Origin: Coriobacteriales bacterium
GTDB taxonomy: Bacteria > Actinomycetota > Coriobacteriia > Coriobacteriales > UBA8131
Reading direction: 5' to 3'
Assembly: GCA_031256715.1 (NCBI GenBank)
Contig: JAIRQA010000128.1
Location: 1 to 57,978 of the forward strand
Length of the DNA stretch: 57,978 bases
Shown: positions 1 to 57,978 of the stretch, piece by piece
How the letters are laid out: every line of letters starts with the position of its first letter
Numbering within the stretch: the stretch's first letter is position 1
The notes under the pieces: model-generated
Database searches by the model: none
What the model saw: only the letters and a program-made list of their open reading frames with translations
Told to the model about the DNA's origin: nothing
Made by a program: the position numbers and the translations under genes

Positions 1-1
1 G

Positions 2-1036
2 GCAAAAGGTCGCTGGTTGGCAGTACTAGAATCAGATGATTTTGCCTTGCCAAAAATGCTTGAACTCTTATACAATGCCGCAATTAAGCATCAGGTTCAA
101 GTTGTAAAAGGAAACTGTTGGTTTTATTGGAGCGGAAATAAGCTTAAAGATGCATCAGAGCTTAAGAACGCTTCAGACGTTAAAGTGTTCTCTGAGCTTA
201 AGGACGCTTCAGGCGCTAAAGTGGCCTCTGAGCTTAAGGGCGCTTCAGGCGTTAAAGATAAAAAAACAAGACGATCGCGTGAACGCAAAAAATTTGTGAG
301 TCTTGTGCCGCGCAAACAGACAGGCTATGTTTTAGCGCCATTAAGTGGCAAGATTAAAGATACAGAGATCTTTTTTCTACCACCATCAATCTGGTCTGGT
401 CTTTACGAAGTAGAATTCCTTCGCAACAATAACATCCGCTTTTTAGAAACACCTGGTGCGTCTTATCAGGACACTTCGTTTAACTTCAAGGTTTGGGTAC
501 TTGCAAGTAAAGTAAACTTTATAAGCGAAGCTGTTTTGTATTACCGTCAAGATAATGAGTCATCATCTATGAACTCTAAGGCAAAGGCAGACGCTGTTGT
601 CACAGAGTTTTCCGAGATGAAAAGATTTATTCAAGCTTCAGCCAATGATGCATTTCAAGCGCAAGATAAAAGTAAACCTGAGCTAACACTGACCTTAGAC
701 AACGAGCGCTTAAGTTTGCTTTTAGCGGTTTTACGCAAAATGCAATTTGACACTTATCTTTGGAACTACGAGCGTCTTAAAAGCGATTTGCAGCTTACCT
801 TTCTAAAGTTTTTTGCCAAAGAGTTTCAAGAAACCTGTGATATGCATGCAAAAGAAGAACTCTTGTTTTTTGAGGAGTGGAAGGCTAAAGATATGCAGCT
901 GATTGTTGCAGATCCCGATAATTATCATCGCTTACGTTCAGCAGCTGGTCAGTATTCGCAAAAAGGCAAGCTAGTGCACTACTATCGCCTTGGTGGTTTA
1001 AGGCTTTTGCTTAAAATACTACGCTCAAAACTCTAA
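2..1036 (+). CDS. Glycosyltransferase family 2, 5'-truncated by the window edge
   Basis: This is the 3' part of a GT2-type glycosyltransferase that would transfer a sugar from a nucleotide-sugar donor during surface polysaccharide synthesis. The open frame runs off the left edge. The first residues read AKGRWLAVLESDDF, which matches the GT2 core where the ESDD motif holds the donor and metal, so the TTG at 17 is not a real start. After the core come SYQDTSFNFK, the usual acceptor-side region of EpsH-like enzymes, and a long helical C-terminal region of unknown role. About 36 residues of SELKxASGxKxx repeats are inserted at 155-262, a place where relatives have none that I know of. The neighbouring genes on the opposite strand are also polysaccharide genes. 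The family call is firm; the sugar and the linkage are unknown. Confidence 0.85.
   Translation, partial: AKGRWLAVLESDDFALPKMLELLYNAAIKHQVQVVKGNCWFYWSGNKLKDASELKNASDVKVFSELKDASGAKVASELKGASGVKDKKTRRSRERKKFVSLVPRKQTGYVLAPLSGKIKDTEIFFLPPSIWSGLYEVEFLRNNNIRFLETPGASYQDTSFNFKVWVLASKVNFISEAVLYYRQDNESSSMNSKAKADAVVTEFSEMKRFIQASANDAFQAQDKSKPELTLTLDNERLSLLLAVLRKMQFDTYLWNYERLKSDLQLTFLKFFAKEFQETCDMHAKEELLFFEEWKAKDMQLIVADPDNYHRLRSAAGQYSQKGKLVHYYRLGGLRLLLKILRSKL
155..262 (+). repeat. In-frame 36-bp tandem repeat (3 copies) in the glycosyltransferase
   Basis: Three consecutive 36-bp units start at 155, 191 and 227. They encode SELKNASDVKVF, SELKDASGAKVA and SELKGASGVKDK. The copies differ by a few substitutions, so this is not a brand-new duplication. 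The period keeps the reading frame. Confidence 0.9.
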
Positions 1037-1263
1037 GGCAGTACAGAAAACAAGTTCCTATACTTCGTGATCTATATCTTGTAATCTATTTTCAGTAATC
1101 TTTGCGGCTTTTGGCTATGTTTTTTGGCTAATATTCATCGTAATCTAATTTCGTCATCTACTTTTCGCTTCGCCAACACTTATGCTGCAACAAACAAACG
1201 GCGCTTAACACTAAACAAACAATGCGAATAAAGGTGCATCAAAGTAAAGTATTATCTATTGTT

Positions 1264-1292
1264 GCAGGGGGGTGGGGCATCTGCTCCCCTGC
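1264..1292. terminator. GC-rich hairpin between convergent glycosyltransferase genes
   Basis: GCAGGGG (1264-1270) and CCCCTGC (1286-1292) form a perfect 7-bp inverted repeat with a 15-nt loop. It lies in the 381-bp gap between two convergent genes, where a bidirectional terminator would be expected. No T-tract follows on either strand, so an intrinsic terminator is only a possibility. The rest of the gap up to 1344 holds degenerate GTAATCTA-like repeats and no gene that I can support. Confidence 0.35.
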
Positions 1293-1344
1293 GCCAAAAC
1301 GCTTATGCATAACAAACTACTTATACCAAAAACGATATTACTAA

Positions 1345-1424
1345 CAAACGCTTATACTCGCAAAATGCTTGTACTCGCAAAATGCTTGTACTAGCAAATG
1401 CTTGTACTAGCAAACGCTTATACC
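1345..1424. repeat. 16-17 bp tandem array running into a stop codon
   Basis: Five degenerate units of the type CAAATGCTTGTACTAG follow each other. The rightmost unit overlaps the stop codon (1418-1420) of the minus-strand double glycosyltransferase. The period is not a multiple of three, and the array is almost entirely non-coding. There are no unique spacers, so it is not a CRISPR array. Confidence 0.85.
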
Positions 1425-3847
1425 GGAGCGCCAAAAAACTTGCGATAGAGCCTGGCAGTAAGCTTAAGTAAAGGATAGCTTCTGCAAGCTAGTCGTAGCA
1501 TCATTTTGCGGTTTTTAGGCATAGATGAAGCCAGCAAGAGATTACGATTTTCGCGTACCATTGTAAGCAATTGCTGCGCAGTAGTGCGTTCATCTAACTC
1601 GCTGCTGCAGCCAAATAGAGCCATCTTTACCAAAAGGGTAAAGGGGGCACGATTTATTTTTAGCTCTGCTAAAGCGCGAAGCTCACCAGACTCCATTTTA
1701 CTTAACTCATCTAAGCGCTCGCAAGCAAACAAAAGATCGAAGTCCTTTTTTCTAAGCGGACTAGATGTGATGCCGGCAACATTAAAGAAATAATAATACT
1801 TGGGAAGGTTGCTAAAGACCATACGTTTGGCATGACTTAACGCTATATATCCAGCGGCAATGTCTTCGTTAATGCGTCCGGCGTCAAAGAGAGCAACCTG
1901 AGGAAAAGATGAGTCGTAGCTGCTGTTTTTCTCGACATTATTATTTGTAAAGCTGTCGGCAGTTGCGTCTATCATTACTGTATGTCTTGCATAAAGTCGC
2001 ATCCAAAAACCGTACTCGTTGCGACGCAGAAATTCTTTAAGGATATCCTTATTTGCAAAAACCTCTTCCTTAGGCTTCACGATAGACATCTGATGTTCAC
2101 TTGAGTTTGCAATCTCATATTTACATTCGGCGATATCGCAATCATGTTTTACTATCAAGCCATAAAGATAGCTATACATATCGCTAGCCAGCCAATCATC
2201 ACTATCTACAAATGCGATATAGCTGCCTTTGGCAATAGCAAGTCCTGTGTTACGAGCCACAGACAGTCCACCGTTTTTTCTGTGTACAACAACAATGCGA
2301 TTATCAATTGCGGCATACTGTTCGCAAATTGTTCCAGAGTCATCGGTTGATCCGTCATCAACTAGAATAATCTGCAAGTTGCGATACGTTTGCGCGAGAA
2401 CAGAATCTATACATCGGCGCAGATAACTTTGAACGTTATAAACAGGAATAATTACCGAGATTAATGGCAGTTTATCTTCTTCTAAATAGTTATTGATTTC
2501 TATAGGTGATAAATAATCTGTCGCTGCACGGGAATTGCATAAAGCATCGGCGTTGCTTGTGGGGCCGCAATAGCTTAAAGAATCGGCGCTGCTTGTAGAG
2601 CCGCAATTGCTTAAAGCATCGGCGTTGCTTGTAGAGCCGGAATTGCTAAAAGCATCAGGCTGCAAATTACTTTTTAAATTAAGAGCTGTGCTGTTATCAG
2701 GCGCTATTAGCTTAACTAAACTGGCGATGCCAATTAATGTAGAGACACCATAACTAACATGAATAAGAAAAAAGATGAGTGGCAATGCAAACACGCGTAA
2801 GTTTTTTTGCGCGCCTACCTTTTGCTTGCCTACCTCTTGTGCGTCTACCTTTTGCTTGCCTACCTCTTGCGCGCCTACCTTTTGCATTGTTAAACAAGCA
2901 CGACAACTCATTACAACTGCCGCAAGAAAATAAGCAAAGAACAAGACAGCTAGCGGCAAAGCGCTAATAGAAAAAAATAGTACAGAGCCAATAAGTAGCG
3001 CTAACACAAAAAACATTGGCACTAAATGCATTAAAGAAATGCAATGTGGACTAATACCTAACGTCCGACCAATCCAAAACCCATTCGCGGATTTTTGCCT
3101 AAGCATACTGCGCAATGACGCGCGGACATATTGTTGCGAACGAATACTGGGATCATAACAAATTTTATAGCCAAAAGACCTAATGCGCCAACTCATATCA
3201 TTGTCCTCGGTGCGCAAAAGGCGTTCATTATAATTGCCAACGTTTGCAAAAACTTCACGGCGATAGCAACCATGAAAAACCGAGTTCACATAGGTTTGCT
3301 TAAGACTTGTGCCTTCTTGTCTGTATTTTGCCGGACTAGACCCAAAGGCCGATTCTTCTGCTAAAAGCAAGACTTCACGCCAAGGCGTTGGCTGCTGCAG
3401 AACTGTAGGACGAGGTCCGCCACAACAGTATTGCTGTTTGACATTGTTACTATTGCTACCATTAAGAACAGATATGCAACTACTAATAAAGTCTTTTGGT
3501 ATCCGCGCATGAGCATCTATGCGCACAAATGCCTCACAACTATAAGCATTTAAAGCAATATTGCAGCCAGAGGCAAGAGATTTACGTGGATTACTAATAA
3601 TTTTTATGTCGAGAAAACCCTGGCGCTTTGTGTCCCCTGAACTTATGCAATCACATACGCTATTCTTAAATGCTAGCATAATAGCATGCGTTTCGTCACT
3701 AGACGCGCTATCTATAAGCAGCAACTCTATTAGTTCATGAGGATAATCTTGTGCAGCAATATCTTTAAGAAGCAGTGGCAAACATCCAGCCTCATTATGA
3801 GCAACAACTACCAGACTAATGGTACTTATAGTAGAAAGTTCAGGCAA
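1418..3847 (-). CDS. Double-domain GT2 glycosyltransferase (ExoA-like plus EpsJ-like fusion)
   Basis: This 809-residue protein joins two GT2 domains. Residues about 10-240 resemble ExoA of succinoglycan synthesis (VVVAHNEAG, LLIDSASSDET, RIDAHARIP). Hydrophobic segments at about 268-312 and 352-375 would anchor it in the membrane. The second catalytic domain starts near residue 460 (SVIIPVYNVQSYLRRCIDS, LVDDGSTDDS, FVDSDDW). Two separate repeat arrays lie in the loop between membrane segments (residues about 320-345) and in the linker before domain two (about 395-435). The start is TTG; TTGCCTGA overlaps the stop of the upstream sugar transferase by 8 bp, which suggests translational coupling. 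Probably it adds two successive sugars to a lipid-linked polysaccharide unit. The fusion is seen in the sequence; the substrates are unknown. Confidence 0.88.
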   Translation of the reverse strand: MPELSTISTISLVVVAHNEAGCLPLLLKDIAAQDYPHELIELLLIDSASSDETHAIMLAFKNSVCDCISSGDTKRQGFLDIKIISNPRKSLASGCNIALNAYSCEAFVRIDAHARIPKDFISSCISVLNGSNSNNVKQQYCCGGPRPTVLQQPTPWREVLLLAEESAFGSSPAKYRQEGTSLKQTYVNSVFHGCYRREVFANVGNYNERLLRTEDNDMSWRIRSFGYKICYDPSIRSQQYVRASLRSMLRQKSANGFWIGRTLGISPHCISLMHLVPMFFVLALLIGSVLFFSISALPLAVLFFAYFLAAVVMSCRACLTMQKVGAQEVGKQKVDAQEVGKQKVGAQKNLRVFALPLIFFLIHVSYGVSTLIGIASLVKLIAPDNSTALNLKSNLQPDAFSNSGSTSNADALSNCGSTSSADSLSYCGPTSNADALCNSRAATDYLSPIEINNYLEEDKLPLISVIIPVYNVQSYLRRCIDSVLAQTYRNLQIILVDDGSTDDSGTICEQYAAIDNRIVVVHRKNGGLSVARNTGLAIAKGSYIAFVDSDDWLASDMYSYLYGLIVKHDCDIAECKYEIANSSEHQMSIVKPKEEVFANKDILKEFLRRNEYGFWMRLYARHTVMIDATADSFTNNNVEKNSSYDSSFPQVALFDAGRINEDIAAGYIALSHAKRMVFSNLPKYYYFFNVAGITSSPLRKKDFDLLFACERLDELSKMESGELRALAELKINRAPFTLLVKMALFGCSSELDERTTAQQLLTMVRENRNLLLASSMPKNRKMMLRLACRSYPLLKLTARLYRKFFGAPV
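2541..2660 (-). repeat. In-frame 36-bp tandem repeat in the GT2-GT2 linker
   Basis: Units start at 2541, 2577 and 2613, with a partial fourth from 2649. They encode 12-residue units such as ADALSNCGSTSS. Copies are 85-95 percent alike by eye. The array lies exactly between the membrane part and the second catalytic domain. Confidence 0.9.
2811..2886 (-). repeat. In-frame 30-bp tandem repeat in the GT2 membrane loop
   Basis: Two and a half 30-bp units (2811, 2841, 2871) encode repeats of QKVGAQEVGK. They fill the loop between two hydrophobic segments of the same glycosyltransferase that carries the 36-bp array. Confidence 0.9.
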
Positions 3848-4658
3848 CTGTGCCCTCTGTTAGGCACTTTAGAGCATTAAAATCATGCGATGCACGCTCA
3901 CTAATATCTTCTGGCTTAGGCTGGCACTTCAAAACGTTAAAATCCTGTGTCGCGTTCTGCTTAATGGCTTCTGTTATTGGCTGGCACTTCTGGGCATTAT
4001 CAGCATGATCTGAGTCAGCAATAAGACGTTTGCCGACAGGAGACTCAAAAACATCGCGTTGCAGCAGCGCAACGATAAATGTGCGCAAGAAAATGCGCAA
4101 ATCAAGCATGAAGCTGATATTTTTTACGTAATAGATATCTAGTGCCAAGCGGTCGTGCCAGGCAATGGCATTGCGACCATGGGTTTGCGCATAGCCTGTA
4201 AGCCCAGGGCGAACCAGTAGCTTTAAGTGTTCTTCCCCCCGATAAAGCGCAACTTCTTCGGGAAGATCTGGCCTTGGGCCAACAAAACTCATATCGCCTT
4301 TTATAATGTTAATTACCTGTGGAACTTCATCTAAACTGGTTTTACGCAAAAATGCGCCTATGCGTGTTTGGCGAGGGTCATCAGGCGCATTGTACGTCGA
4401 TCCATCTGCCTCTTTAATGTCTGGAGCATTTACACGCATCGAACGGTATTTATGCATCACAAAATAACGTCCATCTTTGCCTACGCGAATAGAATCATAC
4501 ATTGCCGGGCCTGCGTCTTCGCTTCTTATAAGCGGCGCAACAACAAGGTGCTCAACTGCAACAACTGGCAATATTGCAACTCCAAATGCTATGTCTAGGG
4601 CTCTTTTTATGTAACGTGCATAAAAACTGTTATGTGGTTCGCTTCTCAGAATAACCAT
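3840..4658 (-). CDS. Initiating sugar-phosphate transferase (bacterial sugar transferase family)
   Basis: The product should move a sugar-1-phosphate from a nucleotide sugar to undecaprenyl phosphate, the first membrane step of repeat-unit synthesis. Family signatures are present in order: an N-terminal hydrophobic hairpin (about residues 20-45), KYRSMRVNA, RKTSLDEVPQ, SFVGPRPDLPEE and PGLTGYAQ. This is the short monotopic PglC/WcaJ-core type without the large N-terminal membrane domain. The last 50 residues are a 20-residue repeat (KCQPxxExI...DFNxL) with no counterpart in the family core. It overlaps the following double glycosyltransferase by 8 bp. A purine-rich AAAGG lies directly before the ATG, with GGCGG further upstream. 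Confidence 0.92.
   Translation of the reverse strand: MVILRSEPHNSFYARYIKRALDIAFGVAILPVVAVEHLVVAPLIRSEDAGPAMYDSIRVGKDGRYFVMHKYRSMRVNAPDIKEADGSTYNAPDDPRQTRIGAFLRKTSLDEVPQVINIIKGDMSFVGPRPDLPEEVALYRGEEHLKLLVRPGLTGYAQTHGRNAIAWHDRLALDIYYVKNISFMLDLRIFLRTFIVALLQRDVFESPVGKRLIADSDHADNAQKCQPITEAIKQNATQDFNVLKCQPKPEDISERASHDFNALKCLTEGTVA
3864..3999 (-). repeat. In-frame 60-bp tandem repeat at the end of the sugar transferase
   Basis: Copies begin at 3864, 3924 and 3984 (the last is partial), an exact 60-bp period. The two full copies are diverged but clearly related. They encode a 20-residue unit that forms the C-terminal tail of the protein. Confidence 0.85.
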
Positions 4659-4773
4659 CCTTTCTTTGCCGCCTTTATTTATCTTATTTTAATCATATAT
4701 TTATCTTTATTGTCTTTGCAATCGACTTAAAATATGGCTTTAACTTTTAAACTTAAACTTTAAAGCTCTAACA

Positions 4774-5997
4774 TTAATTAGTATACGCTTTTAATAATGC
4801 ATCTGCAACAAGATTGATATCGTCATCGTCTAGCAAGGTATGCAGTGGTAGTGTAATTTCGTTAGCGTACTGTTTATAAGCGTTGGGAAAGTCAGCTATG
4901 TTAAAGCCTAGTTTTTTGTAAGCTGTTAGCATGGGCAAAGGTTTATAGTGAACGTTGGTGGGAATGCTTTTACTGGCAAGCTTGGCAATAAGAGCATTAC
5001 GATCTGTCTCGCTAAAGCCATTAATGCGTATTGGGTACAAATGACAACTGGATGCAAAATTCTGGTTAAAATGTGCCAGAGTTTGTATGCTGTCATTATT
5101 TACAAGAGCAGATAATGCGGCATCATAAAGTGAGACCAATTCATGTCTTCTTGTAAGTAAAGCATCATAGCGACTGAGTTGGGCCAATCCCAAAGCTGCC
5201 TGTATATCTGTCATATTGCATTTATATAAAGCCGAAACAATATCGTATTCCCAAAGACCGGCACCTTGCTTAGACAGCGCATCCCTATCTTGTCCGTGCA
5301 ATGAATGCAACATCACCTCATGATAAAGCCATTCGTTGTTAAACGGTGTTGGATTGTCGGGCAACTGGTGCCAAGTTAATGCACCACCCTCGGCTGTTGT
5401 AAGATTTTTTACCGCATGAAAACTGAATGCGGTAAAGTCGGCATGCATACCGCTAGAGCGCCCATCTTTTACTGCTCCTAATGAATGTGCGGCGTCAGCT
5501 ATAACTGGTACTCGCAAGAAATTCTCTTGTAAGGTGCCTTTCGTTGGTGTAAAAAGACTTTTAACTGCGTTAAGTTGTGCTATTAAGCTAGTATAATCGC
5601 AAATAACCCCGGCATAGTCTACGGCAATGACTGCTTTTGTACGAGGCGTAACCAAAGCAGCAAGCGCATCATAGTTCATTTGATAAGAACCTGGCTCAGT
5701 ATCGCATAAGACAGGTGTTGCGCCAACGTGACAGATGACACTTGCCGATGCCGTATAAGTATATGCTGTGGTTATCACCTCGTCGCCGCAACCTATGCCT
5801 AAAATGCGCAACGCAGTCTCTAAAGCAGCTGTCGCCGAAGACAAAGCGGCGACACGCGCAGTGCCAGTGATGTCGCAAAGAGCGGCTTCAAATTCTTTGG
5901 TACGCGGACCTGTGGTTATCCAGCCACTGCGCAAAGCATCTACGACAGCTTGAATCTCGGCCTCGGTGATGTCTGGCGGCGAAAATCCATTAAGCAA
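4774..5997 (-). CDS. DegT/DnrJ/EryC1-type sugar aminotransferase
   Basis: A PLP-dependent aminotransferase that most likely makes an amino sugar nucleotide for the adjacent polysaccharide genes. Typical features are GWITTGPRTKEFE, the ALSSATAAL cofactor region, DEVITTAYTYTASASV, VIADAAHSLGA, and SFHAVKNLTTAEGG, whose lysine should form the Schiff base. C-terminal residues HYKPLPML and LPLHTLL also fit the family. Its 407 residues are near the family norm. The start is TTG with a clear GGAAGG ribosome site 7 bp upstream. It is followed after 115 bp by the sugar transferase gene on the same strand. Which keto-sugar it uses cannot be read from the sequence. Confidence 0.93.
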   Translation of the reverse strand: MLNGFSPPDITEAEIQAVVDALRSGWITTGPRTKEFEAALCDITGTARVAALSSATAALETALRILGIGCGDEVITTAYTYTASASVICHVGATPVLCDTEPGSYQMNYDALAALVTPRTKAVIAVDYAGVICDYTSLIAQLNAVKSLFTPTKGTLQENFLRVPVIADAAHSLGAVKDGRSSGMHADFTAFSFHAVKNLTTAEGGALTWHQLPDNPTPFNNEWLYHEVMLHSLHGQDRDALSKQGAGLWEYDIVSALYKCNMTDIQAALGLAQLSRYDALLTRRHELVSLYDAALSALVNNDSIQTLAHFNQNFASSCHLYPIRINGFSETDRNALIAKLASKSIPTNVHYKPLPMLTAYKKLGFNIADFPNAYKQYANEITLPLHTLLDDDDINLVADALLKAYTN

Positions 5998-6064
5998 GTT
6001 TAAACCTTCCTAACTAAGCTTGGCTAAATAAAGAGCACTTAGCTTGCGTACGTACGAGGAACAG

Positions 6065-6158
6065 TAAGCAAGTTATTGTTTTCCAAGCGTCACAAAGCGG
6101 CATTGCAAATGGCGACTTGTGGACGAAGAACCATTAAGCAAGTTATTGTTCTCCAAGC
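6065..6158. repeat. Intergenic 24-bp direct repeat, 70-bp period
   Basis: The gap 5998-6393 separates divergent genes. In it a 24-bp block (TAAGCAAGTTATTG... ) occurs at 6065-6088 and again at 6135-6158 with one mismatch. Fourteen bases of the second copy's flank (CCATTAAGCAAGTT, 6131-6144) also match the first codons of the aminotransferase gene (5988-6001). I see no convincing gene in this gap; a 65-codon open frame at 6076-6273 lacks a ribosome site and family features. Confidence 0.8.
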
Positions 6159-6393
6159 TATATTCCAATATGATAAAAATATGGTATCATCTTTAAGCGA
6201 AAAAAGCAGCGTGCGCAAAAACATTGCGCGCATCATGTTTCTGGTCACGCCCCCACCGTCATTGCCTGCTTAAACTGCAAGCTAAACAAAATCGCAATGT
6301 TAAGTTAGCAGCATTAACATTTGCATCTTGTATTAGTAAGGATGTGGCACGAAACCAAAGTATAAACAACTACCATAAGGTCTGAAAAGTAAA

Positions 6394-7182
6394 ATGAGAA
6401 AACAACAAAGCTTTCTGCGCGAGCGTTTTGCCAAGGATAGCTATATAATGACAACTTTGGTGTCTAAGGACTTCAAGCTAAAGTACCGCCGTAGCGTTCT
6501 GGGCGTTGCTTGGAGTGTACTTAACCCACTATTAATGATGGTGGCACTTTCGTTGATTTTCTCACATTTTTTTAGATTTCAAATAGAAAACTTTCCGCTT
6601 TACCTAATCTTAGGCAACACGCTTTTCGACTACGTCTCGCGTTCGACAAACTATGGCATGCTCTCTATTATCGACGCCGCGCCACTCATTAAAAAAATTC
6701 GTGTTAATAAGGCAATCTTTCCTTTAGAGAAAGTTCTCTTTGAGTTATTAAGCTTTGCGATATCTCTAATAGCAGTGGCATTAGTTCTGATCTTCTTTCA
6801 GATTATACCAACAGCAAATATACTCTTTCTGCCTTTGCTAATGCTTTATGTTACTCTCTTTGCATCCGGACTTTCTTTTGCGCTTGCTGCCTTCGCAGTT
6901 TATTTTCGCGATTTGGTTTATCTTTGGGGTGTTGTTGTTTTAGTCTGGATGTATGCGACACCAATCTTTTGGCCTATAGATATGCTTCCAGATTATATGC
7001 AAACTGTTATTCAGTTTAACCCCATGTTTCATTTTGTGACTTATTTTCGCCAGATAGTACTTTGGGGAGACACACCCAGCCTATTTTCTAATCTAATTTG
7101 CCTTGGCATGGGTCTTGCTACCTTTGCGGCTGGCTATCTGATATTTCGCAAGCTACAAAGGAGGTTCATCCTTCATGTCTAA
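6394..7182 (+). CDS. ABC-2 type polysaccharide export permease (Wzm/TagG-like)
   Basis: A membrane subunit of an ABC exporter that moves lipid-linked polysaccharide or teichoic-acid-like polymer across the membrane. It has about six hydrophobic segments. The N-terminal amphipathic part FKLKYRRSVLGVAWSVLNPLL is the hallmark of ABC-2 O-antigen/teichoate permeases, and the FALAAFAVYFRDL and ATPIFWPID motifs match too. The length of 262 residues is typical. It overlaps the ATPase gene by 8 bp, so the two are translated together. The ribosome site is weak (AAGGT about 12 bp upstream of the ATG). With the GT2 proteins and the initiating transferase it defines an ABC-dependent export pathway. Confidence 0.93.
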   Translation: MRKQQSFLRERFAKDSYIMTTLVSKDFKLKYRRSVLGVAWSVLNPLLMMVALSLIFSHFFRFQIENFPLYLILGNTLFDYVSRSTNYGMLSIIDAAPLIKKIRVNKAIFPLEKVLFELLSFAISLIAVALVLIFFQIIPTANILFLPLLMLYVTLFASGLSFALAAFAVYFRDLVYLWGVVVLVWMYATPIFWPIDMLPDYMQTVIQFNPMFHFVTYFRQIVLWGDTPSLFSNLICLGMGLATFAAGYLIFRKLQRRFILHV

Positions 7183-8077
7183 GTCACAGCTTACTAATAA
7201 ACACGCCGTTAAGCCAACGTCTGCTATGAACACTTTACAGAGTATGAACGATAACGATGCAATGTCTTTTAATAGCACTAATCATGCCTCAAATGCTTTA
7301 GCAGAAGTTGCTTGTGCGGGTGCGCCAATTGATGCAAGCCTGCCTGATTACGCTATTCAGATAAAAGATGTTAAAATGGTCTTTAATATGGCCTCAGAGC
7401 AGCTAAATAGCTTAAAAGAATATGTCATAAAGCTTATTAAACGTCAGTTATTCTTTTCTGAGCTATTGGCACTAGATGGTATTAACTTAAACATTCAAAG
7501 AGGCGATGTCTTTGGTATTGTTGGCACCAATGGGTCAGGGAAGTCTACACTACTTAAGATTATTGCCGGAGTGCTTGAACCAACAGAGGGCAGCTGTGTT
7601 GTAAATGGTGTTATTGCTCCTCTTATAGAGCTTGGTGCAGGCTTTGATCTTGAGCTTACAGCTCGCGAAAACATTTATCTTAATGGCTCGTTGTTGGGCT
7701 ACTCTAAATCATTCATTCAAGAAAACTTTGATGATATCGTTAGCTTTGCCGAGATGCATGAATTTTTAGACATGCCAATGAAAAACTATTCTTCTGGAAT
7801 GGTTGCCAGAGTAGCTTTTGCGATAGCCACTGTAATTGTCCCTGATATCCTTATCGTAGATGAAACGCTTTCTGTAGGTGATATGTTTTTTCAGGAGAAA
7901 TGTGAAAGACGCATTCAGGAGCTGATAGACAACGAGCATACTACTGTACTTTTTGTCTCGCATTCTATAGAGCAAGTAGAAAGAATTTGCAAAAAAGCAA
8001 TTTGGATAGACAAGGGACACACACAAATGATTGGCGATGTTAATGATGTCTGTGAAACCTACAAAAACTCACAGTGA
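7175..8077 (+). CDS. Polysaccharide export ATPase (Wzt/TagH-like)
   Basis: ATP-binding partner of the preceding permease. Walker A is GTNGSGKST, the signature is YSSGMVARVAFA, and Walker B is ILIVDETLSVGD; the LSVGD ending is characteristic of polysaccharide exporters. The ABC domain begins near residue 60. The 55 residues before it are polar and Asn/Ser/Ala-rich and do not look like a known domain. There is no long C-terminal carbohydrate-binding domain as in some Wzt proteins, so it belongs to the short TagH/RfbE-like form. It overlaps the permease gene by 8 bp. Confidence 0.94.
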   Translation: MSKSQLTNKHAVKPTSAMNTLQSMNDNDAMSFNSTNHASNALAEVACAGAPIDASLPDYAIQIKDVKMVFNMASEQLNSLKEYVIKLIKRQLFFSELLALDGINLNIQRGDVFGIVGTNGSGKSTLLKIIAGVLEPTEGSCVVNGVIAPLIELGAGFDLELTARENIYLNGSLLGYSKSFIQENFDDIVSFAEMHEFLDMPMKNYSSGMVARVAFAIATVIVPDILIVDETLSVGDMFFQEKCERRIQELIDNEHTTVLFVSHSIEQVERICKKAIWIDKGHTQMIGDVNDVCETYKNSQ

Positions 8078-8112
8078 TGCTTTGTTAAGTCTTTGTGCCG
8101 TTGCAAATAACA

Positions 8113-8132
8113 TGGCACTTGCCACATTTTTT
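8113..8132 (+). terminator. Possible terminator after the exporter operon
   Basis: A short stem TGGC-ACTT-GCCA is followed by CA and six T residues, 36 bp after the ATPase stop. The stem is only 4 bp, so the call is weak. Confidence 0.35.
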
Positions 8133-8137
8133 AGCGC

Positions 8138-8243
8138 TTCTCTAACTCGCTAATCTTTGCAAGTCGTTCGCCGCATTAGGAGTACCAACTTAAAACGCTA
8201 TCGCAGTTTCTCTAACTCGCTAATCTTTGCAAGTCGTTCGCCG
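8138..8243. repeat. Duplicated 3' end of rpiB downstream of its stop codon
   Basis: A 36-bp block at 8208-8243, which codes for residues near the C-terminus of RpiB, is repeated exactly at 8138-8173, beyond the rpiB stop codon (8198-8200). The period is 70 bp. The outer copy is non-coding. Confidence 0.92.
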
Positions 8244-8641
8244 TGACGCCCGCCTACAAAATCAGTGCCAAAAAATGCATCAATGATCGCCTGATTGTCT
8301 TCAACAGAAATAAATCGTGCAGATAATGCTAGTATATTAGCATCGTTATGTTCTCTTGCAAGTTTGGCAAATTCAGGTGTCGTTACATTTGCGGCTCGAA
8401 TCCCGGCAATCTTATTTGCCGCAATTGACATGCCTATGCCGGTGCCGCAGATTAACACTCCCCCATCTGCCTTGTTGGCCAATATTGCCAGAGCAACTGC
8501 TTGAGCATAATCCGGATAATCCACACGTTCGTCATTAGCAGGTCCAAGATCGCAAACAATGTGCCTCTTTTTTTCTAAGTACTTCACAAGGGCTTGTTTC
8601 TGAAAATAACCAGCATGGTCTGAGGCAATAGCAATTCTCAT
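8198..8641 (-). CDS. rpiB: Ribose-5-phosphate isomerase B
   Basis: Interconverts ribose 5-phosphate and ribulose 5-phosphate in the non-oxidative pentose phosphate pathway. The RpiB/LacAB fold signatures are present: IAIASDHAG at the start, DYPDYA, the GVLICGTGIGMSIAANK loop with its active-site Cys, and HNDANILALSARF. I place the start at the ATG at 8641 because GGAG lies 6 bp upstream; an in-frame TTG 12 bp earlier would place the ribosome site inside the gene. That gives 147 residues, normal for the family. It is last in the pheS-to-rpiB run. Its end is duplicated just downstream. Confidence 0.95.
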   Translation of the reverse strand: MRIAIASDHAGYFQKQALVKYLEKKRHIVCDLGPANDERVDYPDYAQAVALAILANKADGGVLICGTGIGMSIAANKIAGIRAANVTTPEFAKLAREHNDANILALSARFISVEDNQAIIDAFFGTDFVGGRHGERLAKISELEKLR

Positions 8642-8743
8642 AGTTGTCTCCAATCCTGCACTTCATAGCGGCTAAAACTAAGTATGAAAGTTAACCGGCT
8701 TTTCATGCTTCACCTTTCTGTCTTTTGCCTGTGTCTTGTTAGC

Positions 8744-9331
8744 TTAATCTATGTCTATGTTTATATCAACTTCGCCTCTACGCAAAACTTTTGCTTTAGA
8801 GCCCAAACATGACACGATTGTTGAAGGCGTAGCTAGTGGCAATCTGCCTACATCTACAATTGCATCAACTCTTTTTAATAAGTTAGGACTTAAATCGCTG
8901 ATGTCAGTGACAGCAGCTTCGCCACTAATATTAGCACTACTTGTGGCTAATGGGGCACTTGAGGCCGCAATCAAAGAAAGTGCTATCGCGTTATTGGGCA
9001 TACGCAACGCAATACTGCCATCATCAGCCACAAACTGCAAAGGCACTGCCGTACCTGCTTTTAAAACCAAGGTCAAGGCACCAGGCCAATACTTCGTAGA
9101 AAGTAAATACGCATATTTGGGAACACTGCAAGCATACGTATCTAACGAGGTTTTGTCTGCCACAAGCAAGGGAATTTTTTTCTGTGGCGGCCTTTGCTTA
9201 ATCTGAAATAGCTCGTCTGGGTTATTCTTATCTGTAGCTAACATGCCTATGCCATAAACAGTGTCTGTTGGAAAAATCACAATACCGCCAGACTTAAGTG
9301 CATCAACCGCATTGGCAATCATAGTGTTCAT
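8744..9331 (-). CDS. tsaC: Threonylcarbamoyl-AMP synthase (Sua5/YrdC/TsaC family)
   Basis: Makes threonylcarbamoyl-AMP from threonine, bicarbonate and ATP, the first step of the t6A modification of tRNAs reading ANN codons. The YrdC domain covers the protein: GGIVIFPTDTVYGIG, KQRPPQKKIPLLV, YWPGALTLVLKA and SSANISGEA. Its 195 residues fit the single-domain form without the extra Sua5 domain. GATGGGA lies just before the ATG. It follows prmC by 57 bp in the common bacterial order prfA-prmC-tsaC-rpiB. Confidence 0.95.
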   Translation of the reverse strand: MNTMIANAVDALKSGGIVIFPTDTVYGIGMLATDKNNPDELFQIKQRPPQKKIPLLVADKTSLDTYACSVPKYAYLLSTKYWPGALTLVLKAGTAVPLQFVADDGSIALRMPNNAIALSLIAASSAPLATSSANISGEAAVTDISDLSPNLLKRVDAIVDVGRLPLATPSTIVSCLGSKAKVLRRGEVDINIDID

Positions 9332-9370
9332 AAGTGTCCCATCTATAATTTGTTACAATTACAAATAGCT

Positions 9371-9409
9371 ACGGGCAGTCACGAGCAACTAAGAGCAATT
9401 ACGGGCAGT
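9371..9409 (-). repeat. 30-bp-period repeat across the prmC stop codon
   Basis: ACGGGCAGT occurs at 9371-9379 and 9401-9409, with related AGCAACT and AGCAATT blocks between. The left copy lies beyond the prmC stop codon and the right copy encodes its last residues, so the duplication spans the gene end. Confidence 0.7.
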
Positions 9410-10399
9410 TATAAAGCGCTGCCGTTCTGTAAGGTCGTTATGAATGACTATATCGTTGTAGGCCATGGCAGATAAGATATTGGCAGCACTGTCTAAACAT
9501 TGTTCATGCAGCTCACAAGCCAACAATCCACCTGGTTTTAAAAGCCTAGTTGCTTGTTTAGATAAAAGCTCAAAAACTCGTAAACCATCAACACCTCCGT
9601 CTAAGGCCTGTTTGTTTTCGAAATATCGCACTTCACATGGCAGCGTGTCTATTAAGTCACTGGGGATATAAGGCGGGTTAGAGACAACAACATCAAAACT
9701 CTTCTGATCTTGCGGGCTGGTAAGAAGTGAAGTTGCCAAATCATCCAGTAAAAAAGTGACTCTATTGCTTTGCGTCTTTTCTAGAAGCTGAGCGTTATCT
9801 TTGGCAAGCTCTAAAGCGCAGGCGTCATTATCAGTTGCCACAATTAAACAACACGGATGCTCATGAAGCAAAGAAAGTGCGATGCAACCTGTGCCTGTGC
9901 CCACATCTAGTACCTTTGGCTTGTCAAAAGAAGTTGTCTTCTCTAAATAAACAGCATTTGCATCAGACGTCCTAAAACTAACAGCATTTGCATCAGACGT
10001 CCTAAAGCTAGCCGCATTTTCCTGCGCATCCCCGGAAAAAAAAGCCTTAGTGGCACCGCCACAGACAAGCTCATCTAACACCAACTCTACCAACATCTCT
10101 GTCTCTGGACGTGGAATAAGCACAGGCGAACGCACTATTAACTCAAGGTGACGAAAGGGCGCATAACCCATAATGTATTGCAGAGGTTCATGTGCATCAC
10201 GCCTTTTGATGGCCTCACGCAAAGTAGCTCTTTCGTTAACGCTTAAAGGACGTTCGTAGTCTAAATATAGCTCCAACCGCGAAAGCCCTGTTGCATAAGC
10301 AAGAAGCTGTTGAGAAACAAGCCGCGGGTTATGCTCACCCGCTTTACTGAAGTGGTCAGTCGTCCACTCTAAGGCGGTATGTATGGTCCAGATGCTCAA
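9389..10399 (-). CDS. prmC: Peptide chain release factor N5-glutamine methyltransferase
   Basis: Methylates the glutamine of the GGQ motif in release factors RF1 and RF2. It has the N-terminal helical substrate-binding part (SRLELYLDYERPL, EPLQYIMGYAPF), an SAM-binding loop VLDVGTGTGCIAL, and the catalytic NPPYIP motif near residue 241. At 336 residues it is longer than usual (about 280), and much of the excess is a repeat insertion at residues about 130-149 just before the SAM-binding loop. The start is TTG, 12 bp after prfA, whose product is its substrate. Confidence 0.95.
   Translation of the reverse strand: MSIWTIHTALEWTTDHFSKAGEHNPRLVSQQLLAYATGLSRLELYLDYERPLSVNERATLREAIKRRDAHEPLQYIMGYAPFRHLELIVRSPVLIPRPETEMLVELVLDELVCGGATKAFFSGDAQENAASFRTSDANAVSFRTSDANAVYLEKTTSFDKPKVLDVGTGTGCIALSLLHEHPCCLIVATDNDACALELAKDNAQLLEKTQSNRVTFLLDDLATSLLTSPQDQKSFDVVVSNPPYIPSDLIDTLPCEVRYFENKQALDGGVDGLRVFELLSKQATRLLKPGGLLACELHEQCLDSAANILSAMAYNDIVIHNDLTERQRFITARNCS
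9951..10020 (-). repeat. In-frame 30-bp tandem repeat in prmC
   Basis: Two nearly identical 30-bp units (9951-9980, 9981-10010) plus a partial third encode SFRTSDANAV repeats. Near-identity of the copies suggests a recent duplication. It sits between the substrate-binding and SAM-binding parts. Confidence 0.93.
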
Positions 10400-10411
10400 G
10401 TTATACGACCA

Positions 10412-11503
10412 TTAAACTGCCTCAGCCAGACGCTGCGCCCTGTCTGCTGTAATAAGCGCTGTGATAAGCTCTTCTAATCCATTACCGCCAGCGCCTAAAA
10501 GAATGCCATTGTATGTGCCATTATAACCTATACGATGATCTGTAACTCTGTCCTGAGGACCGTTGTAAGTACGTATCTTTTCAGAACGATCTCCGGTGCC
10601 TATCTGCGAACGACGCTCTGCACCCAGCTCGGCTTGCATTTCTGCCAGCATCTTGTCGTAAAGACGAGCTCTAAGCACCTGCATTGCCGCCTCTTTATTT
10701 TGCAGTTGCGACTTTTGATCTTGAGATTGCACAACCAAACCAGTTGGTAAGTGCGTAATGCGAACTGCGGAATCGGTTGTATTCACGCACTGTCCTCCAG
10801 GGCCACCAGCACGGTAAACATCTATACGCAAATCGTTTTGATTAATTTCTACTTCAACTTCATCTGCCTCAGGCAAAACGGCTACTGTTGCCGTAGAAGT
10901 GTGAATGCGTCCTTGACTTTCGGTTTTAGGTACACGCTGCACTCTATGCACGCCACTTTCAAACTTCATCACAGAAAAAACCTTTTCGCCAGTGACTTTA
11001 AATTCAATTTGAGAATAGCCTCCGGCTTCAGAGGAAGAAGAGTCTAGCTGCTCTACGCGCCATTTGTGCTCATCGGCAAAGCGTACATACATCTTATAAA
11101 GATCCCCCGCAAAGATGGCGGCCTCATCTCCACCGGCACCGGCACGTATCTCTACAATAATGTCCTTGTCGTCGTTGGGATCTCCAGGAACCAACATCAG
11201 TTTAATCTCGTCTTCTAATGCCAAAAGACGTTCGCTAAGTAAGGTGATTTCTGCTTGGGCAAAATCCTTCATCTCGGGATCGTTTTCGCTCTTAAGTAAT
11301 TCGCGAGCTTGTTCTAAGTCCTCAGTAGACTGAACAAATTCTTTGGCCAAGCGCGCTAATTCAGACTGGCTAGCATGCTCTTTTGCTAGCCTTGTATACT
11401 CCTTCTGATCAGCTAAAACCTCTGGATCTCCCAGCTTTGCCTCAAGGTCGGCAAAGGTGCCTATAATATTTTGTAATTTATCGTACACTTTGTTCACCGT
11501 CAC
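10412..11503 (-). CDS. prfA: Peptide chain release factor 1
   Basis: Recognises UAA and UAG and releases the finished peptide. The GGQ motif is in [16 protein letters not shown]. The codon-reading tripeptide is PKT in [14 protein letters not shown], the P-x-T form that separates RF1 from RF2 (SPF). The length of 363 is standard. It overlaps pheT by 26 bp. The annotated GTG at 11503 is one of three close in-frame GTG codons (residues 1, 3, 6); no strong ribosome site separates them, and the third would match the usual N-terminus best. Confidence 0.97.
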
Positions 11504-14333
11504 AAGCTATATTGCCTAAAACATTTTCTGCTACATTTTTAACCGCGTTTTCAACTAAATTCTTGGCTGTCCTGTCATCGTCGCGGCCTTCTTCATTTTC
11601 ATGTACTTTACCATCTTCGCTGCCATCTTCACTTCCGCGAACTTTACCACCAGTCGCGGCAGTTAGTTTGCGTAAGACTTTGTTATGCAACTTGTCTACT
11701 TCATCGGCTGTAAGCGTGCGCTCAGAAGAGCGATACTCTAATGCGAATGCCAAAGACTGCTTGTTAACACCTAAGCGTTCAGTGTTTTTATAAACATCAA
11801 ATAGCCTGATGTTATAAAGCAATGCACCGGCCGCAGTGCGAATAACTTGCTCCACGCGCTCACAGCTAATAGCTGTATCTAGCGTGATTGCAATGTCGCG
11901 TTCTACAGCAGGATATTGCGGCACATCTTTATATTCACGCTTGGCATTTGCCGCAACAAGTAAAGCATTAAAATCTAGTTCAAAGGCAAGGACTGAAGCT
12001 TGCACATCAAAGTCACGAAGCACGAGGGGATGAATTTCTCCAACCCATCCTAATTGCAGCGATCCAACTAGAACACTTGCTGCGCGACCAGGTTGCAACC
12101 AAAACTCGTTTTGGCTGGATTCATCATTAGCTTCAATTTTACTTTCTAAAACTTTAAAGCGAGGAGCTTGACAATTTAGTTCACGTAGCAAAGACTGAAT
12201 GATGCCTTTGACGTCAAAGAAATCTATGCGTCGTGCAGTCTCGTTCCATTGTTGCTGATGCCAGCTTCCACAAAGAACGCAAGCTAACATTTTGCGTTCT
12301 CGAGGCAATTTGCGTCCCTCTGATGTAGAGAAAACCACTCCCGCCTCATAAAGGTGAACATCGTTGACACCATGATTAAGGTTATAGGCAACGCTGCGCA
12401 GCAAACCAGGGATAATGCTTTGGCGCATCACGCTTTGGTCGGCATTCATGGGATTAAGAAGTGAAACAGCTTTTTGATCTTTTGGTACAGGCAAGCGTAA
12501 AAGTTGCATGTCTTGCGGACTGGCAAAAGCATAGGTCATTGTTTCATTAATTCCCATTGCTCGCAAGCTTGCACCTATGCGTTCGCTCCTGATTTGTTCG
12601 ATACTAAAAAGCCCAATGCGACCAGCGCCTGTTGGTAAAGTTAAAGGTACGTTTTGCATGCCCCAGATACGTAAAATCTCTTCGTATAGATCAATTTCGC
12701 GCTCAAGGTCTGGGCGAAAGCTAGGTGGCGTAACATTATAAATATCTAAAGAATTGTCATTTGCACAAGAATTATCGTTAGCTGCCCTAGATACACTACA
12801 GCCCAAGCGCTCCAATATTGCTACTGCTTCGTCACTGGCTATGTCTGCGCCAATGAAGCGACGCAACCTATGGCAATCCAAGTTAAGTATTGGTAGTTCT
12901 TTGGGGTTAACATAGACATCTGCCAGACCTTCGCAGACTGTACCCCCCGCAACAAGTGCTATAAGCGCAGCCGCCCTTTGTGCAAAATCGCCACAAGTGG
13001 CTGCGTCTACACCACGCTCATAACGTCCTGCCGCCTCGCTAAAGAGTTGCAAGTTACGACTAGTGCGACTAGTGTGAGAAGAGCTGAATGTTGCTGACTC
13101 TAGAAGAATATTTGTTGTTGAGTTGGTAACCTCAGAGTCTAGACCGCCCATGACACCAGCTAACGCTATTGCCTGTGGTACACAGATAGCATCTGTGTTA
13201 TTTTCATTAGAACAACTGTCGTTACTAGTATTATCTTCAGATCTATATACGCTGTCTAAGTTTTTGTTATTGTTAAAGTTAGCTTTATTAACTTCTAAGA
13301 TAGCATTGCCATCGCTAATTACAGTAATATCGTTGCTTAGCGTGCGCTGAATGCCATCTAAAGTTGTGAACTTCTCGCCATCTATAGCAGCCCTAACAAC
13401 GATCTGCGCTTTACCATGGTCATCTTTTGCCAATGTGTCTAAGTCAAAGGCATGCAGCGGTTGTCCAAGCTCAAACATGATATAGTTTGTAGCGTCTACA
13501 ACATTGTTAATTGAGCGTGCTCCGGCAGCGGTTACGCGTTCAGCTAGCCACTGAGGAGATGGTCCAACTTTAACACCTCGGATGATAGCAGCAGTATAAC
13601 GTGAGCAGCGCGAAGCGTCATCGATCACAACCTTAACGCAATCTGTTGCTTTGCCATCTAGTTTTGGCTCATCAATCTGCTTGCCCAAGCTAAAATCTAC
13701 ATCATAAATAGCAGCGACTTCACGCGCTACGCCTAACATGCTCATGCAGTCTGGGCGATTAGGGGTTATCTCTAAATCAAACACGGTGTCACAGATGTCT
13801 AAGTAGCGAGCTATTGGCATACCAACTGGAGCATCTTTAGGCAAGATAAGTAATCCGGCATGGTCGTCGCCAAGCCCTAACTCTTTGGCAGAACAGTTCA
13901 TACCACAAGACTCTATGCCTCTAAGCTTGGCTTTTTTTATAATAAAATGGCCTTTGTCTTCTGTAGCGCTAGTATTAGGCATAATGGTTCCAACTGTGGC
14001 CACAGGCACCTTATCGCCTGCGTTAAAGTTTTGCGCACCACAAACTATTTGCAGCGGCTCATGAGCTATATTATTGCCAGCTATATTATTGTCGCTACTA
14101 TCATTGCAAGTTTTATTATTAGCGCCAACATCTACAGTAGTTACCCAAAGAGAGTCTGCATTAGGATGTGGTTTCTTTGTTAATATCTGACCTACGACAA
14201 TGCCATCCATTGTCGCACCTGTACTGCTAATGTCCTCAACAGCAGTACCTGTCATGTCTAAACGATCAGCAAACGCAGATATGTCATCTGGCACGCTCAC
14301 CATTGTCTTTAACCATTTATAACTTACTTTCAT
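11478..14333 (-). CDS. pheT: Phenylalanine-tRNA ligase beta subunit
   Basis: Beta subunit of the heterotetrameric PheRS: tRNA binding, editing and anticodon contact. It has an N-terminal EMAP-type domain (about residues 40-165), B3/B4 editing region with [11 protein letters not shown]5, a catalytic-like core (about 500-690), and a C-terminal ferredoxin-fold anticodon domain ([11 protein letters not shown]). At 951 residues it is about 150 longer than usual. The excess is in three places: a 15-bp repeat insertion near residues 80-90, an Asn/Ser-rich insert at about 345-385 just before IALAGVMGG, and a 55-residue acidic tail after the anticodon domain ([10 protein letters not shown]...). AGAGGAATTT precedes the ATG. 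It overlaps prfA. Confidence 0.97.
14064..14093 (-). repeat. In-frame 15-bp tandem repeat in the pheT EMAP domain
   Basis: GCTATATTATTGCCA (14064-14078) is followed by GCTATATTATTGTCG (14079-14093). It encodes an [10 protein letters not shown] insertion in the tRNA-binding domain. Confidence 0.75.
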
Positions 14334-14573
14334 AAATTCCTCTCTACAAAAGTACTTGTCTGATCACACATTAGCTTATAAGTAAATTCTTGCAGTTTTA
14401 ACATTTGCTAACCAAAAAGCAAGCTAGCTTACTAGCACAATAGCATCATTTTTGGCAATACTCTTAAAATTCTAGATCTGCCAGTTCTATTTAAGGCAGT
14501 AAAATTTCAAGTAAGAAAGTTCTAAGGCGATAAAGTTTCTGCTTCGCAAAATTCGGCAAAATTGTAAAACTAT

Positions 14574-15809
14574 CTAAAACTGACGCAAAAAACGCATATC
14601 ACCTTCAAGCAGCATGCGAAGGTCTGCAATGTCATATTTTAGGCAAGCTATGCGTTCTACTCCTAAACCAAAAGCAAAGCCACTGTAGCGATTAGGGTCG
14701 ATGTTAACAAAACCAAAAACGTTAGGATCAACCATACCACAGCCTAAAATCTCTAACCAACCAGTTCCTTTACAAAATCGGCAGCCGCTGCCGCCACAAA
14801 TGCCACAACTTACGTCTACCTCTGCACTAGGTTCAGTGAATGGGAAATAGTGTGGACGAAAACGCGTCTTGCGATCATTACCAAAAATTGCCTTGCAAAA
14901 ATAGTCTAGCGTACCCTTAAGGTCGGCAAACGTGATTCCTTCATCTACAACAAGTCCTTCAATTTGCGTAAACTGCGGCAGGTGAGAAGGGTCAGCAACA
15001 TCGCGCCTGTAGACTCGCCCAGGAGAAAGTATGTATATAGGCGGCTTCTGTGTCTCCATAACATGAACTTGTCCGCCACTGGTCTGAGTTCTAAGCAAAA
15101 CATCACTCTCTCCCACAACCGCTGTTTTATCGCCAGAAAGGTCTCTTACATAAAAAGTATCCTGTGAGCGTCGTGCCGGATGATCGGGCGTGTAATTTAG
15201 AGCAACAAAGTTGTAGTAGTCTGTTTCGACCTCTGTGCCCTCGTGCACCTGATACCCTATGCCTCTAAAAACATCAACAATTTCGGCAGTTAGGCGAGAT
15301 ATCAGATGCTGACTGCCAATGGTAAAGTTGCGTCCGGGTAAAGTAACATCTATTGCGCTTGCAGAAATTTGCGCTTGAAGTTCCTGAGCGGCAAGTTCTT
15401 CTCCGCGTTTTTTAAGCGCAGACTCTATGACGGTCTTAGTCTCGTTTACCACACGCCCAACCTCGCCACGTTGTTCTTTTGGTATAGAGCCCATACCTCT
15501 AAGAATTGATGTAAGTGAGCCTTTTTTGCCTAGAAATGCGACTCGCACATCATCTAGTATTCGGCTGTCACCTGCTGTCGTAATTGCATTTAGTGCGGCT
15601 TGCTGAATTGCCGGCAGATCTTGCACAGTAATTAACGAAGATTCATCTTGATTGCCGGCTTCAAGCGATAAAGCAAGGTCATGTGTTTTGGCAATTTGTG
15701 GCAAATTTACACATGTATTATTGCCGCGCTCGCCATCACTTAAAGCAACGCCGTCTTCATCAGGCGCGCCCAAGATGTTTGCGCTAGTATCTGATTCTAT
15801 TTCTTGCAC
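14574..15809 (-). CDS. pheS: Phenylalanine-tRNA ligase alpha subunit
   Basis: Catalytic subunit of PheRS. The class II core is clear: motif 2 region PGRVYRRDVADPSHLPQFTQIEG, motif 3 GFAFGLGVERIACLKY. A four-Cys segment CGICGGSGCRFCK before GTGWLEILGCG occurs in many bacterial PheS proteins. I choose GTG at 15809 as the start because AGAGG (15816-15820) lies 6 bp upstream; the open frame extends 14 codons further but would swallow this site. Even so the protein has about 55 extra acidic, Gly/Asn-rich residues before the coiled-coil region. pheT follows after 240 bp, an unusually long gap for this pair. Confidence 0.96.
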   Translation of the reverse strand: MQEIESDTSANILGAPDEDGVALSDGERGNNTCVNLPQIAKTHDLALSLEAGNQDESSLITVQDLPAIQQAALNAITTAGDSRILDDVRVAFLGKKGSLTSILRGMGSIPKEQRGEVGRVVNETKTVIESALKKRGEELAAQELQAQISASAIDVTLPGRNFTIGSQHLISRLTAEIVDVFRGIGYQVHEGTEVETDYYNFVALNYTPDHPARRSQDTFYVRDLSGDKTAVVGESDVLLRTQTSGGQVHVMETQKPPIYILSPGRVYRRDVADPSHLPQFTQIEGLVVDEGITFADLKGTLDYFCKAIFGNDRKTRFRPHYFPFTEPSAEVDVSCGICGGSGCRFCKGTGWLEILGCGMVDPNVFGFVNIDPNRYSGFAFGLGVERIACLKYDIADLRMLLEGDMRFLRQF

Positions 15810-15835
15810 GATATACCTCTCTAAGATTGAATGCA

Positions 15836-15855
15836 CTTTGTGTAAAAACACAAAG
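15836..15855 (-). promoter_or_regulatory. Perfect inverted repeat at the pheS transcription start
   Basis: CTTTGTGT (15836-15843) and its exact complement ACACAAAG (15848-15855) are separated by 4 nt. It lies just downstream of the pheS -10 box, so it would be either an operator overlapping the start of transcription or a hairpin at the extreme 5' end of the mRNA. Confidence 0.6.
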
Positions 15856-15860
15856 AGATA

Positions 15861-15866
15861 ATTATA
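15861..15866 (-). promoter_or_regulatory. pheS -10 box
   Basis: A perfect TATAAT is read on the minus strand about 52 bp before the chosen GTG. I see no good -35 at 16-18 bp. Confidence 0.5.
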
Positions 15867-15900
15867 CTGTAATGCTTGATAATATACCCAGTCACATTTA

Positions 15901-15909
15901 TGTTAAAAT
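15901..15909 (+). promoter_or_regulatory. Extended -10 promoter of the sensor kinase
   Basis: TGT-TAAAAT fits an extended -10 (TGn plus hexamer), divergent from the pheS -10. It would give a leader of about 109 nt before the kinase start codon. I found no known riboswitch in that leader. Confidence 0.4.
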
Positions 15910-16024
15910 GATAATTAATGGGCGCAACAACTGGAATAGCTGAAAGCCTCGCAAAACCGTTAGTTAGAAATGCACAAAAATGCTAATAGATACTAGGATT
16001 TACATTTTAATGCTCTAAGGTGCT

Positions 16025-19000
16025 ATGACGTGCAGTTTTTTAATGTGTCCTGACATGGTAAACGAGCTAGTAGTGGGGAAATTTGTGGCAAAGGATATTA
16101 GAGAGCAACTAAAATTTAAACATCACCCTGTGCGACTGCGTGCATTCTTTACTTTTTCTGTAGCAGCAATCCTTATTATTTGCCTTGCACTAGGCATTGG
16201 CGGCGTGTTTGTCTCACAAAGTTTGCAAAGCACCATTCAAAGCGACTTTCAGATACTTGTTGGCATTGCCGATAAACTAGTTTCTGACGAGATTGATATC
16301 CTTAAAAAGGATGCCGACTTTATTGCTCAAAGGCTAAAGCTTTCGCCAAGCGAGCAAAGACAAGCAATTCTTAATGAGGAATTGTTACGTTTAGACAATA
16401 ACTTTTTAGCACTAACCATACTTAACCGCGAGTCTATTGTCATGGCCGTGGGTGATTACCCAACGTCTGCCGGATTACTTAGCGCACCTTATTTGCAACA
16501 TGCGTTTTCAGGCGAAACAGTCATGTCTACAACGCGTGTAGAAAATGATGGCGCGCTAACTATGCATGTTTGTTCGCCCATAGACAAAGATACCATACTT
16601 TCTGCCACCATAGACGGAATGTATTTTCAGAAACTTTTGGGAGACTTCACGGTTTGGGTAACAGGCGACTTATTTTTGCTGGACGAGACGGGCACAATGC
16701 TTGCCTGTGGCTCTAATGACTGGATAAAAAATCGTTACAACTTTATAGAAATTGCAAAAATAGATCCCGAATTTGCTAGTCGTGCCAAAACTACGCAGCA
16801 AATGATCTCAGAAAATGAAGGCATGAGCACGTTTAAAGTTGGTAGCGAAGAAAACATCCTTGCATTTCGTAAAGTTTCGCGCTCAACTGTTGGCTGGACC
16901 GTTGGAGCTTCGGCGCCTCTTAATGAAGGCCCTATGCAGATTGTTCTAGGCGGAGTGATAGTTATTGGCTTAATTTGTCTAGTCTGCAGCCTTATTGGTG
17001 CTATTATTACTGCTAAAAATGTCGAGAAACCCTATCTTGAGGCAGAACGCAATAAGCAAGAAGCCATAAACGCTAACGAGACAAAAAGCGCTTTTTTGGC
17101 AAACATGAGTCACGAGATGCGAACCCCCCTAAATGCCATTATTGGTTTAACTGAACTAATGCTATCTACAGAAGAGCTGTCAGCAACAGTGCGCGCTAAC
17201 GCAGAGAAGGTTTATTCTTCTGGCATCACTTTACTTGGACTAGTTAATGACATCTTAGATTTATCTAAAGTACAAGCAGGTAAATTAGAGATTATTCCGG
17301 TAGATTATGACACCCCAAGCATTATTAATGATACAGTAGTGCTTAATATGGTGCGCATAGGTTCTAAGCCAATTGAGTTTAAGCTAAATATAAATGAAAA
17401 TCTACCTAGCCGGCTTTATGGGGACGACTTGCGTGTAAAGCAGGTCTTTAACAACTTGTTGTCCAACGCCTTTAAGTATACTAAAGAAGGCGTAGTAGAG
17501 CTTTCTGTTAGCTGCGAGCGTGATAAACTTGATTCACAAACGCTATGGCTAACGGCTAGTATTGCAGATACAGGAATAGGCATTAAGCCAGAGCATATGA
17601 GCAAGCTCTTTAGCGATTATAGTCAAGTTGACACCAAGAGCAATCGCAAAGTAGAAGGTACAGGACTTGGTCTTTCCTTAACTAAACGCCTTGTAGAGCT
17701 AATGGATGGAACAGTTACTGCCAAAAGCACCTACGGAATTGGCAGTATTTTTACCGTGCGCTTTAAGCAAGGCTTTGTTACAGATGTGCCCATTGGCAAA
17801 GAGATTACAGAAAAGCTAACGCAGATACAGTACTCGGATAGCAAGCGTGACCGCTCGTCAAAGCTTGTGCGCGCTCACATTCCCTATGCTCGTGTTTTAG
17901 TTGTTGACGATGTGTCTACTAATCTAGACGTTGCCAAAGGATTGATGCGTCCCTATGGCATGCAAATTGACACAGTAATGAGTGCTGCACAAGCCATTGC
18001 AGCCATTCGCAGCGAGATGCCAACTTACAACGCCATTTTTATGGATCACATGATGCCAGAGATGGATGGCATAGAAGCCACGCAAATTATTCGCAATGAG
18101 ATAAACACAGAATATGCTCGCAATATTCCCATTATTGCACTTACAGCTAATGCCATTGTTGGTAACGAACAAATGTTCCTAGACCACGGATTTCAGGCAT
18201 TTCTATCTAAGCCCATAGATATCATGCTTTTAGATTCTATAATTAATCAGTTCGTTCGCAATCGCAAGCTTGAGCATGAACTAGCCAAGCAAGAAGTAGC
18301 TTTAGGCAAAAATCAGCCTACAGCAATTGAACGCCGAAGCAACAGTGACAGACGTCAAAGCGAACGACGCAGTGGCAAGGATCGCCGCGAAAATGTTAGC
18401 GCTGCCATCATGCCTGATGCGGCTTTCCTTAATAACGAACAGATAACACAGCACGATCTATTAAATCATTGGTGCATTCATGACATAGACCTTAAGCATG
18501 GACTGAAACTATTCGGCGATGATGCAACAACCTATTGGGAGGTTATAGAGTCTTATGTAAAAAACACAAGGAAAATTTTGCATGACCTAAATCATTATCT
18601 AACAGAGGATAAGATGAGTGAATATGGCATAGCCATTCATGGCGTAAAAGGCTCTAGTCGCGCAATTGCGGCCGAGACTTTGGGCACTCATGCCGAAGAG
18701 CTTGAGCATGCAGCAAAGTCGGACAATAGCGTTTTTGTAAGTGAACATCATAAAGAATTTGTAAAAAAGACCACTGTCTTACTTGATGCCTTACAAAAAA
18801 TGCTAGACAGTTATAAAGACACAACAAAAGAGCAAGCACTTGAGGTAAAAGAGCGGCCAGACATAGACATTCTTAAACGCTTGTATGAAGCAGCTTTAAA
18901 CTTTGACATTGACGCAACAGATATAGCTATGGAAGAGCTAGATGCTTATAGGTATAGCAATGACGACGGTTTAAGCACGTGGTTGCATGAGCAGGTAGCG

Positions 19001-19138
19001 GTCGCTGGATTTAAGAAAATTGCTAAGAGATTAGAAGAGTTTATTAAAGCAAACGATCACCGTAGCGATGATGCTATTCGTGAAGCCCTTAAATCCACTA
19101 ATGGTGCTGCAAGTGGTGTTGTTAAAGGTATTGAATGA
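16025..19138 (+). CDS. Hybrid sensor histidine kinase: Cache sensor, HisKA, HATPase, REC, Hpt
   Basis: A 1037-residue membrane phosphorelay protein. Two membrane segments (about 40-62 and 307-328) bracket an extracytoplasmic Cache-like sensor. The phospho-acceptor is His363 in ANMSHEMRTPL, followed by the ATPase domain (NLLSNAFKY, DTGIGI, GTGLGLSL). A receiver follows (VLVVDDVSTN, FMDHMMPEMDG, ALTANA, LSKPID). An Arg-rich linker (ERRSNSDRRQSERRSGKD) leads to an Hpt domain with AIHGVKGSSR (His about 872). The C-terminal 100 residues are helical and unassigned. AAGG lies 5-6 bp before the ATG. The REC-HD-GYP gene follows 114 bp downstream on the same strand, so it is the likely phosphorylation target. 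The ligand is unknown. Confidence 0.93.
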   Translation: MTCSFLMCPDMVNELVVGKFVAKDIREQLKFKHHPVRLRAFFTFSVAAILIICLALGIGGVFVSQSLQSTIQSDFQILVGIADKLVSDEIDILKKDADFIAQRLKLSPSEQRQAILNEELLRLDNNFLALTILNRESIVMAVGDYPTSAGLLSAPYLQHAFSGETVMSTTRVENDGALTMHVCSPIDKDTILSATIDGMYFQKLLGDFTVWVTGDLFLLDETGTMLACGSNDWIKNRYNFIEIAKIDPEFASRAKTTQQMISENEGMSTFKVGSEENILAFRKVSRSTVGWTVGASAPLNEGPMQIVLGGVIVIGLICLVCSLIGAIITAKNVEKPYLEAERNKQEAINANETKSAFLANMSHEMRTPLNAIIGLTELMLSTEELSATVRANAEKVYSSGITLLGLVNDILDLSKVQAGKLEIIPVDYDTPSIINDTVVLNMVRIGSKPIEFKLNINENLPSRLYGDDLRVKQVFNNLLSNAFKYTKEGVVELSVSCERDKLDSQTLWLTASIADTGIGIKPEHMSKLFSDYSQVDTKSNRKVEGTGLGLSLTKRLVELMDGTVTAKSTYGIGSIFTVRFKQGFVTDVPIGKEITEKLTQIQYSDSKRDRSSKLVRAHIPYARVLVVDDVSTNLDVAKGLMRPYGMQIDTVMSAAQAIAAIRSEMPTYNAIFMDHMMPEMDGIEATQIIRNEINTEYARNIPIIALTANAIVGNEQMFLDHGFQAFLSKPIDIMLLDSIINQFVRNRKLEHELAKQEVALGKNQPTAIERRSNSDRRQSERRSGKDRRENVSAAIMPDAAFLNNEQITQHDLLNHWCIHDIDLKHGLKLFGDDATTYWEVIESYVKNTRKILHDLNHYLTEDKMSEYGIAIHGVKGSSRAIAAETLGTHAEELEHAAKSDNSVFVSEHHKEFVKKTTVLLDALQKMLDSYKDTTKEQALEVKERPDIDILKRLYEAALNFDIDATDIAMEELDAYRYSNDDGLSTWLHEQVAVAGFKKIAKRLEEFIKANDHRSDDAIREALKSTNGAASGVVKGIE

Positions 19139-19252
19139 TGTTTTACCGGATCTGCAATATTAAATCTGTAGCAACAAGAATTTGCGCTTTTCCCCAGTTA
19201 ACATCTAGTTTAGAAGAAAGATATATATTATTTAATAGCTTTGGAGGCTAGC

Positions 19253-20356
19253 ATGCAAACAAACGAACGTAAAACTATACTATTAGTAGATGACAACCCA
19301 ACTAATCTAACTGTAGGAAAAAGCATACTTAAAGAGAAGTTCAAGGTTTATCCACTACCTTCTGCAGAAGTGATGTTTGATCTTTTAGAAAACCTGATAC
19401 CTGATTTAATACTTTTAGATGTCGAGATGCCAGAAGTTAACGGCTACGAAGCAATACGCAAGATAAAGGCAGACCCAAAACTTAGGCAGATACCAATAAT
19501 TTTTTTGACAGCACTAAACGATGTAAATAGCGAGCTAGAAGGTTTAACACTTGGTGCTGTAGATTATGTTACCAAACCATTTTCTGGTCCATTGTTAATT
19601 CAGCGTATTAATAATCAGCTAGAGCTAGAAGCGCAACGACATGAGCTAGAAATCTTTAATGATAACTTACGCGGTTTAGTAGAGCAACGCACCGAGGAAA
19701 TTCAGAAACTGCAGTTAGCAATGCTAAATGTTATGGCAGATTTAGTTGAATTTCGCGATGCTAATACAGGCGGTCATGTAACACGCACGCAACGATATAT
19801 GCTCATGTTGCTTCATGAAATGAAGCGTCAAGGAGTTTATCAAGCACAGACAGCAGATTGGGATCTAGAAACCATTGCTTTTTCTTCTCAACTTCATGAT
19901 GTAGGCAAAATTGCTATTAGTGACACAATACTAAACAAGCCCTCAAAATTAACAGATGAAGAGTTTGAGATAATGAAAACCCATGTAACTTCTGGAATAA
20001 AAATTATCTTACGAGTTGCAGAAGACGCAGGTGAAAGCGACTTTTTGCATCATGCACTATTAGTGGCAAGTGGGCACCACGAAAAATGGGATGGTACTGG
20101 TTATCCTAATGGAATATCAGGCACAGATATACCATTACAAGGGAGGCTCATGGCGATTGCCGATGTTTATGACGCACTGGTGTCTTCGCGTCCATATAAA
20201 AAGCCCTTTAGCACTGATGCAGCACGAGATATTATTCTAGAAGGCACAAACACCCACTTTGACCCAGAATTGGTAAAGATTTTTGCTAGCGTAGCGAACA
20301 AGTTCGCTGAAATTGCTAAAGACCCAATGCTTCAAGAAGGATTTAATGTTGTATAA
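19253..20356 (+). CDS. Response regulator with HD-GYP domain (RpfG-like)
   Basis: An N-terminal receiver (LLVDDNPTN, LILLDVEMPEVNGYE, FLTALND, KPF) controls an HD-GYP phosphodiesterase domain that would degrade cyclic di-GMP. The HD-GYP motifs are intact: GGHVTRTQ, QLHDVGKIAI, ILNKPSKL, SGHHEKWDGTGYP and ADVYDAL. I start at the ATG at 19253, since GGAGG lies 5 bp upstream, rather than at an in-frame TTG 12 bp earlier that overlaps this site. Pairing of a hybrid kinase bearing Hpt with an RpfG-type protein matches the RpfC/RpfG arrangement, though the sensor here is Cache-type, not the RpfC membrane bundle. The nucleotide specificity is inferred from the family. Confidence 0.93.
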   Translation: MQTNERKTILLVDDNPTNLTVGKSILKEKFKVYPLPSAEVMFDLLENLIPDLILLDVEMPEVNGYEAIRKIKADPKLRQIPIIFLTALNDVNSELEGLTLGAVDYVTKPFSGPLLIQRINNQLELEAQRHELEIFNDNLRGLVEQRTEEIQKLQLAMLNVMADLVEFRDANTGGHVTRTQRYMLMLLHEMKRQGVYQAQTADWDLETIAFSSQLHDVGKIAISDTILNKPSKLTDEEFEIMKTHVTSGIKIILRVAEDAGESDFLHHALLVASGHHEKWDGTGYPNGISGTDIPLQGRLMAIADVYDALVSSRPYKKPFSTDAARDIILEGTNTHFDPELVKIFASVANKFAEIAKDPMLQEGFNVV

Positions 20357-20431
20357 AGTTTTAATTTTTTTGAGAAGGTTATACTGTTCTTTTAGCAGCT
20401 ATTGTTATGCTGGTTTTTAAGCGATTTAAGA

Positions 20432-21550
20432 CTAGATGCCCAAGTTAGTTCGCAAGTTAAGCCAAAGAACCCTTAAGACATCACGCAGCGGTTCAGAAAT
20501 TGCTATTATGCTAGCAACAACAAACAGTGTTGCTAAAAGCACCACCAGTACTTGCCAAGCTGGCGGAGCAGCGCGATATAGCTTGCTTACACCTTTGGCA
20601 TCTACCAATTTTGTACCAACTTTAAGACGCACAAGAAAAGATGATGCCATGCCGCTGCGTCCCTTATCAAGATATTCAACCAAGTTAGAGTGTGTTCCCA
20701 AAGCAACTATCAGCTCCGCTTTCTTCTCCCAAGCTAATAAAAGTGCCAAATCTTCGCTGGTTGCAGAAAGTGGCCAAGGTTCAGCTTGAATGCCAAGACC
20801 TTGCAAGCGCGGTAAAGAAGGGCAAGTGCCATCGGTGTAAGCGTGAGGGATAATCTCGGCACCGCAAAGCAAAGCGTCATCGGTAATAGAATCCATGTCG
20901 CCAATGATTATGTCTGGCTTTAAACCCATCTCTATCAGGGCATCAGCACCGCCGTCTACGGCAATTAAAATCGGTCGCATGTCATGTATATATGGGTTGA
21001 GCATCTTTAAATCAGCCTTGTAATCATAACCGCGAACCACAACTAAAGCCTGACGACCATGCATGTTTGTTTTTATTTCAGGAACGACGGGGTCAAAGAT
21101 TAAGGCTACGGCATCGGCATTTAGATGTTCAACTGTGTTTTTTACAAAGTCAGCCATCATTTTATCCATTGCGCGCTCGGCATGTTTAAGGTAATCTGCA
21201 ATAAGTTTGCCGGTAAGTAAAGTTCCTGTAGCGACAAGCTTAGAATTACAGAAAATCTTTGCGCCCTTAATACATATTTCTGCGCCGTCTTCTATGTTTG
21301 TAAAGACATCATCACCGCAATCGTCTATTAGCAATATTCCGGCTGCATTAATAATGCCAGGTCCAACATTAGGATAGCGCCCGCTAATAGATTTCGCCGC
21401 GTTGATTACAGCCTTTGGTGCTGTTGCAACTAATCCCTCTGCAGATATACGATCGATGTCAGCGTGATCGATGATAGCAATGCTACCTGCTGGTAATTGC
21501 CTTAAAAGATCCTTAGTCTTCTTGCCTTTGTATGCCTTGCCAACAATCAC
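20432..21550 (-). CDS. steA: SteA-like protein with thiamine pyrophosphokinase-like fold
   Basis: This matches the actinobacterial SteA family, which has been linked to septum formation and cell separation in corynebacteria. The middle contains a thiamine pyrophosphokinase-like segment (LIAVDGGADALIEMGLKPDIIIGDMDSI). One membrane segment lies near the C-terminus (about 326-348), leaving a short positively charged end. The length of 372 is near the family norm. It starts with GTG and overlaps recN by 4 bp (GTGA). The recN-steA pairing is common in actinobacteria. That it binds a nucleotide-like ligand is inferred only from the fold. Confidence 0.88.
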   Translation of the reverse strand: MIVGKAYKGKKTKDLLRQLPAGSIAIIDHADIDRISAEGLVATAPKAVINAAKSISGRYPNVGPGIINAAGILLIDDCGDDVFTNIEDGAEICIKGAKIFCNSKLVATGTLLTGKLIADYLKHAERAMDKMMADFVKNTVEHLNADAVALIFDPVVPEIKTNMHGRQALVVVRGYDYKADLKMLNPYIHDMRPILIAVDGGADALIEMGLKPDIIIGDMDSITDDALLCGAEIIPHAYTDGTCPSLPRLQGLGIQAEPWPLSATSEDLALLLAWEKKAELIVALGTHSNLVEYLDKGRSGMASSFLVRLKVGTKLVDAKGVSKLYRAAPPAWQVLVVLLATLFVVASIIAISEPLRDVLRVLWLNLRTNLGI

Positions 21551-23313
21551 TTGAACTCACTAAGTAGTTTGCATGCATGCTCTCTTGAGAGCTTATCAAC
21601 ATTACCAGAGAGCATACGCGCGATCTCGTCTATACGTTCGTCTTCGCCTAATCTACTGATTTGTGTAAACGTCTCACCGTTAACTATGTTTTTAGATACA
21701 AGCCAATGATCGCTTGAGCGTATAGCAATTTGAGGCAGATGCGTGACAACTAAAACCTGATGCGACTTTGCAAGTTGAGCAAGGCGATTAGCAACAGCTA
21801 CGGCTGTAGCGCCACCTATGCCTGCATCAATCTCGTCAAAAACAAGTGTCATGCTGTCGCCTAACTGTGATTGTACGCCACAAGTTGCTTGTTCGTCATG
21901 AGCCAATTGCTCATCATGGGTTGCTTGCTTATCATGTGTCGCTTTTCCGTCGTGTGCCAATTGTTCGTCATGAGCCAATTGCTCATCATGGGTTGCTTGT
22001 TTATCATGGGACAAGCTCTTAAGCGCCAGCATAACACGAGACAGCTCACCACCACTGGCAATTTTTGATAGCGCTCGCGCCTCTATATTTGCTGCGGGAC
22101 TATAAAGAAATTCTATAGACTCAGAGCCATTTGCCGACCAATCTTCAAACTCTAATTCGCTTAAGGAAATCTTAATGCTTGCTCCCGCCATGGCAAGTTC
22201 TTGTAATGCCTCACTTAGCTCAGCGCTAAGCCGTTTGGCAGTCAGTTTGCGTATTTTGCTAAGTTCAGAAGCTGCTTGGCACAAGTCATTTTTAGCGGCA
22301 ATTACTAACTGGCTGTGGCTTTCTAAAATTTGCTCGTAATTGTCGCTTCGCTCTAAAACCTGCTGTGCATCCTGAAAACGCGTAAAAACATCATTTATGC
22401 CAGGTCCAAAGCGCTTGCGAAGACCGTCTAGGGCATGAAGACGCTCAAATGTTTCCTGAAGGTCTTCAGCATTAAACTCTTTGTCCTTAGCATAGTCGCG
22501 AATGCTTATGGCTATTTCTTGCACAAGTGCCTCTATGTCTGTAAGTTGTTGTGCTATAGGCAACACGGTAGCATCAATAGCGGCAAGTTGAGCTGTCGCT
22601 TGCACGGCCTCTGCCAACTTATCGCGCGCTCCATCTTCTGCGTTTAGGGAGTTTAAGGCACGTTGGGCGCAATCGGCTATAGTGGCACCATTTTGCATTA
22701 AAGGCAACTGTTTTTCTAGGTTCTCGTACTCCCCCTCTTGCGGCGAAACCGCACCAATCTCATGTATTAAAAATTCGGCACGCTCCCGCTTGTCTTGCAG
22801 GTCATCTGCCTCAGACTTTAAGACTTCTAAAGCTTGCTTCGCATTTTGAAACGCTATATAGCTATCTTTATAGTATGCTAGCGAATCCTTAAGATCTGTG
22901 TCACCAAAACTATCTAAAACTTTACGGTGCGATGCGGCTTTTAGCAATGATTGATGCTCATGTTGTCCATAAAGATCTATACTGGAACCTAAAAGTGAGG
23001 CTAGCTCGCCAACACTTGCCAACTGGCCATCAAGTTTGCAGCGCGATCGACCATCTGCGCTAAGTTTGCGTGAAACAATATGTTCGCAACTGTCATCGAT
23101 CCATGCAATTGCCTCTACCTGTGCATCCTGACAGCCGCTTCGCACCATTGTAGAATCACCGCGTTCGCCAATTAAAAGTTTCAATGCGCTTAAAAGCGCT
23201 GTCTTGCCAGCACCAGTTTCACCAGTAAAAACAATTAAACCAGGCTCAGGCTTAAGCTCTAAAATGGCGTCTTTTATTAACGCAAGATCTTTTACATGCA
23301 AAAATTCAATCAT
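21547..23313 (-). CDS. recN: DNA repair protein RecN
   Basis: An SMC-like ATPase that acts at double-strand breaks. Walker A is FTGETGAGKTALL near residue 30; the coiled-coil region covers about 160-360; the ABC signature is KIASGGELSRVMLALK and Walker B is LVFDEIDAGIGG. Between signature and Walker B, where relatives need only a short turn, about 43 residues of HDEQxA repeats are inserted (residues about 433-475). The arms of the ATPase are otherwise complete, so the gene is probably functional. AAGG lies 6 bp before the ATG. nadK ends 3 bp upstream, and steA overlaps downstream. Confidence 0.95.
   Translation of the reverse strand: MIEFLHVKDLALIKDAILELKPEPGLIVFTGETGAGKTALLSALKLLIGERGDSTMVRSGCQDAQVEAIAWIDDSCEHIVSRKLSADGRSRCKLDGQLASVGELASLLGSSIDLYGQHEHQSLLKAASHRKVLDSFGDTDLKDSLAYYKDSYIAFQNAKQALEVLKSEADDLQDKRERAEFLIHEIGAVSPQEGEYENLEKQLPLMQNGATIADCAQRALNSLNAEDGARDKLAEAVQATAQLAAIDATVLPIAQQLTDIEALVQEIAISIRDYAKDKEFNAEDLQETFERLHALDGLRKRFGPGINDVFTRFQDAQQVLERSDNYEQILESHSQLVIAAKNDLCQAASELSKIRKLTAKRLSAELSEALQELAMAGASIKISLSELEFEDWSANGSESIEFLYSPAANIEARALSKIASGGELSRVMLALKSLSHDKQATHDEQLAHDEQLAHDGKATHDKQATHDEQLAHDEQATCGVQSQLGDSMTLVFDEIDAGIGGATAVAVANRLAQLAKSHQVLVVTHLPQIAIRSSDHWLVSKNIVNGETFTQISRLGEDERIDEIARMLSGNVDKLSREHACKLLSEFK
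21889..22014 (-). repeat. In-frame 18-bp tandem array (7 copies) in recN
   Basis: Seven 18-bp units follow without gaps from 21889. There is a higher-order 72-bp period: units 1-2 (21889-21924) are identical to units 5-6 (21961-21996). This shows at least two rounds of duplication. The units encode THDEQL, AHDEQL and THDKQA variants. Confidence 0.95.
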
Positions 23314-23316
23314 AGT

Positions 23317-24189
23317 CTACCTTTTAAAAAAAGCATTTGCGGCACGTTCATAAAAGGCGGGTGCATCATAGCGCAAAAGCGTCAACTGTTCACTTGCCGG
23401 TAAAACTGTTATCCCTATGATCTCTGTCTGCAACTGCTCGTCTGTCGTATCTAGAGGGTATGCAGTTTGCCCATCAAGCCAAAGCATGATGCCTCTAGAG
23501 CTAACATCAGGCATTTGTACTTCGACACAGTCAAGCTGGCCGGTAACGATGCTTCGCGTATGCAAGCTGTGAGGGTTAAGAGGAACAACACATAAGCCAC
23601 GATGCGTTGGAGAAACTATCGGTCCGCCAGCAGAAAGAGCATAAGCAGTTGAGCCAGTGGCAGTAGCAACAATAAGACCATCGCCGCGAAAATCTAAAAT
23701 GGCGTCGCCATTAATTCCCAGCATTAGGCGGATTGCTCTTCCCTGATCTCCTCGTCCTACAACAAGCTCATTTAAAGCTAGCAGTTCGTCAGTTTTGCCA
23801 TTAGCATAACTAACTTTAGCTTTAAGTAAACAACGATTCTCGGCAACTATTTCGTTAGCTAAAAATGCCTCTAGTGCAACAAAAGCTAAGTCTGCACTTG
23901 TGCCCGTTAAAAAGCCCAGCTCGCCATAATTAATGCCAAGCAGTGGAACACCGCTAACGCCAATGGCATGTGCTGTTCTAAGTATTGTGCCATCGCCACC
24001 AAAACAACAAACTAGATCGAATTTTTGAATCTCTTGAGCCAAACCGGTTGCCCTAATATTGGTGCCAGTTAATTCGTTTGCTGTGGCAGTTTTGCTAGAT
24101 ATCCCCCGTTCATTTAACCACAGATTTACAGACTGCATGGCAGCATAAGCATCAGACTTAATTGAGTTGGCAACAAGAAAGACGTTCAC
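23317..24189 (-). CDS. nadK: NAD kinase
   Basis: Phosphorylates NAD to NADP. The conserved GGDGTILRTAHAIG with its catalytic Asp, the GINYGELGFLTG segment, the NELVVGRG motif and TGSTAYALSAGGPIVSP are all present. The length of 290 is typical. The start is GTG with AAGGA 8 bp upstream. It sits 3 bp before recN and 14 bp after tlyA in the usual actinobacterial order tlyA-nadK-recN. Confidence 0.97.
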   Translation of the reverse strand: MNVFLVANSIKSDAYAAMQSVNLWLNERGISSKTATANELTGTNIRATGLAQEIQKFDLVCCFGGDGTILRTAHAIGVSGVPLLGINYGELGFLTGTSADLAFVALEAFLANEIVAENRCLLKAKVSYANGKTDELLALNELVVGRGDQGRAIRLMLGINGDAILDFRGDGLIVATATGSTAYALSAGGPIVSPTHRGLCVVPLNPHSLHTRSIVTGQLDCVEVQMPDVSSRGIMLWLDGQTAYPLDTTDEQLQTEIIGITVLPASEQLTLLRYDAPAFYERAANAFFKR

Positions 24190-24203
24190 CTTAAGTGTCC
24201 TTA

Positions 24204-25127
24204 CTAACGATTATTAAATCTAGCATGCGCATCTAAAACAGTTGCGCTAACATCTATGTTAACATGATTTGCGGCTGTGTCTAGACCTTGAGTCTGTACA
24301 AATTGCATAAGAAAAAAGAATTCTATATTGCCCTTTGGACCGCGTAAATGTGAAACAGATAGCATTTTGGGCTGCCACCTGCTCTTTTGCGCTGCGTTAA
24401 GTACTTGACTTAATGCTTGTTCGTGCGCTTTAGCATCGATGATCACACCATCTTTAACCATCGATTTTGGCAATTCAAACTGAGGCTTACAAAGAGCTAT
24501 CAGAAAACTATCAAAATTATTACATGCGTCCACGTTATCTGCAGACACACCATGTTCTAAAGTTTCTGCAGACACACCGCGATTCACGACATCTGCGATC
24601 GCATCATGACCCAGATCACCGGCAAACTTCTGCAATATAGGCAACAAGCGTGAAAGTGGACTGAAGCTTACATCGGCAACTATCAAATTAAAGTGCGTAT
24701 TGCCTAGTTTAGAAAGTTCAATTTTAGAAATATTGCAACGTTCATATACACTAACACGCGCATCTTGTCGTAATTGCCAAGCAAGCTGACCATATGCAAC
24801 ATCTACAGCGGTAACATGCGCTGCGCCATGCTGCAAAAGGCAATCTGTAAAGCCTCCTGTAGAAGCACCAACATCTAAACAATTAAGACCTGAAACATCA
24901 AAATCAAAGTCAGACAAGGCACCTTCAAGTTTTATGCCACCACGAGAAACATATCTCTTCTCAACAATTACAGCTAAGTCGGCATCGGTTGCTATACGCA
25001 TTGCAGGGTGCTGTAAAACATCTGTACCACAGCGAACTTTTCCGGCATGTATTGCTCTACTGGCATCATCTATGCTAGCATAATAGCCTTTTTTAACCAA
25101 TAACTCGTCTAGCCGCAGCTTATTCAT
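24204..25127 (-). CDS. tlyA: TlyA family rRNA 2'-O-methyltransferase
   Basis: An S4 RNA-binding domain (LRLDELLVKKGYYASIDDASRAI) is joined to an FtsJ-like methyltransferase (CLDVGASTGGFTDCLLQHGA, VADVSFSPL). TlyA proteins methylate 16S and 23S rRNA riboses in actinobacteria; loss confers capreomycin resistance in mycobacteria. The length of 307 is slightly above normal because of a small repeat insertion at about 183-196. It lies 6 bp after dxs. Confidence 0.94.
   Translation of the reverse strand: MNKLRLDELLVKKGYYASIDDASRAIHAGKVRCGTDVLQHPAMRIATDADLAVIVEKRYVSRGGIKLEGALSDFDFDVSGLNCLDVGASTGGFTDCLLQHGAAHVTAVDVAYGQLAWQLRQDARVSVYERCNISKIELSKLGNTHFNLIVADVSFSPLSRLLPILQKFAGDLGHDAIADVVNRGVSAETLEHGVSADNVDACNNFDSFLIALCKPQFELPKSMVKDGVIIDAKAHEQALSQVLNAAQKSRWQPKMLSVSHLRGPKGNIEFFFLMQFVQTQGLDTAANHVNIDVSATVLDAHARFNNR
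24538..24578 (-). repeat. In-frame 27-bp repeat in tlyA
   Basis: TCTGCAGACACACC occurs at 24538-24551 and 24565-24578, a 27-bp period. It encodes GVSAETLE-HGVSADNVD in a surface loop of the methyltransferase domain. Confidence 0.7.
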
Positions 25128-25133
25128 ATACGA

Positions 25134-27092
25134 TTATTTGCCTAACATCGTCTTAACGTCTGCAGCAATCACTTCTGGTGTAAGACCAAGGTGCTCAAAC
25201 AATGCCTCAACCTTGCCATGAACTGTAAAGCTGTCTGGCAAACCAAGCTGCATTAAGGGTGGCGTTTTTGTTTTAGTAGCCTTTTTATCTAATGGCGCAA
25301 ATCCTTTAGATACGATACCGGCAACAGAGCTACCAAATCCACCACTAACAGATCCATCTTCAAGGGTAACAACCAAGTCGGCTGAACAAGCGTGCTTAAT
25401 AGCGTCAACATCTAAAGGTTTTGCCCAAATCATGTTATATACCAAGGTACAAAAATGCTCATCGGCTAGCAGATCTGATACCTGCCTTGCCAAACTCACA
25501 AAGCGACCAATAGCAAGAATGGCTACATCGGGTTTAATCTGAGGAACCTCTGTATCTTTAGAATCTATAGTCCAGTTGCCAATGCGCACTAGCCTAGCCT
25601 TACCAAAAGGCAAAATCTTGGGACAGCGCTCTGTTGGAGCCTTTATCACTGTACCTCTTGGATAACGTACAGCAACAGGCCCACCGTTAAGCGCCAATGC
25701 CGTATGCAGACTATCGCGTAAATCGTCTGCTGATGCCGGAGCAAGAATACGCATACCTGGAATACTACTTAAGTAGGCAAGATCGAAGGCTCCGTTGTGA
25801 GTCTGCCCATCTTCGCCCACCAGACCTGCGCGATCGATAGCAAAAACAACATGCTGCTTTTGTTGAGCAACATCAATTAGCATTTGGTCGTAGGCACGCT
25901 GCAAAAACGTAGAATAGATTGCACAAACAGGCAGAAGTCCGCCTAATGCCATTCCTGCCGCAAATCCAACAGCATGCTCTTCGGCGATACCAACATCAAA
26001 AAAGCGCTGAGGAAACTCGCTGGAAAATTCTTTTAACCCTGTACCATCTGTCATCGCTGCTGTGATTGCAACAAGTTTAGAGTTTATGCGCGCCTCTTCG
26101 CAAAGAGCGTTAGCAAAAACTTGTGTATATGTTGGCAGCAAGTCAGAGTTGTCGCGCCGCACAAGCTCGCCAGTCTCGCCATTAAACGCACCTACGCCAT
26201 GAAAGACATCAGGCATTCTTTCTGCGGGAGCGTAGCCAGAACCTTTGCGCGTCACTGCATGTATAATTACCGGTCCAGAAACACTACGTGCTGCCGCAAG
26301 AGCATCTAACAATGCCGCAATGTTATGACCATCTATAGGTCCGATATACTTTATACCCATATCCTCAAAAAACATGCCTGGAACCAAAAGTTTTTTTACC
26401 GAACTTTTTGCCAGTTCACCAGCACCAACCAATACCCTGCCTAATTTTCCAACACGAGAAAGCCCACTTTCTAAAGTGTCACGAGTGTGAGTATACGGTT
26501 TTGAGGTTCGGATTTTGCCCAGATAAAGAGAAAGTGCGCCAACATTTCGTGAGATGCTCATCTCGTTGTCGTTAAGAACTATGTTTACATCTAGACATTC
26601 ATGACCAATGTGATTTAGAGCCTCAAATGCCATGCCGCCAGATAATGACGCATCACCTATAATGGCAACAATCTGCTCTGCCGTGCCCTTAAGGTCACGA
26701 GCCAGTGCCATGCCTGCCGCAATAGAAAGTGAATCAGATGCGTGACCAGCATCATAGGCATCATAGATGCTCTCGTCTCGACGTGGAAAACCACAAATAC
26801 CACCAAAGGTACGTAAAGTATCAAATCTGTTATTGCGCCCGGTAATTAGTTTGTGTGCATAGGACTGGTGCCCGACATCAAAAAGTAACCTGTCTGTACT
26901 AAAGTCAAAAAGCTTATGTAAAGCCAAGATAATCTCGATTGCACCCAAAGATGAAGCCAAATGCCCACCTGTAACAGAGGTCACTTGCACAAGTCGCTCC
27001 CGAATCTCGTGTGCAAGCACATTTAAAGCATCTGGAGTTAATGATGCAATATCAGATGGCTGATGGATGTTTTCTAGTATACTTGCTGTCAT
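25134..27092 (-). CDS. dxs: 1-deoxy-D-xylulose-5-phosphate synthase
   Basis: A thiamine diphosphate enzyme that condenses pyruvate and glyceraldehyde 3-phosphate, the entry to the MEP isoprenoid pathway. It has FDVGHQSYAHKLITGR, the cofactor motif GDASLSGG...NDNEMSIS, VGIAEEHAVGFAAG and DRAGLVGEDGQTHNGAFD. The length of 652 is normal. It also feeds thiamine and pyridoxal synthesis in many bacteria. I see no strong ribosome site before the ATG. xseB ends 17 bp upstream. Confidence 0.97.
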   Translation of the reverse strand: MTASILENIHQPSDIASLTPDALNVLAHEIRERLVQVTSVTGGHLASSLGAIEIILALHKLFDFSTDRLLFDVGHQSYAHKLITGRNNRFDTLRTFGGICGFPRRDESIYDAYDAGHASDSLSIAAGMALARDLKGTAEQIVAIIGDASLSGGMAFEALNHIGHECLDVNIVLNDNEMSISRNVGALSLYLGKIRTSKPYTHTRDTLESGLSRVGKLGRVLVGAGELAKSSVKKLLVPGMFFEDMGIKYIGPIDGHNIAALLDALAAARSVSGPVIIHAVTRKGSGYAPAERMPDVFHGVGAFNGETGELVRRDNSDLLPTYTQVFANALCEEARINSKLVAITAAMTDGTGLKEFSSEFPQRFFDVGIAEEHAVGFAAGMALGGLLPVCAIYSTFLQRAYDQMLIDVAQQKQHVVFAIDRAGLVGEDGQTHNGAFDLAYLSSIPGMRILAPASADDLRDSLHTALALNGGPVAVRYPRGTVIKAPTERCPKILPFGKARLVRIGNWTIDSKDTEVPQIKPDVAILAIGRFVSLARQVSDLLADEHFCTLVYNMIWAKPLDVDAIKHACSADLVVTLEDGSVSGGFGSSVAGIVSKGFAPLDKKATKTKTPPLMQLGLPDSFTVHGKVEALFEHLGLTPEVIAADVKTMLGK

Positions 27093-27109
27093 TAGAAATT
27101 AGTTTCAGA

Positions 27110-27535
27110 TTACTCGTCACACGAATTATTTAATGTGTCGTCATAAAAAGTATCGTTTTGTTCATTTTCGCTATCGTCTTCCATGTCTGAAGAAATATCA
27201 TCATTAGAAGCGCCACTTTGCCCTTCTTCTATAAAATCCGACTTTTCATCAGAAATATCATGTTGAGAAGTGCCAACCTCAACAGCGTTTGTCACGTCGC
27301 TGTTATCTTCTGTGGTGCCGCTTTTGCCTTCGTCATCATTTAACCAACCAACAGCTTCAAGCTCTTCAGCTGTAAAATCGGTGCGATCGATAAGCTCGAC
27401 ACAGCGACCGCCAAGTCGTAAGGCTTCCTCATAAAGCTCAAGGCTCTTCTCTAAAGAAAGATCTTTTTGACGTACTGATGTAACAATCTCTTCTAGCCTA
27501 TCCTTTAGGCGCGAATACGAATTCTGGTCATCCAT
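27110..27535 (-). CDS. xseB: Exodeoxyribonuclease VII small subunit with acidic tail
   Basis: Residues about 5-65 match XseB (YSRLKDRLEEIVTSVRQKDLSLEKSLELYEEALRLGGRC). XseB joins XseA to make exonuclease VII. Known XseB proteins are about 70-85 residues long; here another 70 strongly acidic residues follow, partly from a 60-bp duplication. No xseA lies next to it, although it commonly does. The gene starts 2 bp after nusB. GAGG of the nusB end could act as its ribosome site. Confidence 0.85.
   Translation of the reverse strand: MDDQNSYSRLKDRLEEIVTSVRQKDLSLEKSLELYEEALRLGGRCVELIDRTDFTAEELEAVGWLNDDEGKSGTTEDNSDVTNAVEVGTSQHDISDEKSDFIEEGQSGASNDDISSDMEDDSENEQNDTFYDDTLNNSCDE
27191..27275 (-). repeat. 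Diverged 60-bp-period repeat in the xseB tail
   Basis: AGAAATATCAT... at 27191-27215 recurs with several mismatches at 27251-27275. It encodes related acidic segments (HDISDEKSD and DDISSDMED). Confidence 0.6.
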
Positions 27536-27537
27536 TA

Positions 27538-28137
27538 TTAAACATCTACCTCGCTCTTTGCCGTAATACTTGACTTACCCGCGCTATCAGGCACGTCAGC
27601 GCTCGTGTTATCCGTTGCGGGATCTTGACTTATGGTAAATTCACCATCTAAAAATCTGTTGTACTCATCAGCGCTCGTGTTATCCGTTGCTTGTTGTTGC
27701 TTGGCATCATCAACAAGTTCCTTGGCAATTTTTCCCAAAACCCCATTAACAAACTTAGATGACAAATCGTCACCACCATAGTCTTTAGCAAGCTCAACTG
27801 CCTCATTTATAGTAACGCTAAAAGGAACATCCTCTACATAAATCATCTCGAAAACTGCCAAGCGCAAAATATTTAAATCGATCAGCGGCATACGCTCGAC
27901 ACTCCAATTTGCCGAAGTCTTAGCTATAAGATCATCTATCTCATGAAGGTTACATTCGGTGCCTAATGCTAGCATGCTAGTAAACTCACAAGGCAGCCCA
28001 ATTTCATCTTGAATATAGAGCTCTTTGTGAATAATCTCATGAATAGATAGCTCTGAAATCTGCGACTGATAAAGCATCTGCAACGCCTTACGGCGGGCAG
28101 CAGTGCGGGTCTGAAACATTTTTTGCTTATTTTTCAT
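27538..28137 (-). CDS. nusB: Transcription antitermination factor NusB with extended tail
   Basis: NusB binds NusE/S10 and BoxA RNA in rRNA antitermination. The all-helical core spans residues about 8-148 (RRKALQMLYQSQIS, LPLIDLNILRLAVFEM, TINEAVELAKDYGGDDLSSKFVNGVLG). After it are about 50 residues outside the family, containing a 72-bp repeat (ATDNTSAD twice). It belongs to the accC-asp23-nusB-xseB-dxs run. Confidence 0.95.
   Translation of the reverse strand: MKNKQKMFQTRTAARRKALQMLYQSQISELSIHEIIHKELYIQDEIGLPCEFTSMLALGTECNLHEIDDLIAKTSANWSVERMPLIDLNILRLAVFEMIYVEDVPFSVTINEAVELAKDYGGDDLSSKFVNGVLGKIAKELVDDAKQQQATDNTSADEYNRFLDGEFTISQDPATDNTSADVPDSAGKSSITAKSEVDV
27596..27690 (-). repeat. In-frame 72-bp-period direct repeat in the nusB tail
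   Basis: A 23-bp block occurs without a mismatch at 27596-27618 and 27668-27690, 72 bp apart. The sequence between the copies is unrelated to what follows, so either only the ends were conserved or the duplication was partial. Confidence 0.85.
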
Positions 28138-28169
28138 CTGTAAAGGAGCGTTTTCCGGTTATGATCTGC

Positions 28170-28550
28170 CTATGCAGCAAATTGCACGGCCTCTATAAAG
28201 ACATTTACCTCTGTCACGCTAATGTTTACCTGCGAGAGCAAAGCGTCAGTCACGCTGGCACGAATATTTGCCGCAACTTCGGGAAGCACAAAGCCATAAA
28301 AGACATGCACATGTACATCTACCTTTATGGTACCTTCCTCCTCATAGATAAAAATACCCGGATGGCTATTTTTTGTAAGGATTGCACGCAAAAACTTCTG
28401 TGGCGTAATTGTTGTGAGCGAACTGACACCCTCAACCTCAAGTACTGCCATGCTGGCAATAGTCTCTAAAACACCTGGTGCAATTGTTAGTTCGGTGTTA
28501 GCATATGCCTGCTCGTTTGCAATTATGTTCGTTTGATCATTTGTGCTCAT
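28170..28550 (-). CDS. Asp23/Gls24 family envelope stress protein
   Basis: A small cytoplasmic or membrane-associated protein of the Asp23 family (TIAPGVLETIASMAVLEVEGVSSL, VDVHVHVFYGFVLPEVAANI). In Firmicutes related proteins respond to alkaline or envelope stress; the molecular function is not settled. The 126 residues cover one complete domain. GGAGACTTCA-ATG gives a clear start. It lies between accC and nusB, the usual position in this class and in many Firmicutes. Confidence 0.92.
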   Translation of the reverse strand: MSTNDQTNIIANEQAYANTELTIAPGVLETIASMAVLEVEGVSSLTTITPQKFLRAILTKNSHPGIFIYEEEGTIKVDVHVHVFYGFVLPEVAANIRASVTDALLSQVNISVTEVNVFIEAVQFAA

Positions 28551-28568
28551 TGAAGTCTCCTATGTCTC

Positions 28569-29939
28569 CTAAACACAACTAATGGGATAACGCTCAAGAA
28601 AATCGGTTTGCACATCGCCGCTAACGAAGGCAGGTATCTCTAGTAGCGCTCTATGAAAACCAATGGTAGTATGAATGCCACCAATAACAAACTCGTCTAA
28701 AGCACGCTTTGCTCTATTAATGGCAACATCGCGTGTCTCACCCCAAACTACAAGTTTAGCAACTAGCGAATCATATGTTGGTGGCACTGTATAACCGGTA
28801 TACAAATGTGTATCTACACGAACTCCAGGACCTCCAGGTAAACGCAGCTCTGTAATCGTACCAGGCGACGGCCAGAAGTTTTTAGCGGGATCTTCGGCGT
28901 TAATGCGAAACTCTATAGCGTGTCCCTTAGGCACAGCTGGTATATCAAGTGACTTATTCGCAATAAAGCTAATTGGCGCTCCCGCCGCAATTCGAATCTG
29001 CTCACAGATAATATCTGTAGACGTTATCTGTTCGGTTACGGGGTGTTCAACCTGAACGCGGGTGTTCATCTCCATAAAATAAAAATCACCGTTTTCATCA
29101 AGCAAAAACTCTACAGTGCCAGCATTTGTGTAACCTACTTCACGCACAGCCGCCAGAGCAGCTTTGCCCATACGTTCACGCAAATCAGAACTAAGTGCTG
29201 GTGAAGGCGCTTCTTCTAGTAGTTTTTGATGCCTTCTTTGAATAGAACAATCGCGCTCGCAAAGATGTACACTATTACCATGTGTGTCTGCAAGTACCTG
29301 AATTTCTACATGGCGAGGACGCAAAATAAGTTTTTCTAGATAAACCTCGCCGTTGCCAAATGCCGCAGTTGCTTCGGCACGAGCGGCATCAAAGGCTGCT
29401 TGCATCTCTTGTGGAGCATGCACCTCACGCATGCCGCGTCCGCCCCCGCCAGCGCTAGCTTTTATAAGAACCGGGTAACCAACTTCACTAGCAAAGCGTG
29501 AAGCTTCATCGGCAGACTTAATGGGGCCATCAGAACCTGGCACAGTTGGAACGCCAATGCGCATCATAGTCTCACGCGCCACACTTTTGTCGCCCATCAT
29601 CTCTATGGCTTCTGGTTCAGGACCAATCCAAACGAGGTCATTTTCTTTTACGGCTCGCACAAATGCAGCATTTTCTGCCAAAAAACCATAGCCGGGGTGT
29701 ATGGCTTGTGCTCCACGCGAAGTTGCAGCTCCAATGAGATTGGCAAAATTGAGGTATGATTGAGCAGATTGCGCAGGCCCTATGCATACTGCCTCATCGG
29801 CAAGTTGCACTGCCAAAGTGTTACGATCGATATCCGAGTAGACCACAAGGCTCAAAACGCCAAGGTCGCGACATGCACGAACAATACGCACTGCAACCTC
29901 GCCGCGGTTTGCTATGAGTATCTTATCAAACAGTGCCAC
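28569..29939 (-). CDS. accC: Biotin carboxylase
   Basis: ATP-grasp enzyme that carboxylates biotin on a carrier protein. Signatures: KILIANRGEVAVRIVRAC, GYGFLAENA, the glycine-rich KASAGGGGRGMR loop, ERDCSIQRRHQK, FLLDENGDFYFMEMNTRVQVEHPVTE. The 456 residues match AccC, with no fused carrier. The start is GTG, sharing one base with the upstream stop codon, so it is coupled to the carboxyltransferase-carrier gene. The two proteins together should form one biotin-dependent carboxylase. Confidence 0.96.
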   Translation of the reverse strand: MALFDKILIANRGEVAVRIVRACRDLGVLSLVVYSDIDRNTLAVQLADEAVCIGPAQSAQSYLNFANLIGAATSRGAQAIHPGYGFLAENAAFVRAVKENDLVWIGPEPEAIEMMGDKSVARETMMRIGVPTVPGSDGPIKSADEASRFASEVGYPVLIKASAGGGGRGMREVHAPQEMQAAFDAARAEATAAFGNGEVYLEKLILRPRHVEIQVLADTHGNSVHLCERDCSIQRRHQKLLEEAPSPALSSDLRERMGKAALAAVREVGYTNAGTVEFLLDENGDFYFMEMNTRVQVEHPVTEQITSTDIICEQIRIAAGAPISFIANKSLDIPAVPKGHAIEFRINAEDPAKNFWPSPGTITELRLPGGPGVRVDTHLYTGYTVPPTYDSLVAKLVVWGETRDVAINRAKRALDEFVIGGIHTTIGFHRALLEIPAFVSGDVQTDFLERYPISCV

Positions 29940-31909
29940 TAGGCCACCGTGTCTTCTAAACTTGAGGTTGGTTGATCACAAACAGGCTCTAAATAAAATA
30001 GCACCGAGCCAAACTCTACAGGACTGGCGTTTTCTACACAGACCTCGCGTATAATTCCCATTTGTTCAGCAGTAATCTCATTCATTAATTTCATAGCTTC
30101 TACAATACATAATGCTTGACCAGCCATAACTTCATCATTTACTTGCACATAGGGGGGCTTATCCGGAGCAGGTGCAGCATAAAAGGTGCCAACCATAGGC
30201 GCCATAACAGGTATCCAAGATGAAGGGCGACTGGCAGCAGACATAGCATTGCCGCCCGCATTGCCCAAAACAGATTGTCCTGCACCACTGTGCGTTAAAG
30301 TGCTAGCAGAAGCACCGGCAAGGTCCTTCTCGACATTATAAGCGCTTACTGCAGCAGATGCTTGCTGGATAGCATTACCATTAGCACCTGCGGCATGCTC
30401 TGCTACAGATTGCGAACGCACGGTAATCTTGGTGCCGGCTTCTTCAACTGTGACTTCGCCAACGCCAGTTTCTTCGACAACCCTAATAAGGTCTCGTATC
30501 TGATTGATATCCACGACTTGCTCCTCCTTTGTGGCAGCCGACTCCTCCTCCAACAAAAATGCAGTCTTTTCGGACGTGCGATGTTTGCTTAAATACGCAC
30601 GCGCTTCGTTGGGAAAAAGCGCCCACATTAACACATCTTCTTCGCTTTGAGCCAACTCGCCTGCCTCTGTGGCGACTTCATCATAGCTGGTGGTAACCAG
30701 CGAAGATGGCGCAACATCATCTGGCAATGCCTCGCGCGCACCTAATACCTTGCGAGCAATCTCCATGTCTAAAGGTCCTGGAGCCTTGCCATATAGCCCT
30801 GCAATATAATCCTTCATTTCTGTAGAAACTACACTCCAGCGCTTGCCGGTAAGCACATTAAAGACAGCTTGAGTACCTACAATCTGGCTCATAGGTGTTA
30901 CCAGTGGAGGGTAGCCAACCTCTGCACGAACACGCGGAATTTCATCCATAACATCGTCTAGACGATCAGCTGCCTTTTGAACTTCTAACTGGCTAATTAG
31001 ATTGCTCATCATACCACCGGGAACTTGATGCGAATAAACTTGCATGTGGATAAGGGATGTCACGCCGCGCTTGTAGCCACCACGCATGCGTACATCTTCC
31101 CAGTAGCGACTAATCTCGAAGAGTAGGTCTAGGTCTAGGTCTGTATCGTAACCAGACTCTTTTAATGCCGAGACTATCATCTCTACCGCTGGTTGCGAAT
31201 TGCCAAAAGCTAGAGGTGCGCTCGCGGTATCTACAATAGCCGCACCAGCTTCTGCCGCCTTTAGATAATTAGCAGGCGCCATGCCGCCAACATAATGACA
31301 GTGTACATGAATGGGTAATCCAACCTCTTCGCGCAAAGCCCGCACCATACGCTCTGTACGATAAGGAGTAAGCATGCCCGCCATGTCTTTAATGCAGATT
31401 GAGTCGGCACCTAATTCTTTTAATTGCAAGGAGTATTCGATATAACTATCTAATGTATGCACAGGACTCATGGTGTAAGATAAGGCACCCTCAAAATGCG
31501 CATCCGCCTCTTTTATGGCAATAGCGCAATCGCGTACATTACGAATATCATTTAGGGCATCAAAGACACGAAAAACATCTATCCCATTGCGATTACTTGC
31601 TTTAATAAAACGACTGACGATTTCTTGCGAATAATGGTGATAGCCAACAAGATTCTGACCACGCACCAACATAGAAAGCGGTGTTTTTGGGCAATGTTTT
31701 TTAATAGCACGCAGTCGTTCCCACGGATTTTCATCTAAAAAACGTAGACAGGTGTCAAAAGTAGCACCGCCCCAAGCCTCGATGGCCCAATAGCCAACAC
31801 GATCCATTTTGCTTAGGATGGGCAACATCTCGCCAATACCCATTCGCGTGGCCCAAAGCGACTGGTGCGCATCGCGAATCGTGGTGTCCATTATGCACAG
31901 TTTTCTCAT
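29939..31909 (-). CDS. OadA/PycB-type carboxyltransferase fused to an AccB-like biotin carrier
   Basis: Residues 1-about 300 are a pyruvate/oxaloacetate carboxyltransferase barrel (MDTTIRDAHQSLWATRM, FDTCLRFLDENPW, CIKDMAGMLTP, HVHCHYVGGMAPANYL). A conserved PYC/OadA domain reaches about 460. Then comes an AccB-type N-terminal helix (IRDLIRVVEETGVGEVTV), an Ala/Ser linker, and a biotinyl domain with biotin-accepting Lys607 in EAMKLM. The biotinyl domain carries the thumb (YAAPAPDKPPYV) typical of acetyl-CoA carboxylase BCCP, not of OadA. I start at 31909, because GGGAGG lies 4 bp upstream; the open frame goes 15 codons further. With AccC it is likely a pyruvate carboxylase-like or oxaloacetate-handling enzyme; acetyl-CoA carboxylation is not supported by the carboxyltransferase type. 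Confidence 0.9.
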   Translation of the reverse strand: MRKLCIMDTTIRDAHQSLWATRMGIGEMLPILSKMDRVGYWAIEAWGGATFDTCLRFLDENPWERLRAIKKHCPKTPLSMLVRGQNLVGYHHYSQEIVSRFIKASNRNGIDVFRVFDALNDIRNVRDCAIAIKEADAHFEGALSYTMSPVHTLDSYIEYSLQLKELGADSICIKDMAGMLTPYRTERMVRALREEVGLPIHVHCHYVGGMAPANYLKAAEAGAAIVDTASAPLAFGNSQPAVEMIVSALKESGYDTDLDLDLLFEISRYWEDVRMRGGYKRGVTSLIHMQVYSHQVPGGMMSNLISQLEVQKAADRLDDVMDEIPRVRAEVGYPPLVTPMSQIVGTQAVFNVLTGKRWSVVSTEMKDYIAGLYGKAPGPLDMEIARKVLGAREALPDDVAPSSLVTTSYDEVATEAGELAQSEEDVLMWALFPNEARAYLSKHRTSEKTAFLLEEESAATKEEQVVDINQIRDLIRVVEETGVGEVTVEEAGTKITVRSQSVAEHAAGANGNAIQQASAAVSAYNVEKDLAGASASTLTHSGAGQSVLGNAGGNAMSAASRPSSWIPVMAPMVGTFYAAPAPDKPPYVQVNDEVMAGQALCIVEAMKLMNEITAEQMGIIREVCVENASPVEFGSVLFYLEPVCDQPTSSLEDTVA

Positions 31910-31931
31910 AGCACCTCCCTTTGGGCGTAGA

Positions 31932-31937
31932 ATTATA
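31932..31937 (-). promoter_or_regulatory. -10 box of the carboxylase operon
   Basis: A perfect TATAAT is read on the minus strand about 22 bp before the ATG at 31909. No good -35 is seen. This would start the long accC-to-steA run. The sequence from here to 32142 holds no gene I can support. Confidence 0.5.
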
Positions 31938-32142
31938 ATGTTGATAAGTACCATCTGCTCTTAAGCATCCACTAAAGGAAGCATGTCGCAGTCTGCCGAA
32001 CTTCTGGCAAAAAAGTGGTGAAAATTTCATCGCAACCATTTTGTTTTCTAGGCGGCAAACAAGCTTCTTGCAAAAGCCACGGGCACAGTCCCGAAACCGA
32101 GCAAGCAAAATAGCTTGACGAACCCAGAAGGCAAAATAGTGA

Positions 32143-32216
32143 TGGCTGGGGCAGCAGGATTCGAACCTACATAGCTGGCACCAAAAACCAGAGTCCTGCC
32201 ATTGGACGATGCCCCA
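32143..32216 (-). tRNA. tRNA-Gln (anticodon TTG)
   Basis: The full cloverleaf can be folded on the minus strand: acceptor TGGGGCA/TGCCCCA, D-stem GTCC/GGAC, anticodon stem CTGGT/GCCAG with loop TTTTGGT (anticodon TTG, reads CAA), T-stem GTAGG/CCTGC with loop TTCGAAT, and an encoded CCA end (32143-32145). The discriminator base is G, usual for tRNA-Gln. Confidence 0.97.
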
Positions 32217-32228
32217 ATGGAACTTTCT

Positions 32229-32257
32229 ATTCTACCACAGCTGTTTGATTCAAACAA
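32229..32257 (-). promoter_or_regulatory. tRNA-Gln promoter
   Basis: TTGTTT (32252-32257) and TAGAAT (32229-32234) on the minus strand are 17 bp apart. Transcription would begin a few bases before the mature tRNA 5' end. Confidence 0.65.
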
Positions 32258-32366
32258 AAGCAATTGGCAGATGCCACCGCCGAGCGGCAATGAGCGGCTT
32301 TAAATCGCACGTTAAATCTATCACCTGTAGTTAAACACACAAAACAAAACACAAGGAAACAGACAC

Positions 32367-32383
32367 CAAAAAACTGTTTTTTG
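32367..32383 (-). terminator. AT-rich palindrome after the surface protein gene
   Basis: CAAAAAA and TTTTTTG form a 7-bp inverted repeat with a 3-nt loop, 56 bp beyond the stop codon. The stem has only one G-C pair, so termination there is uncertain. Confidence 0.3.
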
Positions 32384-32438
32384 CTTAAACAAGACAATGG
32401 TTTCTTGCTTAACTACGACCTAATACCCTTAAAACCTA

Positions 32439-35400
32439 CTATATGACTTGGGCATCTTTGCCAATGTTGCCTGTCTTAGTTTCGATGCTCACTAAATTTT
32501 TATCAGTCTGAGGCTCAGGGTTTTTCTTAGCATTATTTTCCTTTCGCCTACGGAAAACAACATATACGATTATGGCAGCAACAAAAAGTAAGAAAAGCAA
32601 AACTACAATAGGCGTATAAAAGTTTATCCAAACTACAGCACCATCTGGCCAATCTAAAATAGCCCAAACAATAACAGTAGCCAGCGCAATTGCCATTGCC
32701 AAAAAACGACTTATGACAATGCTTAAGCACGCATTACGATTTCTTATAGACTGAACCAAAAGGATGATAAAGCTAATTGCGGCAATTAATGCTAAGATCA
32801 GATTAAGCAGTGACCAGACCATTACGGCATTAAAACTGCCTAATGGGATTTTGCCATCAAACAAATCTTTTAATAGATTGCCACTTTGGCTCATTAGTAA
32901 TTCGGCGTCAGTTTCGCTAAAGCCAGCATCAACATAGGGATTGCCTGGAGCAGTTGGCGTAGCTGGTGGCGCAACAACTGTGCTATTGGCCTTATACTGA
33001 GCTATGACATCTAAGTCAGACTGTATGTTGTCAAATGCTGGTAGCCAACCAATAAACGTATATCCTGCTCTTTTGGGGCTTGGCGGAGCAGTAGCACTAC
33101 CGCCCTTTAAAACCTGTTCGGTCTTTAGTTCTTTTTTATCCCAATCTAAGAAATTTACGGTAAAGTAGACCTCGTTGTCTTTGTCAGCATCACTTCCGCC
33201 GCCAGAGCCTCCATTACCTCCGCCGTTGTCGCCGCCGCCAGAGCCACCATTACCTCCGCCGTTGTTGCCGCCACCGCCATTTCCACCGTTTCCTCCATCT
33301 CCGCCGCCGTTGTCGCCGCCGCCAGAGCCTCCATTACCTCCACCGCCAGAGCCAATATAAGTAAATTGCGCATATGTATCAACATTTGCCTGAACGTTAT
33401 TGTATGGGACAGACCAACCTGTAAATCTATAGTCAGTTCTATTTGGCACTGTAGGGGCAATCGCCGAGCCACCCTGAATCACAGTCTGAGAACTAAGGAT
33501 AGCGCCATCCCAATTAATGAAACGCACTGTAAAGTAGATATCAGTAGAAACATCAAGAAGTCTATATTGTGCCCAAGTGTCTATATCTGCTTTAACATTG
33601 TTAAAAGGTAGCGACCAACCAGTGAACACATAGCCTGTCCTAAAGGGGTTTGTTGGAGCAACAGCTATGCCACCGTAACCAATATTTTGGGAACTAAGCA
33701 ATGTCCCGTCCCAATCTAAAAAGCGTACTTTATAGGTATTTAAGCTGTACCGAGCATAAACGTCTAAATCAGTAGTCACATTTGCAAATTGCTTGTCCCA
33801 GCCAATGAAGGTGTATCCCTGATGCGCTGGCACAATAAAGTTTACTTGAGCACCTAATCCATGTAAAACTTGCATCTGTGCTAGCATGCTATTATCTAAA
33901 GAATCAAAAAATCGAACAGTGTGATATTGCGGTGGAGCTTGCTCTATAACTATTCGAAAACTCTTTTGCGCCGCAAAATTGCCACTTAAATCAGCAACAT
34001 TTACATAAACCAGATACTCGCCAGGTTGACTATCATCTAAAGCTGCAAAGCCTCCTGTCACATAAACATTTGCTGGCGTTGACACACGATAATATTTAAA
34101 AGTGACTGTCGACGTTAAGTCGCCTTGGTACGAATCTAGCGCGCTAACGCCAAGTGCACTTTCTGTAGTAGGTAATCCGCCAACACTATAGTGTAATGCC
34201 GCAGGTGCTGTAATCACAGGCGCAATATTATCTACAACTTTAACGCGAATCTCTACTGTACTTTCGTCGCCATTATCAAATGTAGCTTTTACAGTTACTA
34301 ATTTATCAAAGCCATTTGTAACATATCTATAATCATTATCGCTAAGAAGCGTATAGCTTAACTGGGGCGTAACATTTACAGCATACCCTTGCCTCCAAAA
34401 CTTCGCTTTATCTATTGCCTCTTGTTTAATTTTGGCATTGTTGGCGGCGGTGTGCAGCAGCGGTTGCGGCGTAGCATATTGCTCGTTAACAGGTAGCTCA
34501 AACTTGGTTGTCTCTATAGTCATAGAAAAGCTATTACTGCCATCATCCCAAACGGCAACAAGAGTAAAAGATGATGAAACCGCAGAATCAAAGTCATAAG
34601 CGGTATTGGGGTCAGCGCCTTTTACATACCAGCGCACAAAAGTATGACCTGTCCTTGTGGGGTCTTGAGGCTTAACAACCTTACCACCAGTGGGAATAAC
34701 TTGTGCTTGGGGGGCTGTGCCATCGCCACCATTAATGTCAAAGTCCACTACATTTGCAGATACCTGAATAGTTAATGTTGCGGGCACAGAAGGATTGCCC
34801 GCAGGATCTATATAATCTATGCGATACTTATATGTGCCTGGCACTGCTGTATCTAAACTTGAGCCTAGAGCGGTAAATGTTAGCTTAGAGCGGTCAAGTG
34901 AGTCTTGGGTGTCAAAGAAATTTACTCCCGCTTTAACAAGATTAGCAAAATCATTTGATGTTAAGTTAGGTGAGTTCACTGCCACAGTGTGGGAAATATC
35001 TTTAAGAGTTGCAGAAATAGTGTCACGAACAATAATCTTGCGTTCAGCTTTGGCAACTTGCCCATCATCATCTGCTGTAGATGTGTAGACGATAGTATAT
35101 TCGCCTTTTATAGCATTTGAAATTGTGGTGTTATCAATAAATGAAAACTGCGTATCGGGTGCTAGTGTTAAAGGATTGTGAGTAATTGCACTACTATTAA
35201 TAGTAGCAAGAAGTGTACCAGTTGCACCTCCGCTCATGACTTCAACCTTCTGAACACCTACAGGACTTTTGTCGTCTCTAACTTTGCCGCGTGTCCACTC
35301 GGGAACAGGTCCCAATTTATACTCGACATTAGCGTTGCTTATTAACGCATCAAACCAAGGCGCTCCGGTCTTTTTTAACTTAACGCCAGCTGTACGACCT

Positions 35401-38400
35401 GCGCTAGACTTCAAAACATCGCCTGAAGCGTCTGTAAAGCTATATATAGTGCGACCTAAAGCTGCTTGTCCATATAAAACATTATTGCCATTAACTGCGG
35501 GAGAAACAAAACCAAAGGTAGCTTCATAAAGGTTGTTTCCATCTACTGTTGGTAAAGACCCTGATTCAAACTTCAGAGCCGAAACATTTTGTGGCAAGGT
35601 GCTTCCTGGTGTGTATAGCGTCCAGCTTAAACTTGTATCAGTGTTGTCTGCAAGCTGCATTGCCAAGGCATCATCTGTTGGGTCTGCCGCATCAGTTGTA
35701 TACCAAACATTAAAACCAAGTGCAGCGCCTTTCTGTACCGTAATGTTGCCATCAGCTGTTAGCGGCCAACTATTTGCGCCAACGCCATTATATCTGGGTA
35801 AGATAAAGTATGCTGTGGGATTATTAAACTCTTCGCCTGATGAGTTTAAAAGACGAATACGAAATTGCCCTGTATCACCAGCAATGATTTCGGGAACATC
35901 CCCACCAGCTTGATAGGTGCGAAAAACGGTGGTGTCATAAGGAGTTGTGTTGTAAACATCAACACCAACCTCTGCTTCGGCAAAAGACGATGACTTTAGA
36001 TCGATACCGCCACCTGTAAGGTATGCTCCGCCAGACGCAGCCGGCAACCATGTAGAGCCCGTCTTTAACAATGCGGCTTCAGAGATATCACGATAATAGA
36101 TTCCCTGAACAGTGTTGTTTGCGTAATAACCGGCATGTTCCCAATCGCTAGTTGCCACAAGACCAAAAGCGCCAATCTTGCCTGACATAGAATCAGCCAC
36201 AAAAAGATCCAAAGAAACGCCAATGGTATTGTCTAACCATGTCCACTTTGTTCCGGTGTTAGGATCGACATAAACGCTATTATATTTATTGTCAACTGTT
36301 AGACCCTTAAACTCTACAGCAACAACATACGAAGCAGTCGCCGAACCTAAGCTATATTGCACTGGCTTACCGTTTGCATCAAGCAAAAGACGAACATTAA
36401 AATCACTTTTGTCTACTTCACGAGCACTGCGATTACCAGAAGCGTCTACATCGGCAATCCAGGCAGACACAGAATCCTTTAAATTGCTTGGCAGCTGCAA
36501 GCCTTTAGGAACCAGAAAAAGGGCAACGGGGTCATGGTAAGCATAATAACCACTCCCCTGATACGATCCTGTTACCACATCGCGATGCAACACAGAAACC
36601 TCACCATAAAGACTAACTTTACCCCCAAGCGAAACATCACTTAGCGAAGTCCCCCATTCGTCAGCTGGTTTTGCGTAATCATGAAGTTGCATATTGCTAA
36701 CATAATATGTCTGACTTAAACGTTTTGTAATGGTGATAGCTTGCTTATTGTGTTCGTTGTTACTATCATCATAAGAGACATACCCGCCCGCTTCTATAAT
36801 GCTACTGTCGCCTTCGGGCAGTAAAACGCCATTAACCTCTATAGATGCTTGCGTATAAGCAACATCGCCATTAATGTCCCATGTAGCATCAACACGACCG
36901 TACATCTCAAATAGTGCGTTACTAAGGCCATAAGCGCCCTCCCAAGAACCACTCTTCCAATATGGATTTCCAAAAGCAATCTTTTCTATATGCTCAAAAG
37001 TCAAGTTATAATAATTACCTGTGGTCAGAGCTGGAAGTCCATGGGCAGAAAAATCGATATAGGTTTCAGACGCTTTATTTATCACAAAATCGCGTGTGTT
37101 ACCAAGACTGTCACTGTAGCGCACTATACCGGTAGTGCCATTATCATTATATAAGCCTATTTTGCCATCAGCCGCATTAAAGTTTATGCCTTGAACATAA
37201 GTATCGCCAGGCAAGCTGGGATTATCAAGTATATCTACTTTAATTGAAACATCTTTTACTGCAGGATCAAATTCTTTTAAATAAAGACGTGTAAGATATT
37301 GTCGGTCTTGACCACGGTAAATATAACCAAAACCATCGTTGTCATTTGTTCCTGGGCGCATCCATGACTGAGTGTGTGGAGCCATATATAAATCGAAAGG
37401 CAGATTTACTAAACGCACAGACAAGGCTGGCAAGTTACTGTTTACCAAGGCTTCTTGCTCTGCCGGTAGATTATCGCCAAAGCCATTGTGCTTAGCACTA
37501 AAATGCAAGGCCTCAGTTAAAAATTGCAATGTGACATTGGCGCTACTAGGAAAGACATCCAAAACTGTTAATTTAAAGGGAACAGATACCTTAGAACCAT
37601 AGCTTAAATCACCAAGATAAACACGGCTGGCGCCAGGAATTTTGTAAGTTAAAACGCCATTGTTTAAGTCCCAGCTAGCACCTGAGGGCAAGTTATCTGG
37701 TTGTTCAACCTTTAAGACTTGGTCAAGCGATAAGCCATTAGCACTAAGAAAGTCGGCAATTGCAACTGAACCTGTTCCGGTATCAATCATAAGCTTGTTA
37801 AAGTCTATGCTTACAACATTATCTTGCAGTGCACCAGACCACGAATTAAGACTATAAACAGAGTCCGTAAGCGAATCAGCAGGAAAACCTGATGCCAAGA
37901 CATCTAGGTTTACTTGCATTGTAGAGCCATCACGTCTAAAAATGTTATTGGGATAATCTGCAGAAGTGAAGCAATCATAGAGCTTCTGAGTAGTAGATAC
38001 ATATGTTGCCTTAAGAGTATTTTGCTTAGGACTTAGGCTTTCTTCTGCAAATGCTGCATTAATATCAAGGTAGTCACCGCTCATGCCATTAAAGACCTTA
38101 TCCGGCAATAATCTAAATACCACTCTGGCAGACGTTCTAATGGTAGAGCCAGATGACTTAAAATTGTAGGTAATTGTTTTTTGCGATCCATTCTGACCCA
38201 TAGTTGGCGCGCCAACCATTCCCACAGGTGTATTAGCTAAAATGGCCTGATAGCAATCGGGATAAGAAATTGTTAGCGAATACTTGGTGTCAACCTTTGC
38301 AAAGTTTAAAACATGTTCACTTAGATACTGGTATTGCGGCGACGCGCCATAAGGGTCATAAGACTTTGTAACATCAAAGGCAACCATGCTTTGAGCAACA

Positions 38401-39209
38401 CCATTTACTGCCCACGCACTCTGAAAGCCATCGGCAAACGGCTGCAGAAATGATGTTGGCAAAACTAAACCACGAAGATTATCGTCATTTACTGGCGCGC
38501 CAACATCAACGACATCAAATTGCTCATTTTTAGCTGCTGTCTCTTCCTGTGAACTTTCCTCACTTTGTTCACTATGCGCACCTAACTCACCTAACCCATT
38601 TTGCAGATTAAAATCGCCGCCCTCATTTAACTCTTCTTTTGTCGCAGACTCATTACTTAAGGCCTCAGACTGCCCTTCCGTAGTTTCATCATTATTTTTA
38701 TGTTGAGAAAAACTAACATCTTCGTTATCTGTTTGTGCATCGTTAGTTTCTGAACCGATAGGGGCAAGTAAGTTCTCGCCAAAGCTTTCTTCATCTGCTG
38801 AGCTACTGTCGACAGATTGCACATCTGTGCCTGACGATAAAACCACAGGTACGCCACTAACCTCATACTGCTCGCTTGCAGTCAACTCAGAGTTTGCCTG
38901 TGAATCGCTGATAACATTGGCATTCAGAGAAACTAGATCGCTTGGGGCGCGCGTCGCATCTAGTGTAGCTTGCTCATCTTGTTCTAAGACATTTTCGCCT
39001 CCCGCAAATGCCAGTGCCGGAATTATAGAAAGCAGCAGCAAAAAAGATAGTAAATACATTACTGCGCTTCGCGAAAAAGTTCTCTTTTTTGGTTTTATAG
39101 CCATTCTTTTATTGCAATGTCTTGACTGCTCTAAATTAATGTCATCCATAATTTCGTCCTGCATTTGCTCCTGCGTCTGTTTACGAAAGCTCAATTTGCT
39201 CTCCCTCAT
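32439..39209 (-). CDS. Giant surface protein with InlB-type repeats and C-terminal multi-helix anchor
   Basis: A 2256-residue secreted protein. The N-terminus has a long charged region and a signal helix (VMYLLSFLLLLSIIPALAFA, about 50-70), followed by about 150 acidic residues. The large middle (about 230-1550) is beta-rich and I recognise no named domain. An InlB B-repeat-like unit is near 1560, and four related units (TYKVRFLDWDG..., GYVFTGWS type) follow at about 1770-1950 and 2010-2080, interrupted by a Gly/Asn/Asp/Ser spacer. There is no LPXTG. Instead the C-terminus has three hydrophobic helices and a basic end, beginning with IPLGSFNAVMVWSLLNLIL. It is likely an adhesin or a wall-spanning protein; the ligand is unknown. 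The gene stands alone, flanked by folD and tRNA-Gln. Confidence 0.85.
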   Translation of the reverse strand: MRESKLSFRKQTQEQMQDEIMDDINLEQSRHCNKRMAIKPKKRTFSRSAVMYLLSFLLLLSIIPALAFAGGENVLEQDEQATLDATRAPSDLVSLNANVISDSQANSELTASEQYEVSGVPVVLSSGTDVQSVDSSSADEESFGENLLAPIGSETNDAQTDNEDVSFSQHKNNDETTEGQSEALSNESATKEELNEGGDFNLQNGLGELGAHSEQSEESSQEETAAKNEQFDVVDVGAPVNDDNLRGLVLPTSFLQPFADGFQSAWAVNGVAQSMVAFDVTKSYDPYGASPQYQYLSEHVLNFAKVDTKYSLTISYPDCYQAILANTPVGMVGAPTMGQNGSQKTITYNFKSSGSTIRTSARVVFRLLPDKVFNGMSGDYLDINAAFAEESLSPKQNTLKATYVSTTQKLYDCFTSADYPNNIFRRDGSTMQVNLDVLASGFPADSLTDSVYSLNSWSGALQDNVVSIDFNKLMIDTGTGSVAIADFLSANGLSLDQVLKVEQPDNLPSGASWDLNNGVLTYKIPGASRVYLGDLSYGSKVSVPFKLTVLDVFPSSANVTLQFLTEALHFSAKHNGFGDNLPAEQEALVNSNLPALSVRLVNLPFDLYMAPHTQSWMRPGTNDNDGFGYIYRGQDRQYLTRLYLKEFDPAVKDVSIKVDILDNPSLPGDTYVQGINFNAADGKIGLYNDNGTTGIVRYSDSLGNTRDFVINKASETYIDFSAHGLPALTTGNYYNLTFEHIEKIAFGNPYWKSGSWEGAYGLSNALFEMYGRVDATWDINGDVAYTQASIEVNGVLLPEGDSSIIEAGGYVSYDDSNNEHNKQAITITKRLSQTYYVSNMQLHDYAKPADEWGTSLSDVSLGGKVSLYGEVSVLHRDVVTGSYQGSGYYAYHDPVALFLVPKGLQLPSNLKDSVSAWIADVDASGNRSAREVDKSDFNVRLLLDANGKPVQYSLGSATASYVVAVEFKGLTVDNKYNSVYVDPNTGTKWTWLDNTIGVSLDLFVADSMSGKIGAFGLVATSDWEHAGYYANNTVQGIYYRDISEAALLKTGSTWLPAASGGAYLTGGGIDLKSSSFAEAEVGVDVYNTTPYDTTVFRTYQAGGDVPEIIAGDTGQFRIRLLNSSGEEFNNPTAYFILPRYNGVGANSWPLTADGNITVQKGAALGFNVWYTTDAADPTDDALAMQLADNTDTSLSWTLYTPGSTLPQNVSALKFESGSLPTVDGNNLYEATFGFVSPAVNGNNVLYGQAALGRTIYSFTDASGDVLKSSAGRTAGVKLKKTGAPWFDALISNANVEYKLGPVPEWTRGKVRDDKSPVGVQKVEVMSGGATGTLLATINSSAITHNPLTLAPDTQFSFIDNTTISNAIKGEYTIVYTSTADDDGQVAKAERKIIVRDTISATLKDISHTVAVNSPNLTSNDFANLVKAGVNFFDTQDSLDRSKLTFTALGSSLDTAVPGTYKYRIDYIDPAGNPSVPATLTIQVSANVVDFDINGGDGTAPQAQVIPTGGKVVKPQDPTRTGHTFVRWYVKGADPNTAYDFDSAVSSSFTLVAVWDDGSNSFSMTIETTKFELPVNEQYATPQPLLHTAANNAKIKQEAIDKAKFWRQGYAVNVTPQLSYTLLSDNDYRYVTNGFDKLVTVKATFDNGDESTVEIRVKVVDNIAPVITAPAALHYSVGGLPTTESALGVSALDSYQGDLTSTVTFKYYRVSTPANVYVTGGFAALDDSQPGEYLVYVNVADLSGNFAAQKSFRIVIEQAPPQYHTVRFFDSLDNSMLAQMQVLHGLGAQVNFIVPAHQGYTFIGWDKQFANVTTDLDVYARYSLNTYKVRFLDWDGTLLSSQNIGYGGIAVAPTNPFRTGYVFTGWSLPFNNVKADIDTWAQYRLLDVSTDIYFTVRFINWDGAILSSQTVIQGGSAIAPTVPNRTDYRFTGWSVPYNNVQANVDTYAQFTYIGSGGGGNGGSGGGDNGGGDGGNGGNGGGGNNGGGNGGSGGGDNGGGNGGSGGGSDADKDNEVYFTVNFLDWDKKELKTEQVLKGGSATAPPSPKRAGYTFIGWLPAFDNIQSDLDVIAQYKANSTVVAPPATPTAPGNPYVDAGFSETDAELLMSQSGNLLKDLFDGKIPLGSFNAVMVWSLLNLILALIAAISFIILLVQSIRNRNACLSIVISRFLAMAIALATVIVWAILDWPDGAVVWINFYTPIVVLLFLLFVAAIIVYVVFRRRKENNAKKNPEPQTDKNLVSIETKTGNIGKDAQVI
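33196..33354 (-). repeat. Gly-rich 36-bp-period repeat in the surface protein
   Basis: CCGCCGCCAGAG begins at 33196, 33232 and 33316 (spacings of 36 and 84 bp, all multiples of 12). It encodes GGSGGGDNGGGN-type units that form a flexible spacer between InlB-like units three and four. Confidence 0.85.
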
Positions 39210-39377
39210 TAATCAACTCGCCCTATCTACAATCTACAATTATCTAAAATTATTTCCCTTAAGATCCCCATACAGCTCATAGCTAAATAACTATTAGCCA
39301 CATACAATAGACTCTACCATAATTTATTATTTTGTCTTTACAAATCTAGCGTTTTATTTGATCTAATCGGCAAAAGG

Positions 39378-40232
39378 TTAATTATTAGCAAATTTGGTAG
39401 CCGCCTGCACCACATGCTTACACAAAACGCTAGTTGTCACTTTGCCAATGCCACCAGGAACAGGTGTTATTGCATCAACAATATTTACAGCAGCGGAAAA
39501 ATCTACGTCACCAACGAGTTGCCCGTTATTCTCGACATTAATTCCTACATCAATAACGGTTTGCCCTGGACGCAAATGATTGGCGTCAACTAATCTGGCG
39601 CGACCAACAGCGGCAATGACCAAGTCGGCCTGACGCACAATTTCTGGTAAGTTAATACTGCGCGAGTGTGCAATTGTTACTGTCGAATTACGATCGAGCA
39701 TCATCATGGCAACAGGCTTGCCCACAACCAAACTACGACCAACAACTACCGCATTTTTGCCAGAAAAGTCATAGTTGTAATGTTCAAGAAGTTCGATGCA
39801 AGACTGTGCGGTGCAAGGTGCGAAGCCTACATTTTCACCAGCATAAACAGAAGCAATAGACTTGTCGGTTATGCCATCGACATCTTTATCTGGATTTATA
39901 GCGTTGCGTACAACATCTTCATCTATATGCGCCGGAAGCGGACAGAGCAAAAGTATGCCGTGAATGCTAGCATCATCGTTTAATCTTATAATGGTATCTA
40001 AGACCTGCTTTTGCGTTGCGTCTTTAGAAAGTAGGTATTTGCTTGTTGCCACGCCCACATCCTCGCAGCGCTTTATAGCACCTCGCTCGTAAGCAATTTC
40101 GTCTTTAAGTTCACCTACCCTAACAATTGCTAGTGTAGGCTTAACGCCTCGTTGCTCTAGCTCTTTAACACTTTTTGTCGTGTCGGCGTTCATTACCTCT
40201 ACAACATCACGGCCATTAAGCAGTTTTGTCAT
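39378..40232 (-). CDS. folD: FolD-type methylenetetrahydrofolate dehydrogenase lacking the cyclohydrolase lysine
   Basis: Oxidises 5,10-methylene-THF. The Rossmann part is clear (VVVGRSLVVGKPVAMMML, DVDGITDKS, TPVPGGIGKVTTSVL). The catalytic region reads AYERGAIKRCEDVG. Aligned to E. coli FolD (YVASKRKACEEVG) on Tyr and on the CE-x-VG end, the Tyr is kept but the essential Lys four residues on is Ala. That Lys is required for the cyclohydrolase reaction in studied FolD/MTHFD enzymes. A dedicated cyclohydrolase gene is the next gene upstream, so this protein is probably a dehydrogenase only. The length of 284 is typical. GAGGAGG precedes the ATG. Confidence 0.93.
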   Translation of the reverse strand: MTKLLNGRDVVEVMNADTTKSVKELEQRGVKPTLAIVRVGELKDEIAYERGAIKRCEDVGVATSKYLLSKDATQKQVLDTIIRLNDDASIHGILLLCPLPAHIDEDVVRNAINPDKDVDGITDKSIASVYAGENVGFAPCTAQSCIELLEHYNYDFSGKNAVVVGRSLVVGKPVAMMMLDRNSTVTIAHSRSINLPEIVRQADLVIAAVGRARLVDANHLRPGQTVIDVGINVENNGQLVGDVDFSAAVNIVDAITPVPGGIGKVTTSVLCKHVVQAATKFANN

Positions 40233-40322
40233 TTACATCCTCCTCCAATTACCCCGCGGCTAAGTTTATGCCACAGATTGTACATTAAACTTTGTATTAA
40301 AGTTCATTACCCCGACATACCC

Positions 40323-41054
40323 TCATTTATTAGAATCCGTTAAAAAGTTAATGACATCACAATAAACTTTAGATGCCATACGGGAATTTTCTAACAGCGC
40401 TTCTACTTCACTATTTGCAGACAAGGCTTTGTTGCGATCTTTCATAAGCTTTGTGTTCGCAAAGGCACTAAGTGCCGCTGCCTTAAGAGCTGCGTTAGCA
40501 AAAATAGCACAACAACCAGCATCAGAAATAGCCAATCTAGTTCCCTTTTTGGTATATTCGGCTGCAAGCTCTATAACCTTATAAGACTCTTGCATGATAT
40601 GTAATGATGTCAAGTAGCAGTCGTCAAGTGCAAGCTCTATTTTATCTGCTTTTTCTTTTTTTTGTTGGTCATTTTCGCCAGATAAAGAATAGGCCAACAT
40701 TAGTGAATCAAAGGCTTTGCCGTCTTTATCTACAAGTTCTAATAGTCTGTCTTGCAAGGACTTAGCTCGCTGATTTAAAGCAATAATATCGTCTTGTACT
40801 TGGACATATTTTTCTTTACCAACAGTTAGCGAGCCAACCATGTTACCTAATGCCGCGGCTATAGCAGCAACTAAGGCAGCAGCTCCGCCTCCACCTGGAG
40901 TAGGTGCCTTAGAGGCTAAAACGCTTACAAATTGCTTACATGAAAGATTGATCGCTTGCTCAGCTAATACGTTTCCGCATGCTTGCTCGTCTGCGACATT
41001 GTTGTTGCATGCTTGCTCGTCTGCGACATTGTTGTTGCTTGGTTGCTCGCTCAT
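40323..41054 (-). CDS. fchA: Methenyltetrahydrofolate cyclohydrolase / formiminotetrahydrofolate cyclodeaminase family
   Basis: The FTCD-C/FchA fold is shown by SKAPTPGGGGAAALVAAIAAALGNMVGSLT followed by the long helical region (KYVQVQDDIIALNQRAKSLQ, DKDGKAFDSL). Between fhs and folD it most likely opens 5,10-methenyl-THF to 10-formyl-THF, as FchA does in clostridia. The first 35 residues are an extension with a duplicated NNNVADEQAC unit. No histidine-degradation genes are nearby, which argues against a cyclodeaminase role. AGGG lies before the ATG. Confidence 0.9.
   Translation of the reverse strand: MSEQPSNNNVADEQACNNNVADEQACGNVLAEQAINLSCKQFVSVLASKAPTPGGGGAAALVAAIAAALGNMVGSLTVGKEKYVQVQDDIIALNQRAKSLQDRLLELVDKDGKAFDSLMLAYSLSGENDQQKKEKADKIELALDDCYLTSLHIMQESYKVIELAAEYTKKGTRLAISDAGCCAIFANAALKAAALSAFANTKLMKDRNKALSANSEVEALLENSRMASKVYCDVINFLTDSNK
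40977..41049 (-). repeat. In-frame 30-bp tandem repeat at the start of fchA
   Basis: Two identical 30-bp units (40977-41006, 41007-41036) and a partial third encode NNNVADEQAC. The copies are perfect, so the event looks recent. Confidence 0.95.
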
Positions 41055-41123
41055 TATTTTGCCCTATCTTCTTAATGTAAGAAATCAAACACTATTAGCT
41101 TAACTTTGTTAAAACGTGGCTTT

Positions 41124-42803
41124 TTAAAAAAGACCGCTAATCTTTCCTGTTTCATCTACATCTATGCGTTCAGCTGCCGGAACCTTAGGCAAGCCTGGCA
41201 TTGTCATAATGTCACCTGTTAATGCCACAATAAATCCGGCACCAGCAGACACTTTTAAGCTACGGACGGTGATATTAAAGCCGCTTGGAGCGCCTAATAA
41301 TGCTGGGTCATCAGAAAAAGAATATTGTGTTTTTGCCATGCAGATAGGCAAGTGACCAAAGCCAAGCTCTGTGAGACGTTTTGCTTGTGCGCGAGCAGCA
41401 GGTAATATGTCAACGCCATCGGCGTGATAGATGCGCGTAGCAATGGCATTAATTTTTTGCTCAATAGAATTATCTTCGTCATAGGCAAATTGCATTTGGG
41501 AATCCTGCTCTACCAAACGCACAACCTCATTAGCAAGCGCAACGCCACCCTCGCCACCTTTAGCCCAAACGTCAGATAAAGCCACATTTACTCCAAGCTC
41601 GCGACAACGCTCATCTACCAATGCAAGCTCTGCCGCAGTATCTGTGGCAAACGCATTTATGGCAACTACTGCGGGTAACTTGTACACCTGAGTAATGTTA
41701 TGCACGTGTTGTAAGAGGTTGGCTAGTCCTGCCTCTAAGGCATTAAGATTTTCGTTTGCAAGTTCTGCCTTTGCAACGCCACCGTGATTCTTAAGTGCTC
41801 GCACGGTAGCCACAATAACAACGGCAGAAGGACGAAGATTAGCCAAACGACATTTAATATCTAAGAACTTCTCGGCACCAAGGTCGGCACCAAAACCGGC
41901 TTCAGTAACAGCATAGTCACCTAGCTTCATAGCTAATCTGGTTGCCATTACCGAGTTACAACCATGCGCAATGTTGGCAAAAGGCCCACCATGTATAAAT
42001 GCCGGCGTTCCTTCCAGCGTTTGCACCAGATTGGGTTTTAATGCGTCTTTTAAAAGCGCTGCCATCGCCCCATGAGCTTTTAGGTCTGCGGCTGTAACCG
42101 GCTTACCTGAGCGGTCATAAGCTACGACTATGCGGGCAAGCCTTTGCTTTAAGTCTGTAATTGAAGAAGCCAGACAAAGTATCGCCATGACCTCGGATGC
42201 AACTGTAATGTCAAAGCCATCCTCGCGAGGTACTCCTTGTGCAGATCCACCAAGACCATCAATAATATTGCGTAGCTGGCGGTCGTTCATATCTAACGCA
42301 CGGCGCCAAACTATACTCTTAGTGTCTATGTCTAGGGAATTTCCTTGCTGAATATGATTGTCCAACATCGCGGCAAGTAAATTGTTAGCAGCACCAATAG
42401 CGTGAAAGTCTCCCGTAAAGTGCAAGTTAATGTCTTCCATTGGCACTACCTGCGCAAAGCCCCCGCCCGCAGCACCTCCTTTTACGCCAAAAACCGGACC
42501 TAACGAGGGTTCACGTAAAGCAACAACAACATTTTTGCCAATGCGTGATAGTCCATCTGCTAAGCCCACAGTTGTTGTTGTCTTGCCTTCACCGGCAGGT
42601 GTAGGGTTTATCGCCGTTACAAGTATCAGCTTGCCATCTTTAGCATCAGACAGAGAACCAGATAAAATGTTGTAGTCTATCTTGGCTTTGTAGTCGCCAT
42701 AAAGCTCAAGGTATTCACTACTTACGCCAATGCTATTAGCAATTTGCGTAATTGGTTTAGGCGTAACTGATTGGGCAATCTCAATGTCAGATTTAATTGT
42801 CAT
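41124..42803 (-). CDS. fhs: Formate-tetrahydrofolate ligase
   Basis: Activates formate with ATP to give 10-formyl-THF. The P-loop-like motif [15 protein letters not shown], the [19 protein letters not shown] segment and FNINVRSL-like IKVSAGAGF ending (here [17 protein letters not shown]) are present. The length of 559 matches the family. AAGGAAG lies 7 bp before the ATG. With fchA and folD it forms a complete three-enzyme formate-to-methylene-THF route on three separate proteins. No other Wood-Ljungdahl genes are in the window. Confidence 0.97.
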
Positions 42804-42857
42804 AGCAAAACTTCCTTAGAACGGCAACTTACAGTTATGAAATATTTATGAATAATA

Positions 42858-45266
42858 TTACTCCAGATGCTCTTCGATATCTAGCTCCATCATAGCAACA
42901 TTATCAAAAAGCTTTGCAGCTGTTTCTCTGGAAATACGCCCATGCTCCTGATATGAACGAATGGCTTCACGCTCAAAGGCAAGCGCGGCAGACTCGACAT
43001 CTGCCAGATGCATTTCATATTCTTTATTCTTGTGTACCGAAATACCTGTTAGAGGTCTACCAAATGTCTCTGTGCGCGACAAGCGACGGCGAAAATCACT
43101 AACAACCATATTTATGGCACGTATAGGTGCACCAGGTTCTGCCATAAGCGTATCTAGCTTGCGTAAGACATTGCGGTAGTTAACCCTTTGCAGTTCTTGC
43201 AAGCTAATAGCCATACTGTGTCGTCCCATCTTTGCGGCTTCGCCACGCAAAGCTTGACGTTGCTCTTTAGAGGGCTCTGACGCATTTAAGGCAGATTCTT
43301 TGTTGGCTCTGAATCTGCGAGCCAAAAAGCGGTGGCGCAATTGATCAAAGAAACCTTTAAGTAACCATTGCCTCTCGCCATGATGCTCGATATGCGACAA
43401 CATACGACTAAGCTGATATAAATACATGGTTCCCACAACCAAAGAAACCTTATCTTCATCTATAAGTTCTAAGGTATACTCGCGTTCCCAAGCTATAATA
43501 CGACGTCTAAGTTCGTCTTCATCAGGGTCGCTGATATTATTGTTTTGCTTGTATGTTATTAGGCGATTGTTGTATTGTCTAATAACACTTTCGCTAGCTT
43601 GCTTGTTTTGTGGCGTCATTTGTTCTGAAAGCCTATGTATGACGTTTCTGCAGATGTCCATAATTGCGCGTACTTCATCTTCTGGTTGTAAAGCTTCATG
43701 CACTTTTGGAGCTATAAGCGGAAGGACAAAGTTGGCAAGCAGGAGCGAAAGCATGATGATACATGACGCCAAAAAGAGTAAAAGACTTCGCTGCGGAAAA
43801 TCTGCTCCATCGCTTAATGTTAAAGGTATCGTAAGCAACAAAGCTAAGGTAATAGCACCTTTTACACCTGTTAATGAAAGCACTAAAGCATCGTGAACAT
43901 GTGCTTTAAAATAACCGGGAGCGCTGCGTTCGGCGGCAATGGCTGCGCGTCGTTGCGCCTTAACATCAAGCTTAGATTGTTCGCGCTCCTGCGTACGTAA
44001 AGTGTGACGTGCTTCAGCCATTTCCTCGATAGTTGTGATAGATTCATCTACTTGCGTCATAGAAGGCGTAGAATCAAAGGTCATAGGAAATGCAGAATAC
44101 GTAGCTTGTTGCGTCACCTCAGCTGCATTAGCTACACCTGTAACTTGCGTCACCTCAGCTGCATTAGCTACACCTGTAACTTGCGGCGACAGCGGTAGAT
44201 GCGCTTTTCTCGTTACAATAATACTATTGCGATGCATAACAAAGACCCAAATAAGGCGCAACAACATTATCGCTGCCAATATGGCAACAACGGCAACAAT
44301 CAGGCGTAGGTGACCTACCTCTGAAAACTGCCAAAGGTGCATCGTTAAACCAGGAAGTTGAGTGCCCAAAATTAGAAAGACTACACCATTAAGAGCATAA
44401 CCAATTACACTCCAAACACTACCTGAAACGATGTTTTGCATGGCTTTTGTTGGTGTTTGACTGCGACCACCAAAAGAGTGCGCAATGCCTGCGGTGACTA
44501 CAGCAATGATGCCGGAAACATGCAGAGCCTCGGCAATAAGAAAAACAATAAAAGGTGTAACAATCTCAAAAAGAACGTGAAAAGTAATGCTATCTACACC
44601 TCTTGCGCGCAAAAAGCGCACCAATGCATAACGCAATAACATTAGAACTATTCCTGTGGCAACGCCACCCAAAAACATGACAGCAAAGGTTATGGCAACA
44701 TCGCCAAAAAATACTAATCCAGGCTCGCCAGCCGCTGCGGCAAAAGGACCTACAGCCAAAGCTGCTAATGCAAACTGAAAAGAAACGATAGATGAAGCGT
44801 CATTAAAAAGTGCCTCGCCCTGTAAAAGCCCTTCCTGATCTTCTGTGATGGTAATGCTCTCTTTTAAAGAAGATACAGCTACAGCATCTGTAGGCGCTAA
44901 TGCTGCAGCTAGCGCAATGGCAGCGGCAAGCGGAATGGCAGGGACTAACCAGTTCACAAAACCGCCCACTGCCAAACAGGTAGTAAAAACCAAGCCTAGT
45001 GCCAGCAAAAGAATCGGCCGCTTAAGTCGCCAAAGCATAGGTTTATTGGCTTTCTTTGCGTCTTCAAAAAGTAAGGGAGCTATAAATAATACCAAGAAAA
45101 GTTCTGGGTCTAAGCTCATGTCAAAATGCAGAAAAGGCATCAGCGCAATTGCTATGCCTAGACCAATTTGGATTAATGGTGTAGAGATGCGCGGAAACCT
45201 TTGGCTAATAAGATTACTTAGAAGCACAGCGCCAAGCATTACCAATATGTATTCAAAAGAGTGCAT
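42858..45266 (-). CDS. Na+/H+ antiporter of the CPA1/NhaP type
   Basis: About twelve membrane helices cover residues 1-500, with an interrupting cytoplasmic loop at about 350-430 that carries the repeat. CPA1 features include LAPLLFEDAKKANK, AAALAPTDAVAVSSL and GLLQGEALFNDASSIVSFQ with the conserved ND pair. A 270-residue hydrophilic C-terminal tail is predicted to be cytosolic. It exchanges Na+ or K+ for H+ for pH or salt balance. No ribosome site is visible at the ATG; a -10-like TAGAAT lies 6 bp upstream. fhs begins 54 bp after its stop, so the two may share a transcript. Confidence 0.92.
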   Translation of the reverse strand: MHSFEYILVMLGAVLLSNLISQRFPRISTPLIQIGLGIAIALMPFLHFDMSLDPELFLVLFIAPLLFEDAKKANKPMLWRLKRPILLLALGLVFTTCLAVGGFVNWLVPAIPLAAAIALAAALAPTDAVAVSSLKESITITEDQEGLLQGEALFNDASSIVSFQFALAALAVGPFAAAAGEPGLVFFGDVAITFAVMFLGGVATGIVLMLLRYALVRFLRARGVDSITFHVLFEIVTPFIVFLIAEALHVSGIIAVVTAGIAHSFGGRSQTPTKAMQNIVSGSVWSVIGYALNGVVFLILGTQLPGLTMHLWQFSEVGHLRLIVAVVAILAAIMLLRLIWVFVMHRNSIIVTRKAHLPLSPQVTGVANAAEVTQVTGVANAAEVTQQATYSAFPMTFDSTPSMTQVDESITTIEEMAEARHTLRTQEREQSKLDVKAQRRAAIAAERSAPGYFKAHVHDALVLSLTGVKGAITLALLLTIPLTLSDGADFPQRSLLLFLASCIIMLSLLLANFVLPLIAPKVHEALQPEDEVRAIMDICRNVIHRLSEQMTPQNKQASESVIRQYNNRLITYKQNNNISDPDEDELRRRIIAWEREYTLELIDEDKVSLVVGTMYLYQLSRMLSHIEHHGERQWLLKGFFDQLRHRFLARRFRANKESALNASEPSKEQRQALRGEAAKMGRHSMAISLQELQRVNYRNVLRKLDTLMAEPGAPIRAINMVVSDFRRRLSRTETFGRPLTGISVHKNKEYEMHLADVESAALAFEREAIRSYQEHGRISRETAAKLFDNVAMMELDIEEHLE
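44111..44182 (-). repeat. Perfect 36-bp tandem duplication in the antiporter loop
   Basis: 44111-44146 and 44147-44182 are identical. They encode VTGVANAAEVTQ twice, in the cytoplasmic loop between membrane helices. Confidence 0.97.
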
Positions 45267-45272
45267 TATTGT

Positions 45273-45278
45273 ATTCTA
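45273..45278 (-). promoter_or_regulatory. -10-like box for a possible leaderless antiporter mRNA
   Basis: TAGAAT on the minus strand ends 6 bp before the ATG at 45266, the spacing expected if transcription begins at or near the A of the start codon. No ribosome site is present. No -35 is evident. Confidence 0.35.
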
Positions 45279-45404
45279 AGCGATTTTATTACAAAATTTT
45301 AGCGCCATTGCGGTATCATTATTTCAACGGAAATGAGTCTTACGCCAAAATATAAAGCAAGACGCAACCTTTTAACTAAAACCTTAGGCACTTAAGGAGT
45401 AAGC

Positions 45405-45770
45405 ATGGCAACACCAATTGTGGGGATAGACTTTAATGCTGCATTGGCTCAATTTAAGCTAGAGAGAGTTTTTTTGCGCATTCTAACAAAGTATCGCGAT
45501 AGCATTCCCGACGTCTTAGAACAACTAAGTAATTATGTAGAGAAGAAAACCCCTGTTGAAGGTCTTGATGACTACATAACAACTGTGCATGGACTAAAAG
45601 GGGCAAGCTATGGCATTTTTGCCAATGATTTAGGCGATTTAGCTAAAGATTTAGAGTTTGCCGCAAGGGATGGGCGCCTTGACTTTGTAAGTAGCAACAA
45701 TGGCAAGCTTGTATTGGAAACCAATGCTTTACTTAAGCGAATCGATAGTTATTTAAATGCAGCATCCTAG
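45405..45770 (+). CDS. Stand-alone Hpt domain phosphotransfer protein
   Basis: A 121-residue protein made of one Hpt helical bundle. The phosphorylated residue should be His62 in TTVHGLKGASYG, the canonical HxxKG motif. Hpt proteins shuttle phosphate between a kinase receiver and an output regulator. AAGGAG lies 6 bp before the ATG. No kinase or receiver gene is adjacent; the hybrid kinase at 16.0 kb, which already has its own Hpt, is the nearest candidate partner. It overlaps birA by 14 bp, which is probably only a transcriptional arrangement. Confidence 0.9.
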   Translation: MATPIVGIDFNAALAQFKLERVFLRILTKYRDSIPDVLEQLSNYVEKKTPVEGLDDYITTVHGLKGASYGIFANDLGDLAKDLEFAARDGRLDFVSSNNGKLVLETNALLKRIDSYLNAAS

Positions 45771-46689
45771 CATATCAATATGCTATCTTAATAGCGTAGA
45801 CTCTACCAATGACTACTGCAAACGCCTGCTTGCTAAAGATGGTGTTTTAAAATGCGCACAAAAAAATGCCCAAGACACTGTGCAGACAAGAGCAGAGAAT
45901 TTTTCGCAAAATAATGCAGATGAATTTGTACGAACAACAGAAGCAATAAAGTTGCCTTTTGCAGTAGTTGCCCTAGAACAGACCAAAGGTCGCGGTCGGC
46001 TTGGTCGCAAATGGCACTCCCCTCCTGGTGGTGCATATATATCATTGGCACTAATGGTTAATCATCCCAACGAAAATCCAGACGCATTAGCTGCCGTCTC
46101 GCCACTAAGCGCATTAGCTGTTTGCAAGGCTCTAGAGAAATATCGCTGTGCTAGTGTGAAATGGCCAAATGACGTTGTCTGCGCAAACGAAAAACTGGCG
46201 GGAATATTGGTTGAACGCATTGGCACTGTAAAAAATGACAGCGCAATAATAGTTATAGGTGTTGGCGTAAATGTGGTAGACACAAATTTTGCAGACTTAA
46301 AATTAACAAGTAAAGACAAAATACAGCTATCGCCAACCTTTGTTACCAATGGTCAGCAGCCAACTGGCTTTAATAACCCTAATAGGCAAAGCAACGAAAA
46401 CAATCTCAACAATTTAATTTACGAACTTTCAGAAACAATAATCGCCTCACTACATGATCATATTTGCGAATGGCAAGAAAATGGCCACTTGTTTTCTAGG
46501 TTTATTAGTGACTACAAAGCCAAACTTGTCACATTGGGACAAGATGTTATTGTGCGCAACGCACTTGGCGAAGTTATCGCCTCGGGCAAAGCTATAGATG
46601 TAGGCGCAAATGGCGAGCTTGTCTTAAGGTCTGGTGACGTCGTAAGTAAAGTTGCCACTGGCGAAGTCACTTTACGCGATATTGCTTAA
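45757..46689 (+). CDS. birA: Biotin-protein ligase (no DNA-binding domain)
   Basis: Attaches biotin to carrier proteins, here most likely to Lys607 of the carboxyltransferase-carrier fusion at 29.9 kb. Catalytic motifs are SVDSTNDYCKRLL, EQTKGRGRLGRKWHSPPGG, SVKWPNDVVCANEKLAGILVE and a C-terminal SH3-like domain. There is no N-terminal helix-turn-helix, so it cannot act as a BirA repressor. About 35 extra residues (DTVQTRAENFSQNN region) are inserted between the first helix and the biotin-binding loop; they are polar and species-specific. It overlaps the Hpt gene by 14 bp. Confidence 0.95.
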   Translation: MQHPSISICYLNSVDSTNDYCKRLLAKDGVLKCAQKNAQDTVQTRAENFSQNNADEFVRTTEAIKLPFAVVALEQTKGRGRLGRKWHSPPGGAYISLALMVNHPNENPDALAAVSPLSALAVCKALEKYRCASVKWPNDVVCANEKLAGILVERIGTVKNDSAIIVIGVGVNVVDTNFADLKLTSKDKIQLSPTFVTNGQQPTGFNNPNRQSNENNLNNLIYELSETIIASLHDHICEWQENGHLFSRFISDYKAKLVTLGQDVIVRNALGEVIASGKAIDVGANGELVLRSGDVVSKVATGEVTLRDIA

Positions 46690-46717
46690 TGACAGCACAA
46701 ATTGCATTTTTCTGCGT

Positions 46718-46723
46718 TATACT
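46718..46723 (+). promoter_or_regulatory. -10-like box for a possible leaderless MATE mRNA
   Basis: TATACT ends 6 bp before the ATG at 46730 (bases 46724-46729 between). No ribosome site lies before this ATG. No clear -35 is seen, so the box alone supports this. Confidence 0.35.
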
Positions 46724-46729
46724 AGAAAT

Positions 46730-48202
46730 ATGAGTGAATCTAAATCCAATACACAAGTAGATATTCAAGAGAATATTAACGCCAAACAGGTTAACCGTTT
46801 AGGAACAGCAAAAATTTCGCGGCTATTGCTGGAGTTTGCCATACCTTCTATTATTGGCTTAGTGGTTAATGGGCTTTACAACCTTGTAGACTCGATATTT
46901 TTAGGTCATGGTGTAGGCGAAGTTGGGTTGGCAACCGCTACTGTTGCGATGCCAACAATGATTTTTTCGATGGCTATGGGTGTGCTTATAGGTGCTGGTG
47001 GCAATGCTTTGGCAGCACTAAAGCTAGGTGAGGGCAAACATGATGATGCAGAGAAAGTTTTGGGCAATGCCTTTACATTAACTGTTGTTGCGGCGGTAGT
47101 CTGCATGCTTTTGGTAAATGTCTTCATGGACCCGGTGTTACGGATTTCTGGCGCTACAGAGGTTACTTGGGAACACGCTCATACTTTTGTTCGCATCATC
47201 TCTTTTGGCTTTATCTTGCAGTTCTTTGGCATGGGTTTTAATAACTTCATTCGTACTGCGGGCGATCCAAACCGTGCGCTTTACACAATGGTGGCAGGTA
47301 CGGTACTTTGCATCATTTTAAATTATTTATTTGTTATTGTCTTTAAATGGGGAATTGCCGGTTCTGCCTGGGCTACTGTTATTGGTCAAGCACTTAGCGC
47401 CGGCCTTGTGCTTTGGTACTTTGCATTCTCGCGCAAAGCGCCATTTAAGCTTAAGCGCAAACATCTACCTATTGTTCCGCGCTTAGTTGGCTCGATATTT
47501 GCCTTGGGCTCTGCCTCTTTTGTGCTGCAAATTGCAGCGGCAATATTAAATCTGATACTTAACAATCAACTTGTATACTACGGCGGTTTAGATCCTATTG
47601 GCGCCGAAGGCGCACAGGCAGCAATAGGTGTTGTTCAGCGTGTGGCAATGTTTGCATTTTTTCCCATACTTGGCGTAGCCATGGCAGCTGCCCCACTGTT
47701 TGGTTATAACTATGGAGCTCAGAACTTTGTTCGTGTACGTTCTGCTATCTTGCTTTCTATGGCTTGGGTTGCAGCCATTGGCGTATTCTTCTGGATTCTA
47801 ATTCATCTTTTTCCGGAACAAATATGCATTATCTTTGGCATTAAAGACGAACTTTTGCTCTTTACCATAGATGCACTTAAGGTTCAGGTTTTCTTTATGC
47901 CCTTAGTTGGTCTTCAGGTTGTTGCAGCAAACTACTTCCAGTCTTCAGGGCAACCATTAAAGAGCATGTTTTTGTCATTAACGCGGCAATTGCTGTACCT
48001 GATACCACTTTTGTATCTACTGCCTCTTTTAGCGACACATCTTAATGTGCCTGGACTATCGGCAATGGACAGTCCCCTAGAGGGTTTGTATTATGCGTTT
48101 CCCATTGCTGATATTTTATCTATTGTTACAGCAGGAACATTAATGCTTCTAGAATTTCGCAAACTTGGACGCAGAATTTCCTTATCCACACAAATAACAT
48201 GA
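46730..48202 (+). CDS. MATE family efflux transporter
   Basis: An ion-driven multidrug and metabolite exporter of about 490 residues with twelve hydrophobic segments in two MATE halves (LLLEFAIPSIIGLVVNGLYNLVDSIFLGH; IGVVQRVAMFAFFPILGVAMAAAPLFGYNYGAQ). The GxNNFIRTAGDPNRAL region is typical. The open frame reaches back to a TTG at 46652 inside birA, but the conserved part begins after the ATG at 46730, which I take as the start. It lacks a ribosome site. The substrate cannot be predicted. Confidence 0.92.
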   Translation: MSESKSNTQVDIQENINAKQVNRLGTAKISRLLLEFAIPSIIGLVVNGLYNLVDSIFLGHGVGEVGLATATVAMPTMIFSMAMGVLIGAGGNALAALKLGEGKHDDAEKVLGNAFTLTVVAAVVCMLLVNVFMDPVLRISGATEVTWEHAHTFVRIISFGFILQFFGMGFNNFIRTAGDPNRALYTMVAGTVLCIILNYLFVIVFKWGIAGSAWATVIGQALSAGLVLWYFAFSRKAPFKLKRKHLPIVPRLVGSIFALGSASFVLQIAAAILNLILNNQLVYYGGLDPIGAEGAQAAIGVVQRVAMFAFFPILGVAMAAAPLFGYNYGAQNFVRVRSAILLSMAWVAAIGVFFWILIHLFPEQICIIFGIKDELLLFTIDALKVQVFFMPLVGLQVVAANYFQSSGQPLKSMFLSLTRQLLYLIPLLYLLPLLATHLNVPGLSAMDSPLEGLYYAFPIADILSIVTAGTLMLLEFRKLGRRISLSTQIT

Positions 48203-48382
48203 TATTATGCTAGCTATAAAGCTGCACTTGCTTTTCTTGTTGCCAGCAAAAATTAAAAGTCGCAGCGTATTACATCATCTAGAACTAAAAAAACACGACT
48301 GCACTTAAAAAATCCACTATAAGTTGCATCACGTTGCCCCCGCTTAACTAGCACTTAACAGCTTTTGCCATACATTTTTTGT

Positions 48383-48411
48383 TTGCCAAGTTTGTTTTTA
48401 AGTGGTATTCT
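48383..48411 (+). promoter_or_regulatory. Pilin promoter
   Basis: TTGCCA (48383-48388) and TATTCT (48406-48411) are exactly 17 bp apart. Transcription would start near 48418 and give a leader of about 115 nt. The gap before it (48203-48382) holds nothing I can identify. Confidence 0.6.
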
Positions 48412-48432
48412 GATTGCAATATGGGAGCGGGT

Positions 48433-48509
48433 GGTTTGCTAGCACACTATTATTGTCAGATTTTATGTGGTCTAACAATGTCTGAAATTAGGTGTGTGTG
48501 TAAGCAACC
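48433..48509 (+). promoter_or_regulatory. Structured leader RNA of the pilin gene
   Basis: Three nested pairings can be drawn: GGTT-GCT (48433-48440, one bulged T) with AGCAACC (48503-48509); CACAC (48443-48447) with GTGTG (48496-48500); and ATTGTCAGA (48452-48460) with TCTAACAAT (48471-48479, one mismatch). The TCAGA half can pair instead with TCTGA (48481-48485), an alternative fold. The structure ends 15 bp before the ribosome site. It resembles a regulatory leader, but I could not match it to a known riboswitch. Confidence 0.5.
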
Positions 48510-48533
48510 CAATAATCTTAGAAAGGAATCATC

Positions 48534-49118
48534 ATGTGGGAGTTGATTAAGCAAAAAACAGATTTACGGGCGGAATCACAGACAGATTTACAGGCAAATT
48601 TACAAGCAACTTTACGCAAGAAAAACGCAAGAAAAGGCTTCACGCTAATTGAAGTCATCGTAGTTTTGGTAATTTTGGCAATCCTTGCTGCTATTGCCAT
48701 TCCAGCGCTAACAGGATACATCGACAAAGCAGATCAGCGGGCGGTGATTTCGCAGGCAGCAACAGTAAGAACAGCATTGCAGGCGATTGCCTCAGATAGC
48801 TATTCTGCTGGGGGCAGCAGCTTAGATGACACCTACAGTGGCTCAACAAACTTAAATAGTGGGCCTGAGCCTGCAACTCCTGCTGCAGACACTATTTATG
48901 GCTATAATCCGGTTTCTGGAGCTGCGCCTTCTGCTGGTAATCCAAAAACTTCGACTATTGCCGCAGAGGTCACCGCACTTAATGGCAGCACAACCATTGC
49001 TCCGGCAGATTTAACAGGAATAGAATACGATGGACGTACATTAACTAATTTTGAAATTAAGATTAGCGGCAAAACGGTTACTTTTGACAGCGGTAACTAT
49101 ACTGTGAGCACGCCATAA
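48534..49118 (+). CDS. Type IV pilin-like protein
   Basis: The prepilin signature is clear: Gly before FTLIEV, Glu at +5, then a hydrophobic helix (IVVLVILAILAAIAIPALTGYIDKA). A prepilin peptidase should cut after KNARKG. The leader is 35 residues, much longer than the usual 6-25, and is built of TDLQANLQATL-like repeats. The mature part (about 159 residues) is Ser/Thr/Ala-rich with a beta-rich end. No pilus ATPase, platform protein or peptidase is in the window, so it is an orphan gene here. AAAGGA lies 7-8 bp before the ATG. It could serve DNA uptake, adhesion or motility. Confidence 0.88.
   Translation: MWELIKQKTDLRAESQTDLQANLQATLRKKNARKGFTLIEVIVVLVILAILAAIAIPALTGYIDKADQRAVISQAATVRTALQAIASDSYSAGGSSLDDTYSGSTNLNSGPEPATPAADTIYGYNPVSGAAPSAGNPKTSTIAAEVTALNGSTTIAPADLTGIEYDGRTLTNFEIKISGKTVTFDSGNYTVSTP
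48558..48620 (+). repeat. 12/24-bp in-frame repeats in the pilin leader
   Basis: ACAGATTTAC recurs 24 bp apart (48558 and 48582), followed by 12-bp units TTACAGGCAAAT and TTACAAGCAACT. These lengthen the prepilin leader peptide before the cleavage site. Confidence 0.65.
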
Positions 49119-49231
49119 TTAACGCAATTAGGCTTTGATGTTAGCATGACTTTGTTGTTAATTAGGTTTTGCTGCTTACGTGACTTTGTCGTTACCAAGG
49201 CTTTTTCGTTAACAAGGTTTTGTTGTTAACA

Positions 49232-49342
49232 AGGTTTGTTGTTAAGCATGAACGTAGGGGGTATGCAGTCGGTGGGGCGCAAGCAACAGAAAGCGTGCGA
49301 GCAGGTTTGTTGTTAAGCATGAACGTAGGGGGTATGCAGTCG
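49232..49342. repeat. Intergenic 40-bp direct repeat, 71-bp period
   Basis: A 40-bp block at 49232-49271 recurs without a visible mismatch at 49303-49342. It lies between the convergent pilin and unknown genes. Upstream, from 49150, there are degenerate GTTAACAAGG-like repeats. No gene is supported in 49119-49400. Confidence 0.92.
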
Positions 49343-49356
49343 CGTGCCCCCTACGT
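49323..49356. terminator. Strong hairpin between convergent genes
   Basis: ACGTAGGGGG (49323-49332) and CCCCCTACGT (49347-49356) form a perfect 10-bp stem with a 14-nt loop. It uses the second copy of the 71-bp repeat for its left arm. No T-run follows on either strand, so it may stabilise mRNA 3' ends or help termination without being a classical intrinsic terminator. Confidence 0.55.
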
Positions 49357-49400
49357 CAAGGCATTAAGAAGTACAAGTATCAAACAACACCTAAACTTCA

Positions 49401-49979
49401 TTAAGGAATAACTTTAGAAAGTTGTGCTTGCAGATTGCTAACTAGGTCGCTACTGCCCGCTATTGGCACAAAACCAAATTCATCTGAAATTAGAAAACAA
49501 GCATTGGCTTTGCTTAATAATTCTGCACACGAAGCCACAGCCTTTACGGGAATTTTTTGTGTCTGAGCCAAATCGCGTGTAAGAGTGTCCATTGCACAAA
49601 CAAGTTCATCTGTTGCAGCAATAAGTTCATCTTCATAATGCAACCAAACAGTTCCTGCATAATTAGCAAGTTTAATCCCTTGATTTTCTGTGCAGATAAT
49701 ATCTTCTAAACTTAATATTGGGCGTTCAGAAACGTCTTCTAACGAGACCGTTATCTCTTTTTTTGGGTCTATATGCAAACAAAGCACTGCGTCGCGCTTG
49801 CTATTGTCTAAGAGGTTGGCTTGCGCCCATTCAAGTCGCTCGTGTACCCAAGCATGCAATGGAGCAGGTAGGTCTAGAGGCAATAGCGAGCGCAAGTGTC
49901 GTTGACGCAATGGCAGATTTCCCGCAACAACACGCCAACGTAAATCTATAGCATTATTTTGTAAGTCTTCTTTAGGCAC
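49401..49979 (-). CDS. Unknown protein downstream of purH
   Basis: I do not recognise this 192-residue protein. It has no signal peptide or membrane segment. It is moderately acidic and seems alpha/beta, with the segments RWRVVAGNLPLRQRHLRSLLPLD, DAVLCLHIDPKKEITVSLEDV and CFLISDEFGFVPIAGSSDLVSNLQAQL; the last resembles a small Roadblock- or hydrolase-like end only in general character. It starts with GTG 11 bp after the purH stop and is likely on the same transcript. Codon use resembles the neighbours, so it appears to be a resident gene. Confidence 0.7.
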   Translation of the reverse strand: MPKEDLQNNAIDLRWRVVAGNLPLRQRHLRSLLPLDLPAPLHAWVHERLEWAQANLLDNSKRDAVLCLHIDPKKEITVSLEDVSERPILSLEDIICTENQGIKLANYAGTVWLHYEDELIAATDELVCAMDTLTRDLAQTQKIPVKAVASCAELLSKANACFLISDEFGFVPIAGSSDLVSNLQAQLSKVIP

Positions 49980-49990
49980 AAGACACCACT

Positions 49991-51898
49991 TTAATGCCGA
50001 AAGTGACGATGACCGGTAAAGACAAGTGCAATGCCAGCTTCGTTAGCGGCAGCTATGACTTCCTCGTCACGAACAGAACCGCCGGGTTGAATTACGGCAA
50101 CAACGCCACCATCAGTTAACACTTTAAGTGAATCTGCAAATGGCATAAACGCGTCGCTGGCGGCTACAGCACCTTGAGCTAAATCACCAGCTTGTTTTAT
50201 GGCAAGCTCTGCCGAATTAACACGATTTGGCTGACCGGCTCCAATACCTATACTAGCATAATCTTTAGCTATTAAAATAGCATTGCTTTTAACTGACTTG
50301 CAAGCACGCCAGGCAAACAGTAACTCATCAAATTGTTCTGGTGTTGGCTTTACATCTGTAGGAAAAGAAAACTCGGCAGGATTTTCGTTTACAGAGTCGG
50401 CGGTCATAGCAAGTATGCCACCTTCTATACTGCGATATTCTAGCGACGCACCTGCAGGATTTATGCCCCCTGTTACAAGTATACGAGCACTAGGTTTTTG
50501 TTTAAGCAACTCTAACGCGCCATCTTCATACTCTGGCGCAACCATAGCCTCAATAAACTGACCGTTGTTAAAAATTGCTTGTACCAGTTCTGTTGTCACT
50601 GTTCTATTAAAAGCCATAACTCCGCCAAATGCGCTAACCGGGTCGCAATCATGTGCTTTTTGATAAGCAGCTGTTATGGAACTGTCTAAAGCTATTCCAC
50701 ATGGCGTAAGGTGCTTAACAATCACTGCCGCTGGCTTATCATTGGCACTGCAAAACTCTCGAACTGCCGCCCAAGCAGCATCTAGATCTAAATAATTATT
50801 GTAAGAAAGCTCCTTACCCTGAAGTTGCTTTGCGTTGGCAAGCAAATATTCGCTATTCTGCTTACCACAATCTGTGCTTGACCCAACGTAAAATGCTGCC
50901 TGCTGGTGCGGATTTTCTCCATAGCGTAAATTGGCGGACTTTCGTAAAAAGAGACGCTTATCGTTAGCAAAACTGTTAGTAAAACTGTTAGCAAAGCTGT
51001 TAGCAAAGCTGTCGCGTTGTGAATCGTCACCCTTTTGTGCATCATCACCCTTTTGCACATAACCACCATTTTGCGAATCACTACCCTGTGTGGCAAGCCA
51101 ACTATAAATAGCATTGTCATAGGCAGATGTTAGTTTAAATACCTCTAAAGCTAAGCTTTGACGCGTAGCATAACTTAAGCAACCGCCAAGCTCATGCATC
51201 TCTGCTATTATGCTAGCATAACTTTCGGGTGCAGTTACAACCGCAACCGATGCATGGTTTTTGGCAGCAGAGCGCAACATAGACGGTCCGCCGATATCTA
51301 TATTTTCTATGGCAAGTTCATAAGTAACGTCTGCGCGAGCAATTGTGGCTTCGAAGGCGTAAAGATTAACCACTACCATGTCTATCATGCCTATACCATG
51401 CTCGCTAGCTTGTTGCATGTGCTCTTGCAAGTCGCGCCTTGCAAGTAGACCACCATGTACGCGCGGGTGTAAAGTCTTTACTCGCCCATCCATCATCTCG
51501 GGAAAGCCGGTTAGTTCATCGATGGTCTTAACTGGCAATCCCGCATCTATTAATACCTTAGCTGTACCTCCGGTAGAGACAAGCTCCACAGCAAATTGCT
51601 CATGTAAGGCTTTAGCGAAGTTAACTATGCCTGATTTGTTGGTAACAGAGAGCAATGCGCGCTTAATTATCGGCTCTGATTTTAGGTCAGATTTGGTCTT
51701 TGTATCCAAATCCAGCTTAAGACCAGAATCTAGATTTGCGCAAGCGTCAGACTTAAGGTCAGAATCGGTATTTGCGCAAGCGTCAGACTTAAGACCAGAA
51801 TCGGGATTTGCGCAAGCGTCAGAATTAAGACCAGAATCGGGATTTGCGCAAGCGTCAGACCTAAGGTTGTATTCGGTTTTATTAAGAGCATCAGACAT
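49991..51898 (-). CDS. purH: Bifunctional AICAR formyltransferase / IMP cyclohydrolase
   Basis: Performs the last two steps of IMP synthesis, using 10-formyl-THF such as that made by fhs-fchA in this window. The N-terminal MGS-like cyclohydrolase part starts only at about residue 75 (RALLSVTNKSGIVNFAKALHEQF, ELTGFPEMMDGRVKTLHPRVHGGLL). The transformylase part has LRYGENPHQQAAFY, KQLQGKELSYNNYLDLDAAW, VKHLTPCGIA and DAFMPFADSL. At 635 residues it is about 115 longer than usual. The excess is two unrelated repeat arrays: one N-terminal, one just before LRYGENPHQ at the domain junction. AAAGGA lies 12 bp before the ATG, rather far. Confidence 0.96.
   Translation of the reverse strand: MSDALNKTEYNLRSDACANPDSGLNSDACANPDSGLKSDACANTDSDLKSDACANLDSGLKLDLDTKTKSDLKSEPIIKRALLSVTNKSGIVNFAKALHEQFAVELVSTGGTAKVLIDAGLPVKTIDELTGFPEMMDGRVKTLHPRVHGGLLARRDLQEHMQQASEHGIGMIDMVVVNLYAFEATIARADVTYELAIENIDIGGPSMLRSAAKNHASVAVVTAPESYASIIAEMHELGGCLSYATRQSLALEVFKLTSAYDNAIYSWLATQGSDSQNGGYVQKGDDAQKGDDSQRDSFANSFANSFTNSFANDKRLFLRKSANLRYGENPHQQAAFYVGSSTDCGKQNSEYLLANAKQLQGKELSYNNYLDLDAAWAAVREFCSANDKPAAVIVKHLTPCGIALDSSITAAYQKAHDCDPVSAFGGVMAFNRTVTTELVQAIFNNGQFIEAMVAPEYEDGALELLKQKPSARILVTGGINPAGASLEYRSIEGGILAMTADSVNENPAEFSFPTDVKPTPEQFDELLFAWRACKSVKSNAILIAKDYASIGIGAGQPNRVNSAELAIKQAGDLAQGAVAASDAFMPFADSLKVLTDGGVVAVIQPGGSVRDEEVIAAANEAGIALVFTGHRHFRH
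50964..51074 (-). repeat. In-frame 12-bp and 18-bp arrays in the purH domain junction
   Basis: Four 12-bp units (from 50964, 50976, 50988 and 51000) encode SFAN, SFAN, SFTN and SFAN. Next to them three 18-bp units (from 51021, 51039 and 51057) encode GDDSQR/GDDAQK/GGYVQK types. Two unrelated arrays lie side by side. Confidence 0.9.
51716..51859 (-). repeat. In-frame 36-bp tandem array (4 copies) at the purH N-terminus
   Basis: Four 36-bp units start at 51716, 51752, 51788 and 51824. They encode SDACANPDSGLK variants. Copies differ at one to four positions. Flanking sequence on both sides is a more degenerate continuation. Confidence 0.95.
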
Positions 51899-51920
51899 AA
51901 TTTGTAGCTATCCTTTCTTC

Positions 51921-52790
51921 CTAACACAATATGCCAAATAGTAACAGCATTACAACTATTGTCAGAGTGCTAATTAGCTCGCAAACGGTGAGTTGTGTGT
52001 TAGCAAGGCGTGTGCGGTTCTCGCCTTGATAACAACGACTCTCCATAGCAAGAGCTAACGTGTCGGCACGCCTAAATAGACTAACAAAAAGCGGAATTAA
52101 AACAGGCACATAGGCACGAAGTCGACGTATGGGACCGCCCTGATTAAAGCGTTGCCCGCGTGCAGACATGGCAAAGACCAACTTTTCTGCCTGCTCTGAA
52201 ATTAAGGGAATAAAGCGCAACGCAATAGAAAACATCATGGCAACATCTTCAACTGGCACTTTGATGCGAGCAAGCGGACGTAAAAGTTGCGAGATAGAAC
52301 TGGTAAGTGTAACAATAGAGCTTGTTATTGTTAACAGCGTTGTGGCAGAAATCAAAGCAAAGATACGCGTGACAAAGAAGAGTCCCTCTAAAGCTCCAAC
52401 CGGTTTAAAAGCAAAGCTTCCCCAAATAGGAACAAAATCAGGAATACCATCAAGAAAAACGCTCGCAAAAAAATCAGGAATTAAAGGCGGCAGATTAAGT
52501 GGCTCTGCTGTTGTCACAGAAGGGTCATACGTAAGTGTAAACGCATGTGCGCAAAAAGTAAAAGCTAGGATAAATGCCACAGGTAGCAACCCTCTAAAGG
52601 CCATAACGAGTGAAATCCGCGCAATAAAATAGCATGCTAGCAAGATAGCAACACCTATTATCATTGCAAGCGAAGTTTGAATCAAAAAAAGTGCTGCCAC
52701 ATAAGCAGCGAGTAACAGTAATTTCATGCGAGCATCAAGTCGGTGCAGTATGCTATCGCCAGCGATATATTGTCCAAGTGGCATGCGCAT
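51921..52790 (-). CDS. ecfT: ECF transporter transmembrane subunit EcfT
   Basis: The scaffold subunit that links vitamin-binding S proteins to the two ATPases. It has about six hydrophobic helices, an N-terminal YIAGDSILHRLDARMKLLLL, and the two coupling motifs: SARGQRFN and MESRCYQG. The length of 289 is typical. The start ATG shares one base with the stop of the fused ATPase gene. No S component is encoded next to it, so the module is likely shared by S proteins encoded elsewhere. Confidence 0.93.
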   Translation of the reverse strand: MRMPLGQYIAGDSILHRLDARMKLLLLAAYVAALFLIQTSLAMIIGVAILLACYFIARISLVMAFRGLLPVAFILAFTFCAHAFTLTYDPSVTTAEPLNLPPLIPDFFASVFLDGIPDFVPIWGSFAFKPVGALEGLFFVTRIFALISATTLLTITSSIVTLTSSISQLLRPLARIKVPVEDVAMMFSIALRFIPLISEQAEKLVFAMSARGQRFNQGGPIRRLRAYVPVLIPLFVSLFRRADTLALAMESRCYQGENRTRLANTQLTVCELISTLTIVVMLLLFGILC

Positions 52791-54991
52791 TACAAGCCTG
52801 CCCTGACTGCATGATATCTGCTATTTATTCTTAGCGCACGACTGGCTACTGTCGCTACATCTAAACTATATTCATTGGGCGACATACCCATACGCTGCTG
52901 AAAATCCAAAAGCGCCGGTAGCTTTAAGCCAGCATCAACCAATGTAAACGCAGAGGCAACCAATTCAGCCGCAGAGCCGGAAAACGTCACCCTACCATGC
53001 TTTAGTACACTCACTTTATCGGCCAATGGTAAAAAGGCGTCAATATCGTGGCTAACAAGCACAACGGCTACGCCGCTTGCGCGAAGTTTCATTAGCATAC
53101 CAACAATCTGAGCGACACCATGACTATCTAAGCCTGAAGTAGGTTCATCAAATAGCACTACACGCTGCCGCATTGCCAAGACAGTTGCAATAGCGACGCG
53201 TCGAGCCTGCCCGCCACTTAGTGTAAATGGCGAGCGTGAAGAAAAATCACTAGGACTTAAGGCAACATCTTCTAAAGCGTCGTTAACGTATTCGCGCAAA
53301 AGAGCAGCATCGTTACCGCGACCTGTATTGCGAAGACCAAATGCGATATCGTCAAAAACAGTGGTGGCAAATAGCTGATCTTCAGGATTTTGAAAAACCA
53401 AACCAATATCGCCTGGCAGTGGTGCAATACCAGAGTCGCAAAGAGTTACACTCCCGCAAGAAGGTGGCAAAAGACCCGCAGCTATTCTTAGAAGCGTCGA
53501 TTTCCCCGAACCATTTACACCAACCAAAAGATGAAGTTCGCCCGCCGCAATTTTAAGATTTACGTTATTTAACACTTTTTTGCTTACGTCAACTTTTTTG
53601 CTACCCGCTTCGCTGTAGGCAAATGAAACATTTTTTATGTTGAGAAGCACCTCGCGCTGCTTAAAGCCATCGCTGTTGTTGCTCTTAGTTATGTTGAGAA
53701 GTGCCTCACGCTCTTTAGTGTCGCCGCTGTCGCTAGCCTTAATGTCTAGAGTCTCGCGCTGTTCTAAAGCACCATTATTGTTAGTTAATGAGCTTAAAGC
53801 CTCGCTGTGACATTTAGCGCCATAGACTGAGGTCTTCTCGACATTAAAAATTTTTACTTCATGTTGCTTGTCATTGCAGCAATGTAAGTGCGATGCGTGT
53901 TGCGACATATTAGTTTGCTTTGCGCCGGTATGGCTTAAATCTCTGTTTGCGGCATCAATTTTAGAGGTAGCGATCGCATTAGCTCCTCTAAGTATGGCGT
54001 TTGTTAAACCTGCAGGTGAAAGTTGCTTAGTGTTAATAGACAGACCAAAACTAGAAAGTTGATGCGCCAATTGCAAAAGCGGACTAACGCTTATAGCCAG
54101 CGACTTAAACTCTTGTGTGTTTTGCAAGTATAGCTCCCACAATTTTTTGCTGCTTCCACTGAATGCAACCTGTCCATTTTGCAGCACCACTACTTCATCT
54201 GCGCGCAAGGCTTCATCTAAGCTGTGGGTAACAAGCAGCAGCCCATGCCCACTAGCACTAAGCACAGCAAGCGCTTTTTGAACTTCGCTTGCGGCAGTAG
54301 TATCTAACATCGAGGTTGGCTCATCTAATACCAGATAGTCAGGCTGCATAGACAGACAAGAGGCTATCACTAACCTCTGCTTTTGACCACCGCTAAGACT
54401 ATTAGGGTCGCGCTTGCCAAAATCTTCAGTTGTAAAACCTACAGAAACCAGTGCCTGTGCCACGCGTTTTTCTATCTCGTCTGCTGGCACACAAAGATTT
54501 TGAGGCCCAAAAGCAACTTCGTCTTTTACAGATGTCGTAAGAATCTGGTCATCTGGATCTTGCATGACTAATGCGACATGGCGGCGTATTGATTCATAAT
54601 TTGTAATGTCTGCCGCATCTGCTACGTCATTTGTCATAACGCTAACATGCGTTTCTGTTTTTTCTTCGGTTGTTTTTATAACTGCTGCTTTTGCTGCAGC
54701 ACCTGCAAAAGCATCAAAAACAGCAACGTCTGCTGAGTTGTGCAAAGCGTCGCCAACAGAGTAGTCTACAGGGTTGTTCACAGGATTGTCCGCGGCATCG
54801 GCTATGATGCTAACAGTGCCGCTGTCAGGAATTAAGAGTGCGTTTGCCAATCTAGCAAGTGTAGATTTTCCAGAGCCATTAGCACCTAAAATTGCAAGGG
54901 TACTTCCTTTTGCTACAGCGCACGAAACATGCTTTAGCGCTGGAATAGTGTCAGTTGGATATGTAAATGTTATAGCATTAAAACTTAGCAT
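52790..54991 (-). CDS. Fused ECF transporter ATPase (EcfA1-EcfA2 in one chain)
   Basis: Two complete ABC ATPase domains in a single 733-residue chain. Domain one has ILGANGSGKST, VMQDPDDQ, LSGGQKQRLVIA and YLVLDEPTSMLD; domain two has VGVNGSGKST, LVFQNPEDQLF, LSGGQARRVAIA and VVLFDEPTSGLD. Domain one carries an insertion of about 55-60 residues (63-130) between Walker A and the Q-loop. The linker between domains has 51/54-bp repeats that copy the start of domain two (QREVLLNIKN). I start at 54991 (MLSFNAITFTYP); the open frame runs 78 codons further but those encode His/Cys-rich repeats upstream of the promoter. It powers vitamin or metal uptake with EcfT. Confidence 0.93.
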   Translation of the reverse strand: MLSFNAITFTYPTDTIPALKHVSCAVAKGSTLAILGANGSGKSTLARLANALLIPDSGTVSIIADAADNPVNNPVDYSVGDALHNSADVAVFDAFAGAAAKAAVIKTTEEKTETHVSVMTNDVADAADITNYESIRRHVALVMQDPDDQILTTSVKDEVAFGPQNLCVPADEIEKRVAQALVSVGFTTEDFGKRDPNSLSGGQKQRLVIASCLSMQPDYLVLDEPTSMLDTTAASEVQKALAVLSASGHGLLLVTHSLDEALRADEVVVLQNGQVAFSGSSKKLWELYLQNTQEFKSLAISVSPLLQLAHQLSSFGLSINTKQLSPAGLTNAILRGANAIATSKIDAANRDLSHTGAKQTNMSQHASHLHCCNDKQHEVKIFNVEKTSVYGAKCHSEALSSLTNNNGALEQRETLDIKASDSGDTKEREALLNITKSNNSDGFKQREVLLNIKNVSFAYSEAGSKKVDVSKKVLNNVNLKIAAGELHLLVGVNGSGKSTLLRIAAGLLPPSCGSVTLCDSGIAPLPGDIGLVFQNPEDQLFATTVFDDIAFGLRNTGRGNDAALLREYVNDALEDVALSPSDFSSRSPFTLSGGQARRVAIATVLAMRQRVVLFDEPTSGLDSHGVAQIVGMLMKLRASGVAVVLVSHDIDAFLPLADKVSVLKHGRVTFSGSAAELVASAFTLVDAGLKLPALLDFQQRMGMSPNEYSLDVATVASRALRINSRYHAVRAGL
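53637..53770 (-). repeat. 51/54-bp in-frame repeat in the EcfA linker
   Basis: ATGTTGAGAA begins units at 53637 and 53691; a third related unit begins at 53742. They encode REVLLNIKN, REALLNITK and RETLDIKA. The downstream unit is the genuine first strand of ABC domain two, so the linker grew by copying the domain edge. Confidence 0.85.
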
Positions 54992-55053
54992 TTTTTGTAT
55001 TTTTACGCCTAATAATCTGTTCTGGCACTTCTTATTTGCCTGTTGTCGGGTAC

Positions 55054-55082
55054 AATATAATCGGTTCATAACATGGTACCAA
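55054..55082 (-). promoter_or_regulatory. Promoter of the ECF-purH operon
   Basis: On the minus strand TTGGTA (55077-55082) and TATATT (55054-55059) are exactly 17 bp apart. Transcription would begin near 55047 and leave a leader of about 56 nt before the ATG at 54991. This supports the shorter ATPase start. Confidence 0.65.
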
Positions 55083-55171
55083 ATTTGTATTATAAGCAAT
55101 GTTGCTAGAAATGCACCAATTTGATTGATGGCAAAATCTTGTGGAGCACCCACGCTATCGCCTATGCAATC

Positions 55172-55231
55172 ATGCACGCAGTCTTGCGTACAGACATGCA
55201 CGCAGATATGCATACAGATATGCATACAGAC
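55172..55231. repeat. 12-bp tandem array between divergent genes
   Basis: Five 12-bp units of the type ATGCATACAGAT run from 55172. ATGCAT within the unit is itself a palindrome. The array lies between the ECF promoter and the antiporter start codon, so it could hold repeated regulator sites or be simple slippage. Confidence 0.85.
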
Positions 55232-55275
55232 AACTTTGTCACCAACTTTTATTGATGCTTTTCAGAAAGAGGCAT

Positions 55276-56895
55276 ATGTTTACCGCACTAATACTTGGTT
55301 CGTTAATAGTTATAGTCTGCATTGCCGCGTCATCTACACTTAAGCGCTTTGGCGTTCCGGCACTAATTATGTTTTTAATTTTGGGACTTTTGGCAGGCTG
55401 GGTTGGTCCATGGGGACCAATTTATTATGACGATTATGAATTTGCCGAAAACATCTGCTCTATAGCTTTAGTCTTTATAATATTTTATGGCGGCTTTGGC
55501 ACCAACTGGAAGACCGCAAGACCAGTTCTTGGCGAAAGCATAATATATTCGACACTAGGTGTTTTAATAACTGCGGGCATAGTTACACTTTTCATGCATT
55601 TTGTCTTTGCCATTGGCTGGGCAGAGAGTTTCTTAATTGGCTCTGTTGTTTCTTGTATAGATGCGGCTTCTATCTTTTCTATCCTTCGCTCAGAGAAACT
55701 TTCGTTGCGCTTTAACACTGCATCGGTTTTAGAGATTGAAGGCGGTTGCAATGATTTACCTGCCTATATACTTACACTTGCGGCATTAATTATTCTTATT
55801 GGCGAAAATGCCACAACTGTTTTTACTAGCATGCTAGTACAACTTATTGTTGGTGTCTGCGTAGGAATTGTTATTGCCATAGGTACCGTTTGGATATTAA
55901 AAAAAGTTGGACATCACCTACATGAAGGCATGAACTTGCTTTTAGTTCTTGCGGTCTCTGTACTATCCTATGCCTTGGCAGAATTCTTTAGTGGAGCAGG
56001 CTATTTAGCAACTTATCTTTGCGGAATTATCTTAGGTAATGCAAAAATCCCAAAAAGAGCGCATATTGTTACCCTGTTTGACTCTATAGACTGGTTAGCG
56101 CAGATTATGATTTTTTTCTTGTTGGGTTTAATGGCTGTGCCAGAACGTCTGCCCTCAATGATAGTTCCCGCTCTGACTCTTACTATATTTCTAGTAGTAG
56201 TTGCAAGACCAATTGCCACTTTTGCCATATTCCCACTGTTTAAACCTGATGGCATTCGCAATGGTTGGCGCAAATGTCTGTTTATATCTTGGGCAGGCAT
56301 ACGCGGCGCGGCATCCATTGTTTTTGTCTTTCTTGCGTTGTCGTCTGAGGCACATTTGCAAACCGATCTTTTTTCCTTAATCTTTATTGTCGCTTTACTT
56401 TCTATAACCGTTCAGGGTACGCTTTTTCCGCAAATGGCTAAATGGCTAAATATGGTGGACACAGAAAGTGATTATCATCTTTCGTTTAACGACTTTCAGG
56501 AACAGAGCGCACATTCGTTTTTTCGCATTGCCATTAATGAAGAACATGGTTGGGCCAACCGCCAAATAAAGGAGATTCCAGTTGGCGACAGCTTGCTTAT
56601 AGTAATGATTAAACGTGGTTCGCGCACGGTGACACCACGGGGCGACACAAAAATATTGCCAGGCGATGTCGTGGTTTTATCTGGTGAGCAATATACAGGC
56701 GATGCTAACACACAAATAACTCAGTTTTTAGTTGAGGCAAATAGCGAATGGTCTGATAAACAGATTAAGGATTTAACTATTCCCGCAAACACTTTAATAG
56801 TTAGTGTTGTGCGCGAAGATGGCAGTGCAGTAACGCCTAAAGGTTGGGTGCGCATACACACAGGTGACACATTGACACTCTTTAATTGGGATTAG
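55276..56895 (+). CDS. CPA-type K+(or Na+)/H+ antiporter with two TrkA-C domains (NhaP2-like)
   Basis: Residues 1-about 385 form twelve or more membrane helices with antiporter motifs (VPALIMFLILGLLAG, VVSCIDAASIFSILRSEKL, ASVLEIEGGCNDLPAY with its ND pair). Two RCK_C/TrkA-C domains follow (GDSLLIVMIKRGSRTVTPRGDTKILPGDVVVL; NTLIVSVVREDGSAVTPKGWVRIHTGDTL), which bind nucleotides or ions to regulate transport. The open frame extends 45 codons upstream, but those residues are Arg/Tyr/His repeats from the 12-bp array; the ATG at 55276 is preceded by GAAAGAGG and begins a proper helix. It belongs to the group of E. coli CvrA/NhaP2. Confidence 0.92.
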   Translation: MFTALILGSLIVIVCIAASSTLKRFGVPALIMFLILGLLAGWVGPWGPIYYDDYEFAENICSIALVFIIFYGGFGTNWKTARPVLGESIIYSTLGVLITAGIVTLFMHFVFAIGWAESFLIGSVVSCIDAASIFSILRSEKLSLRFNTASVLEIEGGCNDLPAYILTLAALIILIGENATTVFTSMLVQLIVGVCVGIVIAIGTVWILKKVGHHLHEGMNLLLVLAVSVLSYALAEFFSGAGYLATYLCGIILGNAKIPKRAHIVTLFDSIDWLAQIMIFFLLGLMAVPERLPSMIVPALTLTIFLVVVARPIATFAIFPLFKPDGIRNGWRKCLFISWAGIRGAASIVFVFLALSSEAHLQTDLFSLIFIVALLSITVQGTLFPQMAKWLNMVDTESDYHLSFNDFQEQSAHSFFRIAINEEHGWANRQIKEIPVGDSLLIVMIKRGSRTVTPRGDTKILPGDVVVLSGEQYTGDANTQITQFLVEANSEWSDKQIKDLTIPANTLIVSVVREDGSAVTPKGWVRIHTGDTLTLFNWD

Positions 56896-56913
56896 CCCTT
56901 TTGGGCTCATGGC

Positions 56914-57978
56914 TTAAACGTTAGTTGCTAGCCACGCCTCAGCATCTTCAAGGATCTTCTCTAAATCATCTTCTGAAAGTATAGGAACACCTAGCTGTTG
57001 GGCACGAGTTAACTTTGAGCCAGCAGACGCGCCAGCAACAACATAGGAGGTCTTGGCCGATACAGAACCTGACGCCTTGGCGCCTAATGTCACAAGCGAA
57101 GCCTCGGCAGCACTACGGGCATGACGTTGAAGCGTACCGGTAAGCACAAATGTTAAACCTGCTAGAGGTTTAGGCGCTGCGGCCTGCTTTTGCTCTTCGT
57201 CGTTTAACTGCATGTTAAGGCCAAGCTCTTCTAGCTCGCTAATGAGCGCTAGATTTTGCTCGGTCTTAAAGAAATCTAATAAGGTTTGAGCAATTACTGG
57301 GCCTACACCCTCTATACACTCAATCTGCTCTAATGAGGCCTTAGACAAGGCGCTCATGCTACCAAAATGTTGTGCCAAGACGTCTGCTAACTGTTTGCCT
57401 ATATTGCGAATGCCTAATCCAAATAGCAATCTGGCAAATGGCCGATTTCTACTGGCAGCTATCTGCTCGTAGACTTTAGTAGCAACGGTCTTACCCACAA
57501 GACAAGGTTCAGTTTCATAATCGCCTGTCTTCTCGCGCTTCTCTAAAGACATCGAACGTACAAACTTCTGCTCCCCTGTTGGCGTGGCAGCGATTTGGCT
57601 CACACTAAGCTTATAAAAGTCACAAATATTGCTTAGCAGACCCTGCTCTACTAGTTTCTCTATTAGTTTAGAGCCCAAGCCATCAATATCCATGGCGCCA
57701 CGGCTTACCCAATGCTCCAGACGTTCTTGTGCCTGAGCCGGGCATTCGGCACTTAGGCAGCGCCAAGCAACTGCGTCCTCGTCTTTGTAAACCTTTGACC
57801 CACAAGAAGGACATATAGATGGCATTTGCCATACAGCTGCAGATGCAGGACGCAAAGACAAAACAGGGCCTAGCACCTCAGGTATAACATCACCTGCCTT
57901 GCGAATGATTATAGTGTCGCCAACGCGAACATCTTTTCGCTGTACTTCGTCGGCGTTGTGCAAAGTAGCACGAGCGAC
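56914..57978 (-). CDS. ligA: NAD-dependent DNA ligase, 5'-truncated by the window edge
   Basis: The C-terminal half of LigA, which seals nicks in replication and repair. The visible part begins in the OB domain (ARATLHNADEVQRKD, VGDTIIIRKAGDVIPEV), then a four-Cys zinc finger (CPSCG...CLSAECP), helix-hairpin-helix repeats (IEGVGPVIAQTLLDFF) and a BRCT domain (LTFVLTGTLQRHARS to the end). The frame continues off the right edge, so the apparent Met start is an internal Leu codon (TTG). The catalytic Lys and adenylation domain lie outside the window. Confidence 0.96.
   Translation of the reverse strand, partial: VARATLHNADEVQRKDVRVGDTIIIRKAGDVIPEVLGPVLSLRPASAAVWQMPSICPSCGSKVYKDEDAVAWRCLSAECPAQAQERLEHWVSRGAMDIDGLGSKLIEKLVEQGLLSNICDFYKLSVSQIAATPTGEQKFVRSMSLEKREKTGDYETEPCLVGKTVATKVYEQIAASRNRPFARLLFGLGIRNIGKQLADVLAQHFGSMSALSKASLEQIECIEGVGPVIAQTLLDFFKTEQNLALISELEELGLNMQLNDEEQKQAAAPKPLAGLTFVLTGTLQRHARSAAEASLVTLGAKASGSVSAKTSYVVAGASAGSKLTRAQQLGVPILSEDDLEKILEDAEAWLATNV

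Follow-up and report, generated by a model that had tools for sequence, protein, structure and literature searches.

A coding minisatellite between the ABC signature motif and Walker B of RecN in an array-rich Coriobacteriales genome

Introduction

Does a tandem repeat placed between two ATPase motifs of RecN alter the enzyme, or is it simply tolerated there? This question is raised by a stretch of 57,978 nucleotides from a Coriobacteriales bacterium (hereafter the window), in which the recN gene carries an array of 18-bp units between the ABC signature motif and Walker B. The original prediction, made from the letters of the window, was that the array would separate in sequence two motifs that must come together in the ATP site, might tune or impair double-strand break repair, and might influence duplication rates elsewhere. 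We analyzed the array, the predicted structure of its host protein, the same linker in related RecNs, and the distribution of similar arrays in this genome and in its relatives.

Materials and Methods

The window is one contig (G000:C139) of a 2.66-Mb draft genome consisting of 145 contigs. In the counts below, the family denotes 25 genomes (G000-G024, with G000 being the genome of the window), and the order sample denotes 40 genomes (G000-G039), among which the genus is represented by G000 only. The completeness is 78% for G000 and 51-93% in the family, and every absence reported below is weakened by this incompleteness. Arrays were called by TRF with a score of at least 50 and a period of 9-100. 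ORFs were defined as the longest non-overlapping frames of at least 100 residues and are not curated genes. The stretches of the relatives were picked around recN, purH or recJ or from arbitrary contigs, and some of them were tiny (4.2 kb in G011 and 5.0 kb in G003). In the RecN alignment, 56 of 60 loci were retained, the others being two partial loci and two duplicates of the same genomes; 28 of 30 rows were retained for PurH and 25 of 30 for PheT. The linker segment of RecN was measured from SGGELSR to five residues beyond FDEIDAG. AlphaFold2 was run with 26 native sequences.

Results

The host gene

The product of the array-bearing gene matched the RecN family model TIGR00634 with an E-value of 6e-117. 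The match was split into two stretches, and its score (391.9 bits) was slightly lower than the cut-off (407.85). The gene lies downstream of tlyA and a nadK-like gene, the latter label being read off the protein, and upstream of steA. The host is RecN, and the array is located between the signature motif and Walker B (Table 1). In an alignment of 26 RecNs, the residues of Walker A, the signature motif and Walker B were conserved in the array-bearing protein. As judged from RecN, the closest named relatives are five metagenome-assembled genomes of Coriobacteriia/Coriobacteriales, with identities of 35-43% in the best segment and 43-46% across the alignment. From the isolate names, we suspect that these five are termite-gut bins.

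The neighboring TlyA (24204-25127) likewise gave a split match to its family model; the best stretch ends at residue 168, and there are two stretches in all, with a score of 170 against an equivalog cut-off of 250. Its translation leads us to suspect an insert past that residue.

Table 1. Features of the window, with coordinates counted from its first letter.
Feature	Position	Strand	Basis
Array outside ORFs, periods 16-17/33	1297-1423	.	TRF; contrast with coding arrays
30-bp array in prmC (336 aa)	9950-10019	-	TRF
pheT, 951 aa; in-frame arrays 14064-14120 and 11576-11660	11478-14333	-	TRF
recN, SMC-like DNA repair ATPase, 588 aa	21547-23313	-	TIGR00634; predicted head vs 4aby_B
Walker B strand and catalytic Glu, LVFDEID (aa 490-496)	21826-21846	-	F492, D493, E494, D496 invariant in 26 RecNs; modelled strand 489-493
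aa 463-485, pLDDT <50; array end and unique tail	21859-21927	-	AlphaFold2 model
Seven 18-bp units, HDKQAT HDEQLA HDEQLA HDGKAT HDKQAT HDEQLA HDEQAT	21883-22008	-	Unit comparison; TRF
ABC signature SGGELSR (aa 420-426)	22036-22056	-	S420, G421, G422, E423, R426 invariant in 26 RecNs
Walker A GETGAGKT (aa 31-38)	23200-23223	-	G31, E32, T33, G34, G36, K37 invariant in 26 RecNs
purH, 635 aa; in-frame arrays 51716-51865 (N terminus), 51017-51073 and 50963-51012 (one loop)	49991-51898	-	TRF

The repeat array

TRF called the array at 21907-22010 with a period of 18 and a score of 61 (64 on the coding strand). None of 500 codon shuffles of recN attained a score of 61, the best being 52. The array is thus a coding minisatellite, in which tandem in-frame units occur beyond chance. 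The seven units proposed originally, at 21889-22014, are the same array in another phase, 6 bp away from the HDxxxx phase adopted here.

Pairwise identity across the seven units ranges from 9 to 18 of 18 bases, and most units are distinct; unit 4 shares 9-13 of 18 bases with the others. Of the codon differences between neighboring units, 10 are synonymous and 14 nonsynonymous. The 72-bp higher-order repeat was likewise found as described: units 1 and 5 agree at 17 of 18 bases and units 2 and 6 at all 18. Units 1-2 and 5-6 share 35 of their 36 bases, so duplication of a block of about four units probably took place once the units had diverged. The 72-bp repeat records at least one subsequent duplication within the array, and the interior of the array suggests that it is mutable. 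A search of the genome for a second copy of the array DNA returned its own locus only, with the next match being 21 bases at 90% identity (E 0.35).

Predicted structure of the insert

The structural position of the insert was taken from the AlphaFold2 model (mean pLDDT 89.2) and is a predicted one. The model shows an SMC-like head with a coiled coil, as in RecN of Deinococcus. The signature helix spans residues 421-460. Of the array residues (436-477), 25 of 42 were modelled as helix with a pLDDT of about 74-85; because the other rows of the alignment have gaps in those columns, this helical part was modelled from a single sequence. In the insert-free relative L033, modelled with the same sequences, helix 420-433 is followed by a loop of eight residues and a strand at 442-446, and the other main elements occur in the same order. 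Against the Deinococcus RecN head (4aby_B), the models with and without the insert (L033) gave Z-scores of 39.7 and 39.9 and rmsd values of 2.2 and 2.0, respectively, with 358 residues aligned in each case, 358 of 361 for the insert-bearing protein. Against the longer chain 4ad8, with 449 residues aligned in both cases, the corresponding values were Z 31.1 and rmsd 5.8 with the insert, and Z 34.7 and rmsd 2.5 without it. A different coiled-coil angle would be enough to produce the poorer fit of the insert-bearing model.

In ABC ATPases, the signature motif opens its helix and the catalytic glutamate ends the Walker B strand. With the signature at the start of the helix and the glutamate at the end of the strand, the insert would bridge the two ends that face away from the nucleotide. 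The signature and the first unit are about 13 helical residues apart, which corresponds by arithmetic to roughly 20 Å at 1.5 Å per residue. The array is therefore between the two motifs in sequence, as had been claimed, but is not thereby predicted to be located in the ATP site. In the model, it lengthens the signature helix at its far end and continues into a disordered loop, apparently leaving the ATP site undisturbed. The alternative envisaged beforehand, namely a disordered loop far from the nucleotide, agrees with the models in part: residues 463-485 are predicted to be disordered and the fit to 4aby is about equal with and without the insert, but more than half of the array is modelled as helix, and the distance from the nucleotide is argued from the architecture.

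The same linker in other RecNs

The linker segment is 36-42 residues long in 53 of the 56 RecNs, so that most relatives lack an enlargement at this site. It is 50 residues in G017, 69 in G009 and 84 in G000. Compared with the typical 38 residues, the linker of G000 is longer by 46, of which the array contributes 42; the earlier estimate of about 43 inserted residues was therefore close. The inserts of G009 and G017 are unrelated to the array of G000, and the surplus in G009 consists of a PTP repeat (a 9-bp array by TRF). In the RecN tree, G009 groups with G017 as its sister and G000 requires a change of its own, which gives at least two changes, although the composition of G000 is unusual and its nearest branches are weakly supported. 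The array at the recN linker of G009 (L064, 10685-10721) is the only one in the 49.3 kb sampled from that genome, where sampling was partly centred on recN.

Internal RecN inserts of at least six residues were found in 7 of 18 same-family rows, in none of 11 rows from other families of the order, and in 2 of the remaining 27 rows. Within the family, they occur at residue 75, at residue 226, in the signature-Walker B linker and at residue 546. The three sites other than the linker fall in modelled turns. Two of these turns connect strands (63-73 to 76-85 at residue 75, and 535-544 to 547-554 at residue 546), and the one at residue 226 connects helices 209-224 and 229-244.

Arrays in other genes and the frame filter

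Arrays in the window are also hosted by PheT, PurH, PrmC, a glycosyltransferase, an ABC-transporter ORF and a sodium/proton exchanger. In the loop of the AICARFT domain of PurH, several of the 28 rows bear long, mutually unrelated low-complexity stretches. PheT carries a 37-residue insert near residue 344, which TRF does not call as an array, and inserts at residue 524 were seen in 6 of 25 PheT rows. The picture in PurH and PheT is similar to that in RecN. An array with periods of 12/24 (55171-55232) lies at the 5' end of the ABC-transporter ORF on the minus strand and also within an opposite ORF (55141-56895, plus strand).

In 346.8 kb sampled from G000 (13% of the genome), 163 arrays were found, or 47 per 100 kb. 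A total of 101 arrays fell in 65 of 248 long ORFs, and 62 were outside ORFs. The period was divisible by three in 95 of the 101 arrays in ORFs, compared with 20 of the 62 outside (Fisher p 2e-17), the latter proportion being that expected by chance. Periods of 12-36 bp accounted for 80 of the 101. Single Markov shuffles of the window and of the genome sample contained no array; shuffles of the stretches from 20 relatives contained six in total, and 100 kb of E. coli K-12 contained one. For the 60 ORF arrays listed, comparison by eye showed different unit peptides from locus to locus.

Single-base codon changes among array copies were counted in 74 of the 95 in-frame arrays; in the other 21, the copies were less than 75% identical or of insufficient length, and the recN array was among them because its units have diverged too far. 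The nonsynonymous to synonymous counts were 164/81 against an expected ratio of 3.16, a relative value of 0.64 (p 0.001). The copies are therefore translated and mildly constrained, and their peptides are not wholly free to vary.

The 39 relatives together yielded 150 arrays in 1200 kb (12.5 per 100 kb), and the frame filter was evident there too (104 of 119 arrays in ORFs against 12 of 31 outside, p 1e-7). Within the family, the density ranged from zero in 64.2 kb of G001 to 17 arrays in 35.3 kb of G007 (48.1 per 100 kb); it was 40.0 per 100 kb in G004 (16 arrays in 40.0 kb) and 2.0 in G009. GC content was not associated with array density (Spearman 0.17, p 0.28).

Repair genes and array density

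In profile searches, canonical MutS1, MutL and NucS were over the cut-off in none of the 40 genomes of the order. Matches below the cut-off were partial MutS-like ones in five genomes, weak ones to the MutL model in 37 and weak ones to NucS in four; the MutS-like matches are C-terminal and belong to five family genomes including that of the window (G000:C39). Being common to all 40, the lack of these proteins cannot explain the spread in array density, and mismatch-repair loss was rejected as a distinguishing cause. It may, nevertheless, set the stage for the arrays.

RecJ was matched in 36 of the 40 genomes, in 33 of them over the cut-off. The RecJ frame of G000 (G000:C8:341-1966) has 696 residues, compared with 1001-1391 residues for the best frame in 28 of the 36 matched genomes, possibly owing to a contig end.

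SbcCD is a nuclease pair that acts on hairpins. SbcD was over the cut-off in nine of the 40 genomes; among the 25 of the family, this was the case in G001 only, with a weaker match in G006. As the SbcC model was over the cut-off in none of the 40 genomes and in only one of 14 controls, SbcC was called at E <=1e-35, which identified the same nine genomes. Arrays were rarer where SbcCD was present (10 in 244 kb) than where it was absent (303 in 1303 kb; one-sided Mann-Whitney p 0.014). The difference lost significance when only genomes outside the family were compared (p 0.19). Exceptions occur in both directions: G028 has SbcCD and 20 arrays per 100 kb (4 in 20 kb), and G009, G013, G015, G019 and G022 in the family have few arrays despite lacking SbcCD. 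Since the association is confounded by kinship, it is a lead only. G001, the sole family genome with SbcD over the cut-off and a convincing SbcC, contained no array in its 64.2 kb of sampled sequence.

Discussion

We consider it likely that this coding minisatellite originated within recN itself and is tolerated in an extendable connection, as one product of genome-wide duplication filtered by reading frame. Short segments would duplicate in tandem at a high rate and at many unrelated sites, with slippage or template switching as the putative source. Within genes, duplications that break the frame would be purged and multiples of three would survive. Duplications in folded cores would presumably be purged as well, whereas those in loops, linkers and termini would stay, grow and drift under weak constraint. 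The recN array would be a survivor of this process, built by repeated tandem duplication in place, and its copy number may still be changing. It would persist because the C-terminal end of the signature helix and the loop to Walker B tolerate extra length. The protein most likely still binds and hydrolyses ATP. It should be noted that the enlarged linkers of three same-family RecNs could reflect a function, which would run counter to this explanation.

Such a function would be expected if the array were a VNTR whose copy number sets the length of the signature helix or loop and thereby alters head engagement or partner binding. The array sits on the signature helix, which bears head-head contacts in ABC ATPases; it is partly modelled as a helical extension, and the enlargement recurs in the three RecNs. 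However, the contents of these linkers are unrelated across genomes, RecN accepts inserts at residues 75, 226 and 546 as well, many unrelated enzymes carry arrays, and the predicted head is similar with or without the insert. We therefore regard functional tuning as improbable. A stronger version of the proposal is that the array impairs RecN and that the resulting repair defect raises tandem duplication elsewhere, in keeping with a genome rich in arrays. The relatives speak against this: arrays are frequent in G004, G007 and G012, whose linkers are normal, and G009 combines an enlarged linker with few arrays. On this comparison of linker with density, RecN impairment was rejected as the cause of the genome-wide arrays, and with the motif residues intact we give this reading very little credence. 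The suggestion that the array tunes or impairs double-strand break repair thus found no positive support in the models or the motifs, and the relatives lend none to an influence on duplication elsewhere.

At first sight, the in-frame inserts resemble one another across many unrelated genes, as they would if a mobile or palindromic element, similar to those of Rickettsia, had been inserted in frame and then multiplied. The array DNA is single-copy, and on this uniqueness such an origin was rejected for the recN array; the unit peptides also differ between loci. This is the least credible of the explanations weighed here. It is scarcely more probable that the array is an artefact of the draft assembly. 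Repeats are hard to assemble and the genome is fragmented and incomplete, and the exact copy number in recN may be wrong. Most units nevertheless differ from each other, the frame is open, nearly all ORF arrays in G000 are in frame, and the relatives show the same habit.

In-place origin of the recN array under a frame filter, which we prefer, might be part of a broader pattern. The family, probably within Coriobacteriales, would be in a regime of high tandem duplication caused by missing repeat-policing functions (canonical MutS1, MutL and NucS, found nowhere in the order sample, and SbcCD, not found in 24 of 25 family genomes), and would continually add repeat-built loops to core enzymes including RecN. 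We think this unlikely as it stands, though less so than any of the rivals above. If it were true, proteome-wide growth of loops, RecN included, would be a running experiment in protein evolution. As family members extend from G001, with zero arrays in 64.2 kb, to G007, with about 48 per 100 kb in 35.3 kb, a comparison among relatives could probe the genetic control of tandem duplication.

The single array is a modest curiosity; it would mean, provided that the protein is active, that RecN can accommodate about 46 additional residues in the signature helix and its loop. The wider pattern outweighs it, with about 47 arrays per 100 kb, a near-perfect frame filter and housekeeping enzymes among the hosts. 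Such an array-dense genome is a natural laboratory for the entry of new loops into proteins. Among the matches listed from the open-access literature, the titles and the openings of the abstracts contained no report of such a pattern.

The protein resembles known RecN (TIGR00634; Deinococcus radiodurans 4aby and 4ad8) in its full-length match, its Walker A, signature and Walker B residues and its predicted head fold. It differs from a typical RecN by the added residues between signature and Walker B and by a family score just below the cut-off. Rickettsia palindromic elements (PMC10969869) are about 150 bp long, form families of dispersed copies and sit in frame within a range of unrelated metabolic genes. 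The inserts of the present genome share with them the in-frame placement in diverse genes; unlike the elements described there, the recN array is without a dispersed copy and the units vary between loci. The coding minisatellites and VNTRs of bacteria share the tandem in-frame units, the imperfect copies and the higher-order duplication. As genes richest in variable segments, PMC2884548 names ftsK of E. coli and those for surface proteins of S. aureus. In contrast to bacterial coding minisatellites in general, the arrays of the present genome are dense and also occur in core enzymes such as RecN, PurH, PheT and PrmC.
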